Below, piece by piece: positions 1 through 64,000 of a stretch of 64,000 nucleotides of DNA (positions are counted from its first letter, which is position 1; each line of letters begins with the position of its first letter). The position numbers and the translations under genes were made by a program. Source of the DNA: Eubacterium sp. (lineage in GTDB: Bacteria; Bacillota; Clostridia; Peptostreptococcales; Anaerovoracaceae); NCBI GenBank assembly GCA_017533915.1, contig JAFWHX010000018.1, positions 62,001 through 126,000 on the forward strand. The letters are read 5' to 3'. The notes beneath the pieces were generated by a model that ran no database searches, was not told where the DNA came from, and was given only the letters and a program-made list of their open reading frames with translations.

Positions 1-355
1 TAAAGTCACGCCTTGCGAGATCGACTTTGATGTCTTTGCTGAAGGTGACGGAATCGGGATGGCGCCCATCGGAATATGTCCCGTCCGAACGGAACGTCGT
101 GATCTCATACGGCTCGCCGTCCATCAGGACGGTGACAGTGCCGTGCTTTATCCCTGTCTCTATCACTTTATATCCACTGAAGCATTCCTTCGTTTCCTCC
201 GGCGTCGCTGAAGTCGTGATATCCCAGTCGTGCGGCTTTCTTCCCATCAGAATATCGCGGACACAGCCTCCGACGACGTATGCGTCAAAGCCTGCCCGCG
301 CAAGCATCCTGAGTATCTTATCGACTTTGTTCGGAACGTTCAGAAAATAATCCAT
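1..355 (-). CDS. cca: CCA tRNA nucleotidyltransferase, N-terminal part (cut by window edge)
   Basis: The reading frame starts with ATG at 355 and runs off the left edge after about 118 codons, so only the N-terminal part is here. It carries the class II nucleotidyltransferase signature: GGCVRD at residues 29-34 and HDWDIT at 42-47, whose two Asp residues bind the catalytic metals, followed by the ITTFRSDGTYSDGRHPD segment typical of CCA-adding enzymes and bacterial poly(A) polymerases. The enzyme builds or repairs the 3' CCA end of tRNA. I prefer the CCA enzyme over poly(A) polymerase because Firmicutes normally have only the former, but the C-terminal part needed to separate them is missing. 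It lies downstream of thlA on the same strand, separated by an intrinsic terminator, so it is probably transcribed on its own. Confidence 0.88.
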   Translation of the reverse strand, partial: MDYFLNVPNKVDKILRMLARAGFDAYVVGGCVRDILMGRKPHDWDITTSATPEETKECFSGYKVIETGIKHGTVTVLMDGEPYEITTFRSDGTYSDGRHPDSVTFSKDIKVDLARRDF

Positions 356-373
356 GTGTGTATTATACCACAG

Positions 374-402
374 AAAAAGCGCTCCCGCATTCGCAGGAGC
401 GC
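374..402 (-). terminator. Intrinsic terminator after thlA
   Basis: The arms GCGCTCC (379-385) and GGAGCGC (396-402) form a 7-bp stem, extended by two more pairs towards the loop. On the minus strand it is followed by a run of five T. It lies 110 bp downstream of the thlA stop and just before the cca start. Confidence 0.8.
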
Positions 403-512
403 CTCGATAAGCACTTCCGGTCGTAACGCATATGCCTGGCGGCACTTACCTTCGCCTACATGTGAGGTTCAGCTGAGCGCCTGCCTCACGGTATCAGTGC
501 ATATACGACTTA

Positions 513-1703
513 CTATTCAGCCTTCTCTACGATGACTGCTGTTCCCATGCCGCCTCCGATGCAGAGTGTAGCAAGGCCCTTCTTAGCTTCAGGTCTCTTG
601 TTCAGCTCATAGATCAGAGTGATGAGGATACGGCATCCGGATGCTCCGATTGGATGTCCAAGAGCAATAGCTCCGCCGTTTACGTTCAGCTTCTCAGGAT
701 CAAATCCGAGATCCTTGCCTACTGCTACTGACTGAGCTGCGAAAGCTTCGTTTGCTTCATAGAGATCCATGTCGTCGATCGTGAGGCCAGCCTTTTCCAG
801 AGCTTTTCTGGAAGCTGGAACAGGTCCGATACCCATGATTGAAGGATCAACACCAGCTGATGCATAAGAAACGATCTTGGCAAGAGGCTTGATTCCAAGC
901 TCTTTAGCCTTGTCAGCTGACATAACTACTACAGCTGCTCCTGAATCGTTGATTCCGGAAGCGTTTCCAGCTGTAACAACTCCGCCGTCCTTCTTGAATG
1001 CAGGCTTCAGCTTAGCAAGAGCTTCTGCTGTAGCGCCGAATCTTGGGAATTCGTCTGTATCGAATACGATCGGATCACCCTTTCTCTGAGGAATCGTTAC
1101 AGGAACGATCTCATCCTTGAACTTGCCTGCCTTGATAGCAGCTTCTGCCTTGTTCTGTGAAGCAAGTGCAAATGCGTCAAGCTCTTCTCTTGTGAGGCCG
1201 TATTTCTCAGCAACGTTCTCAGCTGTGATACCCATGTGATAATTGTTGTAAACATCCCACAGTCCATCATTTACCATCATGTCTACTGCAGGTGTATTGA
1301 ACATTCTTGCTCCCCATCTCATGTTAGGAAGAGCATATCCTGTCATTGACATATTTTCTGCGCCGCCGGCTACGATGATGTCAGCATCTCCAGCTTTGAT
1401 GATCTGAGCTGCGAGCTCTACTGCTCTGAGGCCAGATCCGCAGACCTTGTTGATCGTCATTGCAGGAACCTCGATAGGAAGGCCTGCGCCGAGTGACATC
1501 TGTCTTGCAACGTTCTGTCCGAGTCCGCCCTGGAGTACATCACCCATGATGACTTCTTCTACATCCTCAGGCTTGATCCCAGCCTGCTCAATGGCGCCCT
1601 TGATAGCGACAGCACCGAGTTCCTTAGCCGGTACGTTCTTCAGTGTTCCACCATAAGAACCGATCGCCGTTCTCTTGGCGCCAACTATTACTACTTCTTT
1701 CAT
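513..1703 (-). CDS. thlA: Acetyl-CoA C-acetyltransferase (thiolase)
   Basis: Condenses two acetyl-CoA to acetoacetyl-CoA, the first step of the butyrate/butanol branch in clostridia. The protein has 396 residues, the normal biosynthetic thiolase length, and follows clostridial ThlA closely throughout. The nucleophilic Cys is residue 88 in [11 protein letters not shown]. The GHPIGASG motif supplies the catalytic His, and CIGGGMGTA holds the second Cys. I chose the ATG at 1703 (MKEVVIV) because the AAGGAGG upstream is 9 nt away. An ATG at 1709 would add two residues but sits only 3 nt from the same site. A terminator follows, and a promoter with operator-like sequence precedes it, so it is probably monocistronic. 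The other butyrate gene in the window, hbd, is 56 kb away, so the pathway is not one operon here. Confidence 0.96.
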
Positions 1704-1776
1704 AACCATTTCCCTCCTTGGTTCATAAAGCCACTAAACTGGCTGGTTGATCAACAATTAAAGATAGTAATGGAAT

Positions 1777-1802
1777 CAAGAAATTTGTTAATTTCTTGTC
1801 GA
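1777..1802. promoter_or_regulatory. Operator-like inverted repeat at thlA transcription start (Rex-like)
   Basis: An 8-bp perfect inverted repeat CAAGAAAT / ATTTCTTG (1777-1784 and 1791-1798) lies just downstream of the thlA -10 box. Overlapping it, TTGTTAA at 1785-1791 matches one half of the clostridial Rex consensus TTGTTAA-N4-TTAACAA exactly. The second half, at 1796-1802, matches 4 of 7. The position at +1 suits a repressor. Binding by Rex is inferred. Confidence 0.45.
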
Positions 1803-1806
1803 GTTT

Positions 1807-1835
1807 ATTCTACTGCGAGCAATATTAAAAATCAA
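1807..1835 (-). promoter_or_regulatory. thlA promoter
   Basis: Read on the minus strand, TTGATT (1830-1835) is separated by 17 bp from TAGAAT (1807-1812). This is a good sigma-70/SigA-type promoter, about 100 bp upstream of the thlA start codon. Confidence 0.65.
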
Positions 1836-1842
1836 TACCTTT

Positions 1843-2703
1843 TTACTCTGGAACACGGCGGTTCTGCCCGTTTTCATCCTGCTCTCCGGAATCGGCATGA
1901 GCCGAGAGCTCGAGCCCCCATGACGCGACCTTGCTGATCATGTCGTGCGCTGTGTAGTCGAACTGGAGCGGTGTGATGGATACATAGTTGTCCCACGTCG
2001 CTGTCACATCGTACTTTTCTTCTACGTCATTCAGATCTATCGGCGCTCCGTCAAGCATATAGCTGTCGCCCTCTTCAGATTCGACCGGTATGAATTTGTC
2101 TATGTAGAATCTGTTCCCAAGCGCCGTGTATCTGATGCCTTTCACCTCTTCAGGCGGGAGGTCCGGCGCGTTGATGTTCAGGATCGTGTCGGGCGTAAGC
2201 TCGTTCATCGACTTGTCGATCACGCTCACCGCGACTTCACATGCCACCTCAAAGTGTGTCGCGCTGTGGCTGTCGACCGATACGGCGACTGCCCTGACAT
2301 TGCTCAGCGCTGCTTCCATCGCAGCTCCGATAGTGCCTGAGTACAGCGTATCCTTACCGAAGTTGCTTCCGATATTGATGCCGCTGTAGACCATGTCCAT
2401 CTCGATCCCCCGGTCTTTATAGAACTGCAGGCCTACCTTGGTGCAGTCCGTCGGAGTGCCTGTCACAGCATAGGCAGACACCGCTCCCGGATAATCAAAA
2501 TCATATACGCGGATCGGTTCAGTCAGGGTGAGCGACTGACTGGCGCCGCTGTGCTGGCCGTCCGGTGCGCACACATAGATATTCGCATATGCACTCAGCG
2601 CGTCGACCAGCTCCCTGAGTCCGCGCGAAGTGATGCCGTCGTCGTTTACGACCATTATATTAAGTTTCCTGCCGTCAGGTTTCTGTCTCTTTTTTTCTGT
2701 CAT
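1843..2703 (-). CDS. surE: 5'/3'-nucleotidase SurE
   Basis: Metal-dependent nucleoside monophosphate phosphatase. The protein has 286 residues. The N-terminal VVNDDGITSRGL carries the metal-binding Asp pair, then HSGASQSLT, the TGTPTDC segment and SGINIGSNFGKDTLYSGT follow in family order. About 13 extra Lys/Arg-rich residues precede the usual start (around LNIMVVNDDG). The ribosome binding site (CAGGG) is weak, so the exact start is uncertain. The last 30 residues are polar and differ from typical SurE. It follows the sirtuin gene on the same strand after 109 bp with no obvious terminator, so the two may be cotranscribed. Confidence 0.92.
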   Translation of the reverse strand: MTEKKRQKPDGRKLNIMVVNDDGITSRGLRELVDALSAYANIYVCAPDGQHSGASQSLTLTEPIRVYDFDYPGAVSAYAVTGTPTDCTKVGLQFYKDRGIEMDMVYSGINIGSNFGKDTLYSGTIGAAMEAALSNVRAVAVSVDSHSATHFEVACEVAVSVIDKSMNELTPDTILNINAPDLPPEEVKGIRYTALGNRFYIDKFIPVESEEGDSYMLDGAPIDLNDVEEKYDVTATWDNYVSITPLQFDYTAHDMISKVASWGLELSAHADSGEQDENGQNRRVPE

Positions 2704-2812
2704 TTTTTAAACCCTGTACTCACGAATTGGCAAAGTATCATTCAATACAAGCTTCTTTTCACATATGTCACGGATCCAGGCGTTGCTGTCTGCTTCCGTT
2801 TCTGACCGAAGC

Positions 2813-3544
2813 CTACACGATCGCATCAAGCACTTTCCCGATCGTGTCGTGGATCACCAGGTCTGCCGCGTCGTCATACGGCGTCGCGGACCTGTTGATG
2901 AGCACGAGATGCTTTCCGCGGAAATATGAGATCAGTCCTGCTGCAGGATACACGTTCAGCGAGGTGCCGCCGACGATCATGACGTCAGCCGCCTGGATAG
3001 CATCTATCGACTTTATCATAACGTCGTTATCAAGCATCTCTTCATAGAGTACGACGTCCGGCTTGATCCTGCCGCCGCATATCCTGCAGTGCGGCACAAG
3101 GTTCTCGCAGTTCTGCTCATCCATGATGTAATCAAGATCATAGTGCTCGCCGCACTTTTCGCAGGTGTTCCTCAGTGTGCTTCCATGAAGCTCGAGCACA
3201 TTTATGCTTCCTGCTTTCTGGTGAAGCCCGTCTATGTTCTGGGTGATCACAGCCGTGAGCTTCCCGCGGCGCTCAAGCTCAGCAAGTGCGAGATGTGCTT
3301 TGTTCGGCTGGACGTCCTTTGCGATCAGATTCTCTTTGTAATACTTGAAGAATGTCTCGTTATGCTTCATATAGAAAGTATGCGACAGGATCGTCTCAGG
3401 CGGATAGCCGTAGCTCTGCTGTGCATGGTACAGCCCGTCCTTCGATCTGAAATCAGGGATGCCGCTCTCTGTCGAGACGCCGGCCCCGCCAAAGAACACG
3501 ACCTTATGAGCTTCATCTATTATCTGTTTAAGTTCCTCGTACAT
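2813..3544 (-). CDS. cobB: NAD-dependent protein deacylase, sirtuin (Sir2/CobB family)
   Basis: Removes acyl groups from lysine using NAD. The 243-residue protein shows the full sirtuin set: the NAD-binding GAGVSTESGIPDFRS near residue 20, TQNIDGLHQKAG, the catalytic His in ELHGS, four zinc Cys in a CEKC ... CRIC arrangement, and the GTSLNVYPAAG segment of the Rossmann core. The ATG at 3544 has a GGAGG 7 nt upstream. It is a stand-alone enzyme; the gene lies 68 bp downstream of the acyltransferase gene on the same strand. Likely targets, such as acetyl-CoA enzymes, cannot be told from sequence. Confidence 0.95.
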   Translation of the reverse strand: MYEELKQIIDEAHKVVFFGGAGVSTESGIPDFRSKDGLYHAQQSYGYPPETILSHTFYMKHNETFFKYYKENLIAKDVQPNKAHLALAELERRGKLTAVITQNIDGLHQKAGSINVLELHGSTLRNTCEKCGEHYDLDYIMDEQNCENLVPHCRICGGRIKPDVVLYEEMLDNDVMIKSIDAIQAADVMIVGGTSLNVYPAAGLISYFRGKHLVLINRSATPYDDAADLVIHDTIGKVLDAIV

Positions 3545-3612
3545 ATCGATCCTCCATATACCATATCATTCTGCCTCATCCAGAATACCTTTTTGCTGAC
3601 AGCTGACTCCTG

Positions 3613-4713
3613 CTACAGGATATCCTCGCCGGGGATCCTGCGGATCACCCACGTCACCGCGAATGACGCGGCGAACAGGAGCAGAGCCATAAGCACGAAA
3701 GCGAACGGTCCATAGCTGTATGGATCGAATCCTGCCCACTTCATTATCGCATGCACCCCGATCATATGTATCAGATAGATACCGAATGTGCATGCATCGG
3801 CAGTCCTGACGAATGTTCCGGCTTTAGCGGTGATCCTGCACATCAGCGAGAACAGGCCTGCAGACTGAAGAACGACGAGCGGTGAATAATAGTCGAACAG
3901 GTAGTCCAGGTCAGCATATCCTGCAGCGTCGATATCTGTCAAAGCCTTTGTTTCATATCTCATGCAGGTCAGCACGATAATAACGGCGGAGCACACAACG
4001 GTCAAAGCAGCTGCGGACCATACCGGAAGCGGCTTGTGGTATATCCTGTAACCGGCAAAAACATAAAGCGGGTAGATCACTGTGGTGGGAAGATAGAACG
4101 CAGGCTCCATCCCAAAGGCTCTGAACACTGATGTCACCGATATGAACACGAACAACAGGATGATCAGAACGTCCAGCATCTTCGGATCCGCTGCTTTCAC
4201 TATCAAACGATAAAAAGGCATCATCAGATATATTCCGGTCATGAGGTAGAGATACCACATGTGAGCCCAGCTGCGGCCGAAAAACAGATCTTCGAGCCAC
4301 CCTCTTATTATCGTAGGCTCGCCTTCCATGAGATATCCGAGTATCTGGAAAACAAGTGTGAATACAAGAAGCGCGAGCACGATCCTCTTCAGATATTTAC
4401 CATAGATCCTGCCTGCCGGTATATCTTTGTCCGGGTCAAGAAGCAGCGCGCCTGTGATCATCAGAAAACATGGCACTGCCCACATGAGGAGATTTTCGGC
4501 TATTCTGGACCAGAGCAGATCTCCGGCCGTCATAGTCTCTTCAAAGTAAACATTGCTTGCGAAGAGCGAATGAAGCAGGACTATCGCAAAGCATGAAACT
4601 ATACGGATCCAGTAGAATGAGCAGATATCCATCCTTTCTGGCTTATCCGCCGCTGATGCTCTTCTGTCGGTCTCTTTATCGTCTGTCTCATCAGTAGAAA
4701 TTCTTTGAGTCAT
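3613..4713 (-). CDS. Acyltransferase 3 family membrane protein
   Basis: Predicted polytopic O-acyltransferase (Acyl_transf_3). The start FYWIRIVSCFAIVLLHS matches the first helix of the family with its conserved Arg and His, and the body has about ten hydrophobic segments. Such enzymes acetylate or succinylate cell-surface glycans, peptidoglycan or secondary wall polymers; the substrate here is unknown. I chose the ATG at 4713, which has AGAGGG 10 nt upstream. A GTG at 4722 is possible. The 5' end overlaps the end of the upstream repeat-protein gene by about 20 nt, pointing to cotranscription and coupling with the two upstream surface-protein genes. A surface-modifying role fits that setting but is inferred. 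Confidence 0.85.
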   Translation of the reverse strand: MTQRISTDETDDKETDRRASAADKPERMDICSFYWIRIVSCFAIVLLHSLFASNVYFEETMTAGDLLWSRIAENLLMWAVPCFLMITGALLLDPDKDIPAGRIYGKYLKRIVLALLVFTLVFQILGYLMEGEPTIIRGWLEDLFFGRSWAHMWYLYLMTGIYLMMPFYRLIVKAADPKMLDVLIILLFVFISVTSVFRAFGMEPAFYLPTTVIYPLYVFAGYRIYHKPLPVWSAAALTVVCSAVIIVLTCMRYETKALTDIDAAGYADLDYLFDYYSPLVVLQSAGLFSLMCRITAKAGTFVRTADACTFGIYLIHMIGVHAIMKWAGFDPYSYGPFAFVLMALLLFAASFAVTWVIRRIPGEDIL

Positions 4714-5410
4714 TGCCGACACACCCTCTTGATCCGGAAGACTGCTTCCTGCTGCTCTGCCTTGCTGCCGCGGCTGCTCTTGCGCGCGCTGCCTCCGCCG
4801 CTGCCTGTGCGGCGGCTTCCTCTTCTTCTTTAGTCAGCTCAGCGTCGGTCTTGACTTTGCCGATGGACTCAGAAGCATGTTTGATGATGTCTGCGATATC
4901 CGCTTCTGAGCCAGCTTCGTTGATCTTCTCCTCCGCATCGTCGAGGATCTTGCTGATCTTTTTCTGCTGAGGTTCCCTGTAGTCGTCCATCTGTACGAGC
5001 TCGCCCAGCTTCTGAACGCCTTCCTCCCTCATCTGTGCCAGTGTCTTCACATCGGCGATGAGCGCATTCGCTTCTTCGAGCGCCTCGTCGACCTGCTGCT
5101 GTTTTTCGGCTTCCATTATCTTCCTGCAGCCGACATCTACGATGCTGCTTATCTCTTTCTGCTGCGCCTCGCTGTAGTCTTCAAGAGAGACCGATTCATT
5201 CAATGTCTTTATGCCGGCTTCTCTCATTTCTTTTATCTTGTTGTTATGATATACTGCTGCACCTGCCGCGCATGCTGCAATGACTGCGATGATAACTGCG
5301 ATTATTACTGCCTTCTTCAATTCGTATTCTGCCTTTCTTATCTGTCTTATATTCTGCGTCCTGCTTTTTCCCTCTGTCAGTTCATCCAGTGCTTGCCGCT
5401 GTAGCGCCAT
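4691..5410 (-). CDS. Membrane-anchored protein with two tandem helical repeats
   Basis: No family recognised. The 239-residue protein has a Lys/Arg-rich N-terminal tail of about 30 residues and one membrane helix (about 34-55). Two direct repeats of about 62 residues follow; each begins MREAG or MREEG, has an (S/M)(L/D)DYxExQQK(E/K)IS core and ends (A/G)(D/K)VKT. Then come an Ala/Glu-rich helix and an Arg/Ser/Gln tail ending GCVGNDSKNFY. The orientation suggests an inner-membrane anchor with a helical extracellular part. It overlaps the upstream gene by 34 nt and the downstream one by about 20 nt, so the three genes form a tight unit. The ATG start has only a weak ribosome binding site, consistent with translational coupling. 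The function is unknown. Confidence 0.75.
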   Translation of the reverse strand: MALQRQALDELTEGKSRTQNIRQIRKAEYELKKAVIIAVIIAVIAACAAGAAVYHNNKIKEMREAGIKTLNESVSLEDYSEAQQKEISSIVDVGCRKIMEAEKQQQVDEALEEANALIADVKTLAQMREEGVQKLGELVQMDDYREPQQKKISKILDDAEEKINEAGSEADIADIIKHASESIGKVKTDAELTKEEEEAAAQAAAEAARARAAAAARQSSRKQSSGSRGCVGNDSKNFY

Positions 5411-6978
5411 GTCCCGCGCTTTCCGTACCAGATCTTCCAGCCGTTCCTTCCTGTCTCGTTCCTGAAGTTAGGATCGTACACGTAGTATTTCTTTCCGTGC
5501 TTGATAACAGTCCATGAATGCGGCCAGACACCGACGTGGCCGCGCACCTGATGCACGTTGTATCCAAGAAGCTTTGCCTGGATATAGAACGTTGCAGCCA
5601 TTACATAACAATTACCATGATGCGCTTTGAAGCCTCTCAGCGAGTACTTCTCACTGGATGACGTCCTGTACCATCTGTCGTAATACCTGAGCCTGTAAGA
5701 GAATCTATACGCGCTCCTGAGGCTCCAGCCATGCTTGTTCAGGGCTTTGATGCCGAGAGCGTACGCTTCGCCGAGCCGTCCTGACTTCGGGATCTTCAGA
5801 TAGCCGATCTTCGTGTTCTTCGCCATCTGGCAGGCTTTCTTTCCTTTCGGATAGAAATAGCAGGCCTTCTTGCCTATCGCCCTCCAGCCGGTCGCGAGCT
5901 TCCCGCCGCCTTTGCTGTAGTATTCTTTCTTTCCGCTCTTGAAGAAGCCCTTTTTCTGCAGCGTACCGTTCTTTCTCCTGAAGTAATAGTATGTCTTTCC
6001 GACTTTCTTTACTCCTGACGCTATCCTGCCTTTTCCAAGGCTGTAGCGTTTCTTCTTGTCGGTGCCTTTGAACCAGCCTTTTGCTGCGCGGCCTTTGCCT
6101 GACTTCCCGAAATAGTACAGCTTCCCGTCGTACTTCACGACGCCGGTCTTCATGACTCCGTTCTCAAAGCAGTACACATCACCATCTATCTCTACTACTC
6201 CATTTACGGCTTCCTCATACTTGTCATAAGTGACGCCGTTCAGAACGTAGTAATTGCCGTCTTTGCTCCACTCCCTGCCATCGTCGAGTATATATGTATT
6301 GTAATATTTGTCATAGAGTCCAACGCATGCGTCAGCACCCGGGTTTGAGGAAAGCGCATTTTCTATCACCATCTCCCAGGATCCGTATTTATCATAAAGA
6401 AATTCCGGCGTGGGTCCGTTCTCATTTCCATATGTTTCAAGATTGCTCTGTTTCAGCTTCTCAAGCCCTTCCGGATCGTCTTTATACGATTCTATGCGGA
6501 TCTCGTTCCGGCGGTTGCTGACAGCCCGAGCTATCTCTTCAGTGCTTTTCCCCACAGCGTTCATGTCTAAAATCATCTGATACAGTTCCCGTATGCTCTC
6601 ATGATACTCTTCACGCCGGTCTCTCAGCTCATTGACTACGGCGGGATCCTTAAAGTCATATCTGAGATACATCGTAAGTCTTACTGTATCAGAGGACGGT
6701 GAGTATCCGTAAACTGCGTCCGGGTCCACGATTATCTCCCTGGCAGCGACAGGATTCTCCATAGGGTCGTGTATATAACCCTCAAAAACTGCCGGCGTTT
6801 CGGACGTATCCTCATCCGCAGACACTGCAGGTGTGTCTGGCGTATCCTCATCAGCAAATACTGCCGGTGTGTCTGGCGTATCCTCATCAGCAAATACTGC
6901 TGCGGATCCGGCGTACGCCACCATCGTCACAGCGATCAAAATCTTAACGATCAAAAAAAACAGATCTCTGGTCTTCAT
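5377..6978 (-). CDS. Secreted cell-wall-binding-repeat protein with transglutaminase-like domain
   Basis: The 533-residue protein has a signal peptide (about 1-30), then three 12-residue ADEDTPDTPAVF-type repeats. A helical region follows (about 60-210), then about seven aromatic- and glycine-rich repeats of the choline/cell-wall-binding type (such as GKLYYFGKSGKGRAAKGWF, about 235-380). The C-terminal domain is transglutaminase-like, with a Cys-His-Asp triad visible as GNCYVMA, PHSWTV and YVYDPNF. The repeats probably hold it at the wall; the C-terminal domain may be a cysteine protease, a transamidase or a peptidoglycan crosslinker. The ATG at 6978 has a GAGGT ribosome binding site and its own promoter. 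It heads a unit with the repeat protein and the acyltransferase, so a wall-related job is likely. Confidence 0.85.
   Translation of the reverse strand: MKTRDLFFLIVKILIAVTMVAYAGSAAVFADEDTPDTPAVFADEDTPDTPAVSADEDTSETPAVFEGYIHDPMENPVAAREIIVDPDAVYGYSPSSDTVRLTMYLRYDFKDPAVVNELRDRREEYHESIRELYQMILDMNAVGKSTEEIARAVSNRRNEIRIESYKDDPEGLEKLKQSNLETYGNENGPTPEFLYDKYGSWEMVIENALSSNPGADACVGLYDKYYNTYILDDGREWSKDGNYYVLNGVTYDKYEEAVNGVVEIDGDVYCFENGVMKTGVVKYDGKLYYFGKSGKGRAAKGWFKGTDKKKRYSLGKGRIASGVKKVGKTYYYFRRKNGTLQKKGFFKSGKKEYYSKGGGKLATGWRAIGKKACYFYPKGKKACQMAKNTKIGYLKIPKSGRLGEAYALGIKALNKHGWSLRSAYRFSYRLRYYDRWYRTSSSEKYSLRGFKAHHGNCYVMAATFYIQAKLLGYNVHQVRGHVGVWPHSWTVIKHGKKYYVYDPNFRNETGRNGWKIWYGKRGTWRYSGKHWMN
6788..6895. repeat. 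Three in-frame 36-bp tandem repeats
   Basis: Three 36-bp units (6788-6823, 6824-6859, 6860-6895) lie inside the secreted protein gene; the last two differ at one base. They encode the 12-residue Asp/Thr/Pro-rich repeat after the signal peptide. Being in frame, the copy number could vary without breaking the gene. Confidence 0.9.
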
Positions 6979-7004
6979 TTTTACACCTCAAAAAACCTGT
7001 AAAC

Positions 7005-7034
7005 ATTGTACCATGTGTACAGTGTTTCAGGCAA
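7005..7034 (-). promoter_or_regulatory. Promoter of the surface-protein unit
   Basis: On the minus strand, TTGCCT (7029-7034) lies 18 bp from TACAAT (7005-7010), about 26 bp upstream of the start codon. The MATE gene upstream ends at 7062, so this probably gives the surface-protein unit its own start. Confidence 0.5.
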
Positions 7035-7061
7035 GCAGGCTGACGGACGCCGATTCTGGTT

Positions 7062-8393
7062 CTACAGATGATCTGTCAGTACGAACTTTGCATTTTTATC
7101 AACATACCTGTACATGCCGAAAAGCAGAAGTGCGATCATAACGACCCAGCTCGCGTCATATGCGGTATATATGACCCGCATCGTATGGAAGTATGGAAGC
7201 AGCGCGGCACACCACGCTATCCTGAAAACACAATAAGAGCAAAGCGATGTTATCATTGGAAATCCAGTATTGCCTACCCCGCGTATCACACCAATGTAGA
7301 CCTGATTTATGGCATACATCCAGTAGCATGGGAAAATAAAGCTGATCGCTTCAAGAGCATTGCTGATCACTCCGGCATCATCCGTGAATATCCATATGAT
7401 CCACCTGGAAAGGAGCAAAAGAACTGCAATAACGACAACACTTCCGATCACAGCCATCTTAAGGCTGTACAGAGCTCCCTGCCGTACGCGCTCCATCTTT
7501 CCCGCACCTGCGTTCTGGCTTATGAACGTCGTTACTGCGATGCCGAAAGCGAATAGCGGAAAGTACAGAAATCCCTCTATCTTTGCAAAGACATTCATTC
7601 CTGCCATGGCATCCTGCCCGAACGAATTGATATAAGTCTGAAGGACAAGAGATGAGATACTCATGAATACAGCCTGAAAACCTGCCGGCAGTCCTTTATT
7701 CAGACATTCCCGGAGATATGACGGGTCGATCTTGATACTGTCAAAACAATATGCCGGATCCACTCTCATCAGCTTTATCATCGTAAGCACAGCGGCAAAA
7801 AACTGCGAGAGCACAGTCGCTGCCGCGGCGCCGCGAATACCCATCGACATGCCGCAGATGAAGACCAGGTCGAGCACTATATTGAGCACTGCCGAGGCAA
7901 GCAGTATGATGAGCGGCGTTCTTGAATTCCCGAGAGCACGGATCGTGGATGATGCAACGTCATAAAGAAGAACCGGAGCCATGCCTATAAGACATATCCT
8001 CAGGTAGTCTGAAGCAAGCTCTTTTACAGAATCCGGAGTCCTGAGCAGTGTGAGCATGAGCTCAGATCCTGCAGTACCAAGTACAGTAAAAATAACACCG
8101 GCGAGCACGCTGACTGTGACACTGGTGTTTATAGCGGATTTCAGTCCCGCGTCATCTTCTTTCCCGTAGAGCCGTCCTATAAGGACACTTATCCCTGCAG
8201 ATATGCCGATAAAGAAGTTGGATATTACAGATATGAGCAGAGCCGTAGTTCCCTGGGCCGCAAGCGCAGCAGCGCCAATGAATCTTCCAAGTACCACAGC
8301 GTCCGCCATCAGATACAGCTGCTGAAGCAGCTGTGTGACCAGAACGGGGACCATGAACAAGACAAGCTGCCTGCCTATAGGTCCCTCTGTCAT
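7062..8393 (-). CDS. MATE family multidrug/metabolite exporter
   Basis: Na+- or H+-driven efflux protein with about 12 membrane segments in two homologous halves. The N-terminal stretch MTEGPIGRQLVLFMVPVLV and the following QQLYLMADAVVLGRFIG are classic MATE sequence, and the second half repeats the pattern (VFMSISSLVLQTYINSFGQD). I took the ATG at 8393, which gives the usual family start and 443 residues. A TTG at 8423 would add 10 residues; neither has a good ribosome binding site. It follows the ECF S gene on the same strand after about 130 bp, with a weak 7-bp inverted repeat around 8502-8527. The substrate cannot be predicted. Confidence 0.92.
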   Translation of the reverse strand: MTEGPIGRQLVLFMVPVLVTQLLQQLYLMADAVVLGRFIGAAALAAQGTTALLISVISNFFIGISAGISVLIGRLYGKEDDAGLKSAINTSVTVSVLAGVIFTVLGTAGSELMLTLLRTPDSVKELASDYLRICLIGMAPVLLYDVASSTIRALGNSRTPLIILLASAVLNIVLDLVFICGMSMGIRGAAAATVLSQFFAAVLTMIKLMRVDPAYCFDSIKIDPSYLRECLNKGLPAGFQAVFMSISSLVLQTYINSFGQDAMAGMNVFAKIEGFLYFPLFAFGIAVTTFISQNAGAGKMERVRQGALYSLKMAVIGSVVVIAVLLLLSRWIIWIFTDDAGVISNALEAISFIFPCYWMYAINQVYIGVIRGVGNTGFPMITSLCSYCVFRIAWCAALLPYFHTMRVIYTAYDASWVVMIALLLFGMYRYVDKNAKFVLTDHL

Positions 8394-8521
8394 TCGTATT
8401 TCAGTTGATCGATCGTTTCTCAAAATATCAGAGTCTTCCCAGAGTATGCGTTATACGATCCATAACGGCGGCGAAGATCCGCCAGAGTTATAAGTGCTGC
8501 AAAGTGATGCGTGAACAGAGA

Positions 8522-9115
8522 TCACTTGCGTATGAGCTGAGGGGCTGTCTTTCTTAGTGCCGTCGAAGCAAGTTCTGCTATCAGCACGCCGGCAGCCGCC
8601 TGAGCGATGTTACCGGGAAGCGCTGCGAGCGGAGCAGCAAAATTGCCATAGATAATGCGCTGCGCGGTGAAATAGCCCGCGATCATGATAAGGCTGCTCA
8701 GCGCCATTGCTGAAGCAGTCAGTAAGCCGGTCGATCTCTGCATCTCAGTTTCTGATGATCCGGCGTTTCCGGTCCTCTTATTAATGACGATAAGGATAGT
8801 TCCAAATGCAAAGGCCATAAGGCCTTTGATCGCGAAAGTCCATGGCACCCAGTGAGCATATCCGCCAATCAGATCAGCAAGCCCGGACCCAGTCGCCGCA
8901 GCAAGAGTTCCGTTCCGACGGCCAAGTATCAGAACCGATAGAAACACAAAAGCATCGCCGAGGTGGACATATCCGTTCGTCGCAGGCACTGGTATCTTAA
9001 AGAAACTGGTCGCCGCCATCACGAGCGCCGCCATGAGTCCGGTAAGTACGAGCTCGTATACCTGGCTCCTGGCGTTCAGTTCCTTATTTCTCTCTGTGTA
9101 CATACTTCCATCCAT
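8522..9115 (-). CDS. ECF transporter S component (vitamin-type)
   Basis: Substrate-binding membrane subunit of an energy-coupling-factor vitamin transporter; it would share a general EcfA-EcfA'-EcfT module encoded elsewhere. The 197-residue protein has about six membrane helices with the family pattern FFKIPVPATNGYVHLGDAFV, GSGLADLIGGYAHWVPWTF and AIKGLMAFAFG. The ATG at 9115 has AAGGA 7 nt upstream. It is transcribed divergently from a MocR-type regulator with only 141 bp between, and a palindrome overlaps both promoter regions, so it is probably the regulator's target. MocR proteins often control vitamin B6 genes, so a pyridoxine-type substrate is a reasonable guess, but nothing in the protein proves it. 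Confidence 0.88.
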   Translation of the reverse strand: MDGSMYTERNKELNARSQVYELVLTGLMAALVMAATSFFKIPVPATNGYVHLGDAFVFLSVLILGRRNGTLAAATGSGLADLIGGYAHWVPWTFAIKGLMAFAFGTILIVINKRTGNAGSSETEMQRSTGLLTASAMALSSLIMIAGYFTAQRIIYGNFAAPLAALPGNIAQAAAGVLIAELASTALRKTAPQLIRK

Positions 9116-9140
9116 TTGAATATCCTTTTCTATCTCATCT

Positions 9141-9160
9141 GGTCACAGTATACGTTGACC
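9141..9160. promoter_or_regulatory. Palindrome in the divergent ECF S / MocR promoter region
   Basis: The 20 bp GGTCACAGTATACGTTGACC match their own reverse complement at 16 of 20 positions (arms GGTCA/TGACC, core GTATAC). It covers the -35 box of the regulator promoter, and on the other strand a possible -10 (TATACT, 9147-9152) for the ECF gene. One bound protein could therefore control both directions. It is a candidate operator. Confidence 0.5.
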
Positions 9161-9183
9161 ACTCTATCTATATGTAATATAAT
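9155..9183 (+). promoter_or_regulatory. Promoter of the MocR-type regulator gene
   Basis: TTGACC (9155-9160), a 17-bp spacer and a perfect TATAAT (9178-9183), about 73 bp upstream of the start codon. Confidence 0.75.
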
Positions 9184-9256
9184 ACATGCAAAGTGTAATC
9201 GTTAAAATATGCAATTTCTGATTCTTTTAAGATAACAGTTTAAACTATTTAATGAT

Positions 9257-10747
9257 ATGAAACCGATATTTATTGATTTTGATAACAATTCTCATGAATC
9301 TCTGTATGTACAGTTGTATAACTATCTTAAGCATGGGATAGTGAGCGGTGAGATCGGGTCTGGAGAGCGGCTCCCTTCTCTACGCGAGCTCGCAAGACAG
9401 CTCGGTGTGAGCATCACGACATGCTCAAGAGCTTACGACCAGCTTCTGGTGGAGGGCTATATAGATGTGAAGCCCCAGTCCGGCTACTACGTGAATGACC
9501 TGGAACCCGGTATGCGCAGTCAGACAGCAGCTGATCTTACAGCTGTTGATACTGCATCAGAAGCACCTTCATCTCAGGCGGAGACAGACTGGCTGTATTC
9601 TGAAGCGGGCAGATCAGAAAAGACGGATGATGTGGCATCCGGCTTCTCAGACAGCCTGGCTGCAGCAGCTCTGGCCGGGATCACATATTACTGTGATACA
9701 GAATGCTTTGATTTCCGGAAGTGGCGTAAATGTGCTGCAGAGGTTATGACAGACAGCGTCGAAGAGCTTTTGCTTCCCGCCGACCCACAGGGAGAATACG
9801 CACTAAGGCAGGAGATATACCGCTATCTCTACACTTCACGCGGCGTTACTGCCCGTCCTGAGCAGATCGTGATAAGCGCAGGTGTGCAGCAGCTTACCAA
9901 TCACCTCGCGAGGATCCTGTCATACATGAAGATCGATCTGGTCAATGTGGAAGATCCGGGCTACAAGCCGGTCAGGCACATCTTCCGCGACAGAGGATTC
10001 ACTATAAACAAGATACCTGTAGGCCACGACGGGATCGAGATAGAAAAGCTTCCTGTAAACCTGGCTTCAGCCGTATACGTCAGTCCATCCAACCAGTTCC
10101 CGACGGGATCGGTAATGCCTGCGGCAAGAAGATACAGCCTGCTCAGATGGGCTGATGAGAACGGCTCGATAATAATCGAGGATGACTACGACAGTGAGCT
10201 CAGATATTTCGGGGATCCGGTACCCGCGCTGAAGAGCCTGGACGATCACGGCTGCACAGTATACCTGGGCTCATTCTCGTCCACTTTGTTCCCTGCGATC
10301 AGGATAAGCTACATGGTGCTTCCAGACAGGCTTGCAGGATTTTTTAACGCGCACAAGAACGATTACGACCAGACCTGTTCAAAGATCGAGCAGCTTACGC
10401 TCGCCTCTTTTATGGGGCGCGGTTTTTATCAGCAGGGTATCAGAAAGGTCAGAAAGCTATATGCCAGAAAACTGGCTCTTGTGATAAAGTCGTTCAGAGA
10501 ATACGGCGGAGATCTTGCCGCAGCGGAAAACACAAGATCGGGCATCAGTGTCAGGCTGAACGTGAAGACAGATAAAACAGCAGCTGAGTTGTGTAAGGAG
10601 GCTGGTTCTGTCAAGCTGCACATGATACCGTTCGAAGACGGATCAGCGTCTGCAGCATCAAAACGGCTGATCTTCTATTATGACCAGATACCAGAGGATG
10701 CCATAGAGCCAGCGATCCAGGAGCTATGCGCCACATGGGCAAAATAA
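9257..10747 (+). CDS. MocR/GntR-type regulator with aminotransferase-like domain lacking the PLP lysine
   Basis: The 496-residue protein joins a winged-helix GntR domain (about 10-80, with the signature LPSLRELARQLGVSITTCSRAY) to a fold-type I aminotransferase domain (about 140-490). The latter keeps SPSNQFPTG, the PLP-contacting Asp region IIEDDYDSE and the Arg in PAIRISY. In active or PLP-sensing members the Schiff-base lysine lies in GTFSK(S/T)L. Here the matching stretch is GSFSSTL, with Ser342 (bases 10280-10282) in place of Lys, so covalent PLP binding looks impossible. It may bind another ligand, or PLP non-covalently. The likely target is the divergent ECF S gene. It shows no clear ribosome binding site. 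Confidence 0.9.
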   Translation: MKPIFIDFDNNSHESLYVQLYNYLKHGIVSGEIGSGERLPSLRELARQLGVSITTCSRAYDQLLVEGYIDVKPQSGYYVNDLEPGMRSQTAADLTAVDTASEAPSSQAETDWLYSEAGRSEKTDDVASGFSDSLAAAALAGITYYCDTECFDFRKWRKCAAEVMTDSVEELLLPADPQGEYALRQEIYRYLYTSRGVTARPEQIVISAGVQQLTNHLARILSYMKIDLVNVEDPGYKPVRHIFRDRGFTINKIPVGHDGIEIEKLPVNLASAVYVSPSNQFPTGSVMPAARRYSLLRWADENGSIIIEDDYDSELRYFGDPVPALKSLDDHGCTVYLGSFSSTLFPAIRISYMVLPDRLAGFFNAHKNDYDQTCSKIEQLTLASFMGRGFYQQGIRKVRKLYARKLALVIKSFREYGGDLAAAENTRSGISVRLNVKTDKTAAELCKEAGSVKLHMIPFEDGSASAASKRLIFYYDQIPEDAIEPAIQELCATWAK

Positions 10748-10766
10748 AAGCAGGCTGATGCCTGCT
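10741..10766 (-). terminator. Intrinsic terminator of the PduB-like gene
   Basis: The stem AGCAGGC / GCCTGCT (10749-10755, 10760-10766) has a 4-nt loop and is followed on the minus strand by TTTTATTTT. It overlaps the stop of the convergent MocR gene. On the plus strand there is no T run, so it mainly serves the minus-strand gene. Confidence 0.65.
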
Positions 10767-10801
10767 GTCTCACCATATCACCGTATTTAAACATATCTGT
10801 T

Positions 10802-11596
10802 CTACAGATCGTCGTAGTACGGCCTTGTAGCGCTCACGATCTCGTTCCCGAACGAGCCAAGAAGGTCCAGCCCTGTTCTTCTTCCGGCCATGACTGCCTC
10901 CCAGACATTTCCTGCATCGCCTTTAAACGATATCATGACTTCGTTTGAGAAATGGGTGGTTCCATGATGCGGGCTCATTTCCCAGATGAGATCTACAGGC
11001 GACGCTTTCAGCGCGTTATCTGCCATGACGAGGCCGATCCCGGCAGGCGATCCTGTCATGAATCCATATGCTTTCCCGCGCTCTGCCTGGACAGCTTTCT
11101 CCAGGACTTTTCCGGCGCTCGCGCTGTAGCAGAATTCAAGATGTCCGGAGTCGCTCATATACACTTCGCCGACATACTTGTCGGTCAGCCTGAGCGCGAT
11201 CTGCACTGCATTCCTGCAGTCTTCTACACTGTCCGCGCCTACTACCACATAGCATCCGTGGCCGCCCCATGTCTTGGCGTCCAGCGGAAGCTCCACTGTA
11301 ACGACTTCAGTGTTAGTCATCTTGACGGCGTCATCCATCGCAAGGAACTGCCCTGCCGCGCCGCATCTTGCGGTCAGGATCCCCAGCGCACGATAAGACT
11401 TGTCCACGTGCATATTCTCCAGAAGTGTGTTATCCACTCCGGCGATCACCATGCCTATCGTGTCCAGTGCCGCTGTTCCTATGAATTCTTTGCAGTTGCT
11501 CTTATCAGCCATATCCTGTCTTGTCTGAATCTGCTTTCCGCCCAAAGATGCCTGTATATTGTTATTATATCCCATAACTCCATATAAGTGAACCAC
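10802..11596 (-). CDS. PduB-like BMC-T microcompartment shell protein, isolated
   Basis: Trimeric tandem-BMC shell protein related to PduB of propanediol microcompartments and EtuB of ethanol-using clostridia. Diagnostic stretches are EFIGTAALDTIGMVIAGVD, LGILTARCGAAGQFLAMDDA, TNTEVVTVELPLD and SPHHGTTHFSNEVMISFKG, in PduB order. Such proteins form pores in the facets of a protein organelle. The GTG at 11596 has AAAGGG 5 nt upstream; an ATG at 11575 would give a shorter N-terminus. No other shell protein or organelle enzyme is encoded in the window. The neighbours are a regulator and a helicase, and the gene has its own terminator, so it is an orphan copy. It may supplement a microcompartment encoded elsewhere, or be a relic. 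Confidence 0.88.
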   Translation of the reverse strand: MVHLYGVMGYNNNIQASLGGKQIQTRQDMADKSNCKEFIGTAALDTIGMVIAGVDNTLLENMHVDKSYRALGILTARCGAAGQFLAMDDAVKMTNTEVVTVELPLDAKTWGGHGCYVVVGADSVEDCRNAVQIALRLTDKYVGEVYMSDSGHLEFCYSASAGKVLEKAVQAERGKAYGFMTGSPAGIGLVMADNALKASPVDLIWEMSPHHGTTHFSNEVMISFKGDAGNVWEAVMAGRRTGLDLLGSFGNEIVSATRPYYDDL

Positions 11597-11614
11597 ATTT
11601 TCCCTTTATTATCG

Positions 11615-11623
11615 TGGTATAAT
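11615..11623 (+). promoter_or_regulatory. Extended -10 promoter of the SNF2 gene
   Basis: TGG followed directly by TATAAT (11618-11623) forms an extended -10 element about 36 bp upstream of the start codon. No good -35 box is present, as is usual for such promoters. Confidence 0.6.
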
Positions 11624-11659
11624 CTGAGTAGTAGATCGTTCTACGCAGAGGTGAATGAT

Positions 11660-14600
11660 ATGAAATCACAAAGCAGCGGCGCCAGGCCGTACGACTGGCG
11701 TAAAGATTTTGATGAAGAGACGCTCAGGCAGGGGCACTTACTCCTGGACAGCGGAAAGCTCGAGGAATATGCCGACGGGCCGACTTACTGTGTGGCAAAA
11801 TTCCGTTACGGCAAGAAGAAGGACGACTATGACAAGGCGCTCATCCAGGGCCTTAATCAGGGACGGCCGTCGATGAGGTGCACGTGCGCCGACGCCGTAA
11901 GCGGAAAGCGCTGCCAGCATATGGCGGCCGCGATGATCAGATGGGACGACGAAAACGGCGGAGCAAAAAAGCCTCGTGAGTACTCGCGCCCGTTCAGGAA
12001 CGCCGACGGTGAGGCGCCTACGTTCTTTGACATGGAGGAGATGACCAAAGACCTGCTCTTCTACGACGACATCGTGGACAAGGCCAGGCTCAGCCTGGCA
12101 GACGGAAGGCTCGAGATGGGCAAAGTCCAGGCCGACGTGACAGACGGCGAAGACATGCAGGGATCGTGCGAAGGGACTTTTACGACTGAGTTCACTTCAG
12201 GCACGGTATCTGCACGATTCAGACGCGACAGGTTCGACCGCATCGACTGTGATCTCTGCAATCTCCATTACGTGAACAGCCCCGATGAAAAATACCTCAG
12301 CAGGATGATGTGCGAGCACGCGACCTGTCTCCTGCTCGCGCTTGACAAAGAACTCAAGAAGAATGATCCGGGCGACGAGACCGACTGGGCGGCAGCAAGG
12401 TTCCTTAGAAGGTACGGCGAGCTCAACCAGTATTATGACCTTGAAGGCACACTCGACCCGGAGAGCTGTTCTGTAGAGCCGAAGATCGAACGCACTGCCG
12501 ACGGACATGTGGACCTCACCTTCAGTATCGGTAAAGACAAGCTGTTCGTCGTCAAGAATCTCACTGCCCTTGTCGATGCGGTGCAGTCCGGCGAGGAATA
12601 CCAGCTCGGAAGGAATGACCGCATAGTATTCACCGGGAGCACCTTCTCAGGGCGCAACGAGAGATATTACCGGCTCATCGAAAAGGAAGTCCTGAACGCC
12701 AGGTCGATGAATGACCGTCTCCAGTCGAGATCAAAATATCCGATCCCTGACCTCACCGCGAAGAAGGAGATCCCCCTCGAAGGCGAAGCTCTCGAGGCAT
12801 TCTACGACATCGCATCAGGACTATCTGTAGAATACAGCGATAAATACAAAGGCAATGCCGCGAAGCCAGCCGCGCAGGCTGCAGGAAAGCGCAGCAAAAG
12901 CACACTGTCCCGTCTCGACGCGGATGAGATCAGCGCTGCCGTACGCGAGGCACGCGAAGAAGACACAGAAGACACTGGCTCCACCCGCGAGGGCAAGAGC
13001 CGTAAAGAACATATTACTATAGGAGGCGGGATCCCTGAATTCCATATAACCGTCCGCAAGATGCACAAAGCCGCTGTACGAAGCAACGGCAGGATTGAGC
13101 CGGGAACAGCTGAAGGCACTGCGCCTTTCCACGGGATCACTGTCATATTCGATTCCCCTGTCATTCTGTCAGGGACGAAGTCGCACTATTTCCTGACCGC
13201 TGAGACGCTCACCAAACTGGAAGACAGCACTTACCGTGTGATCGCTCCTTTCTACGAGGCAGGCATGACAGCTGCAGGATCAGGCCGAAATGCGAGCTCC
13301 GGGAGCGGAAACAAAGACGACGGCTCAGCCACAGCAAAAGGCCCCGGCGCTTATGGCCACTCAGAATTTGCGATCGGCGTGAACAACATTTCAGAATTCT
13401 ACTACCGCATAATGCCTGAGCTCATGAGGAACCCGTTCATCTCAGTTACTGAGGAAGATGAAGACGAGATAAACAACAATCTTCCACCCGAAGCCAGATT
13501 CGATTTTTACCTGGATACTGATAAGGATGAACTCTTCTGCAGACCATTCGTCACGTACGGCGATACTTCTTTTGACCTCACATCAGGCGAACCGGCCGTC
13601 CTTCCGCACGGAAAAGGTGCCGGCCTGGACGCAGAGGAAAACGGAAAGAAAGAAGATGCAGGAAAGAAGTCAGAACGTAAAAAGCAGAAAGAAAAGGAAG
13701 CCGCGGAAAGAGAAAAGCATAAAGACGACCTGAGAGGTGCAGACCTTCCTGACTCAGAGTCCGGACAGGATACAGATGCCGCCTCCGTTCGATCCGGGTC
13801 AGGTACGGCATCGGCTGCATCGCGCGATCTTTCTAAGGATATGATCATAAACGCCAGGCGGACTATGCATGACAAGCATCAGGAAGGACGTGTCCGTGAT
13901 GCTGTAAAAGGCTTCTTCCCGAGTATAGATCTTCCTAACGGGAAATACGCACAGGATAAGACTGACGACAATGTATATGAGATACTGAACGACGGCGTAA
14001 ATACGCTGCTTAAGTTCGGCGACGTTCACGCCACAGAGAAATTCGAGAAACTTAAGCTGCGGCCGTGTCCTTCGATAAGCGTCGGCGTAAAGATGAACTC
14101 GAACCTGCTCGACCTCCAGGTGCACCCGCAGGAGCTGACGCCAAAGGAGCTTCTCGAGCTGCTTGAGAGCTACAGAAAGAAAAAGAAGTATCACCTTCTG
14201 AACAACGGGACTTTTATCAGCCTGGAACACCAGGATACACTGCGGTTCGTGGACGAGCTTTTCCAGAAGCTCGATGTGCCGCTGAAAGATTTTGTTGAGG
14301 GGAAGATGCATCTTCCGGTCTATAGAGCATATTACCTCAATCATATGCTCGAGGAGCATGAAGACGTTGCGGCGGACCGCGACCACGGGTTCAGACAGCT
14401 GCTCGCGGACTTTGACTCCATAGCCGACTCTGAATATGACGTACCTGAATCACTGAAAGACGTGCTCAGGCCGTATCAGCAATATGCCTATAAATGGATG
14501 CGCACTCTTGCGGCAGCCTGCTTCGGCGGGATCCTCGCCGATGATATGGGCCTTGGAAAGACTCTTGAGACGATCTCAGTGCTCCTTGCGGAGAAAGAAC

Positions 14601-15844
14601 GCGGAGAACTGGGGACAGCGCTCATCGTATGTCCGGCGTCGCTCGTCTTCAACTGGCAGATGGAGTTCGACAAGTGGGCACCCCAGATCAAGACCGTCTG
14701 CGTCGTCGGCACTCCGGATGAGCGCGAGATGATCGTCAATTCATACAGAAAATATGACGTACTCATCACGTCTTACGATCTGCTGCGCCGCGACATCGAC
14801 AACTACGAAGAAAAAGAATTCTCGTATCAGATCGTCGACGAGGCACAGTACATCAAGAATCCGGGTGCTGCTATCAGCAAGTCCGTCAAGGTCATCTCGA
14901 GCAAAGTCCGCTTTGCTCTGACCGGTACGCCTATCGAGAACAGACTGTCCGAGCTCTGGAGCATATTCGATTATCTGATGCCTGGGTTCCTGTATACATA
15001 TAATGCTTTCAAAGAGAAATTCGAGAATCCTGTAGTCAGGCAGCGTGACGAGGATGTCACCAGACAGCTCAAGAAGATGGTCAGCCCGTTCATCCTGCGC
15101 CGTCTGAAAGAGGATGTCCTCTCCGATCTTCCGGAGAAGAACGAAGAGATCCAGTATGCTGTCTTCGACAAGCTGCAGCGTGAGCTGTACGAAGGTGAGG
15201 TAGTACAGATCAGGAACCTCGTAAACAACATGGGAACATCAGGTGGAGAGAAGCTGGAGGTCCTTGCCGAGCTCACGAGGCTCCGCCAGATATGCTGCGA
15301 TCCGTCTCTCGTTTCAGATCACTGGGACGGCGGTTCCGCCAAACGTGAGGCGGCGATAGAGCTGATCAAAACGGCAATAGACGGCGAGCACAAGGTGCTG
15401 CTCTTCTCGCAGTTCACTTCAATGCTCGCGCTGCTTGAAAAAGACCTTCAAAAAGAAGGCATCCCGTATTACAAGATAATCGGCGACACACCGAAGGAAG
15501 AACGGCTCCAGCTCGTCCGCCATTTCAACGACGACGACACGCCGCTGTTCCTGATATCGCTGAAGGCCGGCGGAACAGGCCTGAACCTTACCGGCGCCGA
15601 CGTCGTCATCCATTACGATCCGTGGTGGAACTTCGCCGCGCAGAATCAGGCGACCGACCGGGCTCACAGGATAGGCCAGACCAGGCCTGTCGCGGTGTAC
15701 AAGCTTATCGCCGCCGCGACGATAGAAGAGAAGATCATAAAGATGCAGGCAGCGAAGAAAGATCTCGCCGACGCGATACTGTCCGGCACATCCGAGTCGC
15801 TCGCAAGCCTGACGAAGGAAGAGCTCATGAGCCTGCTGGGCTAG
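11660..15844 (+). CDS. SWIM zinc-finger SNF2-family DNA helicase/translocase
   Basis: Large (1394-residue) Swi2/Snf2-type ATPase. A SWIM zinc finger is at the N-terminus (about 73-87: CTC then CQH, the CxC...CxH pattern). A long middle region of associated domains follows, broken by charged low-complexity stretches (about 430-470 and 670-740). The C-terminal motor has Walker A DDMGLGKT (about 960), Walker B DEAQYIKNP (about 1060) and helicase motifs V/VI (GGTGLNLTGAD, DRAHRIGQ, about 1300-1340). Bacterial members are thought to remodel protein-DNA complexes or act in repair. The ATG at 11660 is chosen for its GAGGTG site 6 nt upstream; reading further upstream would cross the promoter. It is divergent from the PduB-like gene. 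Confidence 0.93.
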   Translation: MKSQSSGARPYDWRKDFDEETLRQGHLLLDSGKLEEYADGPTYCVAKFRYGKKKDDYDKALIQGLNQGRPSMRCTCADAVSGKRCQHMAAAMIRWDDENGGAKKPREYSRPFRNADGEAPTFFDMEEMTKDLLFYDDIVDKARLSLADGRLEMGKVQADVTDGEDMQGSCEGTFTTEFTSGTVSARFRRDRFDRIDCDLCNLHYVNSPDEKYLSRMMCEHATCLLLALDKELKKNDPGDETDWAAARFLRRYGELNQYYDLEGTLDPESCSVEPKIERTADGHVDLTFSIGKDKLFVVKNLTALVDAVQSGEEYQLGRNDRIVFTGSTFSGRNERYYRLIEKEVLNARSMNDRLQSRSKYPIPDLTAKKEIPLEGEALEAFYDIASGLSVEYSDKYKGNAAKPAAQAAGKRSKSTLSRLDADEISAAVREAREEDTEDTGSTREGKSRKEHITIGGGIPEFHITVRKMHKAAVRSNGRIEPGTAEGTAPFHGITVIFDSPVILSGTKSHYFLTAETLTKLEDSTYRVIAPFYEAGMTAAGSGRNASSGSGNKDDGSATAKGPGAYGHSEFAIGVNNISEFYYRIMPELMRNPFISVTEEDEDEINNNLPPEARFDFYLDTDKDELFCRPFVTYGDTSFDLTSGEPAVLPHGKGAGLDAEENGKKEDAGKKSERKKQKEKEAAEREKHKDDLRGADLPDSESGQDTDAASVRSGSGTASAASRDLSKDMIINARRTMHDKHQEGRVRDAVKGFFPSIDLPNGKYAQDKTDDNVYEILNDGVNTLLKFGDVHATEKFEKLKLRPCPSISVGVKMNSNLLDLQVHPQELTPKELLELLESYRKKKKYHLLNNGTFISLEHQDTLRFVDELFQKLDVPLKDFVEGKMHLPVYRAYYLNHMLEEHEDVAADRDHGFRQLLADFDSIADSEYDVPESLKDVLRPYQQYAYKWMRTLAAACFGGILADDMGLGKTLETISVLLAEKERGELGTALIVCPASLVFNWQMEFDKWAPQIKTVCVVGTPDEREMIVNSYRKYDVLITSYDLLRRDIDNYEEKEFSYQIVDEAQYIKNPGAAISKSVKVISSKVRFALTGTPIENRLSELWSIFDYLMPGFLYTYNAFKEKFENPVVRQRDEDVTRQLKKMVSPFILRRLKEDVLSDLPEKNEEIQYAVFDKLQRELYEGEVVQIRNLVNNMGTSGGEKLEVLAELTRLRQICCDPSLVSDHWDGGSAKREAAIELIKTAIDGEHKVLLFSQFTSMLALLEKDLQKEGIPYYKIIGDTPKEERLQLVRHFNDDDTPLFLISLKAGGTGLNLTGADVVIHYDPWWNFAAQNQATDRAHRIGQTRPVAVYKLIAAATIEEKIIKMQAAKKDLADAILSGTSESLASLTKEELMSLLG

Positions 15845-15920
15845 CAGCGCGAATACTGCTTCCCCGCATGATAATCAACTGTTACTTAATTCATAAAAAC
15901 GATAGAATGGAGGGCATCAA

Positions 15921-17852
15921 ATGGACATCAGAAACAGGATCGAAGCGCTGCGCGAGCTTATGAAGGATAACGGTATCGACGCATATCTGGTCCCATCAGA
16001 CGACGATCACGCATCAGAATATGTAAACGATCATTTTAAAAGCAGAGAATGGATAACCGGATTCAACGGCTCCGCCGGGACGGCTTTGATCACTGCAGAC
16101 GCGGCGTATCTCTGGACAGACGGCAGGTATTTCCTGCAGGCGGAAGACCAGCTCCGCGGCACCGGAGTCGAACTGATGAAAATGAACGAGCCCGGGGTCC
16201 CGACGATCAAAGAGAAGATCTGCGAGCTTGCAGCCGCGCACGCTGAAGCGCCGGTGTCAGAGACTGCCTGTGACGATGCATCAAAACCTTCACGCACATT
16301 CAGGCTTGGCTTTGACGGCAATACGATGACAGCTTCAGAAGGCGAAAAATACGAAGCAGAATGCCCTGTCGAAATAATCTGCGGCAAGGATCTTATCGGC
16401 ATGATCTGGAAAGACCGTCCGGCGCTCGAGCCTTCTGAGATCTGGGAATTCCCGCTGGATTCCTGCGGCAGGACTTTCGAAGAAAAGCTGGAAGACGTCC
16501 GTTTTGAGATGACTGTGAAAGGCGCAGACGTACTTCTGGTAAGTGATCTTATGGAAGTCGCATGGCTGTTCAACCTGCGCGGCGGCGACGTATTATACAC
16601 ACCAGTCTTCTATTCCTACGCGATCGTGACCGCAGACAAGTGCTGTCTGTTCACGCTTCCAGGCGCAGTCCCGGAGAAACTGGAGGAAAAGCTCGAATCG
16701 CTCGGGGTAACTCTGATCGATTATCATGATACGATCGGCACGCTGCAGCTGCTGGCAGGCAATGGGGAAACTGTCTGGGCTGATAAATCAAAAACCTCCT
16801 ATCTGCTTCTGAAGGAAACTTCTGACATCATCAATGAACCGACTCCGATCGAGATGATGAAGGCAAAAAAGAATGACACAGAGATCTCCGCTACCGAGCA
16901 TGCTCATCTGAAAGATGGAGTCGCGGTAACGAAATTCATATACTGGCTGAAGCAGAAAACTGCCGAGATCGCTGAATATGGAAAGCCTTCACCTGAAGTT
17001 CCGGGCGTCAGAGATGACGGAAAGCTCACTGAGATCTCTGCCTGCGACAAGCTGGAATCTTTAAGGCGTGCGCAGGACGGATGCTTTGATCTCAGTTTCA
17101 CGACTATCGCCGGCTATATGTCGAACGGCGCGATCATACACTATGAGCCGACACCGGAAAGCGACACCGAGATCAAAGCTGACGGAGTCATGCTTGTGGA
17201 CAGCGGCGGGCAGTACATCGATGGAACGACTGACATCACGCGGACTATTGCGGTCGGACCGCTGACAGATAAGATAAAGAAATACTACACACTGGTTCTC
17301 AAGGGACATATCGACCTTGCGATGTCAAGGTTCCCGCGCGGAACGACAGGGAAGGACCTGGATGAGGTCGCCAGAAAGCCGATCCTTGACGCCGGTCTTG
17401 ACTACAATCATGGCACCGGCCACGGTGTCGGCCACGTACTGAGCGTACATGAAGGTCCTAATTACATCAGCAAGCGCGACGGCAGCAAAGAGATGATCCC
17501 AGGCATGATCACATCCGACGAGCCAGGCCTTTACACTGAAGGCGAGTTCGGCATCAGGATCGAGAGCGAGATCCTGTGTGTGCGCGCAGCTGACCAGCCA
17601 GGCGCGGTGTATCAGGATATTGCCGGAAAAGATGCGGCTTCCGGCGCAGGCTGTCCTGACGAAAGCGAGATGCTTGCCTTCAAGGACATCACCCTCGCGC
17701 CTTTCGAGCGCGACGCGATAATTACAGAAATGCTCACAGAAAAAGAGCTGCAGTGGCTCAACTGGTATCATGAGCGCGTGTACAGCTCCGTATCTCCATT
17801 CCTCACTACCGAGGAGGCTGAATGGCTGCGTAAAGTCACACAGCCTATGTAA
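15921..17852 (+). CDS. Xaa-Pro aminopeptidase (M24B, aminopeptidase P family)
   Basis: Removes N-terminal residues preceding proline. The 643-residue protein has the three-domain layout of long aminopeptidase P: two creatinase-like N-terminal domains (from MDIRNRIEALRELM, with ITGFNGSAGTA and LWTDGRYFLQA) and a C-terminal pita-bread metal domain. Metal ligands are visible as Asp in DSGGQYIDGTTDITRT, His in HGTGHGVGH, and Glu in DEPGLYTEG and IRIESE. It is about 45 residues longer than typical; some of the extra lies near 105-120 and near 565-585 (an Ala/Gly/Cys-rich stretch). The ATG has GGAGG 7 nt upstream. It ends 28 bp from the convergent next gene with no clear terminator between. Confidence 0.94.
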   Translation: MDIRNRIEALRELMKDNGIDAYLVPSDDDHASEYVNDHFKSREWITGFNGSAGTALITADAAYLWTDGRYFLQAEDQLRGTGVELMKMNEPGVPTIKEKICELAAAHAEAPVSETACDDASKPSRTFRLGFDGNTMTASEGEKYEAECPVEIICGKDLIGMIWKDRPALEPSEIWEFPLDSCGRTFEEKLEDVRFEMTVKGADVLLVSDLMEVAWLFNLRGGDVLYTPVFYSYAIVTADKCCLFTLPGAVPEKLEEKLESLGVTLIDYHDTIGTLQLLAGNGETVWADKSKTSYLLLKETSDIINEPTPIEMMKAKKNDTEISATEHAHLKDGVAVTKFIYWLKQKTAEIAEYGKPSPEVPGVRDDGKLTEISACDKLESLRRAQDGCFDLSFTTIAGYMSNGAIIHYEPTPESDTEIKADGVMLVDSGGQYIDGTTDITRTIAVGPLTDKIKKYYTLVLKGHIDLAMSRFPRGTTGKDLDEVARKPILDAGLDYNHGTGHGVGHVLSVHEGPNYISKRDGSKEMIPGMITSDEPGLYTEGEFGIRIESEILCVRAADQPGAVYQDIAGKDAASGAGCPDESEMLAFKDITLAPFERDAIITEMLTEKELQWLNWYHERVYSSVSPFLTTEEAEWLRKVTQPM

Positions 17853-17880
17853 TTATATGGCATCTGCGCCACTGTAATAT

Positions 17881-19650
17881 TTACATGCCTGCCGGTGCTT
17901 TGCCCAGGCTATCCAGCATCTCTGCGATCTTCTCCTTGGTCACAAGGAATCTGTCGCTGAACGGATCTATGATTATTCCGTCCAGCTTATCCATATGCTT
18001 TACGAACCGGAGCAGTGTCTTGAGAGGCACTGCTTCGATGTCTTCTTCTCCAATCTCGCCGATCTCATCCATAGAAGTAAAGACTGCGGCCATCTTGTCT
18101 CCTTCGTCGTCTTCCAGGCCGAGGAAACTGACTGAAATATTTGCCACATTATCTATATCCCCGCGCTCGATCAGCCTGAGCTCTTTTTCTCCTGCATGCA
18201 GCGCGGCTAATATCTGCTCACCTTCTTCGACCATCCTGTTTATTACGGAAAGCGCCACTTTATTATCCTTACGCTTTTTTCTGCCCTGGCTGCTTCCCAT
18301 GACGACCTTAAGGACTTTAAGGTCGGGAACATCCCTTAATCCGGCTTTGTTGCCGTCACGAACTATCGCTTCGTCCGCCTGCCTGCGCCAGCAGTCGGCA
18401 AGGAACAATGCAAGATCTTTTGTTACCGGAGAAGCGTCGTCCGGGATAGTTCCCGTAAATGGCCTCCAGTCATATTCACCGCGTCTCAGCATAACGCCGG
18501 CTGCATCTCCCTGCATCTGATAGATCGCTCCGCGGATCGAATCGAGACTGTATGACACGAACACTGATTTGTACATATCTACGAGCACACTGTATATGAG
18601 GCCTGCCCTTTCGTCTCCGTCAAGATCGCCCAGACTGGAGATCATCTCTGCATAAAACAGTCCCATCTCATCACGTGTCATAGCATCGTCGGAAAATTCT
18701 CCGCCTGCATCGATCCTGGCTTTTACACTGATCAGGTCAGCGAGCACCTCGGCGAGCACGAGCTTCTTGAAGTATATGCTCTCCGATGCCTTCACACTTT
18801 CCAGAAGCGCCAGGCGCCTCTCACCGGCAGACAGACCTGCTGTGCCGCCATACTCCCCGAGCAGCTCACCTACAGGTCCGTCAAAGACCTTACCTATCTC
18901 CGGATCGTAGCCTTTCTCATCTGATACAGCCCTCAGAACTCCCGCAGCGATCACATCCTGCGGCATCTGCATTGCCGCGAGGATATTCACCATATCTATC
19001 GCCTTTGTGACAGGACTTCCTGCAGAACCGTCCAATCCTGCTTCTCCGCTCGGAGAAACATTATCTCCTGCACTGTCTTCATTGTTCAGAACGGCTTCCA
19101 TATCTGCTGTAGATCCTGCGCCCCGGCCCAGCAGAAACGATGCATATTCAGCTGCGATATGGACGGACTCCTGTCTGGAGAAGGTCTTGTCGTTATATGC
19201 ATCGATAAGATCCATAAGAAGAGGCCAGCCTTTCGGATACGTCCCTTTGCCGGATCTCACAGCTTCTCCACCTTTAAGCCCATTGTAGTCCATCTCCCAG
19301 CTGCAGATATTGCCGCCTGAAAACGCCGGTGAGTAATGCATAGGATCCCACTTACGAATATCAAGAAGCTCCGTCTGGATGAGGAACTCGCTTGTCAGCT
19401 GTTCAGAGTACTCCAGCTCAAAATCTGTATCAGGATCATCTGACACTGACTTTATGATCATATGGCCGTCATGAAGCGTGACTGTGACCGACCGGAACGG
19501 TTTTAGATCTTCAGTCTTTACAGGTTCGCCTTCCGCTTCCGCATCCTCAGCAGCTTCAGCTTCGGCAGATTCTGTCTCTTCTGCCGTCTCTCCGATCTCG
19601 GCCTTCTCTTCTTCCAGATAATACAGATCGAGTGTAAAATACGTTTTCAT
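17881..19650 (-). CDS. Unrecognised protein with degenerate RelA/SpoT-like HD region and C-terminal SseB domain
   Basis: The 589-residue protein has four parts. Residues 1-50 contain a very acidic Glu/Ala stretch. About 50-150 is an unassigned region ending near YPKGWPLLMDLIDAY. About 220-340 resembles the helical HD domain of RelA/SpoT (MVNILAAMQMPQDVIAAGVL, then YFKKLVLAEVLADLISVKAR), but the metal-binding HD is replaced by RA in GVLRAVSDEKG. About 480-585 matches SseB (FTSMDEI and IIIDPFSDRFLVTKEKI). No catalytic residues remain in the HD part, so it is likely a binding or sensing protein. It starts 14 bp after the RnfD-like gene and is last in the decarboxylase set. The domain calls rest on pattern recognition. 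Confidence 0.65.
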   Translation of the reverse strand: MKTYFTLDLYYLEEEKAEIGETAEETESAEAEAAEDAEAEGEPVKTEDLKPFRSVTVTLHDGHMIIKSVSDDPDTDFELEYSEQLTSEFLIQTELLDIRKWDPMHYSPAFSGGNICSWEMDYNGLKGGEAVRSGKGTYPKGWPLLMDLIDAYNDKTFSRQESVHIAAEYASFLLGRGAGSTADMEAVLNNEDSAGDNVSPSGEAGLDGSAGSPVTKAIDMVNILAAMQMPQDVIAAGVLRAVSDEKGYDPEIGKVFDGPVGELLGEYGGTAGLSAGERRLALLESVKASESIYFKKLVLAEVLADLISVKARIDAGGEFSDDAMTRDEMGLFYAEMISSLGDLDGDERAGLIYSVLVDMYKSVFVSYSLDSIRGAIYQMQGDAAGVMLRRGEYDWRPFTGTIPDDASPVTKDLALFLADCWRRQADEAIVRDGNKAGLRDVPDLKVLKVVMGSSQGRKKRKDNKVALSVINRMVEEGEQILAALHAGEKELRLIERGDIDNVANISVSFLGLEDDEGDKMAAVFTSMDEIGEIGEEDIEAVPLKTLLRFVKHMDKLDGIIIDPFSDRFLVTKEKIAEMLDSLGKAPAGM

Positions 19651-19664
19651 TTATCCCATTCCTT

Positions 19665-20840
19665 TTATTCAGTCTTTATGCCGGATGGCCTTTTCGTTCT
19701 TTTCTGCAACAGCAGCGTGGCTATCCTTACCAGAACATACATCACCAGTACCGGAAGCGCCATTCCCTCTGCGTAGATCCCCTTTATCCTGAGTACCATA
19801 GTTATAATGCCGACTCCCGCCGCACTCACGATCTGTACCCAGACGCTTCTGTCGGCTGCTTTTTTCTGTAAAGCATCCTGCAGTGCCTTCTCCCGATCCT
19901 CAGCATGCGGCTTCTGATAAGAAGCCTCGGAGCTTTCGGAGATTTTGACCGGTTCAGGCATCGCGCCGCGGAGACATATCGCCGGTGAAAGGAAAAACGC
20001 GCCGAATACAGCACCGCCCGCCATCAGATGATAACATGCCAGATAAAAAGCAGCCCCGGCGCCTGCGGCATCCGTACCGGCCAGCTCTATCAGCTCATCC
20101 GACGGCACAGCAGTCATATAATACACAAATGCTGCCGCAAACATCACCGCGAGCACCACGACCGGCATCAGCGGCGAGATGATCTTTTTCCAGACCAGAT
20201 ATACACCGCCGATAAGGGCAGCAGCAACGCTTACCTCACCACACGGTCCGCTGATGAATCCCACAAACATCCGCGAGAGTCCCGGAAGGTCTCCGCTGTC
20301 CGCAAGGATCTCCAACGGCGTCATTCCAGTTGCGACGTCCCCTGGCGAGACCCTCGTCTCAACAAAGTCATTCAGCGGCCATGTGTTCATTTCTTCTCTG
20401 AACAAAGCCCATATCGCGACCTGCCCGAAAACAGACGTGATCACCGCTCTCTCCAGGATACAGAAGACTCCGCCGCTGTCATTGCCGGCCTTCTTCTGGA
20501 CCCACTTTACGATCATGCTTCCGGGGATCATTGCAAGTGCGACACCGACGAACACCATCCAGATCGGCATCGTCGAAGGCAGACCGTATACGATCAAAGC
20601 TCCCGTTATGACCGCAGCAAGATACTCCGGCTCCCTGTCAGGCTTTTTGTCCCCTGAGGCACCTGTCATACCCGTGAGCCATGCCAGAATTACCGCGAGT
20701 CCGCATCCGCCCAGCATATTGTCCAGCATGTCGAGGCCGAACACATATACACCCATCATAAAGCACGGTACAAGTGCCGTCATCGAAACGAGCATGAACC
20801 GCTGCGGATCATATTCAGTTGTCCGATAATCTTTAGCCAT
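19665..20840 (-). CDS. Orphan RnfD/NqrB-like membrane protein
   Basis: The 391-residue protein has about ten membrane segments. The middle resembles RnfD/NqrB, the flavin-carrying membrane subunit of the Rnf and Na+-NQR complexes: TPLEILADSGDLPGL, then GPCGEVSVAAALIGGVYLVW, and later LMAGGAVFGAFFLSPA. In the family FMN is bound covalently to Thr in an S/T-G-x-T motif; here TGMT puts the candidate at Thr174. The region after FFLSPA is diverged from the family's FMATDPVTSP, and a polar insert (about 305-340) precedes the last helices. No other rnf gene is in the window. It lies between the decarboxylase and the HD/SseB gene, 23 bp and 14 bp away. It could be a transporter derived from RnfD rather than a redox subunit. 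Confidence 0.7.
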   Translation of the reverse strand: MAKDYRTTEYDPQRFMLVSMTALVPCFMMGVYVFGLDMLDNMLGGCGLAVILAWLTGMTGASGDKKPDREPEYLAAVITGALIVYGLPSTMPIWMVFVGVALAMIPGSMIVKWVQKKAGNDSGGVFCILERAVITSVFGQVAIWALFREEMNTWPLNDFVETRVSPGDVATGMTPLEILADSGDLPGLSRMFVGFISGPCGEVSVAAALIGGVYLVWKKIISPLMPVVVLAVMFAAAFVYYMTAVPSDELIELAGTDAAGAGAAFYLACYHLMAGGAVFGAFFLSPAICLRGAMPEPVKISESSEASYQKPHAEDREKALQDALQKKAADRSVWVQIVSAAGVGIITMVLRIKGIYAEGMALPVLVMYVLVRIATLLLQKRTKRPSGIKTE

Positions 20841-20863
20841 AAATGTATATCCACAATATTTCG

Positions 20864-22138
20864 TTATGACCTGCTGACCATCTCTGTCAGCGCGTCAATC
20901 AGTATCTCATAGTCACGGCGCCGGTTTCCTATCCCTGTCAGTAACATCACGATGCTGCCTGTACTGAACTCCGGGTATATCCCATTCTCTATCAAAATCT
21001 CCTCGGCGTTCTCTCCGGTCAGTCCTGCGCCGCTGAAATCGATCACTATCTTCGAGTCGTCAAAATCCGACTTGCCGATAATCGATGCTCTGGTGATCAC
21101 GCGTATCTTTGGAATATTCTTTACATTTTCATAGAACCAGTCCAGGTCAGACCGCCATGATTCTGCGAGCTCAGCGCCGTGCTTCTCCATGATCTCAGCG
21201 TTCAACGCGAGTGACTCCATCAGCAGATACGACGGACTGGTGCTTTCCAGCATCAGCAGCTTCTTCTCATAATCAGCGGGATCCACGCAGCCTCCGAATA
21301 TGTTCGCGACCGCGGTCTGCGTGAACGAAGCCATCGTTTTATGCGTACTTACGATCACAAGATCCGCTCCGCACTCTTCCGCCGGCGCAGGCAGACTGCC
21401 GTCTGCAAACATTTTAAGGTGCGCTCCGTGTGCCTGATCTACGATCAGGATCTTTCCACGCTTATGAACTTCTTCCGCGATTGATCTTATATCACTCACG
21501 ATCCCGAAATAATTCGGGCTCGGAAGGATAACAGCGTCGATCTCCGGATCGCAGTCCAGCATCTCAGCAATGCTTTCCGCTGACAACCCGCCAGGGATAC
21601 TGAGTGATCCCTCTTCGCCTCGTCCAGCGAGCGATCCCGGCGCCGCCAGTACGCTCTTGTCTGTATTCTGCGATCGATCACCGGAACCCCAGGGATCGAT
21701 CACCTGCGGTTCTACATATACGGTCTCTATACCAGCAAGCTCCGCTCCGTTTTTAACCGAGATATGGCTGTCAGCAGCTGCCAGCAGCTTATGCCCCGGT
21801 CTGATGCATGCCATGATCGAAGCCATGATAAGCGCACTGCTCCCATTAACAGAAATAAACGCTTTCCTGCTGCCGTACAGGGCAGCATACCTGTCCGTGA
21901 TGGCTTTGATGATCCCGTCCGGGTGCCTGAGATCGTCCGCGCCTGGGATCTCCGTGATGTCGTGGCCTGCGATACTGTAGATACCGGCATTCTGTAAAGA
22001 TAGATATTCTGCACTGTCTGCGTCAGGACCAGACGGCACGCCATATCCCATGCGTACAAAAAACTCAGCTCCCTTATGCCCCGGCATATGGAACGACGCC
22101 TTTTCATTATTCGCATGTTTGATCAGGAATTCCCGCAT
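20864..22138 (-). CDS. Orn/Lys/Arg decarboxylase family PLP enzyme
   Basis: Fold-type I PLP enzyme of the short Firmicute type (424 residues, no N-terminal receiver-like wing). Diagnostic motifs are HMPGHKG near the N-terminus, HDITEIPGADDLRHPDG, the AADSHISVKNG stretch, the PLP-contacting DQAHGAH, and the Schiff-base lysine in VSTHKTMASFTQ. It would decarboxylate arginine, lysine or ornithine to a polyamine; the substrate cannot be read from the sequence. The ATG has AAAGGG 9 nt upstream. It leads the three-gene unit with the RnfD-like and HD/SseB proteins, preceded by a dyad-symmetric site at 22183-22207. Confidence 0.9.
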   Translation of the reverse strand: MREFLIKHANNEKASFHMPGHKGAEFFVRMGYGVPSGPDADSAEYLSLQNAGIYSIAGHDITEIPGADDLRHPDGIIKAITDRYAALYGSRKAFISVNGSSALIMASIMACIRPGHKLLAAADSHISVKNGAELAGIETVYVEPQVIDPWGSGDRSQNTDKSVLAAPGSLAGRGEEGSLSIPGGLSAESIAEMLDCDPEIDAVILPSPNYFGIVSDIRSIAEEVHKRGKILIVDQAHGAHLKMFADGSLPAPAEECGADLVIVSTHKTMASFTQTAVANIFGGCVDPADYEKKLLMLESTSPSYLLMESLALNAEIMEKHGAELAESWRSDLDWFYENVKNIPKIRVITRASIIGKSDFDDSKIVIDFSGAGLTGENAEEILIENGIYPEFSTGSIVMLLTGIGNRRRDYEILIDALTEMVSRS

Positions 22139-22182
22139 ACAGACGTTCCCTTTTTATTTCTGAAGGTAGTATTCCGTTTTCT

Positions 22183-22207
22183 CGTTTTATTGATATCACC
22201 TAAAACG
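22183..22207. promoter_or_regulatory. Dyad-symmetric site upstream of the decarboxylase unit
   Basis: The arms CGTTTTA (22183-22189) and TAAAACG (22201-22207) are perfect inverted repeats around an 11-bp centre that itself contains TGATATCA. It lies about 45 bp upstream of the start codon. It has no T run, so it is an operator candidate rather than a terminator. Confidence 0.35.
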
Positions 22208-22237
22208 ATTACTGCATCCTGCTCGTGATGGACTGCC

Positions 22238-22271
22238 AAAAAAATCAGCCGCAAAAAACATTACGGCTGAT
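22238..22271 (-). terminator. Intrinsic terminator of serS
   Basis: The stem ATCAGCCG / CGGCTGAT (22244-22251, 22264-22271) is followed on the minus strand by seven T. It begins 22 bp after the serS stop. Confidence 0.85.
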
Positions 22272-22292
22272 CATGATCGTTTTCTGCGTTTT

Positions 22293-23576
22293 CTAGAACT
22301 CGTCTTTCTTTATGACTTCCACGCCGCCCATATATTTTCTGAGCGCTTCAGGTATCACTACGCTGCCGTCTGCCTGCTGGTAGTTCTCCAGTACTGCGGC
22401 GGTAGTTCTTCCGATAGCGAGTCCGGAGCCGTTGAGTGTATGCACGAATTCAGGCTTCCCGCCTGCTCTTCTGAATCTGATGTTTGCTCTTCTTGCCTGG
22501 TAGTCAAGGTAATTGGAGCAGGATGAGATCTCCACATATCTACCGTAGCTAGGCATCCAGACTTCGATGTCGTATGTCAGAGCTGCTGAGAATCCGAGGT
22601 CTCCGGATGAAAGCCGTACTACATGGTAAGGGATCTCCAGCCTCTTCAGGACTTCTTCTGCGTCGTTAGTCAATGCTTCGAGCTCGTCCCATGAATCCTC
22701 AGGCCTTGTGAACTTGACCAGCTCGACTTTGTTGAACTGATGCTGTCTGATGATGCCTCTTGTGTCGCGGCCGGCTGAACCTGCCTCAGCCCTGAAGCAA
22801 GGTGTGTACGCCGTGTAGTGCACCGGGAGCTGTGACTCGTCGAGGATCTCGTTTCCAAGCAGGTTCGTAACAGGAACTTCTGCTGTCGGTACGAGGAAGA
22901 AGTCTTTCTGCGGCACGTAGAACATGTCCTCTTCAAACTTAGGCAGCTGGCCTGTACCTGTCATCGCGGCTCTGTTCACCATGAACGGCGGGAGGATCTC
23001 GGTATAATCCTGCTCGATCGTGTGGAGGTCGAGCATGAAGTTCGCGATAGCTCTCTCAAGTCTGGCCCCGAGGCCTTTGTAGACCGTGAATCTCGTTCCG
23101 GCAATCTTTGCGGCACGGTCAAAATCCAATATGTCGAGGTCTGTCCCGATATCCCAGTGTGCCTTAGGCTCAAAATCGAACTCTGTAGGCTCGCCCCATT
23201 TCCTGATCTCTACGTTAGCTGTATCATCTTCGCCAAACTGGACATCATCAGCCGGTGTATTAGGAACTCCGAGCAGCGCGTCACGGAGGTTCTGCTCGAC
23301 CTCTGCCAGCTTAGCGCTCTCATCCTTGATCTCAGCGGAGAGCTCTTTCATCTCTGCCATGATCGCAGTCGTATCCTTGCCCTCTTTCTTCAGCTTAGGG
23401 ATCTCACGGGATACTGCATTCTGGCGGCTCCTCTTCTGTTCCACCTCAGCCAGAAGGTCACGGCGCTCCTCGTCGTACTTCTTCACGTTCTCGATGCCGA
23501 AGCTCCCCTTGCCGCGGAACTCGACTCTCTCTTTAACATGTTCATAATCCTCTCTGATTCGCTTAATGTCCAGCAT
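22293..23576 (-). CDS. serS: Seryl-tRNA synthetase
   Basis: Charges tRNA-Ser (and tRNA-Sec if present). The 427-residue class II synthetase has the long N-terminal coiled-coil arm (about 30-100) that grips the tRNA. Motif 2 is in [21 protein letters not shown], the serine-site [15 protein letters not shown] follows, and motif 3 is in [20 protein letters not shown]. The ATG at 23576 has AGGAG 6-7 nt upstream. The 85 bp to the upstream glutamine synthetase gene hold no T-box, so tRNA-dependent control is not evident. Its terminator follows the stop. Confidence 0.97.
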
Positions 23577-23661
23577 GTCATTCTCCTCTTTTCTACTTTA
23601 TATCAATGCCTCTTCATACTCCAGAACGCTCATGGCTTCTGACCGGAGCATGCCGCCGGCA

Positions 23662-25584
23662 TCATATCAACAAATTCTTCTGATATTCTGAATACAGATT
23701 CATCAGCTCTTCCTTGCGGGCTTTGATCTCCAGCTGGAGATCTGACGCGTCGTCGTAGCGTTCATCGTCAAGGGCGCGCTTGATCTGTGTAAGCAGGCAT
23801 TCCTGCTCGAGCGTGTTCTGGCCGAGGGCACGCTTGAGGCGCTCGATCTCGAGCCAGTTCTGAACGTCTACATCATTGAAATCTTTAACGTCGTGAAGCT
23901 TCACGCATGTCCTGATGAAATCCATCGTCTCCGGAACGAGCCTGTTGTAGATCTCTGTCGCCCACTGCTCTGCAGTCTGGACTTTGAATGACTCCAGGAT
24001 CTTTTCCGGGATGACTTTGCTTTCTTCGAAGATCTTCGCCTTCTCAGGATACTTTTCGAAAGCTTTCAGGTTCTGCCAGACTGTTTCCGGCGCTCGGCCG
24101 AACAGCTTGTCGCGCTCTTCTTCTGTGTAGTAAGTGAAGACGTCTTCCTCACTCCTGTACTCACGGTCAGTGTCCAGATAGAAGTCCTTTTCTCCGTATT
24201 TTTTGGATAGCGACTTCTCAAGTTCTGCCAATGTCTTCTCGTTTGCAAGCGCCGCTCTGATACCGTCCATGATCGCTACATACGCAGTCGCAAGGACGAG
24301 GTATGTATTGCTCTTCGGGTTCGGGGCTCTGAGTTCGAACCTTGTCGCAAGCGGATTGTTCAGGTCTCTTACGAGTCCTACCAGAACTGTCCTGTTTCGT
24401 GACGGCTTATTGACTGCCCGCCCGAGCGAAGTCACGATGCAGACCGGAGCTTCATATCCTGGCTTCAGTCTGTTCATTGAATCGTTGGATGAGCTTATGA
24501 ACGGGTTTATCACTTCATAATTCTTGAGCAGACCCATCAGCGCACCGAATCCGAGCGGGCTGAGGAAGTCTTTCTTCATATCAGCCGGCGCGAACAGGTT
24601 CGTGACATTGCCGTTCTTCAGCTTTGCCGCCAGTCCGATATGCGTATGTTCTCCTGATCCGGCGACGTCAGGGAACGGCTTGGCCATGAAGGTCACGTCC
24701 AGTCCGTGCTGCGTGAAAAGATCACGTATCACATATTTGATATGGCGCTCATTATCGGCGGCCTGAAGTGCATCTGAGTATTTCCAGTCTATCTCAAGCT
24801 GTTCCATCACATGGTCGTAATGGCCGCTGTTCTTCATCTTCGCCTGGACTCCGCCGACCTCTTTGTGGCCCATCTCGATGTCCAGTCCGTACTTGTCGAG
24901 CATTACCAGCGTTTCCTCAAGAGCCGTCCTTACGTCTCCGTAAGTCCTCTTCCAGTACTGCTCCTTCAGCATCTGAGCCGTAAAAAGCTGTTCTCTGTCG
25001 CCCTTCTCATCCGGCGTCCTTACCCAGAACTCAAGCTCTGTCGCAGACGTCACGATGAGGTCCTCTATGTCATCCACAGAGTCTGCACCCTGTATATTAT
25101 CAAAAACATATGGGTGCTCACGGAGGTCCTTCATTATCTCTTCCTTGAAGTACCTTACCGCGTTCCTGAGGGTCGCTCTCGATCCGCATTCGAACGCGTC
25201 GTTATGTACAAGGAAAGAAGGTATCCTGAGCGTTCCGACCGGAAGTCTTGTGTGCCATCCGATATACTGATAGTTGTAGTCTACATACCAGTTCACGTCC
25301 GGGTCCGGAATGATGTCCACCTTTGCATTACCGAGATCTGCGATCTTCGGAAGGGCTACTGATGATCCGTCTGTCTGCACTCCATGCGCGAGCATGCTCT
25401 CCATATTATTCATGAAGAGCTTGATCGGGATTTTCTCGTCCGTGTCGTGCCCTGCGATATCGATGCCGACGAACGACACAAAGTGTACTTCCTTGTGCTC
25501 GTCCAGCAGTTTTCTCAGCGTATCCGGGTCGTGCTTATCCGGCGGGATCGTGAATAACATCTTATCAAAATCAAAATCCAGCAT
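23662..25584 (-). CDS. Glutamine synthetase family protein, long form with helical C-terminal extension
   Basis: ATP-dependent ligation of ammonia to glutamate, or a related amine. The catalytic core shows family motifs: the metal Glu in TSATELEFWV, GHKEVGGVQAKMKNSG, the signature around DVAGSGEHTHIGL, and NPLATRFELRAPNPKSNTYL. At 640 residues it is much longer than GSI (about 450). The extra is mostly a C-terminal helical part (about 450-640) ending in a UVR-like coiled coil around QIKRALDDERYDDASDLQLE. Lacking the type III signatures I know, it looks like the extended clostridial form. Glutamate as substrate is likely but not certain. The ribosome binding site is AGAGGGAG. It is followed by serS. 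Confidence 0.88.
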   Translation of the reverse strand: MLDFDFDKMLFTIPPDKHDPDTLRKLLDEHKEVHFVSFVGIDIAGHDTDEKIPIKLFMNNMESMLAHGVQTDGSSVALPKIADLGNAKVDIIPDPDVNWYVDYNYQYIGWHTRLPVGTLRIPSFLVHNDAFECGSRATLRNAVRYFKEEIMKDLREHPYVFDNIQGADSVDDIEDLIVTSATELEFWVRTPDEKGDREQLFTAQMLKEQYWKRTYGDVRTALEETLVMLDKYGLDIEMGHKEVGGVQAKMKNSGHYDHVMEQLEIDWKYSDALQAADNERHIKYVIRDLFTQHGLDVTFMAKPFPDVAGSGEHTHIGLAAKLKNGNVTNLFAPADMKKDFLSPLGFGALMGLLKNYEVINPFISSSNDSMNRLKPGYEAPVCIVTSLGRAVNKPSRNRTVLVGLVRDLNNPLATRFELRAPNPKSNTYLVLATAYVAIMDGIRAALANEKTLAELEKSLSKKYGEKDFYLDTDREYRSEEDVFTYYTEEERDKLFGRAPETVWQNLKAFEKYPEKAKIFEESKVIPEKILESFKVQTAEQWATEIYNRLVPETMDFIRTCVKLHDVKDFNDVDVQNWLEIERLKRALGQNTLEQECLLTQIKRALDDERYDDASDLQLEIKARKEELMNLYSEYQKNLLI

Positions 25585-25652
25585 GTAACGTATTCTCCCT
25601 CTTTACGTTGTTTACAGCTCCATCTGATACCTGTTCCTGATCAGAGTCCGAT

Positions 25653-28600
25653 CTATCCGGCGAGCTTGTCGAGATATCCTTCAAGCTCATCCATATATTC
25701 GCCGTACTTCGCCCAGTCGCCGTCTTTAAGCGCATCCTGTGCATTGTCATATGCCTGCTGCGCTGCTTTGGCAAGCTCGCTCTGGCTCATGCTGTTAAGA
25801 TCGCCTGCGCTGCTTCCTGCATCAGTGCCCGTGCTTTCATCTGACGAGCCTTTATCTGCTTCAGCAGAAGCACCGTCGTCCCCGGCTCCTGCCGAGCCGG
25901 AATCCTGCTTGGCGGTTTTGCTCGTGACCGTACCTCCGGACACCCCGAAGAGCTCCTTCAGGCAGTCGCCCAGCGTAGGCTCGTAAGCGATCCTGTCATT
26001 ATACATCACGATGACCCGCTTCATTTCAGGGATCGCCGAATTGGATGCTTCGAGATATACCGGCTCGATATACAACAGCGAATCGTTTACCGGCACGACG
26101 AACATGTTGCCGCGGCTGTACTTTGAGCCGGCATTGCTCCAGAGCGTGAAATCCCTGGAGATCTCCGTGTTCTGGTCGATCTGTGCCTCGATCTGCATCG
26201 GGCCGTAGACCGTCTTGCTCTTAGGAAGCTTGTACAGTACGAGCTTTCCGTAATTGTCGCCGTCGTTACGCGCGATCATGAGCGCTGTCATGTTCTGCTT
26301 CGATTTCGGCGTGAACGGGATCTGATTTATGAATTCAGCATTTTCTTCGCCTGGAAGCTTGACTATATAATAGTTCGAAGTCATCTCCTGCTCTTCAGTG
26401 CCGTAGATCTCATGAGCGATGTCCCACATATCCTCCTGCTGGTAGAAGACTTTCACGTTGTCCATGTGGTATCTTGTATAGATCTGAGCCTGTATCCTGA
26501 AGAGGTTCTCCGGATATCTTATATGCTCGCGAAGCTTTTCCGGCATCTCGCTACCGTCCTTGAACAGCTTTGGATAGACTTTCTTGAGAGTCGCGGCGAT
26601 CGGATCAGTATCATCCACGATATAGAAATCCGTCGTTCCGTTATATGCATCGACCACGACTTTGATCGAATTCTTCACGTAGTTGTCTCCTCCGACCATT
26701 CCGGTGTATGGTTCGGAGTAAGGATAGTGGCTGCTCGTCGTGTATGCGTCCACGATCCAGTATAGGTTTCCGTCAACGGTCACGCAGTACGGATCAGCCT
26801 CGTATTTGATGTGCGGGAACAGCGTCGTTACACGCTTTACGACGTTCCTGTTGATCAGGATCTTCGATTTACTGTTTATATTCGTCGACACCAGCAGCTT
26901 AAGGCTCTTCTCACGTATCGCAAAGACTATGCGCTCGAGCAGCCCCAGCTTTATGCCGGCAGTCCCGTCATATCTCGTATACTTGTTCTGATCGCCATCC
27001 GGGTAATCGAACTCATCTTCGTTGGTATTCACGAGCGAATAGTCATTTGTTATCTCGCCGAAATAAACCCTCGGCTGTGTGATATCTATCGTGTCCACCG
27101 AAGACTGCGGCGGTATGTTCTTTATCAGCACGTCAGGCTGTCCGCTCGCAGTTACTGTATCAACTCTGGAAAGAGTGATGCCATAGCCGTGTGTGTATTT
27201 AATATGACGGTTCAGCCAGGTATTGCTTATCTTGCTGTCATCTATCTCGCGGACAGCAAGGTATGTCTGAGTGAGCTCGCCGTCTATCATGTACCTGTCC
27301 ACGTCAACGTCATTGAACGTATAGTACTGCCTTATGCTCTGCGTCTGATTGTAGAACGTGTTCACAGGCTTGTAATCGTTTATCCTTACATTTGAGATCG
27401 TCTGGCTGTTCTCATTTATCGCTTCGGCGTCCAGGTCGTTCGCCGAGCTGAAAGCCTTCACGTCGACGTCTTTAAGCTGATATGCGTGCTGTGTGAAGTC
27501 AATGTTACGCTGAAGGTATTTTGTTTCCTTGTTGAGTTCATCAGGTGATACTATATAGCTCTGGACAAGGATCGCTCCAAGTATCCCGGCTCCCGCGACT
27601 ATCGCCATGGCAAGCGGTATAAGCGCTATTTTCTTGAACTGTTTCTTCTTGAGGAACAAAGCTATCGCGACTGCTCCCAGGACTGCAAGTATCGAAATTA
27701 TACGATATGTCCAGAGGATCACAGTAGCTGCGGTAAAGCCGGCGCCGTATACTACTCCAACGTGAGCATGAAGCAGATCATACTGCCTCAGCATGCAGTC
27801 ATATGCGAGCAGAAGGAAGAACACCACGCCGAGTATGACAAGCTGGCTCGACGCGCATTCAAACAGCTCGCCGGCCTTGGAAGGTATGATGTGTCTGACT
27901 TTCCTTATATTCGGGATACTTTCTTCTGCCTGTTCAGTCCATCCGGCGAACCTCTTCCCGAGCGGGGTATCCACGAATATCGGCCTTGGCTGTCCGTAAC
28001 CGCCTGACCCGCGGCCTGTCTGGTTATTTGCTCCGCCGGTCTGCTGTCCTGTCTTTCCGCCCTGGCTTCCCGCTGAAGTTTCATTGATGTATTCGTCAAA
28101 AACAAGAGGCCTTCTCATTACGATAAGAAGACAATAGTATCCCAGAGTAAGTGCGAGATACAGGAACGTCACGCTGATAAGCAGCGCAGACATATCTTTT
28201 AAGAATTCATATCTGAAAATATAGAATGAGATATCATGATGGAACATGGGGTCTTTGATGTCAAAGCCCGTCGGATGCGTGAACATCAGCCAGTCATACC
28301 ACAGCCCCGTCGCGGAGATCCACGAGATAAGGAGCGCGAAAGCCGCGGACGCTGCGTTCGTGATGAGGCTGAGCTTCCGCCTGTCAGCTTCCATGTCCGA
28401 TCTCACCATATCAAAATACCGTTTTCGTATGGTGCGGAGATACACGTCTGTCACTAAGAAGACGATAAGAAAGACAGGGATGCCGATCAGGAATTCTGTC
28501 GTTATCCCTTTAAAGAACACGCTGATGTAGCCCATCTCAGCGAACCACATCCAGTCGGTTATAAAACCCGAAGCAAGGAAAAGAAGCATGACCACCGCCA

Positions 28601-28670
28601 TTGCCAGCAGGATGATCACGCTTTTCTTTCTCTTCGGCCTGTCAGTTGTATCGGATCTCCCGATCTTCAA
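25653..28670 (-). CDS. UPF0182 family membrane protein
   Basis: Conserved large membrane protein of unknown function. The 1005-residue chain has about seven membrane helices in the first third, then a long extracytoplasmic part with family stretches YLQRNIDFTQHAYQL, QTQSIRQYYTFNDVDVDRY, THGYGITLSRV and VKNSIKVVVDAYNGTTDFY. The C-terminal 90 residues are Ser/Asp/Ala-rich low complexity with an amphipathic helix. It starts with TTG at 28670, which has GGAGG 9 nt upstream. It is 20 bp downstream of the zinc-ribbon protein gene, so the two are probably cotranscribed. Confidence 0.93.
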   Translation of the reverse strand: MKIGRSDTTDRPKRKKSVIILLAMAVVMLLFLASGFITDWMWFAEMGYISVFFKGITTEFLIGIPVFLIVFLVTDVYLRTIRKRYFDMVRSDMEADRRKLSLITNAASAAFALLISWISATGLWYDWLMFTHPTGFDIKDPMFHHDISFYIFRYEFLKDMSALLISVTFLYLALTLGYYCLLIVMRRPLVFDEYINETSAGSQGGKTGQQTGGANNQTGRGSGGYGQPRPIFVDTPLGKRFAGWTEQAEESIPNIRKVRHIIPSKAGELFECASSQLVILGVVFFLLLAYDCMLRQYDLLHAHVGVVYGAGFTAATVILWTYRIISILAVLGAVAIALFLKKKQFKKIALIPLAMAIVAGAGILGAILVQSYIVSPDELNKETKYLQRNIDFTQHAYQLKDVDVKAFSSANDLDAEAINENSQTISNVRINDYKPVNTFYNQTQSIRQYYTFNDVDVDRYMIDGELTQTYLAVREIDDSKISNTWLNRHIKYTHGYGITLSRVDTVTASGQPDVLIKNIPPQSSVDTIDITQPRVYFGEITNDYSLVNTNEDEFDYPDGDQNKYTRYDGTAGIKLGLLERIVFAIREKSLKLLVSTNINSKSKILINRNVVKRVTTLFPHIKYEADPYCVTVDGNLYWIVDAYTTSSHYPYSEPYTGMVGGDNYVKNSIKVVVDAYNGTTDFYIVDDTDPIAATLKKVYPKLFKDGSEMPEKLREHIRYPENLFRIQAQIYTRYHMDNVKVFYQQEDMWDIAHEIYGTEEQEMTSNYYIVKLPGEENAEFINQIPFTPKSKQNMTALMIARNDGDNYGKLVLYKLPKSKTVYGPMQIEAQIDQNTEISRDFTLWSNAGSKYSRGNMFVVPVNDSLLYIEPVYLEASNSAIPEMKRVIVMYNDRIAYEPTLGDCLKELFGVSGGTVTSKTAKQDSGSAGAGDDGASAEADKGSSDESTGTDAGSSAGDLNSMSQSELAKAAQQAYDNAQDALKDGDWAKYGEYMDELEGYLDKLAG

Positions 28671-28690
28671 ATAGATCTACCTCCGTCCCG

Positions 28691-30937
28691 TCATATGAAC
28701 CTGCTGAAGATCATCTCATATGCCTGCTGGATCTGAATTCCTGCAGCACTGTCCGGAGCGAACCTTCTGATGAGGATCGCGGCGACTTCAAGGATGATTA
28801 GGATCAGAATCAGGATCGCTATGATCTTAAGGAATGTATGCTTAGGCGTCTTTTCAGTTTCTTCGCTGAATACATCCTGATATGTCAGCTTACGATCTTC
28901 TTCAAGTGCCTCTTCCTCAGCCTTTTCAACAGGTGCTGCGGTCTGTTCAATAACTGTATCTACAGACTTCTGGGCTTCAGCGATACTTGCCTCGACCTCT
29001 TCAGGAGTCTCAGCTTCTACCTGGGCTGCTTCCTCAGCAGCCTTTATCTCAGCCGCTTTCGCTTTTGCTGCTTCTTCAGCGGCCTCTGCAAGCGACTTCT
29101 CTCTTTCCTTCTCTGATTCTTCAGTGACGACCTCTCCGAAAGGTTTATCCTCTGCTGGCTTCTCTGCAGGAGCTGCTGCCTCTATAGCCTCAGGGACCTC
29201 TTCCGCTTGTCCCTGTGCCGCTTCAGTCTTCTCTGCCTCTATCCTGGCTTTTGCTTTTTCCTTCGCCGCTGCTATCGCCGCTGCTCCGGCTGCCACTGCT
29301 CCGGCTGCTGCCGCGACTGTATTCGCCGCTGCTGTCTTGTCATCATTCACCTGAGCTCCGGCATTCCTTGCTATATCATCAGCCTTGCCGAAATTCCCGT
29401 CCAGGAATTCCTTTGGTTCTTCAGCTGCCGGCGCTTTGTAAGCGTCATCAGTCTGTACTTCAGCCGGTGCTTCTGCTGCCGGCGCTTTATACATGTCATC
29501 AGAGAATGCCGCCTCAGCAGGTGCCGTAGCTTCATGTCCTTCATAAGCCTCGACCGGAGTCTCCGGAAGCTGTACGCCTACGAATCCGCCAGTATCAATC
29601 GGCTCACTCGGTCTCTCTTCAGGCGCTGTTACTTTATCAAGCTCTTCCTTGATGTCTGACACAGGATTTACTGTGTCGGCGCGGTTGCCCTTGAGCTTTT
29701 CATTCTCCTGATCCAGAAGTGCCTGGAATTCTTCATTCTTTTTGCTGTATGTATAGAACTTGTCGATCACTTCGGCGCCGCTCGAGCCTTCTGCTCTTGC
29801 TCCTGAATCGATGTCATCCAGTGTATATCCGAAGATCTCTTTTTCTGTTTCCCTTGCCTTTATAGCTTCCGCATCCTTCTCGATCGACTCGATCGTCGGA
29901 ACTACATAATCATCGTCAGCCTCAGCTTCTTCCTCTACCGACTGCTCCACCGCAGCTCTGTATACATCCCTGTAGGACTCTGCCGGGGCTTCCTCAGCAG
30001 GTGCTTCAGGTTCTTTCTCCTCTGCCGGCGCCTCTTCTGCTGCCGGTGCTTCTGGTTCAGATACTGCTTCAGGAGCCTCTACAACTGCAGGCTCTTCTGC
30101 CATTACTTCTGCCGCCTGCGCCTCTTCTGCTGCAGGGACTTCTGTCGTTTCTCCAGCTGCCGGTACTTCCTCAGCTGCTGGTTCTTCTGTTATTTCTTCA
30201 GCTGCCGGCGCTTCTTCTGCAGGCGCTTCTTCTGCAGGCGCTTCAGCAAATGCCTCTTCAGGAGCTTTATATGCTTCCTCCGGAGCTTCTTCTACCGGCT
30301 GATCTACCGCGGCCTGATATGCATCTCTGAACGATGCATCCGGTGCTTCTTCAGGAGCCTGAGCAGATGTTTCCTCTGCAGCTTCCGGCTCTTCTGCCTC
30401 CTCGACCTTGAACGAATCGACTGGTACTGTCGATTCAGCATCTACTGCCTTTACTACTTCTTCTGCTTCAGGAGTCTCGTCAAACTGTTCAACTGCTTCA
30501 GCCTGTGCCTTCTCTTCTGCTACAGCTGCCTCTTCCTTCTCTTCAAACAAGGTCGCACGTCCTTCTTCCTGACGCTTTTTGATGCGATCTTGTGCAGACG
30601 AACCATTCCAGCTGAAGTCAGCTTCTTCCGGCTTCTGTACCGGACGTCTCTGAGCTTCCGGATATCCATCCGTATTCCAGCTCATTGCTTCATCCATATG
30701 GAACTTAGGCCTTTCCTCCTGGACTTCCTTCGGAGCTTCCGGTCTCTGTACCTCCGGCCTCTGCTGGACCTGTGTCTTGAATACGCTCGGCGCTGGCTTC
30801 ACCGACTCTGCCTTCGGAACTTCTTTTTCCACTTCAGGCTTTAGTTTGATAGGCTGCACTTTAGCACCGCAGTTGTAGCAGAACTTGTCGGTAGGTCTAA
30901 GTGCCTGACCGCAGTTCGCACATACTATCTGTGTCAT
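28691..30937 (-). CDS. Zinc-ribbon protein with long Glu/Ala/Pro-rich linker and C-terminal membrane anchor
   Basis: The 748-residue protein begins with a zinc ribbon (CANCGQALRPTDKFCYNCG, residues 6-24), followed by more than 600 residues of acidic low complexity with many PAEEAPAEE-type units and a few conserved-looking patches (SYRDVYRAAVEQ, FGYTLDDIDSG). It ends with a single membrane helix about 20 residues before a short basic and helical tail (about 700-725), so it is probably tail-anchored with the ribbon in the cytoplasm. The ATG at 30937 is chosen because AGGAGG is 5 nt upstream; the ATG further upstream would lie over that site. Its own promoter precedes it and the UPF0182 gene follows. 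The function is unknown; the ribbon suggests protein or nucleic-acid binding. Confidence 0.8.
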   Translation of the reverse strand: MTQIVCANCGQALRPTDKFCYNCGAKVQPIKLKPEVEKEVPKAESVKPAPSVFKTQVQQRPEVQRPEAPKEVQEERPKFHMDEAMSWNTDGYPEAQRRPVQKPEEADFSWNGSSAQDRIKKRQEEGRATLFEEKEEAAVAEEKAQAEAVEQFDETPEAEEVVKAVDAESTVPVDSFKVEEAEEPEAAEETSAQAPEEAPDASFRDAYQAAVDQPVEEAPEEAYKAPEEAFAEAPAEEAPAEEAPAAEEITEEPAAEEVPAAGETTEVPAAEEAQAAEVMAEEPAVVEAPEAVSEPEAPAAEEAPAEEKEPEAPAEEAPAESYRDVYRAAVEQSVEEEAEADDDYVVPTIESIEKDAEAIKARETEKEIFGYTLDDIDSGARAEGSSGAEVIDKFYTYSKKNEEFQALLDQENEKLKGNRADTVNPVSDIKEELDKVTAPEERPSEPIDTGGFVGVQLPETPVEAYEGHEATAPAEAAFSDDMYKAPAAEAPAEVQTDDAYKAPAAEEPKEFLDGNFGKADDIARNAGAQVNDDKTAAANTVAAAAGAVAAGAAAIAAAKEKAKARIEAEKTEAAQGQAEEVPEAIEAAAPAEKPAEDKPFGEVVTEESEKEREKSLAEAAEEAAKAKAAEIKAAEEAAQVEAETPEEVEASIAEAQKSVDTVIEQTAAPVEKAEEEALEEDRKLTYQDVFSEETEKTPKHTFLKIIAILILILIILEVAAILIRRFAPDSAAGIQIQQAYEMIFSRFI

Positions 30938-31033
30938 ATATCCCTCCTGAAACAATTATTATCTAATCGTTCATCGCTAGTCCAAAACAATTACTATCTG
31001 ACCATCTGTCGTCAGAAAATTACATTCCATAAT

Positions 31034-31062
31034 ATTATACTACTATAGCCGGCCGACTGCAA
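31034..31062 (-). promoter_or_regulatory. Promoter of the zinc-ribbon / UPF0182 unit
   Basis: On the minus strand, TTGCAG (31057-31062), a 17-bp spacer and a perfect TATAAT (31034-31039), about 100 bp upstream of the start codon. Confidence 0.7.
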
Positions 31063-31072
31063 ACCATATAAC

Positions 31073-31102
31073 AAAAAACACCGGCGCTGTCAAAACCGGT
31101 GT
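31073..31102 (-). terminator. Intrinsic terminator of the HutD-like gene
   Basis: The stem ACACCGG / CCGGTGT (31078-31084, 31096-31102) is followed on the minus strand by six T. It begins 24 bp after the stop codon. Confidence 0.85.
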
Positions 31103-31125
31103 CTTTATCTCTATGCTATGATATT

Positions 31126-31866
31126 TTAAACGTTATAGAACATCTGGCAGTGTATCAGGCGCCCTGCGCCTTTCACAGTGATTTTGATCTTCTCGTCCGC
31201 GCGGCACCTCACCAGGAGCTGCTCACCTTCCGTCAACCTCACGATTTTGATGTCGACTGGGGCGTCTTCCTCACGCGTCACGAGCTCCAGCTGTGTCGTT
31301 TCGATGTGGACACTTGAGAATCCGTCGGCACAGTACAGCGCCTGGCAGATATGATCAAAACCTTTTTTATGTCTCGTTCTGACCGTGACTCTGTTGCCCT
31401 TCAGTATGGAATCGATCGATAGGAATTTTGCCTCTTCACCTACAGGGACCGCCTTGTCCTGATTCTCTCCTGCGCCTGCCATGATCTGGTCGATCACGTC
31501 AACATAGTGTACGGCGTCCTTCCTGATGATCAGATTGTAGTCGCGTGTGAGCCCGTACGCGGTCGTCTTGTCGCCGCCGTCGAACTCAAGCATCTCGAGC
31601 TCTTGTATCTCAGTCTCGCGCTTCTCTCCGTCCGGGCTTACATTCTCGATCTTTGCGCTTCCCTCAAGCGGGAGAAGGATCCTGTCATATCCCTCATAAT
31701 CTGTGAATCTGGCTTTATCCCTCTTGCAGGTCGCCGAAGACAGCCTCCATACGAAATCTTTCTTCTTCACATCAGCATTCTTAGGGAAGATGCCAAGCTC
31801 AGTCGTCTTTCCGCCAGACCACTTGTCAGCATGCTGCATCTTTTTCGTAATTACTTCATATTCCAT
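31126..31866 (-). CDS. HutD/Ves family cupin-like protein
   Basis: The 246-residue protein resembles the HutD/Ves family: KWSGGKTTELGIFP near the N-terminus, FVWRLSSATCKRDKARFTDY and YDRILLPLEGSAKIE, the typical double cupin beta-barrel pattern. HutD is linked to histidine use in other bacteria; its reaction is not established, and no hut gene is nearby. The C-terminal third (about 170-246), rich in charged beta strands, is less conserved. It is 96 bp downstream of the HPt gene on the same strand and has its own terminator, so it may be last in the REC-EAL / HPt transcript. The role is unknown. Confidence 0.75.
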   Translation of the reverse strand: MEYEVITKKMQHADKWSGGKTTELGIFPKNADVKKKDFVWRLSSATCKRDKARFTDYEGYDRILLPLEGSAKIENVSPDGEKRETEIQELEMLEFDGGDKTTAYGLTRDYNLIIRKDAVHYVDVIDQIMAGAGENQDKAVPVGEEAKFLSIDSILKGNRVTVRTRHKKGFDHICQALYCADGFSSVHIETTQLELVTREEDAPVDIKIVRLTEGEQLLVRCRADEKIKITVKGAGRLIHCQMFYNV

Positions 31867-31962
31867 ATTGCATTCTCCCGTTTACAGCGATCCTCCCGAT
31901 CGAACAGCCAGCGTATGATCCACATCGATATGCTCATACTGTCCAGCAGACGGCAGCACCTG

Positions 31963-32304
31963 TTAATCCATCAGGCTCTTTACTTTCGCGAGTTCTTCAT
32001 CGATCTTATTCAGCACTTCTGAGTAGTCCTTTTCCTTGCGCGCCCTCAGATCTTCAGTTATCTCCTTTACCGGTTCAAGCACATTCGTGAGCGATACATT
32101 CGCGAGCACGCCCTTAAGCGCATGAGCGCTCTCGAACGCAGCGTCCAGGTCATCCCTCTCTACAGCTTCTCTCAGTTTTCCGAAATTCTCATCCGAAACT
32201 GCCATTCCGACAAGCCTGAGATAAAAAGCTTCATTGTTCAGGCACCTTCCGAGTCCCGGATCTGTATCAGCGCCGATCTCTTTCAGACCTTCTATAGTAA
32301 GCAT
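31963..32304 (-). CDS. Histidine phosphotransfer (HPt) domain protein
   Basis: Single-domain phosphorelay protein of 113 residues. The phosphorylated His is residue 61 in ESAHALKGVLANV, the family motif (HxLKG). The rest is a predicted four-helix bundle. I chose the ATG at 32304 because GGAGG lies 8 nt upstream. An ATG pair at 32352/32349 would add 16 residues but lacks a good site. It lies 54 bp downstream of the REC-GGDEF-EAL gene and most likely exchanges phosphate with its receiver domain. The sensor kinase that would complete the relay is not in the window. Confidence 0.9.
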   Translation of the reverse strand: MLTIEGLKEIGADTDPGLGRCLNNEAFYLRLVGMAVSDENFGKLREAVERDDLDAAFESAHALKGVLANVSLTNVLEPVKEITEDLRARKEKDYSEVLNKIDEELAKVKSLMD

Positions 32305-32358
32305 ATCAAAATCCTCCGCTAAATCTATTACTGATGCGCCTGCGCGCATCATGTTTAG

Positions 32359-34050
32359 TTATTCTTCTGTAAACTTCTTCACGAACTCCTCTTCAGGAAG
32401 CGGCCTGGAGAAATAGAACCCCTGTATCGTATTGCAGCCGACGCTCTTAAGAAAGTCCAGTGTTTCTTTATCTTCCACGCCTTCAGCCACGACCGAGATG
32501 TTAAGATGTTTTGCTATGTCCATTATCAGGCTTATCATCGTCTCGCGCCTCTCATCGGATTTCAGGTTCTTGACGAACGTCATATCCAGCTTGATGACGT
32601 CGACCGGGATCTGGGCAAGCATCGCAAGTGATGAATATCCGGTCCCGAAATCATCCATCTCGACCTTGAATCCTTCTGTCCTCATGTGGCCTACGACATC
32701 GATCAGCTGATCGGAATTATCCATATATGCGGACTCGAGGATCTCCAGGTACAGCTTGCTTCCGCTGACGCCGTTCTTGTCCAGCTCATTTTCTATATAA
32801 TCTATCAGATTGTGGTTATACAGGTCCATTCTGGAGATGTTGACCGAAAGAGCGATCTCCTTTCCGTACTTCTCCTTCCATGACGCCATGTATTCGATAG
32901 CCTTTTTCCATATATAGAAGTCCAGCTTCTGGATAAGGCCGTTCTGTTCGAACAGCGGAATGAACTCTCCCGGGCTTATCATCCCGAGCACAGGATGCTT
33001 CCAGCGCACCAGAGCTTCTGCGCTCGTAAGATAAGGCTTTTCCTTTTCAATATTGTATTTCGGCTGGAAATATAGCACGAACTGTTCCTGCTCAAGCGCG
33101 TCATCAAACTCAGAGAGAAGCTGAGCCTGCCTGAGCTTTTCGCCGTGTATCTCGGCGTCATAATACGATACGCCCGAATGATACTCGTCGACCACTGTAT
33201 TCTGTGCCTGGATCGCTCTGTCAAATCTCCGCTCTATCTCTATGGTCTTGTCCACATCCACGTACACACCGCAGCGTATCTTGACTTTGATGTCCGGGAA
33301 CGATTCAAAGTGCTGGTTCACATCTTCTGCAAGCTTGCCGTAATCCATCTTTCCGGACGGCATGTATACCAGGAACTGATCCGCGTCTACTCTGCACGCC
33401 ATGCAGCCTGTTCTGTCACGAAGGTCTTCAATGTACGAACCCATGTGACGCAGCACATCATCTCCGGCGAGCCTTCCGTGAAGCTCGTTGATAAGATGGA
33501 AATTATCGATATTCATCGCGACAGCATCCATTTTCTGATCCTCATGGAACCTGTCGTATTTCTCAGCATAGCTATAGAAATAATTCCTGGTGAACAGGCC
33601 TGTCATATCCTCGCGCTCAGTCTCCAGGATCAGCTTCCTGTCCTCATAGAGCTCGATCGTCCTCTCCATCCTGGCTATCACGACTTCAGCCTGTTCAAAC
33701 GGCTTAACTATGAAGTCTGACGCACCCATATGGAGGCATTCTACTTCTGCTGATTCCTCAGAAGTCAGTACGAGCACTGGAAGCTCCGAAAGATCCGGAT
33801 CCTCTTTCATCACCTTCAGCACTTCAAATCCATCCATTTCCGGCATCTTCAGGTCAAGCAAAACCAGCGAAAGCGTCTTTGCTTCGCGCCTCATTATTTC
33901 CAGCGCTTCTTTCCCGTTCGACGCATAGAGCACATCATAATCACGCTCAGTAATGAATCCGAGAAGCTCCCTGTTCACCTGCTCATCATCGACGATAAGT
34001 ATCTGCCTCTTGGCATTAACCAAACGAAATATCGCTTTATCTTTTACCAT
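32359..34050 (-). CDS. Response regulator with degenerate GGDEF and intact EAL domain (c-di-GMP phosphodiesterase)
   Basis: The 563-residue protein has three domains. A receiver (about 15-130) has an acidic pocket in ILIVDDE and the phospho-Asp in LVLLDLKMPEMDG. A GGDEF-type domain (about 145-300) has its signature decayed to RVDADQF, so it should not make c-di-GMP. An EAL domain (about 320-560) has catalytic motifs present: SAEALVRW, LSVNISR, LEILESA, DDFGTGYSS, VIKLD and VAEGVE. The likely activity is c-di-GMP hydrolysis controlled by phosphorylation. Of several ATGs I took 34050, 5 nt after GGAG; 34053 is equally possible. An HPt gene follows. Its promoter carries a perfect inverted repeat. 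Confidence 0.92.
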   Translation of the reverse strand: MVKDKAIFRLVNAKRQILIVDDEQVNRELLGFITERDYDVLYASNGKEALEIMRREAKTLSLVLLDLKMPEMDGFEVLKVMKEDPDLSELPVLVLTSEESAEVECLHMGASDFIVKPFEQAEVVIARMERTIELYEDRKLILETEREDMTGLFTRNYFYSYAEKYDRFHEDQKMDAVAMNIDNFHLINELHGRLAGDDVLRHMGSYIEDLRDRTGCMACRVDADQFLVYMPSGKMDYGKLAEDVNQHFESFPDIKVKIRCGVYVDVDKTIEIERRFDRAIQAQNTVVDEYHSGVSYYDAEIHGEKLRQAQLLSEFDDALEQEQFVLYFQPKYNIEKEKPYLTSAEALVRWKHPVLGMISPGEFIPLFEQNGLIQKLDFYIWKKAIEYMASWKEKYGKEIALSVNISRMDLYNHNLIDYIENELDKNGVSGSKLYLEILESAYMDNSDQLIDVVGHMRTEGFKVEMDDFGTGYSSLAMLAQIPVDVIKLDMTFVKNLKSDERRETMISLIMDIAKHLNISVVAEGVEDKETLDFLKSVGCNTIQGFYFSRPLPEEEFVKKFTEE

Positions 34051-34173
34051 CATTTCTCCTCGTTCAAAAAACAGTCCTCTGCTGCACAGCACTTGCTGTC
34101 CCAAGCCAGTACCATATCGTCAATTACTGTTACTGTCTAAAACCAGTGCTCCTGTATTGTTTCATCCTTAGAC

Positions 34174-34225
34174 CTGTATACAACTATACAGTTAACATTA
34201 TAATACCAGCCCGCTTAAAAGTGAA
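34174..34225 (-). promoter_or_regulatory. Promoter and inverted repeat upstream of the REC-EAL gene
   Basis: On the minus strand, TTCACT (34220-34225), a 17-bp spacer and TATAAT (34197-34202). Just downstream, CTGTATA and TATACAG (34174-34180, 34185-34191) form a perfect 7-bp dyad with a 4-nt centre at about +1 to +20, an operator-like position. Confidence 0.5.
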
Positions 34226-34252
34226 TAGCCACAGTTTATCATTATTTTGCTG

Positions 34253-34485
34253 CACTTTTCCATCAAACCCCCCTCATTTTTCTACGGAATCATCCCTTCT
34301 GGCTTCTTCCTGTAGAAAAACTCGTGCTTTCTCTTCGTTTTATTACACTTTTCCATCAAAACCTCCTCATTTTTCTACGAAATCATCCCTCCCGGCCTCT
34401 TTCCGTAGAAAAACTCGCGCTTTTCATCCGATTTATTACACTTTTCCACCAAAACCTTCTCATTTTTCTACGGAATCTCCGCCCG
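34253..34485. repeat. 93-bp tandem repeat with internal hairpin, 2.5 copies
   Basis: Units start at 34253, 34346 and 34439 (exact 93-bp period); the third stops near 34485. Each begins CACTTTTCCA and contains TTTTTCTACGGA followed about 20 bp later by a near-complement ending GTAGAAAAA, so each full unit can form a long hairpin. No open frame runs through it, so it is noncoding. Confidence 0.85.
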
Positions 34486-34506
34486 CGCTTATTTATAGCA
34501 GATGGA

Positions 34507-34670
34507 GTTAGTATAAAAATACTAACACTTGCCTGATCTTATACTAACTTTAAGCACTTAGTGCAAAACAGTTAGTATAAAAATGCTAAAATTTGTCTGT
34601 TTTTATACTAACTTTAAGTATGTAATGCAAATGAGTTAGTATAATTATACTAACATTTGCTTTTGATATA
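34507..34670. repeat. 64-bp dyad repeat array, locus 1 (2.4 copies)
   Basis: Units start at 34507, 34571 and 34635, exactly 64 bp apart. Each starts GTTAGTAT then AAAA (AATT in the third), then ATACTAAC or a close variant. The first and third dyads are perfect. A further TATACTAAC occurs 14 bp downstream in the first two units. The same family forms the array at 62526-62845. The third unit decays after about 25 bp. Confidence 0.9.
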
Positions 34671-34740
34671 TCCACTTCTTAGATGAGAAGAGTCAGGATT
34701 GTTGATGATCCAAATCACTATCCATCCGAGCATTCCCATA

Positions 34741-34769
34741 TTGCGATGGCGATGATTTCAGCATATTAT
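34741..34769 (+). promoter_or_regulatory. Candidate galK promoter
   Basis: TTGCGA (34741-34746), a 17-bp spacer and TATTAT (34764-34769). It would give a leader of about 165 nt that contains the 22-bp repeats. Confidence 0.4.
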
Positions 34770-34838
34770 AGTAGTACGATGGTAGAATATAGCACGATAG
34801 AAGAATGTTCTACTTTTATTTACAGATCGATTGGACCA

Positions 34839-34926
34839 TATCGGCTGATTGATCGAATCGTATCGACGTTTTGATCGGATCGTATCGGCTGATTGATTGA
34901 ATCGTATCGGCTACTTAATCGGAATG
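34839..34926. repeat. 22-bp tandem repeat, four copies, upstream of galK
   Basis: Units at 34839, 34861, 34883 and 34905, each about 22 bp with consensus GTATCGGCTGATTGATCGAA plus TC. The last unit ends 16 bp before the galK start codon, so the array lies in the presumed leader. There is no coding frame. Confidence 0.8.
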
Positions 34927-34942
34927 AAAGGCAGTAGAAGAC

Positions 34943-36154
34943 ATGACTGAATATATGAAAGACACGGTATTGGCAGAATTCTTTGATAATTACGGCAGCG
35001 GCGGCGATATCGCCTGCTATTTCGCGCCGGGCAGGATCAACCTTATAGGCGAGCACACAGATTATAACGGAGGCCACGTCTTTCCATGTGCACTGCCATT
35101 CGGAACCTATATCGCTGTTCGAAGACGTGATGACGCTGTGCTCAGGCTGTCATCTGTGAACTTCCCGAAAGACGGCATCATCACTACAGACATCAGATCC
35201 CTTACTCCGCTTTCTGACAGCAGCTGGACTTCATATGTAAAAGGCGTGATCTGGGCAGTACTGGACAGAACAGACAGTGAGATCACAGGCATGGACATAA
35301 TGATTGGAGGCGACGTACCTGCTGGCGCGGGTCTGTCTTCATCCGCATCACTTGAAGTCGCGGTCGGATACATGCTGAGCGATCAATTCGGGCTTGGGTT
35401 TTCAAATCAGGAAATCGCTCTTATCGGGCAGCGTGCAGAGAATGATTTCGTCGGAGTGAACTGCGGTATCATGGATCAGTTCGCTTCTGCCATGGGCAAG
35501 GAAGATCATGCGATCTTTCTGGACACAAACACTTTAGAATATGATTACGTTCCTCTCTCGCTGAAAGACTGCTCGATCATCATAGCCAACACGAATAAGC
35601 CTCATTCACTGAACGATTCAGCATACAATGACAGAAGGCGCGAGTGTTCAGAAGCGCTCAAAGAGATAAACGCTTTCCTGCATGCCTATCCTGATTCCGA
35701 TGAAGCCTCGGCAGGAGATATAGATGCTCTCTGCCAGCTTAACCAGGAAGATTTTGACCGGGTGAAGGAATGCATAACGGATCCTGTGATACTCAGAAGA
35801 GCACGCCATGCTGTGACTGAGAATCAGCGGACGGAAGACGCCGTGAAAGTCCTTCAGGCTGGCGACATAGATGCGTTCGGAAAGTTGATGAACGCGTCAC
35901 ATGTATCTCTCAGAGACGACTATGAGGTCTCATGTCCGGAGCTCGACCTTCTTGCCGAGACTGCATGGACTATCCCCGGCGTGATCGGGTCGCGCATGAC
36001 GGGCGGCGGATTTGGTGGCTGTACTGTCTCCATCATCAAAAACTCATCTGTTGATGAGTACGAGAAGATCGCAGGAGAGAAATACCGCGAAGCTTTTGGG
36101 TATGATTGTACATTTATTCGTGGAGCTGCTGGAGACGGGCCACGCCGACTATAA
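34943..36154 (+). CDS. galK: Galactokinase
   Basis: Phosphorylates galactose to galactose-1-phosphate, the first committed step of the Leloir pathway. The 403-residue GHMP kinase shows the galactose-binding PGRINLIGEHTDYNGG (about 30-46), the ATP-binding GDVPAGAGLSSSASLE (about 120-135) and the third motif MTGGGFGGCT near residue 350. The ATG at 34943 has a modest AAGG site 11 nt upstream. galT follows on the same strand and completes the pair; no epimerase is in the window. The last coding bases and the stop codon are part of a tandem duplication that continues into the spacer before galT. Confidence 0.96.
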   Translation: MTEYMKDTVLAEFFDNYGSGGDIACYFAPGRINLIGEHTDYNGGHVFPCALPFGTYIAVRRRDDAVLRLSSVNFPKDGIITTDIRSLTPLSDSSWTSYVKGVIWAVLDRTDSEITGMDIMIGGDVPAGAGLSSSASLEVAVGYMLSDQFGLGFSNQEIALIGQRAENDFVGVNCGIMDQFASAMGKEDHAIFLDTNTLEYDYVPLSLKDCSIIIANTNKPHSLNDSAYNDRRRECSEALKEINAFLHAYPDSDEASAGDIDALCQLNQEDFDRVKECITDPVILRRARHAVTENQRTEDAVKVLQAGDIDAFGKLMNASHVSLRDDYEVSCPELDLLAETAWTIPGVIGSRMTGGGFGGCTVSIIKNSSVDEYEKIAGEKYREAFGYDCTFIRGAAGDGPRRL

Positions 36155-36245
36155 ATTTCAGCATGCTTTTAGCCGGAGCTAGGCCGCGCCGACTATATAT
36201 TTCAGCATGCCTTTAGCTGCCGGAGACGGGCTGCGCCACGCCTAG
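36131..36245. repeat. Tandem duplication of the galK 3' end (period 44-47 bp)
   Basis: Copies start at 36131, 36175 and 36222 (the last partial). The first holds the final galK codons and stop. The core GCCGACTATA...TTCAGCATGC recurs at 36144 and 36188. Only the first copy is in frame with galK. Confidence 0.85.
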
Positions 36246-36305
36246 CCCCTCTATATACTTTCAATAATGTAAATGCTGTCATCAGCAGAAAAACGTGAGG
36301 TCGAT

Positions 36306-37838
36306 ATGAACACTGGATATGCAATCAATAAGCTTCTGTACTATGCGGAAGAAAAAGGCCTGATCGAAAAGACGGAAAGGCGCTGGGCTCTTAACACTGT
36401 ACTTGATGTACTCAAGCTGCCTGCGGCGGAAGCATCAACGGAAAAGGACGTCAGTGAAGAATTTACAGATAAGAAATGCTCTGAAGAGTATTCACTGCAG
36501 GAAGTACTTGATGTCCTGCTGGACGATGCTTTTGCCAGAGGAGTCCTGACTGACAACACTGTTACATTCAGGGATCTTCTTGACACTGAGATAATGGGAA
36601 GACTTACTCCGAGGCCGGCGCAGGTCACAGACAGATTCCGTGAGCTTTATGACGATAGTCCTGAAGCTGCGACTGACTGGTATTACCGTTTCAGCCAGGA
36701 TACCAACTACATACGTCGCAGCCGCATGGTCCGAGATATCCGCTGGAAAGCAGAAACAGAATACGGGGATCTGGACATCACGATAAATTTATCAAAGCCT
36801 GAGAAAGATCCTAAGGCGATCGCCGCAGCGCGCGAGCTCCCGGCGTCAAATTACCCAAGATGCCTGCTATGCGCGGAAAATGAAGGATATGCCGGGAGGC
36901 CGGACCACCCTGCGAGGCAGAACCTTAGGCTCATACCGCTCACTCTCGATGGTGAGGACTGGTATCTTCAGTACTCACCTTATACATATTACAATGAACA
37001 CTGCATCGTTCTAAGCGGCGAGCATGCTCCAATGAAGATCGATGAGGGGTGTTTCAGAAAGCTGTTGGGGTTCATCAGGCAGTTCCCGCATTATTTCGTC
37101 GGCTCAAACGCCGATCTTCCGATAGTAGGAGGATCGATACTGGCTCATGAGCATTTCCAGGGCGGAAGATACAGATTCGCTATGGAGAAAGCAGAAGTTG
37201 AGACACCGGTCGTGTTCAGAGGTTTTGATGACGTTGGCGCCGGCATCGTCAAATGGCCTATGTCTGTGATCAGGATCGATTCTGAAGATCCTGACAGACT
37301 GATACAGCTTGCAGTCAAGATACTTGACGCATGGCACGGATACTCCGATGGTTCTGTCGACATATATGCTGAGACAGATGGAGAACCTCACAACACGATA
37401 ACGCCGATCGCGAGGATGCGTGATAGACGGTATGAGCTTGACCTGGTACTCAGGAACAATCTTACGACTGAAGAGCATCCGCTGGGCCTGTTCCATCCGC
37501 ATGCCGAGCTCCATCACATTAAAAAAGAAAATATCGGACTGATCGAGGTCATGGGACTGGCAGTGCTGCCTGGCAGGCTGAAAGAGGAGCTCTCTCTCGT
37601 AGCCGATGGACTGGTAAGCGGCGCCGATCTAGAAAGCGACCCCCGTACAGCCGGACACGCAGCCTGGGCAGACGAGATACGCCGCAAGTATGGAAAGTTT
37701 TCTGATAAGGAAAAGGCATGGGCTGTCGTACAGGAGGAGACTGGCCTGGTGTTCAGCAAGGTGCTTGAGCACGCCGGCGTATTCAAGAGAACACCGGATG
37801 GAAAAGCAGCTTTCCTGAGATTCATAGAGTCAGTATAA
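36306..37838 (+). CDS. galT: UDP-glucose--hexose-1-phosphate uridylyltransferase (Firmicute type)
   Basis: Exchanges UMP between UDP-glucose and galactose-1-phosphate. The 510-residue protein belongs to the long GalT family 2 of Firmicutes, unrelated in length to the E. coli enzyme (about 350). Key stretches are RCLLCAENEGYAGRPDHPARQN, NEHCIVLSGEHAPMKI, and GSNADLPIVGGSILAHEHFQ with the catalytic HxH. I chose the ATG at 36306 with GAGG 5 nt upstream; an ATG at 36273 has no site. It is separated from galK by about 150 bp of duplicated sequence, and is followed by a strong plus-strand terminator. Confidence 0.95.
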   Translation: MNTGYAINKLLYYAEEKGLIEKTERRWALNTVLDVLKLPAAEASTEKDVSEEFTDKKCSEEYSLQEVLDVLLDDAFARGVLTDNTVTFRDLLDTEIMGRLTPRPAQVTDRFRELYDDSPEAATDWYYRFSQDTNYIRRSRMVRDIRWKAETEYGDLDITINLSKPEKDPKAIAAARELPASNYPRCLLCAENEGYAGRPDHPARQNLRLIPLTLDGEDWYLQYSPYTYYNEHCIVLSGEHAPMKIDEGCFRKLLGFIRQFPHYFVGSNADLPIVGGSILAHEHFQGGRYRFAMEKAEVETPVVFRGFDDVGAGIVKWPMSVIRIDSEDPDRLIQLAVKILDAWHGYSDGSVDIYAETDGEPHNTITPIARMRDRRYELDLVLRNNLTTEEHPLGLFHPHAELHHIKKENIGLIEVMGLAVLPGRLKEELSLVADGLVSGADLESDPRTAGHAAWADEIRRKYGKFSDKEKAWAVVQEETGLVFSKVLEHAGVFKRTPDGKAAFLRFIESV

Positions 37839-37841
37839 AAA

Positions 37842-37866
37842 GCCGCGCCTCCTTATGAAGCGCGGC
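37842..37866 (-). terminator. Terminator hairpin between galT and the DUF4230 gene
   Basis: The stem GCCGCGC / GCGCGGC (37842-37848, 37860-37866). On the minus strand it is followed by five T, so it fits the end of the convergent DUF4230 gene. On the plus strand it has no T run. Confidence 0.6.
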
Positions 37867-37919
37867 GTGGTGAATATTATGCGGTCTTGATTGGATCAGA
37901 TATCTGATCCTGACTTCTT

Positions 37920-37948
37920 CTGCGGATCATCAGCATCCGCAGTTTTTT
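37920..37948 (+). terminator. Intrinsic terminator of galK-galT
   Basis: The stem CTGCGGAT / ATCCGCAG (37920-37927, 37935-37942) with a 7-nt loop is followed by six T. Its T run overlaps the stop codon of the convergent DUF4230 gene. Confidence 0.85.
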
Positions 37949-38516
37949 ACTTGAATTGTACTGTTACTATTCTTTCGCTGTCGATCCCCGCGATGGAATC
38001 TCTCACGATCCTCTCCGCGTTTCTGTCAGCTTCCTCAAGCAGTCCTGTCTTCTCAGCTTCCCTGAGAACTTCTTTTCTGATAGCCTTCTGGGCATTAACA
38101 GTTTCGTTTTTATCTGACCGTATCAGAGTAAATCCAGTGTCATAATACCGTATGTTCTCAGGCGGTATATCGATAGAATGAACGACCGCATGCGGTACGA
38201 TCACCGTCATGCTTTTCTCTGACTCTTCTATCTCTATATTATCCACATCCGTAGAAGCATAAACGCTGGCGGTGTACTTCACCAGATATGAATCCTGTGT
38301 GATAAACGGTATCCCCTCAGTCTCACCTTCCAGCACGCCGCTCGTCTTCAGCTCCTGAGTCACGAGATCTGACCTGTTCTTAAGCTCATTCATATAGGTA
38401 TCGACATCAAATCTGCCCTGATCACCGGTCCGCGCAAGTACAGCTCCTATGATCATAGCCGCCGCAAATGCTGCCCATACAGCGATCACAGATCTTTTTC
38501 TTACGCTTTCATGCAT
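37947..38516 (-). CDS. DUF4230-like membrane-anchored protein
   Basis: The 189-residue protein has one N-terminal membrane helix (about 10-28) and an extracytoplasmic part that resembles DUF4230: SDLVTQELKTSGVLE, a YTASVYASTDVDNIEIEE strand pair, VIVPHAVVHSIDIPPENIRYYD and a helical C-terminus with RNAERIVRDSIAG. The family has no known function. The ATG has AAGGAGG upstream. It is probably monocistronic, with its own promoter (38568-38596) and a terminator hairpin (37842-37866). Confidence 0.8.
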   Translation of the reverse strand: MHESVRKRSVIAVWAAFAAAMIIGAVLARTGDQGRFDVDTYMNELKNRSDLVTQELKTSGVLEGETEGIPFITQDSYLVKYTASVYASTDVDNIEIEESEKSMTVIVPHAVVHSIDIPPENIRYYDTGFTLIRSDKNETVNAQKAIRKEVLREAEKTGLLEEADRNAERIVRDSIAGIDSERIVTVQFK

Positions 38517-38567
38517 ATCCCCCTCCTTTCGTTAAACAGACAATTCTCCGTATCTTTTGACAAGACC

Positions 38568-38596
38568 ATTCTATTGTTTCCGGAGACAGGGTTAAA
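38568..38596 (-). promoter_or_regulatory. Candidate promoter of the DUF4230 gene
   Basis: On the minus strand, TTTAAC (38591-38596), 17 bp, TAGAAT (38568-38573). A 7-bp inverted repeat AATCCGC / GCGGATT (38625-38631, 38640-38646) lies about 30 bp upstream. Confidence 0.4.
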
Positions 38597-38654
38597 CTGT
38601 CCAGAGGCTGAAATAGATATACTTAATCCGCCCCGTTCTGCGGATTACCGTCAG

Positions 38655-38733
38655 AAAACATATATACGCACCGATTGAGGTACAAAAACATATATGCGTT
38701 CCGGTTGAGGGGGTCTTTCGTACAAAAACACAT
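38655..38733. repeat. Short direct repeat in the DUF4230 / Na-Pi spacer
   Basis: AAAACATATATACGCACCGA at 38655 recurs as AAAACATATATGCGTTCCGG at 38685, each followed by TTGAGG, and a shorter trace appears at 38725. A GC-rich hairpin (38735-38751) with T runs on both sides follows. This spacer of about 300 bp holds no gene. Confidence 0.6.
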
Positions 38734-38763
38734 CCCCCGCGCCGGCCGGGGCTTTTTGTCCAC

Positions 38764-38795
38764 AAAAAGAAGCTGCCCGGGATCTCCGGACAGCT
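38764..38795 (-). terminator. Intrinsic terminator of the Na/Pi cotransporter gene
   Basis: A 10-bp stem with one G-U pair (38771-38780 and 38786-38795), followed on the minus strand by a T run (38768-38764). It lies 25 bp past the stop. Confidence 0.8.
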
Positions 38796-38819
38796 CTGTC
38801 TGTCATATCGTTTCCTGCA

Positions 38820-40634
38820 CTATACCTCAGGTATCTCGTTCAGCTGATCAAAATACTTCTTGTAGAAGCTCTTGAACGCCTGCTTATAGTTCGTGTTGTT
38901 TGAATGGTGCAGGTTGTGCAGATACTGGTGCTCGCGGCCGCTGATGGAATCATCGTTTCTGGCGAGCAGATAGACCGCTAGGTCAGAACACTGATCAGAT
39001 ACACGCTCCAGGTTGAGCAGAATGTTCTGATAATATGTACCATTGAAGACATCGCATCTGTTCTCTGTCATACGCCTCATGTGACGGCCCTGAAGACTCT
39101 CGACGATCTCATCTATCACCTCTTCAAGAGGCTCGATCTTCTTCGCGATCTTTATATCATTGTTATAATAAGCCTCCGCTGTCATATCGAGGATCTCGCT
39201 GACCGCGTTCATGGCTACTTCCATCTCTTTAAGCGCCGCGCCGGAGAAAGCCTTATTGGCATTTCGCACCGTGGCAAGGCAATCGATGATATTCACCGCC
39301 AGATCGCCGATCCTCTCAAAGCACACACATGCCTTGAGCTGGAAGTCCTGATTCTTTTTGTCTGAATCCAGAGAGATCTTCGGCGATACTGAAACGATGT
39401 ACTGACTTACAGCATCCGCCATCCTGTCGAGCAGATCCTCTCTTCTCTGGATCCTGGTCTCGCGCTTAGGATCGTACTCAAAGAGCTGCTGTATCGCCGC
39501 GGTGTAGTTGTGTATCGACACGTCGCACATATTACCGATCAGGATCGCGGATTCATTAAGTGCAAGCGTAGGATTGTCGATAAGTCTTGCATCCAGCTTT
39601 CTGAGATTCTCCTCCAGCAAAGGATCTTTTTCGTCTTCCTCTTCGTGCTTCTCCGGGACGATCTTCTCTGCAAGCGAGGCAAACATGCCGACGAACGGAA
39701 GCGATATCACGGCAGGAGCCAGACGGAACAGTCCGTGCACGTTAGCGACTCCGCCTGAGTTGAGCGTCATATACCAGATGTCGTCACTGAGGATACCCGT
39801 CGCCCTGAGCACTATCAGAGACACAGTGATCAGTATTGCGGCAAAGATGTTATATATGATGTGTACCATACATGTGCGGATCTGGGCTGTGTTTGCTCCG
39901 ATCCTGCATACCAGATACGTCGTCAGGCAGTCTCCGATATTGACGCCGATGATAACGGCAACGATGCCGCATAGCTGCAGGCCCATCGAGCTGGCGATAG
40001 ACTGCAGTATACCGATAACGGCAGATGAACTCTGAATGATACCCGTAGTGATTATTCCGGCAAAGAATCCGAGTACATAGCTGTCCTGGAAAGATATGAT
40101 GAATCCCTGCAGCTCATCCTGCATTGTCGATACCGCCGCGCTCATGTTCATGAGGCCGGAAAACAATACCCCGAAGCCTATACAGATCGTACCGGCTGTC
40201 TTATACTGTATCCCCTTCACGAACATGATCAGGATTATACCTATTATCAGCGACAAAGGCGCCAGGTTGTCGGATTTGAAGAAATAAAGAATACTGTCGG
40301 AACTGGCATTCACGTCCATGAGCCTTATGATCTGGGCGGTGATCGCCGTCCCTACATTGGCTCCGAGCACGATGCCGATCGACTGTCGGAATGTGATGAA
40401 CTCAGCTCCGACGAGACCTACCGTAAGTACGATGGTCGCCGTTGAGCTCTGAATCATACAGGTGACAAACAGACCTAAGATAAAAGCCTTTATCGGCTTA
40501 TCCGTGATCTTCTCGAGTGCTGCTCTCATCGCTCCGCCGGAACTTGACTTAAGGCCGTCACCCATAAGCCTCATTCCGTACAGGAACATCGCAAGTCCGC
40601 CCAGCAGCGTCACGATCCTATAGAATAATTCCAA
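38820..40634 (-). CDS. Na/Pi cotransporter family protein with PhoU-like C-terminus
   Basis: Sodium-coupled phosphate transporter of the NptA/PNaS type. The 604-residue protein has about nine membrane segments with the family's two QSS-containing repeats (CMIQSSTATIVLTVGLV and TGIIQSSSAVIGILQSI). A helical PhoU-like domain follows (about 350-590), with RREDLLDRMADAVSQY and ACVCFERIGDLAVNI. It may transport phosphate or regulate its uptake. The start is TTG at 40634, well supported by AAGGAG 7 nt upstream. A TGG-TATAAT extended -10 (40685-40690) lies about 50 bp upstream. The gene stands alone, with terminators on both sides. Confidence 0.93.
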   Translation of the reverse strand: MELFYRIVTLLGGLAMFLYGMRLMGDGLKSSSGGAMRAALEKITDKPIKAFILGLFVTCMIQSSTATIVLTVGLVGAEFITFRQSIGIVLGANVGTAITAQIIRLMDVNASSDSILYFFKSDNLAPLSLIIGIILIMFVKGIQYKTAGTICIGFGVLFSGLMNMSAAVSTMQDELQGFIISFQDSYVLGFFAGIITTGIIQSSSAVIGILQSIASSMGLQLCGIVAVIIGVNIGDCLTTYLVCRIGANTAQIRTCMVHIIYNIFAAILITVSLIVLRATGILSDDIWYMTLNSGGVANVHGLFRLAPAVISLPFVGMFASLAEKIVPEKHEEEDEKDPLLEENLRKLDARLIDNPTLALNESAILIGNMCDVSIHNYTAAIQQLFEYDPKRETRIQRREDLLDRMADAVSQYIVSVSPKISLDSDKKNQDFQLKACVCFERIGDLAVNIIDCLATVRNANKAFSGAALKEMEVAMNAVSEILDMTAEAYYNNDIKIAKKIEPLEEVIDEIVESLQGRHMRRMTENRCDVFNGTYYQNILLNLERVSDQCSDLAVYLLARNDDSISGREHQYLHNLHHSNNTNYKQAFKSFYKKYFDQLNEIPEV

Positions 40635-40743
40635 TATTCTGCTCCTTAGCTATTAGTTTTATGTCTTTTTATGAAATTAAGCATATTATACCATATCAGG
40701 ACCGTATTCAAGCAAAATTATTAAATTATTCTTAAGATGTATC

Positions 40744-40788
40744 AAAAAAAATACACAGCCGCCGCATATTGTATATTTATGCGTCAGC
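40744..40788 (-). terminator. Intrinsic terminator of the P-type ATPase gene
   Basis: A hairpin between 40758-40768 and 40778-40788 (ten pairs, one mismatch), followed on the minus strand, after 6 nt, by eight T. It lies 44 bp past the stop. Confidence 0.75.
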
Positions 40789-40831
40789 TGCATGTATGGT
40801 GTGAAAACAACGATCGTCCTTACTGTCTCAT

Positions 40832-43345
40832 CTAGCCTTTCGGTATCCTGATCCGTATAAGAGACCCGTTATTCTTCTTTCTGAGCTCTGCACGTCCTTC
40901 TTCGGTAAGCAGCTTTCCAACAAATGTAGTGAACTTGTAGAAATAGCGGAACACTGCCTGCGTAGCGATCAGGAACACTATCAGCAGGAGCACTGTCTGC
41001 CACGTCATGCTGCTGATCCCGAACAACGTGTTATGGAATATGATGGCATAGAAGAAGCCGCATATCATAACTGCCATCATGATGAGATGCGTCTTTGTCA
41101 TTGGCATCGCGACTCTCGCGAGGATCATGAATTCAACCAGCGCAACAAGTCCGGCGGCAGCGGTGGACAGGCTGCTTTGCTCTATGTTCATGACCTGTCC
41201 GAATATTACTAGCGCGCTTACGGAAAGAAATACTGTGATACCTGCCGGCGTTGCCATCTTGAACACATTCCCAAGGAAGCTCCCTTTTATCTTTTTATGG
41301 TTCGGCTCAAGCGAGAGCACGAATGACGGGATACCTATAGTGAACATACTGATCAGTGTTATCTGTGACGGCTGCAGCGGATACTGCAGCACACTTACCA
41401 TCGAGAATATCGCAAGCAGGAATGAGAAGATATTCTTGGTCAGATAAAGCGTTGCACATTTGGTGATGTTATTCACGACGCGGCGTCCTTCCGATACGAC
41501 CGAAGGCATCCTGCTGAAATCAGAATCCATAAGGACGAGCTGAGCCGCATTAGAAGCAGCTTCGCTCCCTGATGCCATCGCTATCGAGCAGTCTGCGTCT
41601 CTCAAAGCAAGTATGTCGTTCACTCCGTCTCCGGTCATGCCTACCGTCTTACCGTGGCTTTTCAGACCAGCTACGAACATTCTCTTCTGCTCAGGCGTAA
41701 CACGTCCGAACACATTGTATTCCATTACAGCAGAGTCGATATCTTCCTGTGTCTTGAGCTTTCTTGCGTCTATAAATTTATCCGCGCCTTTTATGCCTGC
41801 CTCCTGAGCGATGTTCGATACCGTCGAAGGATTATCTCCCGAGATGACTTTGATGTCGACGCCGTTATCAGCAAAATATCTGAAGACTTCAGGCGCGGAC
41901 TTGCGGATCGGGTTCGTAAGGAATACCGCGGCGAGCATCTTGGCCCTGCCTGTGATCGGCTCACCCTTCGGCTCTTCCTCCAGCACCGCAAACGCGAGCA
42001 CGCGGTAGCCCTTCTCGCTCATCAGCTTCAGCTTGCTTTCGTACTCACCATAACTCTCACCAAGTACGAACTCCGGCGCCCCGAGGATATAATTCCCGTC
42101 GTCATAGATCGCCGCGCAGTATTTATATTTTGATGAGAACGGCACTGTTCTTATCGCGCGCCTGTCAGATCCCGAATCAGCAAAATACTCTTTCAGCGCC
42201 TGCATCGTGGCGTTGTCGGCATCCATCTCCTTTACGAGATCAGCAAGATACGTCGTGACCTGCCCGTCGTATTTCTCCGGCATCATGCTCTGCATGCTGT
42301 CAACCTTCATGTCGCTCTCGGTGATCGTTCCCGTTTTGTCTACGCAGAGCACGTCGACTCTTGCAAGCGTCTCGATGCTTCTCATGTTCTGGACGAGAAC
42401 TTCCTGTCTGGCAAGGCGCATGGCTGAAACGACCATCGCAACGCTCGCGAGCATGTACAGGCCTTCCGGCACCATTCCCAGCACTGCGGCGACCATGCTG
42501 GTAACGCTCGATGTGAGGTCGTTATCCATCATGTAGTACTGCTGCACGAACAAAATCAGGCCGATCGGGATTATCAGAATGCCGATCACCATAACGAGTC
42601 TGTCCAGCGACCTTACCATCTGAGAACGCTGATCGTTCTTGCCCTGCTTCGTCGCTTCTATCTGCAGTCTGGATATGTAGGATTCTTTACCTACTTTTGT
42701 AAGTCTCGCCCGGCACTCTCCCGAGATTATGAAGCTTCCGGAGAGGAGTTCATCTCCTTCGCCTTTATTGATCTCATCTGATTCCCCGGTAACGAGTGCT
42801 TCATTCACCTGGACGCTTCCTGATATTATGACTGCGTCTGCGGGTATCCCGGAGCCGGAACCCAGTATCACTACGTCATCCTGTACCAGCTGCTCTGCGG
42901 GGATATCCTCCTCCCGGCCGTTCCTCAGCACTTTTACCCGCGGCATCTTCTCAAATTTGAGATTGTCCAGGATCTGCTTGGAGCGGATCTCCTGCGCGAT
43001 ACCGATCGCTGTGTTGGCCGCGACGATAAGAAGGAACGTCAGATCCTTGAACTGGCCGACCATGATAAGGAGTACTGCGAGAACTGCAAAAATGAGATTG
43101 AAATAAGTGAGCACGTTCTCTTTCACGATCTCCTTGATGGTTCGTGTGGACGAGCTCACTTCTTCATTTATTAGGCCGCGCGCTTTACGGTCTTCGACTT
43201 CTCTGTCGGTAAGACCCGTGGCTTCCCGGCTCTCCTCTGTATCAGAAAAGCCGCGGCTGACATCATCACCCGCGTCGAGACCGGTAAGTCTTCCCTGCAC
43301 GTTCACCTCTTCTAATTCTTTTATATTCTCTGATCCCTCTGACAT
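40832..43345 (-). CDS. Cation-transporting P-type ATPase (CtpE-like)
   Basis: The 837-residue ion pump has all P-type signatures: the TGES-type actuator motif in ALVTGESDEINKG, the phosphorylated Asp in CVDKTGTITESD, and the hinge MTGDGVNDILALRDADCSIAMASG. About ten membrane helices are present. The stretch AAVLGMVPEGLYMLASVAM matches the helix-4 pattern PEGL of CtpE-like and related pumps, so calcium is a possible substrate, but the metal is not certain. The first 60 residues are a polar cytoplasmic tail. It follows the class II aldolase gene on the same strand after 71 bp, with a weak hairpin between. Confidence 0.9.
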   Translation of the reverse strand: MSEGSENIKELEEVNVQGRLTGLDAGDDVSRGFSDTEESREATGLTDREVEDRKARGLINEEVSSSTRTIKEIVKENVLTYFNLIFAVLAVLLIMVGQFKDLTFLLIVAANTAIGIAQEIRSKQILDNLKFEKMPRVKVLRNGREEDIPAEQLVQDDVVILGSGSGIPADAVIISGSVQVNEALVTGESDEINKGEGDELLSGSFIISGECRARLTKVGKESYISRLQIEATKQGKNDQRSQMVRSLDRLVMVIGILIIPIGLILFVQQYYMMDNDLTSSVTSMVAAVLGMVPEGLYMLASVAMVVSAMRLARQEVLVQNMRSIETLARVDVLCVDKTGTITESDMKVDSMQSMMPEKYDGQVTTYLADLVKEMDADNATMQALKEYFADSGSDRRAIRTVPFSSKYKYCAAIYDDGNYILGAPEFVLGESYGEYESKLKLMSEKGYRVLAFAVLEEEPKGEPITGRAKMLAAVFLTNPIRKSAPEVFRYFADNGVDIKVISGDNPSTVSNIAQEAGIKGADKFIDARKLKTQEDIDSAVMEYNVFGRVTPEQKRMFVAGLKSHGKTVGMTGDGVNDILALRDADCSIAMASGSEAASNAAQLVLMDSDFSRMPSVVSEGRRVVNNITKCATLYLTKNIFSFLLAIFSMVSVLQYPLQPSQITLISMFTIGIPSFVLSLEPNHKKIKGSFLGNVFKMATPAGITVFLSVSALVIFGQVMNIEQSSLSTAAAGLVALVEFMILARVAMPMTKTHLIMMAVMICGFFYAIIFHNTLFGISSMTWQTVLLLIVFLIATQAVFRYFYKFTTFVGKLLTEEGRAELRKKNNGSLIRIRIPKG

Positions 43346-43416
43346 TTCCCCTGTTTTACTATCCTGCGGTACGCACCGCCCTTTATGATCTCTGGGCGGG
43401 ATGTATTACGCTTTAT

Positions 43417-44754
43417 CTACTTTTCCAGACGGCTGTCGATATATTCCTCAGCCGCCTCCTCTATCAGACGGACGTTCCGGAATGCTTCCTCCAGATCTCC
43501 GCCTTTTGCTATCATGCCGTGATGAGAAAGAATACATCCCGGTCCGGCGCCTATTGCCTTTACAGCGTTTCTGGTTATCCCTGAGCTGCCGGCAAGCGCA
43601 TATCTGCTTACTCCGATGATCTCGCCAAGCTCAGCCATCTTCTCTTTAGACTCTACTTGAAGCGGCATCTCGCCTGCAGCGAAGATCGAACAGTATCTGC
43701 TGTGTGTATGTATGACCGCATTGGCATCCGGGTACTGCTTGTAGATCCCCGCATGCATGCCTTTTTCGGAAGTCGGCTTGTTGATGCCGTATGACTTGAG
43801 TGTCCTGATGTTTACCCGCACCATATCTGCCGGCGTCAGCCTTCCATAATCGAGCCCCGACGGCGTGCATAACATATTCTCTCTGTCCAGCATGACCGAG
43901 AGGTTTCCCCATGTGCCCTGTACGAGCCCTGTGCTCACAAGCAGATTTCCATACTTTACCAGCTGTTCGCGCAGCTCAAGCTCACGGTCTGACCATCTCG
44001 CGGCATCTTCATCTGACACATATGGCCTGTCGAACTTTATGCTTCCGTCATCACTGAACTCGCCCTGCACCGCTGAGCCCTGAGCAGCATCCGAATCTTC
44101 ATCCTGCATGCCGGCATTTCCTGCCTGTACTGAGTACTCTTCAGACTCTTCCCCGTCGCGGAGCTCTTTTTCGGCTTTGCTGTACGCATGCTGATATTTA
44201 TAATGCATGAACCGCGCCAGCCTGGAGTCGAGCTTTCTCACTCCGCCGATGACCTGGGCTTTCAGTATCGTTTCGGCAGATTTCTCTATGATCTGCATCG
44301 CAATATACGCCTCATAAAGATTCCGTCCGCCCGCGATAAGGCAGCTGTTCTCAACCATGACCGACGTCGATCTTGCCAGAGCCCTGGAGATCTGTTTCTC
44401 ATCAGGCTCCACGATGCTTACTTCCGGTCCCACGATCTGTGCCATGTCGTCCAGCACAGCCGGTATCTCATGCCTCGAATCGATGCATATCCCGGTATAC
44501 GGCGGTTCGCAAAGGATCATTGACGTCAGATACCTGGATTTCATCAAAGCCGCAGCAGCCGGAAGCTGTGTCTGGTCATGGTCGGTGATATCCAGGATAT
44601 CTTCCTCTTTGAGAGCGCTAAGATCAGCGCCTCTCGCTGTCATATAACAGCGGCCGCCATGTCTGAAAATGATCCTCGGAACATCACCTGCCGAAAAAGG
44701 CAGTTCCGTGATCATTTTTGCGTATCTGAAAATTATATCTGAAGCTGCTTTCAT
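43417..44754 (-). CDS. Tandem class II aldolase/adducin protein with one degenerate domain
   Basis: The 445-residue protein holds two class II aldolase-like domains. The C-terminal one (about 260-440) is intact: GTWGNLSVML, TPSGLDYGRLTPADMV, the catalytic Glu in SEKGMHAGIY, the zinc ligands in HTHSRYCS, and SHHGMIAKGGDLEEAF. The N-terminal one (about 1-185) follows the same order (YMTARGADLSALKEEDILDI, SRYLTSMILCEPPYTG, SVMVENSCLIAGGRNLYEAY) but the zinc His are replaced (EPPY for HTHS, EN for HH), so it cannot bind metal the same way. A charged linker joins them. Substrates of the family are sugar phosphates; this one is unknown. It starts 22 bp after the tyrS stop, so it is probably cotranscribed with tyrS. 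Confidence 0.82.
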   Translation of the reverse strand: MKAASDIIFRYAKMITELPFSAGDVPRIIFRHGGRCYMTARGADLSALKEEDILDITDHDQTQLPAAAALMKSRYLTSMILCEPPYTGICIDSRHEIPAVLDDMAQIVGPEVSIVEPDEKQISRALARSTSVMVENSCLIAGGRNLYEAYIAMQIIEKSAETILKAQVIGGVRKLDSRLARFMHYKYQHAYSKAEKELRDGEESEEYSVQAGNAGMQDEDSDAAQGSAVQGEFSDDGSIKFDRPYVSDEDAARWSDRELELREQLVKYGNLLVSTGLVQGTWGNLSVMLDRENMLCTPSGLDYGRLTPADMVRVNIRTLKSYGINKPTSEKGMHAGIYKQYPDANAVIHTHSRYCSIFAAGEMPLQVESKEKMAELGEIIGVSRYALAGSSGITRNAVKAIGAGPGCILSHHGMIAKGGDLEEAFRNVRLIEEAAEEYIDSRLEK

Positions 44755-44776
44755 ATCTTCCTCTTCAGATGCATTT

Positions 44777-46114
44777 CTATTTAAGCACTATCTTTATGAA
44801 TTTCTTCTTGCCCTTTTTGATAACCAGCTCGCCGTCTTTGAAGTCGTCTTCTGTGATCATGCGATGTGTGTCCTGGACTTTTTCATCTGCAACTGTAAGG
44901 CCGCCCTGCTTTATAGTGCGGAAACCTTCGCTGTTGCTCGGCACGAGTCCAGCCTCTCTGATCAGGTCGACGATCCCCATTCCGTCACCGCTGAAGTTTT
45001 CCCGCGGCATCTCGAATGCCGGGATGTTGCTTGCATCCTGAGCTCCGCCGCCGAATGCGGCACGTGCGCCCTCAAGCGCTTTGTTCGCTTCCTCCTCGCC
45101 ATGGACGAGCTTCGTCACCTCGTAAGCGAGGACTTCTTTCGCTTTGTTCAGCTCGGCGCCTTCGAGTGACGACAGCCTGTTGACTTCGTCCATCGGAAGG
45201 AACGTCAGCATGCGGAGGCATTTGTTCACGTCAGCATCGGCGACGTTGCGCCAGTACTGGAAGAACTCGAACGGTGAGCACCTGTCGGCCGACAGCCACA
45301 GAGCGCCTTTCGCGGTCTTTCCCATCTTCTTGCCTTCACTGTTCGTGAGGAGCGAGAATGTCATGCCGTAGACTTCCTTATCCAGCATCTTTCTGGACAG
45401 GTCGACTCCGGCGATGATGTTCGACCACTGATCGTTGCCACCGAACTCCATCTTAACATCCAGATCGCGCGAAAGCACCATGAAGTCATATGCCTGCATC
45501 AGCATATAGTTGAACTCCAGGAACGACAGGCCGCTTTCTCTTGCCATACGCTGCTTGAATGCCTCAGAGCGCAGCATGGTGTTGACGTTGAAGTGTCTTC
45601 CGATCTCTCTCACGAATTCGATGTAGTTGACCGGCCTCAGCCATTCTGCGTTGTTCACGCTGATAGCCTTCCCGGGCTCAGGATCTCTGTTCTGCTTACC
45701 AGGCTGATAAACACCGCGGTTCCCTTCATACTTCCAGCCGTCGTCGAACTCAAGGAAGCGGTCGAACAGCTTTTTGAACTGCTCACAGTTGTCATCGATG
45801 GTCTTTGTATCCATCATCTGTCTCATGTCGGTCCTGCCCGACGGGTCTCCGACCATTCCGGTCCCGCCGCCGAGCAAAGCAACCGGCGTATGTCCGTACT
45901 TCAGCATATACATCATGATGATGATCTGCATGAAGTGGCCGACATGAAGACAGTCCGCCGTAGGATCGAATCCAATATAGAACCGGATCTTCTTCTCCGT
46001 CAGAAGCTTTCTTACAGCTTCTTCATCAGTCACCTGTTCTATGAATCCGCGCTCCTTGAGCACGTCGTATACATTATCATATTTGCTTACACTATCAGGT
46101 ATAAGACTCTTCAT
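44777..46114 (-). CDS. tyrS: Tyrosyl-tRNA synthetase
   Basis: The 445-residue class I synthetase has the HIGH-like motif HVGH in [14 protein letters not shown], the KMSKS equivalent in [15 protein letters not shown], the tyrosine-site [23 protein letters not shown], and a C-terminal S4 RNA-binding domain (about 375-440). The ATG has GAGG 8 nt upstream. The 109 bp before it lack a T-box but contain two perfect inverted repeats. Clostridial tyrS is often T-box controlled, so the absence is notable. The class II aldolase gene follows directly. Confidence 0.96.
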
Positions 46115-46147
46115 CTAATAAACCTCACTATTATATCTGCTCGCTTA

Positions 46148-46225
46148 GACAATCGCACTTATATATTGCGATTGTCGCAACGATCGCTTCCTATCGGCAA
46201 AGCCGCTATAATTAAAGCGATCGTT
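46148..46225. promoter_or_regulatory. Two inverted repeats between upp and tyrS
   Basis: GACAATCGCA / TGCGATTGTC (46148-46157, 46167-46176) is a perfect 10-bp stem with a 9-nt loop. AACGATCGCTT / AAGCGATCGTT (46179-46189, 46215-46225) is a perfect 11-bp stem that encloses a smaller hairpin and reaches into the upp stop codon. Neither has a T run. They may form paired leader structures for tyrS or protect the upp 3' end. Confidence 0.5.
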
Positions 46226-46853
46226 ACTTTGTTCCGTATAGTCTGTCTCCTGCATCTCCGAGTCCCGGTACGATGTACGCATGCTCGTTCAGATGGTCGT
46301 CTTTTGCCGCGATATAGATATCTACGTCAGGATGTGCTTTCTGCATTACCTCGATTCCTTCCGGCGCAGCGATGAGGCACATGAAGCTGATATCTTTTCC
46401 GCCTCTGTCCTTGATGAACTGCACTGCAGCGGCTCCGCTCCCACCTGTCGCGAGCATCGGGTCGACTACGAAGATCTTTCTCTTGCCGATGTCATCAGGA
46501 AGCTTGCAGTAATACTCTACCGGCTGATGAGTGTTCGGATCTCTGTACAGGCCGATGAAGCCGACCTTTGCGTTAGGAACGAGTGACATGAATCCGTCAA
46601 GGAATCCAAGTCCTGCTCTCAGGATAGGTACGACGGCAAGGTCTTCACCTGCGAGCATATTGAACTTCCCCTTGCAGATAGGTGTCTCTATCTCTACTTC
46701 CTTGAGCGGAAGATCTCTCGTAGCCTCGAATGTCATAAGTGTTACTACTTCCTGCGCCAGCTGGCGGAAGTCCTTGGTCGTGGTGTTCTTGTCACGCATC
46801 ATCGATACCTTGTGCTGGATCAGCGGATGATCAAAAACATATACTTTGCTCAT
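46224..46853 (-). CDS. upp: Uracil phosphoribosyltransferase
   Basis: Salvages uracil to UMP with PRPP. The 209-residue protein matches Upp along its length: [21 protein letters not shown] at the N-terminus, [31 protein letters not shown], the PRPP loop in [17 protein letters not shown] and the uracil-site [14 protein letters not shown] at the C-terminus. AGGAGG precedes the ATG. It lies about 100 bp downstream of rpiB, the conserved clostridial order, so the two are probably one transcript. Confidence 0.97.
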
Positions 46854-46955
46854 TTTTACCTCCTAAAAGATTCCTGCTTTTCCCTTTATCTGCTAAAAAC
46901 GATACTTCTGCCAGCCAATGGGGCTTTGATCGTCCCGCGGCCGGCGATACATTTA

Positions 46956-47387
46956 CTACATCTCATCCAGCATCTCGATACGTCTTGTGTGGTGCTGGCC
47001 GAGGAATTTCTCACTGAGCCATGCATCGACGATCTTTATGGCGAGATCCGGATCTGTCGTTCTGCCGCCGAGCGCCAGGATGTTCGCGTTGTTATGCTGC
47101 CTTGCCTTCTGGCCCATCTCGACCGATGTGCACAGCGCGCATCTGATGCCTTTGACCTTGTTGCAGGCCATGGAGATGCCGATACCTGTCCCGCAGACGG
47201 CAATGCCCTGGTCCGCGTTCTTTGCCGCGACGAATTCGCCCAGCTTCTTTCCGTAGATCGGATAATCCACAGGATCTTCCGAGTCAGTCCCGAGATCAAT
47301 AACGTCGATCCCTCTTGATTTAAGATGCTCCTTGATCGTGATCTTAAGCGGGTATCCCGCGTGGTCACATGCCATTGCGATTACCAT
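46956..47387 (-). CDS. rpiB: Ribose-5-phosphate isomerase B
   Basis: Interconverts ribose-5-phosphate and ribulose-5-phosphate. The 143-residue protein has the RpiB/LacA pattern: MACDHAGYPLK at the N-terminus, GTDSEDPVDYP, and the active-site Cys and loop in GIAVCGTGIGISMACNKVKGI, followed by HNNANILALGGR. The ATG has AAAGGA 10 nt upstream. It leads the rpiB-upp pair behind its own promoter with two upstream direct repeats. Confidence 0.95.
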   Translation of the reverse strand: MVIAMACDHAGYPLKITIKEHLKSRGIDVIDLGTDSEDPVDYPIYGKKLGEFVAAKNADQGIAVCGTGIGISMACNKVKGIRCALCTSVEMGQKARQHNNANILALGGRTTDPDLAIKIVDAWLSEKFLGQHHTRRIEMLDEM

Positions 47388-47436
47388 TTTATCAGGTCCT
47401 TTCTGATTCTTCCCAAGCCGCCTTTCTATCTGTATT

Positions 47437-47465
47437 ATTCTATCATATTACATGTCACGTGTCAC
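47437..47465 (-). promoter_or_regulatory. Promoter of rpiB-upp
   Basis: On the minus strand, GTGACA (47460-47465), 17 bp, TAGAAT (47437-47442), about 50 bp upstream of the rpiB start. Confidence 0.55.
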
Positions 47466-47477
47466 GGTAGTTTGAGT

Positions 47478-47518
47478 CCTGATTTGACAAATGGCTGGAC
47501 CCTGATTTGACAAATGGC
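47478..47518. repeat. Two 18-bp direct repeats upstream of the rpiB promoter
   Basis: CCTGATTTGACAAATGGC occurs twice without mismatch (47478-47495, 47501-47518; period 23 bp). Each contains the palindrome ATTTGACAAAT. The position, about 35-80 bp upstream of the -10, would suit an activator or a repressor pair. Confidence 0.55.
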
Positions 47519-47534
47519 GCCGTCGGCACGCAGC

Positions 47535-47563
47535 AAAAAAAGAACGGGCCTTAAGGTCCGTTC
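47535..47563 (-). terminator. Intrinsic terminator of sua5
   Basis: The stem GAACGGGCC / GGTCCGTTC (47542-47550, 47555-47563; one mismatch) with loop TTAA is followed on the minus strand by seven T. It lies 10 bp past the stop. Confidence 0.85.
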
Positions 47564-47572
47564 CAGATAGCA

Positions 47573-48568
47573 TCATACTTTTCTTATATTGAAGCCCGCT
47601 GACTTCAGCATACGGTTCATGACCGAGAATCCGACGCCTTTCTGCGGCAGCGCGGCTGCCAGGATCAGGTCTGCGTTCTCTCTGTCTGCGTCGCGGAGCA
47701 TCGCGAACAGCTCGTGAGCAGCATCGATCGCTCCGTTCTGCCCGAATTCGAGCACGATCACATTCTCGCCTTCCATCTCGTGCTCGGTCTTCATCTGCTC
47801 GATCGCCTCCAGGACTTTCTCCTCTTCGCCCTCAAAGATGATCATCGGCGCCTTCGGCGCATAATGCCTGTATTTCATTCCAGGCGCCTTCGGATGGAAA
47901 TCCGGGTCTTCAGGCTTTTTGTTCAGCGCTGGATCCATGATCACCGGTACTCCCAGCCTCTCATGGAAATCCTCAGCTGTCATGATGCCCGGCCTGAGTA
48001 TCATCGGGACGTCTCCGGTCATATCGATCACCGTGGATTCGATCCCGAACTCGCACGGACCCCCGTCGATTATCGCATCTATTCTGCCGTCAAAATCTTC
48101 ACGTACGTGTTCGGCTGTCGTCGGGCTTGGCTTTCCGGACAGGTTCGCGCTGGGCGCCGCGACCGGGCAGTCAGCTGCTTTAAGGAAAGCGCGCGCTGCC
48201 GGGTCAGACGGCATCCTGATACCGACAGTCTCCAGTCCGCCTGTCGTGACATACGGGACCGTGAAGATCCTCTGACAGATCATAGTGACAGGCCCCGGCC
48301 AGAATGCGTCCATGACTTTTTCCATCATCGGAGTCACTTCCGGAGTGATAAGGCCGAGCTGGTCCCTGCTCCAGATGTGCACGATGCTTGGATTATCCGC
48401 AGGTCTTCCCTTTACTGTGTATATGTTCTCCACAGCCTCCGCATCAAAGGCGTCAGCCCCAAGTCCGTACACCGTCTCAGTCGGAAAAGCGACGAGACCG
48501 CCATTCCTGACGATCTCGCCCGCGATCCTCATATCCTCTTCACTTGTGCTAAGATATCTCGTCTGCAT
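47573..48568 (-). CDS. ywlC: L-threonylcarbamoyladenylate synthase (Sua5/YwlC)
   Basis: Makes threonylcarbamoyl-AMP from threonine, bicarbonate and ATP for the t6A37 modification of tRNAs reading ANN codons. The 331-residue long form has the YrdC domain (about 15-195) with GGLVAFPTETVYGLGADAF, KGRPADNPSIVHI and APSANLSGKPSPT, and a C-terminal Sua5 domain (about 205-330). I chose the ATG at 48568, which follows the prfA stop as TGA-T-ATG, a clear coupling arrangement. An ATG at 48616 would overlap prfA. It is the last gene of the prfA unit and is followed by a terminator. Confidence 0.95.
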   Translation of the reverse strand: MQTRYLSTSEEDMRIAGEIVRNGGLVAFPTETVYGLGADAFDAEAVENIYTVKGRPADNPSIVHIWSRDQLGLITPEVTPMMEKVMDAFWPGPVTMICQRIFTVPYVTTGGLETVGIRMPSDPAARAFLKAADCPVAAPSANLSGKPSPTTAEHVREDFDGRIDAIIDGGPCEFGIESTVIDMTGDVPMILRPGIMTAEDFHERLGVPVIMDPALNKKPEDPDFHPKAPGMKYRHYAPKAPMIIFEGEEEKVLEAIEQMKTEHEMEGENVIVLEFGQNGAIDAAHELFAMLRDADRENADLILAAALPQKGVGFSVMNRMLKSAGFNIRKV

Positions 48569-48569
48569 A

Positions 48570-49634
48570 TCAATAGTTGTCCATCTTCTTTGCCTGATCG
48601 TCAGTAATGAGAGCATCGATTATATCATCGAGATCTCCGTCCATTATCTGGTCAAGCTTGTACAGCGTAAGGCCGATCCTGTGGTCGGTCACTCTGCTCT
48701 GAGGGAAGTTGTATGTTCTTATGCGCTCGCTCCGGTCGCCTGAGCCGACCTGGTCTTTACGTTCTGCGGCGATCCTCGCATTCTGTTCCTGCTGCATCTT
48801 GTCATAGATACGGGCTTTAAGAACAGTCATGGCCTTCGCCCTGTTCTTTATCTGCGACTTCTCATCCTGACAGGTAACTACGATGCCTGTCGGAATGTGA
48901 GTGAGTCTTACAGCTGAATCCGTGGTATTTACACACTGGCCGCCGTTTCCGGATGCCCTGTATACGTCTACTTTAACGTCGTTAGGATCGATATTCACCT
49001 CTACGTCATCGACCTCAGGAAGCACTGCCACAGTAGCGGCAGAGGTATGGATACGTCCTGCTGCCTCAGTCTCAGGAACACGCTGCACACGGTGAACTCC
49101 GCTCTCGAACTTGAGCCTTGAGTATGCGCCTTTTCCCTTGATCATGACTTCAGCTTCTTTCACGCCGCCGATGCCGGTGTCGTTCATATCCATGATCTCT
49201 ATAGCCCATCTGTGCCGTTCAGCATATCTGGTATACATCCTTAGAAGGTCTCCGCCGAACAATGCTGCCTCATCACCGCCGGTACCGGCCCTGATCTCAA
49301 GGATTACGTTCTTCTCATCATTAGGATCCTTAGGGATCAGAAGCACTTTAAGCTCAGCAGTCACTGCCTCCAGCTTGTCCTCCTGCTCAGACACTTCTGC
49401 CTTGGCCATATCGCGGAGCTCTTCGTCATCTTCTGTATCTACGAGCTCTTTGGCGAATTCCAGCTCCTCTACAGCTTTCTTATATTCTTCATACTTATGT
49501 ACCACCGGCTCTATCTCGCCCATTTCCTTCATATGCTTCCGCCATACTTCCTGATTGGCGATCACATCCGGATCCGCGACTTTTCTGGTAAGCTCATGGT
49601 ACTTCTCAACGACTGTTTCTAGTTTCTCAAACAT
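48570..49634 (-). CDS. prfA: Peptide chain release factor 1
   Basis: Releases the finished peptide at UAG and UAA codons. The 354-residue protein has the GGQ motif in [23 protein letters not shown], the site of the Gln methylation carried out by PrmC (encoded at 53895-54818). The [10 protein letters not shown] segment and the N-terminal coiled coil are also as expected. It begins 11 bp after the subtilase stop and is coupled to sua5 downstream. Confidence 0.97.
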
Positions 49635-49645
49635 CTGCTACTCCA

Positions 49646-52600
49646 CTATTTTTTCTTCTTTGCGAATACGACCTGCACCTTCTGCGATTTCGTCATCTTC
49701 TTAATAGTATATACCTTCTTAGTGGCCTTTTTACTCAGTTTTACTTTCCTGCCGCCTATTTTGAGGGATTTAATGTAATATTTCTTTGCGGCTTTGACGG
49801 TGATCTTCGCGTTGTTTCCAGGCAGATAGGCGCCGGATCCTTTGACCGTGCCCTTGCCTTTCTTCGTCACTTTCACATTCACGAGACCGCTCTCGACCGG
49901 AACAGTGTATATCGTGCCCTCCAAAGTGCCATAGTACGTGTTTCCGGCTACGATGCCTTTCGGTCCATATTTTTCCGGGTCATCAAGGAAGTTGTACCCT
50001 GTGTCCAAATATCTGTCTTCCGAAACATCATAGATGAATGTGTCGCCGTGATCCACTGCCGGAGCACCTATATATATCAGTCCTTTTGCCGTCAGGCCGA
50101 CATCCGGTTCATCCACGCCGTACATCTTCACCAGAGCGCCTGCCGAGCATGCTCGCCACGACTTCCCATCAAAGATAAGATTGGCCGGGCATACGACATC
50201 TGTGATCTGATCTGGCTGTTCAAGCTGATCCGGACCTGTACCGAGCGTGTAGATCAGCTCAGATCCATACTGGAGCGCTTTGCCGCCTGACCTTGGTTCA
50301 GGAAGAGCAGCACCTTCTGACCACTTGCCGCTTGCAGGATCAAAAATGAACACCTTGTCAGAAAGCTGTTTTTCTTTCCCGTATCCGCGGCTTCCTCCGA
50401 TAAAGAATATCTTCCCGAAATATGCGGCGATAGTGTAGTCTTCCAGATCCTCGAGATCTTCCGGAAGTCTTCCGAGATCCTTTACTGCGCTCATGTCGCC
50501 GTCTCTCGCTCCGGCATTTACGCTGATAAGCTTATATTCGCCGGAATAGATGGCAAATGGCCCCTCAAAATCATCGTTATCGTCGTTCTCTTCATCATCC
50601 TCAGCAGTCTTGCTGCGGTCTTTTCCGGAATGACTACTGTTTTCGAGCTCCCAGAGGTCGTCGTCTCCGCCTTCTGACTGATCTGCCTCTCCGTATTCCA
50701 CTACTGTATACAGCTTTCCGTTTGCATACGCAAGATCGCCGAACAGCATTCCGTATTTTGCATTATCATCTTTTGTGACTTCGAACAGCTTTGACGGATC
50801 AACAGTCACTACAATCTCGGCACTTCCATCTCTATCAGACGGATCCTGGACTTTGATCTCGCGTGTCTGGGACCATGTGGTGTAGATCCTTCTACCGTCA
50901 GTTACAGACGCTTCATTTGAATATTCGATGTCCAGGCCGTCTTGTTTAGTGTATTCCTTCTTGCCAGCCACCAGATACAGATTCTGTTTTCTGGAAATTT
51001 TCCCGCCGGCACCGGTAACACGTATGTTCTCTACGTTATTGATCCAGTTTTCATTCTTTATCAGGATCTCCTTGCCTTTGATGATATCATCTGATGGAAT
51101 TATCTCGGCTTTCTTCATGTGATCGTCATCTTTGCCGACCTCTACCTTGAATCCCAGCTGTTCCGGGTAAAGTCCCGAGCCAGAGATCTTTATGGTATCT
51201 GAATCAGTATCCACAGTTACCTTGCCGACCCTTGGAGGAAGGACTGCAGGTACACGCCTGAAATCATACGCTCCTTCAGGTCCTACGTTGAGCTTAGGCT
51301 CATCCTTTGCAGATGCGGAAATCTCGTTCAGGAGATCAGCGACATCAAACGACTGGCCATCTTCAAGCTGTTTTTCCTTCTCGGCAAGCTTGAGTGCTAC
51401 AGTACCGCTTATGAACGGCGCCGCCATCGAAGTACCGCTCATATAGTCATACTTACCGAATGCTTCTTCTTTTATATCCTGTCTTGAAATACCAATGTCA
51501 TCGATAAGGACAGAGTAATCCCCTTTTACTGCGGAATAAAGCCCGATCGCGAACCTTCTTCTGTCTCCGGCCTCGCTTTCCTCATCACCAGACATAGTGA
51601 TGTGATCCCATATTGTAGATTCACCGCTGATATAAGTGCCTGCGATCTGCTTTTCGCCTAGTGTATCCAGATCCGGCACCTCATCTTCAGCAATATCTGC
51701 TATGATGAACAAGCTGCTGGAAAACATCGTCGACGCGTTCTTAGGTCCGGAAGGCCTGCACATCATGCTCATATACGGCCTGATCTCAGCATCTTCCACC
51801 TCGTACGGCATCAGGAAGACGATCATGTCATCCGTCTTTAAGTTTTTGTAGGATATCTTCAAGGACCTGTTATCGTCATCATTAAACCCTTCATCAGCCT
51901 TTTCGATCCGTATCTCCTGTCCTTCTTTTCCGGTGAAAACGTCACCTGATCTTTCGCACTTCTCACCATTGACATAGATCTCATCCGGCACGCCGAAAGT
52001 GTTTTCATCATCTGTATAGCTGTTGAATCCCGCAGATAAGTCATCCTGCTTATCGCCATAGATCGAAGGGTTATATGACTCATACGGAACCGTTGACAAG
52101 ATCTCAGATCCCGGTGCGGCTACATCTACAGATTCCCCATAATTCGAGTATGATGACAGCTCTCCGCTCCTTTCAGTCGCGGCGACGCTGATAAGATAAG
52201 GACTGTTTATATTAGCTGGGTATAACGCATCAACGTCGTTGTTCGCCCCTTCGTTTCCTGCCGCGCAGACAGTCACAGCGCCCTTTTCTCCTACTATATC
52301 CACCAGCTTCTCGAAGATGGCACTTTCTTCTCCGCCGCCCCATGAATTGTTTATCGCGACTACAGGCTCTCCCAGATCGAGCGCCTTGTTTATATAGTTA
52401 TATGCGGCTATTTCATGTGACAGCCACGCGCTGCCGTCCTGGTCCAGTATCCTGAGAGCCATGATGCGGACATTCTGGTTTACTCCGCTTATGCCTTCTT
52501 TATTATTGCCGACTGCTCCTATTATCCCTGCGCAATGTGTACCGTGCCCGTTCTCATCCATCGGGTCCGGATCGCCGCCAATGAAGTCAAAGCCATGCTC

Positions 52601-53236
52601 GCCCTTGATCTCCCTATGTGTGTTCTTCCACATATTCGCTTTAAGGTCAGGATGCAGATAATCCACGCCTGTATCCACTACCGCGACGATCTTTTCAGTC
52701 CCTGTAACACCTTTCTCTTTCCATTCATATTCAACATTCGGAGCATTGTCCTTACTCTGCATGCTCCACTGGTAATCGCTGTATGCGTCGTCACTTACAC
52801 TGAGAGCGTGTATCCTGGAGTTCTTCTCAGCAATGATGACATCGTCCCTCTTATTGAGTTCCCTGACCAGCCTGCTTCCGCTCATGCTGTCCGAACTAAC
52901 AAGAGCTACTACTGAATCTTCCTCAGCCTTTCCGCTGTCCTCTCCGTTAAGTTTCATCCCTGAGCCGCTGCCGCTGAATGTCCATACTTCTTCTACGGTA
53001 ATATCCTTTACGGATTCCTCTCCAGAAGTCAGGGCTTTCCTGATTTTTTTCTCAGTCCTGAGACTGTCGCCATCAAGCAGAACGAGTACGGTATCTTCCA
53101 GCGGATCTTTTTTATCATCCTCTGCGAATACAGGCGCTGTTTCTGGAAGCGCCGCCAATACCATCAGCAGCAGCACCAGTATCGCGCTCAATACTGCCGC
53201 CATGCACTTTCTGGACCTTCTTGCTGTGTTTCTCAT
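49646..53236 (-). CDS. Large secreted subtilisin-like serine protease (S8) with Kelch-like and wall-associated repeats
   Basis: The 1196-residue protein has a signal peptide (about 1-38) and a propeptide (to about 150). The S8 catalytic domain has the Asp near 187 (VAVVDTGVD), His near 232 (NGHGTHCAGI), oxyanion Asn near 329 (CAAGNEG) and Ser near 600 (MSGTSMAAPF). The Asn-Ser distance of about 270 is roughly 200 longer than in subtilisin, so a beta-rich domain is inserted. A Kelch-type propeller region follows (about 810-1100; FFIGGSRGYGKEK), then a basic Lys/Gly repeat at the C-terminus. There is no LPxTG motif. Its own extended -10 promoter (TGG-TACAAT) is near 53312, and a terminator after rpmE isolates it. 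It sits between rpmE and prfA, normally close neighbours. Confidence 0.92.
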   Translation of the reverse strand: MRNTARRSRKCMAAVLSAILVLLLMVLAALPETAPVFAEDDKKDPLEDTVLVLLDGDSLRTEKKIRKALTSGEESVKDITVEEVWTFSGSGSGMKLNGEDSGKAEEDSVVALVSSDSMSGSRLVRELNKRDDVIIAEKNSRIHALSVSDDAYSDYQWSMQSKDNAPNVEYEWKEKGVTGTEKIVAVVDTGVDYLHPDLKANMWKNTHREIKGEHGFDFIGGDPDPMDENGHGTHCAGIIGAVGNNKEGISGVNQNVRIMALRILDQDGSAWLSHEIAAYNYINKALDLGEPVVAINNSWGGGEESAIFEKLVDIVGEKGAVTVCAAGNEGANNDVDALYPANINSPYLISVAATERSGELSSYSNYGESVDVAAPGSEILSTVPYESYNPSIYGDKQDDLSAGFNSYTDDENTFGVPDEIYVNGEKCERSGDVFTGKEGQEIRIEKADEGFNDDDNRSLKISYKNLKTDDMIVFLMPYEVEDAEIRPYMSMMCRPSGPKNASTMFSSSLFIIADIAEDEVPDLDTLGEKQIAGTYISGESTIWDHITMSGDEESEAGDRRRFAIGLYSAVKGDYSVLIDDIGISRQDIKEEAFGKYDYMSGTSMAAPFISGTVALKLAEKEKQLEDGQSFDVADLLNEISASAKDEPKLNVGPEGAYDFRRVPAVLPPRVGKVTVDTDSDTIKISGSGLYPEQLGFKVEVGKDDDHMKKAEIIPSDDIIKGKEILIKNENWINNVENIRVTGAGGKISRKQNLYLVAGKKEYTKQDGLDIEYSNEASVTDGRRIYTTWSQTREIKVQDPSDRDGSAEIVVTVDPSKLFEVTKDDNAKYGMLFGDLAYANGKLYTVVEYGEADQSEGGDDDLWELENSSHSGKDRSKTAEDDEENDDNDDFEGPFAIYSGEYKLISVNAGARDGDMSAVKDLGRLPEDLEDLEDYTIAAYFGKIFFIGGSRGYGKEKQLSDKVFIFDPASGKWSEGAALPEPRSGGKALQYGSELIYTLGTGPDQLEQPDQITDVVCPANLIFDGKSWRACSAGALVKMYGVDEPDVGLTAKGLIYIGAPAVDHGDTFIYDVSEDRYLDTGYNFLDDPEKYGPKGIVAGNTYYGTLEGTIYTVPVESGLVNVKVTKKGKGTVKGSGAYLPGNNAKITVKAAKKYYIKSLKIGGRKVKLSKKATKKVYTIKKMTKSQKVQVVFAKKKK

Positions 53237-53360
53237 ATAATGCCTCCCCGGGACCCTCTTCTCCCTTTTTATCTGTTTATCTGTTCTAACCTGTTAAACC
53301 GTATATAATTGTACCATCATAGCAGTAAAAAAAACAGAACAAAGTACCTGGCACAGCACG

Positions 53361-53389
53361 AAAAAAGGGCCCGCCTAACGGCAGGTCCC
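53361..53389 (-). terminator. Intrinsic terminator of rpmE
   Basis: The stem 53367-53375 with 53380-53389 (nine pairs, one bulge) is followed on the minus strand by six T. Confidence 0.85.
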
Positions 53390-53410
53390 TCTTCTTCATA
53401 TATGTGGTTG

Positions 53411-53611
53411 TTACTTAAGGCCATACTTATTCTTGAACTTCTCAACACGTCCGCCGGCGTTGATGAACTTCTGCTGACCTGTAAAGAACGGATGGCACTG
53501 TGAGCAGACATCAAGTCTGAGCTCAGGCTTGGTAGACATTGTCATAAATGTATTGCCGCATGCGCAAGTTACTTTACATTCCACATATTCAGGATGGATT
53601 CCTTCCTTCAT
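53411..53611 (-). CDS. rpmE: 50S ribosomal protein L31 (zinc-binding type)
   Basis: The 66-residue protein is the C+ type of L31, with zinc Cys in CACGNTF and [10 protein letters not shown], and ends [13 protein letters not shown] as in other Firmicutes. Zinc-free paralogues replace this type when zinc is scarce. AAGGAGG lies 9 nt before the ATG. It has its own promoter and a structured leader of about 170 nt, and a terminator close after the stop, so it is transcribed separately from prmC and the subtilase. Confidence 0.97.
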
Positions 53612-53781
53612 GCTTATTCCCCTCCTTCTTCACAGGTGGCTCACCAGATGGCATCCCTCAAGGCCGCAAACCCCGATATGATCAAGACCCTTACCGGGGA
53701 GATCTATGCGGTGTAGAAGATGTTCTCTGATGCCTGATCTATTTGCCGCCGGTAAGGATTCGATATGCCTTCCGATGCGAC
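53612..53781 (-). promoter_or_regulatory. Structured rpmE leader (candidate L31 autoregulatory element)
   Basis: Between the rpmE promoter and start codon lie about 170 nt without a gene. Arms CTTACCGG (53690-53697) and CCGGTAAG (53749-53756) can pair over about 51 nt. L31 leaders that bind their own protein are known in several phyla; this is a candidate, but no consensus was recognised. Confidence 0.4.
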
Positions 53782-53787
53782 TTGAAT

Positions 53788-53817
53788 ATATTAACACAGA
53801 ACCGGACACTGCGTCAA
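53788..53817 (-). promoter_or_regulatory. rpmE promoter
   Basis: On the minus strand, TTGACG (53812-53817), 18 bp, TAATAT (53788-53793). Confidence 0.65.
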
Positions 53818-53894
53818 GGCATTTATTGTCCGGCGCTGTCTATTTATTTTCCGATGCTGTCAATGTATATCACACCTGTCCTGATTCCGGATAT

Positions 53895-54818
53895 TCACTG
53901 CTCTGTGCGGCGCACAGCCGATATCACCCGGTCCAGTCCCGCCAGGTCTTTTTTTATCCTGACGTCTTTAAAGTGCGCTTCAAGGAGTCCCTTCAGATCT
54001 TCTCCCTGATCAAAGCCCGTCTCCATCATAAGGCGTCCTTGTGGTTTAAGGTATCCCGGCGTTTCTTCAGCTATCCGCCTGTAGACATCCAGCCCGTCTG
54101 ACCCGCCGTCTAGCGCAAGTACCGGCTCGTGTCCGCGAACTTCTTCATCCAGTGTCAGTATCACATCTGATCTGATATATGGCGGATTGCATACGATGAG
54201 ATCAAAATCTCCCTGTATGTCTTCAAACAAATCGCTTTTTACAAATGTGACTTTGTCAGAGACACCGAGCCTCTCCGCGTTTTCAGCCGCGACATCCAGC
54301 GCGTCCCTGCTGATATCGGAAAGCACCACATCTGTTTCTTTATCTGACAGCGCAGCGATCGACAGACCCAGGGCACCGCTCCCGCAGCACAGATCCAGCA
54401 CGCGTAGATGCCGCTCAGGCCTGCCACTTACATATTCTGACTCTGCTTCAATCCTGCCGTTTATATATTCCAGCGCCTCTTCGCAAAGTATCTCTGTATC
54501 GAGCCTTGGTATCAGTACGCGGCTGTCCACATGGAACGACAGACCCATGAATTCCTGCTCTCCTGTTATATACTGAAGCGGCTCTTTTCTGATGCGCCTT
54601 CCGATAAGGTCATCGTAGCGCAAAGCCTGATCATCTGACACCGCGTCCTGGTAATGAAGAGGAATATCACGGAAAGGAATATCAACAGCAAAAGACATGA
54701 GTGCCCGCGCGTCAAAGACAGCATCATGGATGCCGGCTTCCGCAAGTCTGTCCTGTCCTTCCTTATATAGTATTCTGACTGTTTTTTCCATATTGCCCAT
54801 GTTGGTTTTGTTCAACAC
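53895..54818 (-). CDS. prmC: Release factor glutamine methyltransferase
   Basis: Methylates the Gln of the GGQ motif in release factors 1 and 2, using S-adenosylmethionine. The 307-residue protein has the N-terminal helical domain (about 10-80), the SAM loop VLDLCCGSGALGLS (about 150) and the substrate-binding NPPY in LIVCNPPYIRSD (about 215). The start is uncertain: the frame opens with GTG at 54818, has TTG at 54815 and ATGs at 54800 and 54791. AGGA upstream supports the GTG/TTG pair. It starts 22 bp after DUF1385, probably on the same transcript. Confidence 0.94.
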   Translation of the reverse strand: MLNKTNMGNMEKTVRILYKEGQDRLAEAGIHDAVFDARALMSFAVDIPFRDIPLHYQDAVSDDQALRYDDLIGRRIRKEPLQYITGEQEFMGLSFHVDSRVLIPRLDTEILCEEALEYINGRIEAESEYVSGRPERHLRVLDLCCGSGALGLSIAALSDKETDVVLSDISRDALDVAAENAERLGVSDKVTFVKSDLFEDIQGDFDLIVCNPPYIRSDVILTLDEEVRGHEPVLALDGGSDGLDVYRRIAEETPGYLKPQGRLMMETGFDQGEDLKGLLEAHFKDVRIKKDLAGLDRVISAVRRTEQ

Positions 54819-54840
54819 GATCCTGCTTTGTGTGTATCAC

Positions 54841-55863
54841 TCAGGCGTCGCGCTCGATCGTCATCGGCTCAACGAACTCTGCGTCAGTATTCGTTATGCC
54901 TTCGAACACCGGCGTCTCCGGCGGTACGAGCACTGCCTTCATAGAAACTATCGCGACCTCAAGCTGTGACTTGTCCGGTTCTCTCGTTGTGAGCTTCTGC
55001 AGCAGGAGCCCCGGCACGCTGACAATCTCGACGAATTTGTTTGTCGAGCGTCCCGCCCACTGGAGGACCTCATACGAACAAGCCGCAACTACCGGTATCA
55101 GCAGAACTCTGGAAACTATTCTCATCAGCAGATCAGGCCACCCAAGAAGAGAAAACAGGATAAGGCTGATCACCATTACGAACATCAGAAAGCTGGTCCC
55201 GCATCTCGGATGCAGACGGACGAATTCTTTCGCGTTCTCCGGGGTGAGCTCCTTGCCGTTCTCGAAACAGTGGATCGTCTTATGCTCGGCGCCGTGATAC
55301 TGGAACACGCGCTGAATATCCTTCATCCGGGCGATCAGCACTATATAGCCAAGGAACATCAAGATCCTAAGGCATCCTTCGATGAGGTTCAGCACGACCA
55401 CGTTGTCTATCACTCCGGAAAGCATGTTGACCAGCACCGTCGGCAGCAGAACGAATACCCCGATCGAGACCGCTATGGCAAACACCACTGAAAGCGTGAT
55501 CATGATGTTCCACGCTGCTTTTTCTCCGAACAGCTTCTCCAGAAATCCCGGCTTGTCCTCCTCAGACTTCTGTTCCTCTTCTTCCTTCATCGTGAAGTAC
55601 TCCAGCACATCCGCCGAATACGTCAGGATCTTCGTTCCGAGGACGAGAGATGAAACAAACGCAAACACGCCGCGGATGAATGGAACTTTAGCTATTGCAG
55701 AACGCTCAGGGTTCTTTTCCGTCTTGAGGAATATCCTGTTGTCAGGAAGCCTTACAGCGACAGCGGTCCTTTCAGGGCCGCGCATCATAACACCTTCCAT
55801 GACCGCCTGGCCGCCCGTCTTGGTCGGACAGGCATCTTTTATAAAAATCTTGCTGAAATCCAT
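54841..55863 (-). CDS. DUF1385 family membrane protein
   Basis: The 340-residue protein begins with the DUF1385 signature GGQAVMEGVMMRGPE and continues with IPFIRGVFAFVSSLVLG, several membrane helices (about 125-270) and YHGAEHKTIHCFE, in which the conserved His and Glu stand out. The family is of unknown function and in clostridia is routinely found next to rpmE, prmC and prfA, as here. The ATG has AGAGG 4-5 nt upstream. It follows rho after 47 bp. Confidence 0.94.
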   Translation of the reverse strand: MDFSKIFIKDACPTKTGGQAVMEGVMMRGPERTAVAVRLPDNRIFLKTEKNPERSAIAKVPFIRGVFAFVSSLVLGTKILTYSADVLEYFTMKEEEEQKSEEDKPGFLEKLFGEKAAWNIMITLSVVFAIAVSIGVFVLLPTVLVNMLSGVIDNVVVLNLIEGCLRILMFLGYIVLIARMKDIQRVFQYHGAEHKTIHCFENGKELTPENAKEFVRLHPRCGTSFLMFVMVISLILFSLLGWPDLLMRIVSRVLLIPVVAACSYEVLQWAGRSTNKFVEIVSVPGLLLQKLTTREPDKSQLEVAIVSMKAVLVPPETPVFEGITNTDAEFVEPMTIERDA

Positions 55864-55910
55864 ATTACCTCTTTCTGTTCAAAGTGATATACGATATCCC
55901 CTGTCTTTGG

Positions 55911-57593
55911 CTATCTGAACACTTTCTTTATAACTTCGATAAAGTTCGCGTTTGACTTGGTCATAGCGAGGTTGTCGACGATCTCCTCAGTGACTTCTGA
56001 AGCCGGCCGGTTTGCCATCGCCTTGCGCATCGTCCAGATCGCGCCAAGCTCGTCCTGCGTCATTAGAAGCTCTTCACGTCTCGTGCCGGACTTGCTGATG
56101 TCGATAGCAGGGAATATCCTGCGCTCCTGCATCTCGCGCGAGAGATGGAGCTCCATATTGCCTGTTCCCTTGAACTCCTCGAATATCATATCGTCCATAC
56201 GGCTTCCGGTGTCGATGAGAGCAGTCGCGAGGATCGTGATGCTCCCTCCTTCTTCTATATTACGCGCCGCGCCGAAAAATCTCTTTGGCCCGAACAGAGC
56301 CGCTGGATCCAGTCCTCCGGAAAGTGTTCTTCCGGATGCTGGCACAGTAAGGTTATATGCTCTCGCGAGCCTGGTTATACTGTCGAGCATGATCACTACG
56401 TCCCTGCCGTGCTCGGCAAGACGCTTGGCGCGCTCAAGCACCATCTCAGCGACTTTCACATGATGCTCGGGCTGCTCGTCAAAAGTAGAATAGATGACCT
56501 GGCCGCCCTGGAGTGATCTCTGCATGTCAGTTACTTCCTCTGGTCTCTCATCTATGAGCAGCGCGAACAGATCTATGTCGTCATATTTGCTCTCGATAGC
56601 ATTCGCTATATTTTTAAGGAGCGTTGTCTTTCCGGCTTTCGGCGGAGCTGCGATCAGTCCTCTCTGTCCCTTTCCGATCGGCGCGATGAGGTCGATGAGC
56701 CTCGTCGCAAGCTGCTGTCTCGTCGTCTCGAGTGTCAGCCTGTCCGTAGGAAATATCGGCGTGAGCGTCTCGAACCTCGGCCGCTTTATGGCATCGCCCG
56801 GATCGTAGCCGTTCACCTTTGTCACGAAAAGCAAAGCCCCGAATTTCTCGCTCGCCTTCGGCTTTCTTGCGATCCCGAAGATCTCGTCACCTGTCTTGAG
56901 GTTGAACCTTCTTATCTGAGCCGGCGAAACGTATATATCCTTGCTGCTCGTAAGGAAGTTGTCGAATCTCAGAAATCCGAACCCGCCGTCAGCGATATCC
57001 AGGATACCGGTAACTTCATACTTGCCCTGATCCTTCTGAGCATTATCAGACGAGCGTCTTCCTGTAGTCTTCTCCTGTTCATCCGCAGGAGCATCCTGAT
57101 CCGGAAGATCGTATTCCTCTGCTTCTGCTGTTTCCGGCTCTTCCTCAGGCTCTGCCGCTGTCTCTGATGCCTCTTCAGCAGCCTTCTTCTTGCGCGCAAG
57201 TCTGGCAAGACGTTCTTTTTCTGCCGCCGCGATCTCTTCATCAGTGAGCGGCTTGAGCGGCTTCTTATACTTATTCAAAGCTCCTGTAGCTCTCAGTTTT
57301 TCTTCTGCTTCTTTCGCTTTTCTATTATGCTCTGCCTGCTCATCGGACACTCTGTGTATTGAGCGGGAATCCTCCTGATCATCATCTGCTGATGCATCTA
57401 AAGATACGGCTGAAGGGAGCCCTCCCATGGAAAGTCCTGCAAAGGCTCCACGCGAGTCTCCGCTCTCAGGATAGCTTGATGCAAAGTCGTCAGGGACCTC
57501 GATGATCTCATCCTCTGCTGCTTCTTCAGCAGCCTTTTCCTCTGTTTCTGCAGCCTTGATTTCAGCTGCATCTTCTTTTTTCTTTCTTGGCAT
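55911..57593 (-). CDS. rho: Transcription termination factor Rho with acidic N-terminal insertion
   Basis: RNA-dependent hexameric helicase that ends transcription. The core has the RNA-binding domain (GILDIADGGFGFLRF, about 200-270), Walker A in PPKAGKTTLLKNI, Walker B in VVIMLDSITRLARAYN, and the R loop GTGNMELHLSRE. An N-terminal region of about 190 residues is Glu/Ala-rich low complexity, seen in some Gram-positive Rho proteins. I prefer the ATG at 57593 (MPRKKKED), which lies after GGAAAATTA. An ATG at 57650 adds 19 residues. It leads the rho-DUF1385-prmC unit behind a long leader, as autoregulated rho genes do. Confidence 0.95.
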   Translation of the reverse strand: MPRKKKEDAAEIKAAETEEKAAEEAAEDEIIEVPDDFASSYPESGDSRGAFAGLSMGGLPSAVSLDASADDDQEDSRSIHRVSDEQAEHNRKAKEAEEKLRATGALNKYKKPLKPLTDEEIAAAEKERLARLARKKKAAEEASETAAEPEEEPETAEAEEYDLPDQDAPADEQEKTTGRRSSDNAQKDQGKYEVTGILDIADGGFGFLRFDNFLTSSKDIYVSPAQIRRFNLKTGDEIFGIARKPKASEKFGALLFVTKVNGYDPGDAIKRPRFETLTPIFPTDRLTLETTRQQLATRLIDLIAPIGKGQRGLIAAPPKAGKTTLLKNIANAIESKYDDIDLFALLIDERPEEVTDMQRSLQGGQVIYSTFDEQPEHHVKVAEMVLERAKRLAEHGRDVVIMLDSITRLARAYNLTVPASGRTLSGGLDPAALFGPKRFFGAARNIEEGGSITILATALIDTGSRMDDMIFEEFKGTGNMELHLSREMQERRIFPAIDISKSGTRREELLMTQDELGAIWTMRKAMANRPASEVTEEIVDNLAMTKSNANFIEVIKKVFR

Positions 57594-57793
57594 TAATTTT
57601 CCGGCACAGAATGCGCCTTCCCCTTTCTGTTCGATATGATCAACAGACATTCATATAATGGGTTTATACCCCGAACAGGCGCAGATCAACTGCTGCTTTT
57701 TTAATTATATATGTCTTGTCGATAATGTGATTGGTATTGCAGACCGGAGTCCCCGGCCGCCTCCGCAAAGAATGCGGATAGAATCCAGACAAC
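57594..57793 (-). promoter_or_regulatory. Long structured rho leader
   Basis: About 200 nt of mostly noncoding sequence between the promoter and the chosen rho start. It contains two stable hairpins, TCCGCA / TGCGGA around 57765-57785 and CCGG / CCGG around 57745-57760. rho mRNAs are often autoregulated through their leader; that is the likely role here, but no T run is seen. Confidence 0.4.
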
Positions 57794-57799
57794 GATATA

Positions 57800-57828
57800 A
57801 CTTTACTATATATGTACTTTTGTGTCAA
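57800..57828 (-). promoter_or_regulatory. rho promoter
   Basis: On the minus strand, a perfect TTGACA (57823-57828), 17 bp, TAAAGT (57800-57805). Confidence 0.6.
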
Positions 57829-57850
57829 CCTCAGCCTGCAGCTGAACATC

Positions 57851-57885
57851 AAAAGACCCGGGGCGGCGTCCCGTCCCGGGTCTTT
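57851..57885 (-). terminator. Intrinsic terminator of hbd
   Basis: A perfect 11-bp stem AAAGACCCGGG / CCCGGGTCTTT (57852-57862, 57875-57885) with a 12-nt loop. Both sides carry T/A runs, so it may work in both directions. It lies about 80 bp past the hbd stop and just upstream of the rho promoter. Confidence 0.85.
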
Positions 57886-57962
57886 ATCGGCCAATTTGGT
57901 TTTGACGGCTTACATGGATCCGGATAAGATCCTGCCCGCCGGCTGGTATGCTGCCTTCAGAA

Positions 57963-58808
57963 CTATTTGCTGTAGTCGTAGAATCCAGCGCCTGTCTTCA
58001 TACCGAGCTTGCCAGCTCTTACCATCTTCTTGAGGAGGATGGATGGTCTGTACTTGCTGTCGCCAAACTCTGTGTAGAGTGTGTTCATGATAGCGAGGCA
58101 TACGTCCAGTCCGATGAGGTCGCCCAGTGCGAGAGGTCCCATTGGGTGGTTGCAGCCGAGCTTCATTGCTGTATCGATGTCCTCTGCGGAAGCGATGCCT
58201 TCGTTGAGGATCTCGATAGCTTCGTTGATCTCTGGGATGAGGATCCTGTTTACTACGAAACCAGGAGCTTCTTTGACCTGTACAGGTGATTTGCCGAGCT
58301 CTGCAGCAAGGTCTGTAACGACTTTATTCGTCTCTTCTGATGTCAGAAGTCCATTGATGATCTCTACGAGCTTCATTGCCGGAACCGGGTTGAAGAAGTG
58401 CATTCCTACAACCTTGTCAGGTCTTGATGTAGCCATTGCGATCTCTGTGATGGACAGCGAAGATGTGTTGGAAGCGAGGATACAGTCAGGTCCTACGAGT
58501 CCGTCGAGTTCCTTGAAGAGAGCCTTCTTGGCTTCCATGTTCTCAGCAGCTGCTTCGATGATGAGGTCAGCGTCCTTAACACCAGCGATATCTGTTGTTC
58601 CTGTGATCAGTGCCATTGCAGCATCCTTTGCGTCAGCTGCGATCTTCTCCTTGGCAACGAGCTTGGCAAGGCTCTTCTCTACCTTTGCGATGCCCTTGTC
58701 TACGGATTCCTGATGCCTTGCGTTCATGACTACTTCATGTCCGTGCATTGCGAGTACCTGAACGATTCCAGCTCCCATTGTGCCTGATCCGATAACTCCT
58801 ACTTTCAT
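57963..58808 (-). CDS. hbd: 3-hydroxybutyryl-CoA dehydrogenase
   Basis: Reduces acetoacetyl-CoA to 3-hydroxybutyryl-CoA, the step after ThlA. The 281-residue protein has the NAD-binding [14 protein letters not shown] (5-18), the [12 protein letters not shown] stretch, catalytic His and Glu in [17 protein letters not shown], and the dimerisation domain ending GAGFYDYSK. It is close to the clostridial enzyme in length and sequence. AGGAGG precedes the ATG. The upstream region holds an extended -10 and a Rex-like site. No crotonase, bcd or etf gene is near, so the pathway genes are dispersed in this genome. Confidence 0.96.
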
Positions 58809-58966
58809 GTTGATTACCTCCTAAGTGTTTAACATGATTCTGACTTCTGCCCGGCCGTCAAAACCTCTTTCGCGATCTTAAGGCTTCGCGCCGGACCGAT
58901 TCAATTGATAAAACCTTTGCAAAGATTTTAGATCACAAAACAAAACCCGCTTTGTGACTTGAATCA

Positions 58967-59011
58967 ATTGTACCACAAGGCGGGATATTATTAAAGATAA
59001 TAATTTAACAA
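58967..59011 (-). promoter_or_regulatory. hbd promoter with Rex-like site
   Basis: On the minus strand, an extended -10 TGG-TACAAT (-10 at 58967-58972). Overlapping and just upstream of the -35 position, TTAACAA (59005-59011) matches one Rex half site and 58994-59000 matches 4 of 7 in the other. A perfect ATTATTA / TAATAAT dyad (58987-58993, 58998-59004) overlaps it. Rex control is inferred. Confidence 0.45.
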
Positions 59012-59024
59012 AATAGATGTATGA

Positions 59025-60542
59025 TCAGCTGTTGTAAAGGTTCGTGGTCACGTACTCAGGATCGCTCGTCGCGTCGATGCCGAGCGCTTTCAGCGTCTGC
59101 TCATCGCGCTCTGACAGGATCGCCGTACAGTGCGCACGGCAGCCGGAGAGCTCAGTCAGTTTCTCTGACGCTTCTTTTGCGGCAGGATTCCTGGTCGATG
59201 ATATCGTGAGCGCGATCAGGATCTCCTCGCAGTTCAGGCTGGTTTTGTCAGAAGACAGTGCCTCGGTGTTCAGCCGCTGTATGGACTGGAGCACGTCCGG
59301 GGCGATCAGCATCGTGTCGTCATCCATGCCCGCAAGGTATTTGATACCGTTCAGGATCGCCGCAGCAGATGCGACCATGCGTCTCGAGCTGCGTCCAGTG
59401 ATTATATGGCCGTCCGGCATCTCGATTGCCATCGCGACCACGTTCTCATAACGTTTCTTGTCCTGTCTGCGCTTCTCTTCTACTTTGGCTCTTGCCGGAA
59501 GCACGCACTGCCTGTCTTCAGCTACAGCCCCCACATCATCCATAAGGAGCTGCGAACGCTCAAGCGTTTCTTCGCTTATCTTGCCCTTCTTGTAGTCTAC
59601 CTCCGCTATCAGATACCTGCGGATTATCTCCTGTACTGCAGCGTAGCGGCAGACTTCGTCATTTATGATGCCGGCTTTCGCACGGTTGACGCCCATATCT
59701 GTCGGTGATCTGTATTCAGATTCTTTACCTGTGATCTTCTCGATGATCCTCTTCACGACAGGAAAGACTTCCATGTCGCGGTTGTAATTCACCGCGGTCA
59801 CGCCGTACGCATCCAGATGATATGAGTCGAGCTGGTTCACGTCGCGGAGATCAGCCGTAGCCGCCTCATATGCGATATTCACAGGGTGCTTGAGCGGAAG
59901 ATTCCAGATCGGAAAAGTCTCGAATTTAGCATATCCGGCTTTGACGCCTCTAAGGTTCTCATGATAGAGCTGCGAGAGGCTCGTCGCCAGCTTCCCGCTG
60001 CCCCCGCCCGGGCCGGTGACAACGACCAGAGGCTTTGATACTTCGATATATGGATTTGCGCCGTAGCCTTCCTCGCTTACGATCGTATCGACGTCGCGCG
60101 GATACCCTTTGGTGTAGTAATGCTTATAGGTCCTGATTCCGCGGCGCTCGAGCTTGCGGATGAACATATTCACGGCGTCCACGTCCTCATAGCGCGTAAC
60201 GACCACGCTGTTGATATCAAGGTCGTATTTCCTGAACGTGTCGATAAGGCGAAGGACTTCCAGGTCATATGTGATGCCGAAATCCTGACGCGTCTTGTTC
60301 GTCGTGATTGCTCCCGAATAGATGCAGATGATTATCTCCACCTGATCCTTAAGCGCCTGAAGCAGCTTTACCTTCGCGTTCTCATCAAAACCCGGCAGTA
60401 CTCTAGCAGCGTGCTTGTCGTGCACCAGCTTTCCGCCAAACTCCAGATACAAACGCTCGCGGTCGCCCGAGTTTATACGCTGCCTGATATACTCCGACTG
60501 CTCCTTCATGTATTTATCCGGATCAAAACCTATTTCCTTCAT
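59025..60542 (-). CDS. DUF1846 family protein
   Basis: The 505-residue protein matches DUF1846 over its full length: [16 protein letters not shown] at the start, [41 protein letters not shown], a glycine-rich loop [18 protein letters not shown] (about residues 175-195) and [21 protein letters not shown]. The loop resembles a nucleotide-binding loop. Structures of the family exist, but the reaction is not established. The ATG has AGAGG 6 nt upstream. The small membrane peptide gene lies 60 bp upstream on the same strand. Confidence 0.93.
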
Positions 60543-60602
60543 ACGCTTCCTCTCTCGCCGCTGCTTTTCACATCATCAAAATCCATCGCTGCTCATCCCG
60601 CT

Positions 60603-60707
60603 TTACGCGTATCCCTGGATGGCAAAGATCACTGTAGGGATGATCATCGCCGCGACCAGCACGACTACGATGATCCTGGCGATCAGCTGTTTTTTCTTCT
60701 TATTCAT
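60603..60707 (-). CDS. Small single-helix membrane protein (34 residues)
   Basis: A short gene. It encodes a Lys-rich start (MNKKKKQ), one hydrophobic helix (about 9-29, rich in Ile and Val) and a short polar end (IQGYA). A GGAAGG site lies 10 nt before the ATG. It is between DUF1934 and DUF1846 on the same strand. Its look is that of DUF4044-like small membrane proteins common in Firmicutes, but at this length the assignment is open. The real start, Lys-rich signal and placement between conserved genes favour a true gene. Confidence 0.6.
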   Translation of the reverse strand: MNKKKKQLIARIIVVVLVAAMIIPTVIFAIQGYA

Positions 60708-60740
60708 CTGTCACTTGCCTTCCTTTTATTTACTAAGAAA

Positions 60741-60842
60741 TATTTGTCATATACCGTAGGTGCTCACGCATCTGTATTTGTCATGTACTGCCGGTGCTCA
60801 CGCATCTGTATTTGTCGTGTCCTGCCAGTGCTCACGCATCTG
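60741..60842. repeat. 34-bp tandem repeat covering the DUF1934 3' end, three copies
   Basis: Units at 60741, 60775 and 60809 (exact 34-bp period), each ending GTGCTCACGCATCTG. The last contains the stop and final codons of the DUF1934 gene. The other two lie downstream of the gene in the noncoding gap. Confidence 0.9.
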
Positions 60843-61269
60843 TAACTTCGATCCGGAGCTCGTTTCGTCCTTCCACCTCGCCTTCAAGGCTTACGTGATA
60901 GTCTACTTCCACATTACCGGTGCCGTTTTCATCAATATTGTTCTCCACACGGTCTGTGAGGATCTCCATATCCATTTCGCCGTACGGAGTCTCGTATGTG
61001 CTCGTGAAGCGCTTCCCACTTTCGAACTCCATTACCGTACCGTCGCCCAGGTCCTCGCCGATTCTCTTCATCCTCACGCGCGAGCCCTGCAGCTTGAGGC
61101 TGGTCTTGCAGCCTGGGAATCCAGAGAACTCACTTTCGTCATAGACCAGATAAGTCGCGCCGTTACGCTCGAACATCTTGCCCTCAGTGATGAACTCCAT
61201 CTTGTCCATCGGCTTGTCACCGTCGTACTGTCTCCCTGTTATTTTTAGCATTATATCTTTCATATCCAT
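60832..61269 (-). CDS. DUF1934 family protein (YwiB-like)
   Basis: The 145-residue protein has the calycin-like pattern of DUF1934: ITGRQYDGDKPMDKMEFITEG, a YLVYDESEFSGFPG strand pair, and a long beta region ending VEVDYHVSLEGEVEGRNELRIEV. Function unknown; in Bacillus the homologue lies near argS. AAAGGA 9 nt upstream supports the ATG at 61269, which makes it overlap the ddl 3' end by 53 nt in another frame. It is followed by 34-bp repeats that copy its own end. Confidence 0.85.
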   Translation of the reverse strand: MDMKDIMLKITGRQYDGDKPMDKMEFITEGKMFERNGATYLVYDESEFSGFPGCKTSLKLQGSRVRMKRIGEDLGDGTVMEFESGKRFTSTYETPYGEMDMEILTDRVENNIDENGTGNVEVDYHVSLEGEVEGRNELRIEVTDA

Positions 61270-62266
61270 AACCCACTATCCTTTCGATGAGTTCTGTGAA
61301 TGACACCCCTGCTGCCTTCCACAGAGTCGGGAACATGCTGAATCTTGTAAATCCCGGTATCGTGTTTATCTCATTAAGGTATATGTTCCCGGTTCCATTC
61401 TCTATCATGAAGTCGATCCTTGCGAATCCTTCACAGTCGAGCACTTTGTATGCCTTCGCCGCGATCGCTCTGATCTGCTGTACTGTCTCATCCGGAACGT
61501 TCTCTGCCGGAACTGTCACGACTGTACCGACATCGTCCGAATACTTGGCTTCATAATCGTAGAAATCGTTCGCCGCTACGATCTCTCCTATCCCTGTGAC
61601 CAGCGGCGTCTCATTTCCGATGACTCCGCATTCAACTTCACGTCCGTCTATGCCGCGCTCAACGATTATCCTTCTGTCAAATCTCGCGGCTTCCTTGAGT
61701 CCTGCCCTAAGCTCTTCTGTATTCCTCACCTTGGAGATCCCTACACTTGATCCAAGGTTTACCGGCTTCACGAACATCGGATAAGGAAGCTCTTCTTCGC
61801 AGTCTTTTATGAACGGCTCCGGATCCTTTTTCAGCTCATCCGATGTCGTGTTCAGGAATTCCACGGTCGGAACTCCTTCAGCCAGGAAACAGAGTTTTGC
61901 TGCTTCTTTATCCATGGCGAGCGCTGATCCGAGCACGCCGCACCCCGCGTACGGAATGTCTAGCATCTCGAACACTCCCTGAAGCTTTCCGTCCTCACCG
62001 TATGCTCCATGCATGATAGGGAGAGCAAAATCTATAAGCTTCGGAAGGTCGCCCATGCTCATCGGCTCCGCTGACTTTTCCCATGTGCCGTTCTCTATAT
62101 CCTCTACCGGCCCGTCATACCGGAACCATTTTCCTTCTTTGTTGATACCTATATATATAAGGTCATGCTTCTCCTTATCAATAGCATTGATAACAGCTGC
62201 CGCCGAGATACATGACACCTCGTGCTCCGTAGATTTTCCCCCGAAGAAAACACCTATTCTGTCCAT
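61217..62266 (-). CDS. ddl: D-alanine--D-alanine ligase
   Basis: Makes D-Ala-D-Ala for peptidoglycan precursors. The 349-residue ATP-grasp enzyme starts MDRIGVFFGGKSTEHEVSC and has MHGAYGEDGKLQG, VKPVNLGSSVGISKV, the metal/ATP residues in LNEINTIPGFT, and a terminal helix ELIERIVGYGYER with a short basic tail. I chose the ATG at 62266 for its AAGGAGG 8 nt upstream; the frame stays open 19 codons further. No van-type operon is nearby, so it is the housekeeping ligase. It overlaps DUF1934 by 53 nt, which implies coupling. Confidence 0.96.
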   Translation of the reverse strand: MDRIGVFFGGKSTEHEVSCISAAAVINAIDKEKHDLIYIGINKEGKWFRYDGPVEDIENGTWEKSAEPMSMGDLPKLIDFALPIMHGAYGEDGKLQGVFEMLDIPYAGCGVLGSALAMDKEAAKLCFLAEGVPTVEFLNTTSDELKKDPEPFIKDCEEELPYPMFVKPVNLGSSVGISKVRNTEELRAGLKEAARFDRRIIVERGIDGREVECGVIGNETPLVTGIGEIVAANDFYDYEAKYSDDVGTVVTVPAENVPDETVQQIRAIAAKAYKVLDCEGFARIDFMIENGTGNIYLNEINTIPGFTRFSMFPTLWKAAGVSFTELIERIVGYGYERYNAKNNRETVRR

Positions 62267-62341
62267 TTCAGGCCCCTCCTTTGTAAAAAAGCTCATACCT
62301 TGTTTTATTTTACCATAAAGCACCGCAAAGGGACAGGGGCA

Positions 62342-62425
62342 AATCGAATCCGCTACACGTAATCGAATCGAAACTACTACACGAATCGAATCTACTACAC
62401 GTAATCGAATCGAATCCGCTCGACA
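62342..62425. repeat. AATCGAATC-type short tandem repeats after the ddl promoter region
   Basis: AATCGAATC recurs at 62342, 62361, 62384 and 62403 with spacing 19, 23 and 19 bp, alternating with variants of CGCTACACGT. The same words occur in the 22-bp array upstream of galK (ATCGAATC). No coding frame is visible. Confidence 0.65.
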
Positions 62426-62525
62426 ATTTTTCTCAATGCCGGGATGTACACCATACGCAGCTTAAGCCATCCAAGGGTGTCGTGATCAAAACAAAATGCT
62501 GGTCGGCATCCATATGAGAAATCGC

Positions 62526-62845
62526 GTTAGTATAAAAATGCTAATAATAGTCAAAAAGTATACTAACTTTCAGCAGTCAATGCAGATCAGTTAGTATAAA
62601 AGTTCTAACACATGTCTGTTTGTATACTAACTTCCAACAGTCAATGCATATTAGTTAGCATAAAAATGCTAACACTTGTCTATTTATATACTAACTTCCA
62701 ACAGTCTATGCATATCAGTTAGCATAAAAATGCTAACACTTGTCTGTATGTATACTAACTTTCAGCAGTCGATGCAGATCAGTTAGTATAAAAGTTCTAA
62801 CACTTATCTGTTTGTATACTAACTTCCGCTGCACAATGAGAGGTT
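62526..62845. repeat. 64-bp dyad repeat array, locus 2 (five copies)
   Basis: Units start at 62526, 62590, 62654, 62718 and 62782, exactly 64 bp apart. Each begins GTTAG(T/C)AT-AAAA, then ATGCTAA or GTTCTAAC, and has TATACTAAC about 14 bp on. Units 3 and 4 have GTTAGCAT paired with ATGCTAAC (perfect dyad), whereas locus 1 has GTTAGTAT with ATACTAAC: the paired positions change together. The last unit decays after about 50 bp. Confidence 0.92.
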
Positions 62846-62903
62846 ACGGATATTTCAAAAGCCGATTCAAGCTCAAGCTCCAGGGACAATAGCACCACCT
62901 TCA

Positions 62904-63056
62904 GGACAATATCACCTTCCGGATAGCACCAGCTTCTGGACAATATTACCTTCCGGATACCATCACCTTCCTGACCGCACCACCTTTAGGACAGCACTAT
63001 CTTCCATACAGTGTCACCTTCCGGACAGCTCCATCTTCCATACAGCGTAGGGATCC
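62904..63056. repeat. 17-bp degenerate tandem repeat, about nine copies
   Basis: Nine consecutive 17-bp units from 62904, consensus near GGACAGCATCACCTTCC, each with a few differences. A related 20-bp unit precedes it at 62884. Seventeen is not a multiple of three, and no frame stays open, so it is noncoding. It lies between the 64-bp array and the SDR promoter. Confidence 0.85.
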
Positions 63057-63115
63057 TGGCGGTTTGTACTAAATAAAATACATAGCCGGTATGTATAGAA
63101 TGCGCTGCGGCCATG

Positions 63116-63147
63116 TGGTATAATATACTTTGTTAATAAATAAACTA
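63116..63147 (+). promoter_or_regulatory. Promoter of the SDR gene with Rex-like site
   Basis: An extended -10 TGG-TATAAT (TATAAT at 63119-63124) is followed at about +1 by TTGTTAA (63130-63136), four bases, and TAAACTA (63141-63147), which matches the second Rex half TTAACAA at 5 of 7. Confidence 0.5.
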
Positions 63148-63186
63148 ATTAATACATTCTAGTGTATTTTCAGAAAGGACTTTATC

Positions 63187-63927
63187 ATGAGACTTGAAAA
63201 CAAAGTAGCAATCGTAACAGGCGCAACATCAGGAATGGGCCGCGCAACAGCAGTTCTGTTTGCAAAGGAAGGCGCTAAGGTCGTAGTATGCGGAAGAAAT
63301 GAAGAGCGCGCAAAGGCAGTCGTAGATCAGATCAAGGCTGACGGCGGCGAAGCTATCGCAGTACTCGGCGACGCTTCTGACCTTGCTTATGCAGAAGAAA
63401 TCGTAAACAAGACTGTAGAAGCTTTCGGAACAGTCGACGTTCTCGTAAACAACGCCGGAATGCTGAGCATGTCCACACTTCAGGACGTCAGCATCGAGGA
63501 ATGGGACAGAGTATTCAGAGTAAACGTTGATTCAGCACTGAGACTCTGCCAGCTCTGCGCTCCTATCATGAAGGAAAAGGGAAAGGGCGTCATCGTTAAC
63601 GTCGCTTCAGTTGCTTCATTTGCAGCTCATCACGGATTTGCAGCTTACATCTCATCCAAGCACGGCATGGCAGGACTGTCCAAGTCAATGGCATGGGAGC
63701 TTGGTCCTGAGATCAGAGTAAACGCTATCGCTCCTGGCGCTATCCACACTGCAATGGTAGACAGCATCGGCGGACCTGCAGTTCTCCAGGGAATGATCGA
63801 CAACTGCCCATGCAAGAGGATCGGCAAGCCGGAAGATATCGCTACTGTAGCTCTCTTCCTCGCAACAGATGATTCTTCATTCATCGACGGACAGATCATC
63901 AAAGTCGACGGCGGATTCGAGTGCTAA
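63187..63927 (+). CDS. SDR family oxidoreductase (FabG-like)
   Basis: Short-chain NAD(P)-dependent dehydrogenase of 246 residues. It has the cofactor loop TGATSGMG (12-19), the NNAG motif in VLVNNAGML, the catalytic Ser in VNVASVAS, and Tyr and Lys in YISSK. The end [12 protein letters not shown] is typical. It is most like 3-oxoacyl-ACP reductases and hydroxyacyl-CoA dehydrogenases, but family members act on many alcohols and steroids, so the substrate is open. AAAGGA lies 7 nt before the ATG. A strong terminator follows, so it is monocistronic. The Rex-like site at its promoter suggests a redox role. Confidence 0.93.
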
Positions 63928-63967
63928 TAGCTTACCGGCAGCAAACCGGAACATCAAAACAGCAGAA

Positions 63968-63998
63968 AGCGAGATGGAGCGATCCACCTCGCTTTTTT
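63968..63998 (+). terminator. Intrinsic terminator of the SDR gene
   Basis: The arms AGCGAG-A-TGGA and TCCA-C-CTCGCT (63968-63978, 63983-63993) form a stem with one mismatch, followed by a run of six T. Confidence 0.85.
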
Positions 63999-64000
63999 CC

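Follow-up and report, generated by a model that had tools for sequence, protein, structure and literature searches.

A modular, species-specific family of intergenic repeats in a Eubacterium genome, putatively bound by a dimeric or oligomeric protein

Our analysis of a 64,000-nucleotide stretch of DNA from Eubacterium sp. (the window, positions 62001 to 126000 of contig C7 in an assembly of 2.19 Mb and 21 contigs that is 97% complete) revealed two tandem arrays of a 64-bp unit that belong to a family dispersed over the genome. We consider it an even chance (probability of roughly 0.5) that this family is a modular, species-specific intergenic repeat similar to BIME and BOX elements, free of a RAYT transposase, with words that turn over and that are bound by a putative dimeric or oligomeric protein. 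The larger array (array 1, 62526..62823, plus strand) consists of five units that start at 62526, 62590, 62654, 62718, and 62782, the last of which stops after its third word. Each unit carries the word F (GTTAGTATA) at positions 1 to 9, R1 ((N)TACTAAC) at positions 13 to 20, and R2 (TATACTAAC) at positions 34 to 42, with offsets of 12 bp from F to R1, 22 bp from R1 to R2, and 30 bp from R2 to the next F. The five units 64 bp apart from 62526 that had been described by a previous sequence-only reading were recovered by TRF (62526 to 62827, period of 64, 4.7 copies) and by a unit pattern with up to three mismatches, which matched seven times in the window and never in 100 shuffled sequences. 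The 22-bp spacing of R1 and R2, start to start, was read directly in the units as well, but the array proper stops at approximately 62823 and not, as proposed there, at 62845. The same reading held that the symmetry of the dyad is kept. This is true of units 3 and 4 (GTTAGCAT...ATGCTAAC) but not of units 2 and 5, in which GTTAGTAT...GTTCTAAC is mismatched; unit 1 reads GTTAGTAT...ATGCTAAT, and over 26 units the whole dyad scores like shuffled alignments.

Array 2 (34507..34654, plus strand) comprises two complete units followed by an F-R1 dyad, with starts at 34507, 34571, and 34635, and was called by TRF at 34506 to 34660 (period of 64, 2.4 copies). Approximately 30 bp ahead of it lies an array of a second, 93-bp family (TTTTTCTACGGAA ... 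TTCCNGTAGAAAAA, 34253..34477, plus strand), which is of the type referred to below as type B. Array 1 is located between the divergent genes of a D-Ala-D-Ala ligase (61217..62323, minus strand) and a short-chain dehydrogenase (63187..63927, plus strand), and array 2 between those of a response regulator with GGDEF and EAL domains (32359..34104, minus strand) and a galactokinase (34943..36154, plus strand). Several unrelated short tandem repeats lie beside each array, within 62330 to 63120 and 34110 to 34940. They include an 18/24-bp repeat (62342..62417) and a 17/34/51-bp repeat (62889..63039) in the intergenic region of array 1 and a 22/44-bp repeat (34839..34923) in that of array 2, all on the plus strand. 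Intergenic tandem duplication seems to be abundant in this genome.

A search with the dyad pattern and with a 64-position sequence profile derived from 26 units located nine loci of the 64-bp family, on contigs C1, C3, C4, C6 (two), C7 (two), C15, and C21. The sequence-only reading had reported sharing with one second locus; the array at 34507 is real, but the extent of the sharing had been understated. The family totals 36 units, with three to five units per array (35 listed and a degenerate third unit on C1). None of the 150 candidates scored, out of 693, was a convincing isolated unit, and the sole match outside the arrays at an E value of ≤10 was on contig C9 (E value of 0.79).

The profile yielded no match at an E value of ≤0.1 in 16 congeners (up to 150 candidates scored per genome) and none at an E value of ≤10 in Eubacterium sp. 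RGIG5802 from sheep ileum, the nearest named relative in a search with the Ddl protein (87%). The region upstream of ddl in RGIG5802 contained neither an array nor a tandem repeat of period 64. The exact unit pattern did not occur in 84,980 species genomes or in viral contigs, sets from which the own or very near genomes are possibly absent. A phage or plasmid origin was dropped, as blastn against phage and plasmid collections returned no match for the 64-bp repeat. A dyad pattern with two mismatches matched in 12 of 40 other genomes at one to four places each; these matches were taken as chance because they are scattered and their total is below that of a reversed-pattern control. The 64-bp model also gave weak matches in the L054 genome (E values of 0.046 and 0.46), which were again taken as chance. 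Tandem repeats sampled from the genomes G005 (104 kb), G008 (200 kb), and G012 (320 kb) included no comparable dyad array at periods of 40 to 200 bp and at least 2.3 copies, with the exception of one 184-bp repeat in G012 (L221:3297-3874, 3.1 copies, 99% identity), which contains the inverted repeat AAAACTCCG/CGGAGTTTT. A 101-bp tandem repeat of G008 (L211:1687-2299, 6.0 copies at 91%) has a consensus without an inverted repeat of ≥7 bp, and 32 kb sampled from G004 held one unrelated repeat only. The nearest congeners are at most 81% identical in RlmH, and the rlmH neighborhood of 14 congeners offered no clean empty site. Because the congeners are this distant, absence from them gives no argument against function, and conservation across species could hardly be shown with congeners so distant and matchless. 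We found no published description of these repeats in the open-licence PMC literature; one could still be in print. Collectively, these data indicate that the 64-bp arrays are dispersed, locally multiplied, species restricted, and intergenic.

The units differ mainly outside the words. In 26 of the 36 units, half-site columns differed by 6.9% between arrays and by 4.7% within arrays, and all other columns by 47.7% and 20.1%, respectively, which makes the half-sites approximately seven-fold less divergent between arrays. None of 100,000 random sets of 25 columns matched this conservation. The half-site columns were picked after their conservation had been seen, which makes the contrast figure descriptive; support that is independent of the choice of columns comes from the inverted symmetry that the three words show. 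In addition, 25 of 26 steps from F to F measured exactly 64 bp and the remaining one 63 bp. A satellite that arose by slippage and drifts with its sequence not under selection would fit the presence of unrelated tandem repeats in both intergenic regions of the window, in a genome that seems to duplicate intergenic DNA readily, as well as the closer similarity of units within arrays than between them and the lack of matches in the relatives searched. It is nevertheless highly improbable, given the seven-fold contrast, the constancy of the 64-bp step despite 48% divergence, the nine dispersed loci, and a like spacing rule in two further families. The sequence-only reading had equated missing conservation in relatives or missing covariation with drifting satellite DNA. 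Neither matches in relatives nor covariation was found, yet the equation does not hold, since the half-sites and their spacing persist across linkers that differ at about half of their positions. Its verdict that the array is not a CRISPR was borne out, the whole unit being repeated, with no unique spacers and with linkers that are alike within the array (mean difference of 20%).

The inverted words could also act in a transcript. As a transcribed hairpin series, with F paired to R1 or R2, the arrays would serve as a terminator, an attenuator, an RNA decoy, or an antitoxin-like RNA. The five-unit array indeed folded more stably than shuffled sequences (z of −3.5 as RNA and −4.2 as DNA), and two F-R1 dyads of array 1 passed a terminator-like scan in which 0.4 were expected. 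However, stable folding follows from any kept palindrome, and three of the nine arrays lie between divergent genes. At columns 6 and 15, the 26 units contained 16 U-A, two C-G, and two U-G combinations and six unpaired ones. The covariation score of F and R1 was reached by 136 of 500 shuffles, and that of F and R2, which showed no change on both sides, by all 500. No Rfam family matched the window at gathering scores. These results do not bear out a hairpin series with kept symmetry as it had been offered in the sequence-only reading, and we regard this alternative as very unlikely, even if the stable folds and the two terminator-like dyads may still lend an RNA role some support. Since pairing comes without covariation, what is kept is not a hairpin but a duplex-DNA word at a set spacing, and the evidence indicates selection on both at the level of DNA. 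The other proposal of that reading, an array for a DNA-binding protein, is the one best backed by the conservation of half-sites and spacing.

The second family of the same genome is built in a similar manner from the word TCTACAGA. Its 93-bp model gave 151 matches on both strands (best E value of 1.7 × 10−25) at no fewer than 23 places, to which the type-B array in the window adds a 24th. Type A arrays alternate as F-56-R-37 and type B arrays as F-28-R-65, and the junction of the two is usually 32 bp. Among 228 distances between neighboring words in 23 loci, we counted 80 FR56, 57 RF37, 8 RF36, 30 RF65, 21 FR28, and 15 A/B junctions of 32 bp; 211 distances, RF36 included, fit the spacing rule and 17 depart from it. 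Each place was counted once, and the locus in the window, which has no run of five words, was omitted. An alignment of 85 units from 21 loci revealed a word that is nearly invariant on its right side and linkers that vary, as in the 64-bp family. For columns 73 and 82 in this alignment (84 units, one antisense row being left out of the column-pair count), we obtained 29 AT, 24 GT, 21 AC, 8 GC, and 2 other combinations. The two columns vary independently, and it is therefore the duplex word that is kept and not a stem; the compensatory stem changes expected of a structured RNA were supported in neither the 64-bp nor the 93-bp family.

The two families also meet. Arrays of 93 bp adjoin 64-bp arrays on C1, on C4, and near 96 kb on C7, and three of nine 64-bp arrays have their midpoints within 500 bp of that of a 93-bp array. 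By chance, three would fall within 600 bp with a probability of 2 × 10−4 over the whole genome, or of 0.04 if all arrays had only an assumed 15% of intergenic DNA open to them. Twenty further 93-bp loci lie between co-directional (9), divergent (5), convergent (4), or unknown (2) gene pairs. In 6 of 16 congeners, the 93-bp model gave weak matches (E values of 0.015 to 0.095), which were taken as chance. Two 93-bp arrays, L173 and L174, are situated at the ends of contigs C9 and C14, so the repeats may break the assembly and the unit numbers there are lower bounds. Another tandem repeat of the same genome (L115:14867-15090 on C15, period of 73 bp, 3.1 copies) contains the palindromic words TTGTACAA and TGTATACA and is perhaps a third family of the same design.

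An array with yet another word was found in one congener, G006. Its TTCCGC arrays have a period of 91 bp and offsets of 29, 22, and 11 bp, and the pattern matched 120 times in G006 and not once in the other 16 genomes of the genus. Of 150 neighbor distances in nine loci, 70 were FR29, 35 RF22, 30 RF11, and 10 FF40 or FF41, with 5 others. At FF40 and FF41 one word is lost and the period stays. In the G006 arrays L185, L191, and L198, one half-site per 91-bp unit is lost, giving 29-22-40 instead of 29-22-29-11 with the period still at approximately 91 bp; at these three loci the spacing has outlived the word. The offsets of 11, 22, and 29 bp suggestively resemble the 12, 22, and 30 bp of the 64-bp family, although the numbers depend on how the word is cut. 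The sites had been proposed to lie on one DNA face, and 64 bp does correspond to 6.1 turns at 10.5 bp per turn, but 93 bp corresponds to 8.86 and 91 bp to 8.67 turns; helical phasing is no general rule across the three families.

The GC skew of G006 switches from minus to plus between 1.655 and 1.680 Mb, the conventional mark of the origin. Eight of ten places of the TTCCGC family, among the matches listed, lie within 350 kb of 1.667 Mb (P of 0.002, or 0.012 with three close places merged), a threshold that was set after the data had been seen; the mean distance to the skew-inferred origin alone gave P values of 0.010 and 0.017. The two places outside are a dyad pair at 0.271 Mb and a single dyad at 2.301 Mb, and an independent search agreed on all places except the single dyad. 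Six of the nine 64-bp loci could be placed on G006, of which 22% was covered, five of them at 835 to 1,109 kb and one at 165 kb from the origin. With five of six mapped loci far from the origin, origin-proximal placement is no rule shared by the families.

We examined the genes beside the nine 64-bp arrays and saw no evident shared pathway. The neighbors scanned encode PPDK, FeoB, galactokinase, Ddl, a class I tRNA synthetase, FTCD, a flavin/iron-sulfur redox enzyme, DUF1848, and RlmH. Judged by open reading frames of ≥100 amino acids, four arrays are flanked by co-directional, three by divergent, and two by convergent genes. There is at most a slight chance that the arrays are operators of one transcription factor and mark the control regions of its regulon. 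The F-R1 dyad is shaped like an operator, and the array at L015 is situated 13 bp upstream of rlmH, immediately after a gene for an ArsR-type regulator. In G005, however, the same ArsR-type gene adjoins rlmH at its other end (by eye) and no array was found there. The scanned neighbors without a common pathway and the occurrence of all three gene orientations, including two arrays between convergent genes, led us to reject a regulon.

The loci on C3 and C7 share more than the array. The left flank of array 1 (62426..62525, plus strand) is 84% identical to that of the C3 array over 98 bp, and the homology continues from there through the array and for approximately 14 bp to its right, to about 62837 in the window. 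The shared flanks suggest that a block was probably copied between loci and that the two loci are probably copies of one larger block; outside neighboring 93-bp arrays, flank sharing was confined to this pair. This copying would also suit a nonautonomous mobile repeat of the MITE or REPIN kind, moved by a transposase that binds the half-sites and serving no host function, as would a repeat that is dispersed, intergenic, and species restricted within the searched set. The arrays start and stop inside the unit, and by eye every 64-bp array opens with an F word and closes with an R word, which gives it inverted ends. On the other side, no target-site duplication was seen by eye at the nine array ends, and there is no convincing isolated unit of the sort that REPs usually show. 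The Y1_Tnp domain is the domain of RAYT transposases. It was the one transposase family sought (PF01797, E value of ≤0.01) and had no match in the own genome, while the same search was positive in 6 of 14 control genomes; on this basis, RAYT-driven REPs were rejected. A mobile repeat of this kind is a possible but unlikely explanation. It should be noted that selfish spread of the repeat and a host function, be it in the nucleoid, in segregation, or in supercoiling, would leave much the same marks.

Under the preferred reading of a modular repeat bound by a protein, the unit consists of three copies of a 7- to 9-bp word (GTTAGTATA / TATACTAAC) at fixed offsets. The similarity within arrays indicates that units have multiplied in register at a locus, and the shared C3 and C7 flanks that a whole block was probably copied between loci. 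The words would be duplex-DNA sites of a putative sequence-specific protein, dimeric or oligomeric, which could fill several half-sites at set distances and build up a multisite nucleoprotein complex. With the complex formed at set distances, selection would keep word and spacing and ignore the linkers. The 93-bp and TTCCGC families would be of the same kind with other words, which implies that the design persists from species to species and the word turns over. We further considered, as a quite unlikely extension, a fast-evolving array system in which each species has its own word at nearly the same offsets (12/22/30 here and 11/22/29 in G006) and a putative DNA-binding protein that co-evolves with it. 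Such a system would be the bacterial counterpart of centromere satellites that turn over rapidly, with an organizing or segregation role near the origin in at least one species.

The closest known kinds of elements are BIME-2 and BOX elements. REP/BIME repeats with RAYT transposases are best known from proteobacteria, and REP and BIME-2 elements occur in enterobacteria and Pseudomonas. Like them, the 64-bp and 93-bp repeats are extragenic palindromic modules with species-specific words, tandem clusters, regular spacing, and alternating orientation, and the palindromic unit of 20 to 40 bp, clustered with fixed linkers, agrees with the REP/BIME description. BIME-2 binds DNA gyrase (PMC2817692), and REPs are defined by a palindrome that bears GTAG or CGTC as a tag on one of its ends (PMC3733652). 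In contrast, the consensus palindrome of the 64-bp family lacks such an end tag (by eye), and the 93-bp word TTCTGTAGAC holds GTAG inside the arm and not as an end tag. The 64-bp family also numbers 36 units rather than >100, all within nine arrays (150 of 693 candidates scored), and does not avoid divergent intergenic regions. Membership among REP/BIME elements fails on the tag, the transposase, and the isolated units. BOX elements of Streptococcus pneumoniae are dispersed intergenic composites whose tandem inner module varies in copy number (PMC3049150). The 93-bp composite of types A and B, which usually meet at 32 bp, comes close to them in design, but no modules like boxA or boxC were seen at the ends of the 64-bp arrays. 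The MIRU of mycobacteria resemble the 64-bp arrays in being tandem, dispersed, and intergenic, with units some tens of bases long; to our knowledge, inverted half-sites at fixed offsets are not what defines a MIRU unit. Elements of the parS type consist of several short palindromic sites that collect a protein, and the concentration of the G006 family near the skew-inferred origin is reminiscent of them. The 64-bp word, which we take to differ from the canonical parS palindrome, instead occurs in arrays of three to five units at set spacing, and most of the mapped 64-bp loci are remote from the G006 origin.

In summary, two families of strictly spaced repeats occur in a genome that yielded no Y1 domain, and one of its congeners has a third family, which uses a different word at similar offsets. 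If no binder is found, these families would provide a clean case of repeat spread without a Y1 transposase. If a binding protein is found, the contrast between words and linkers would give a direct handle on the turnover of arrays and their binder between species.
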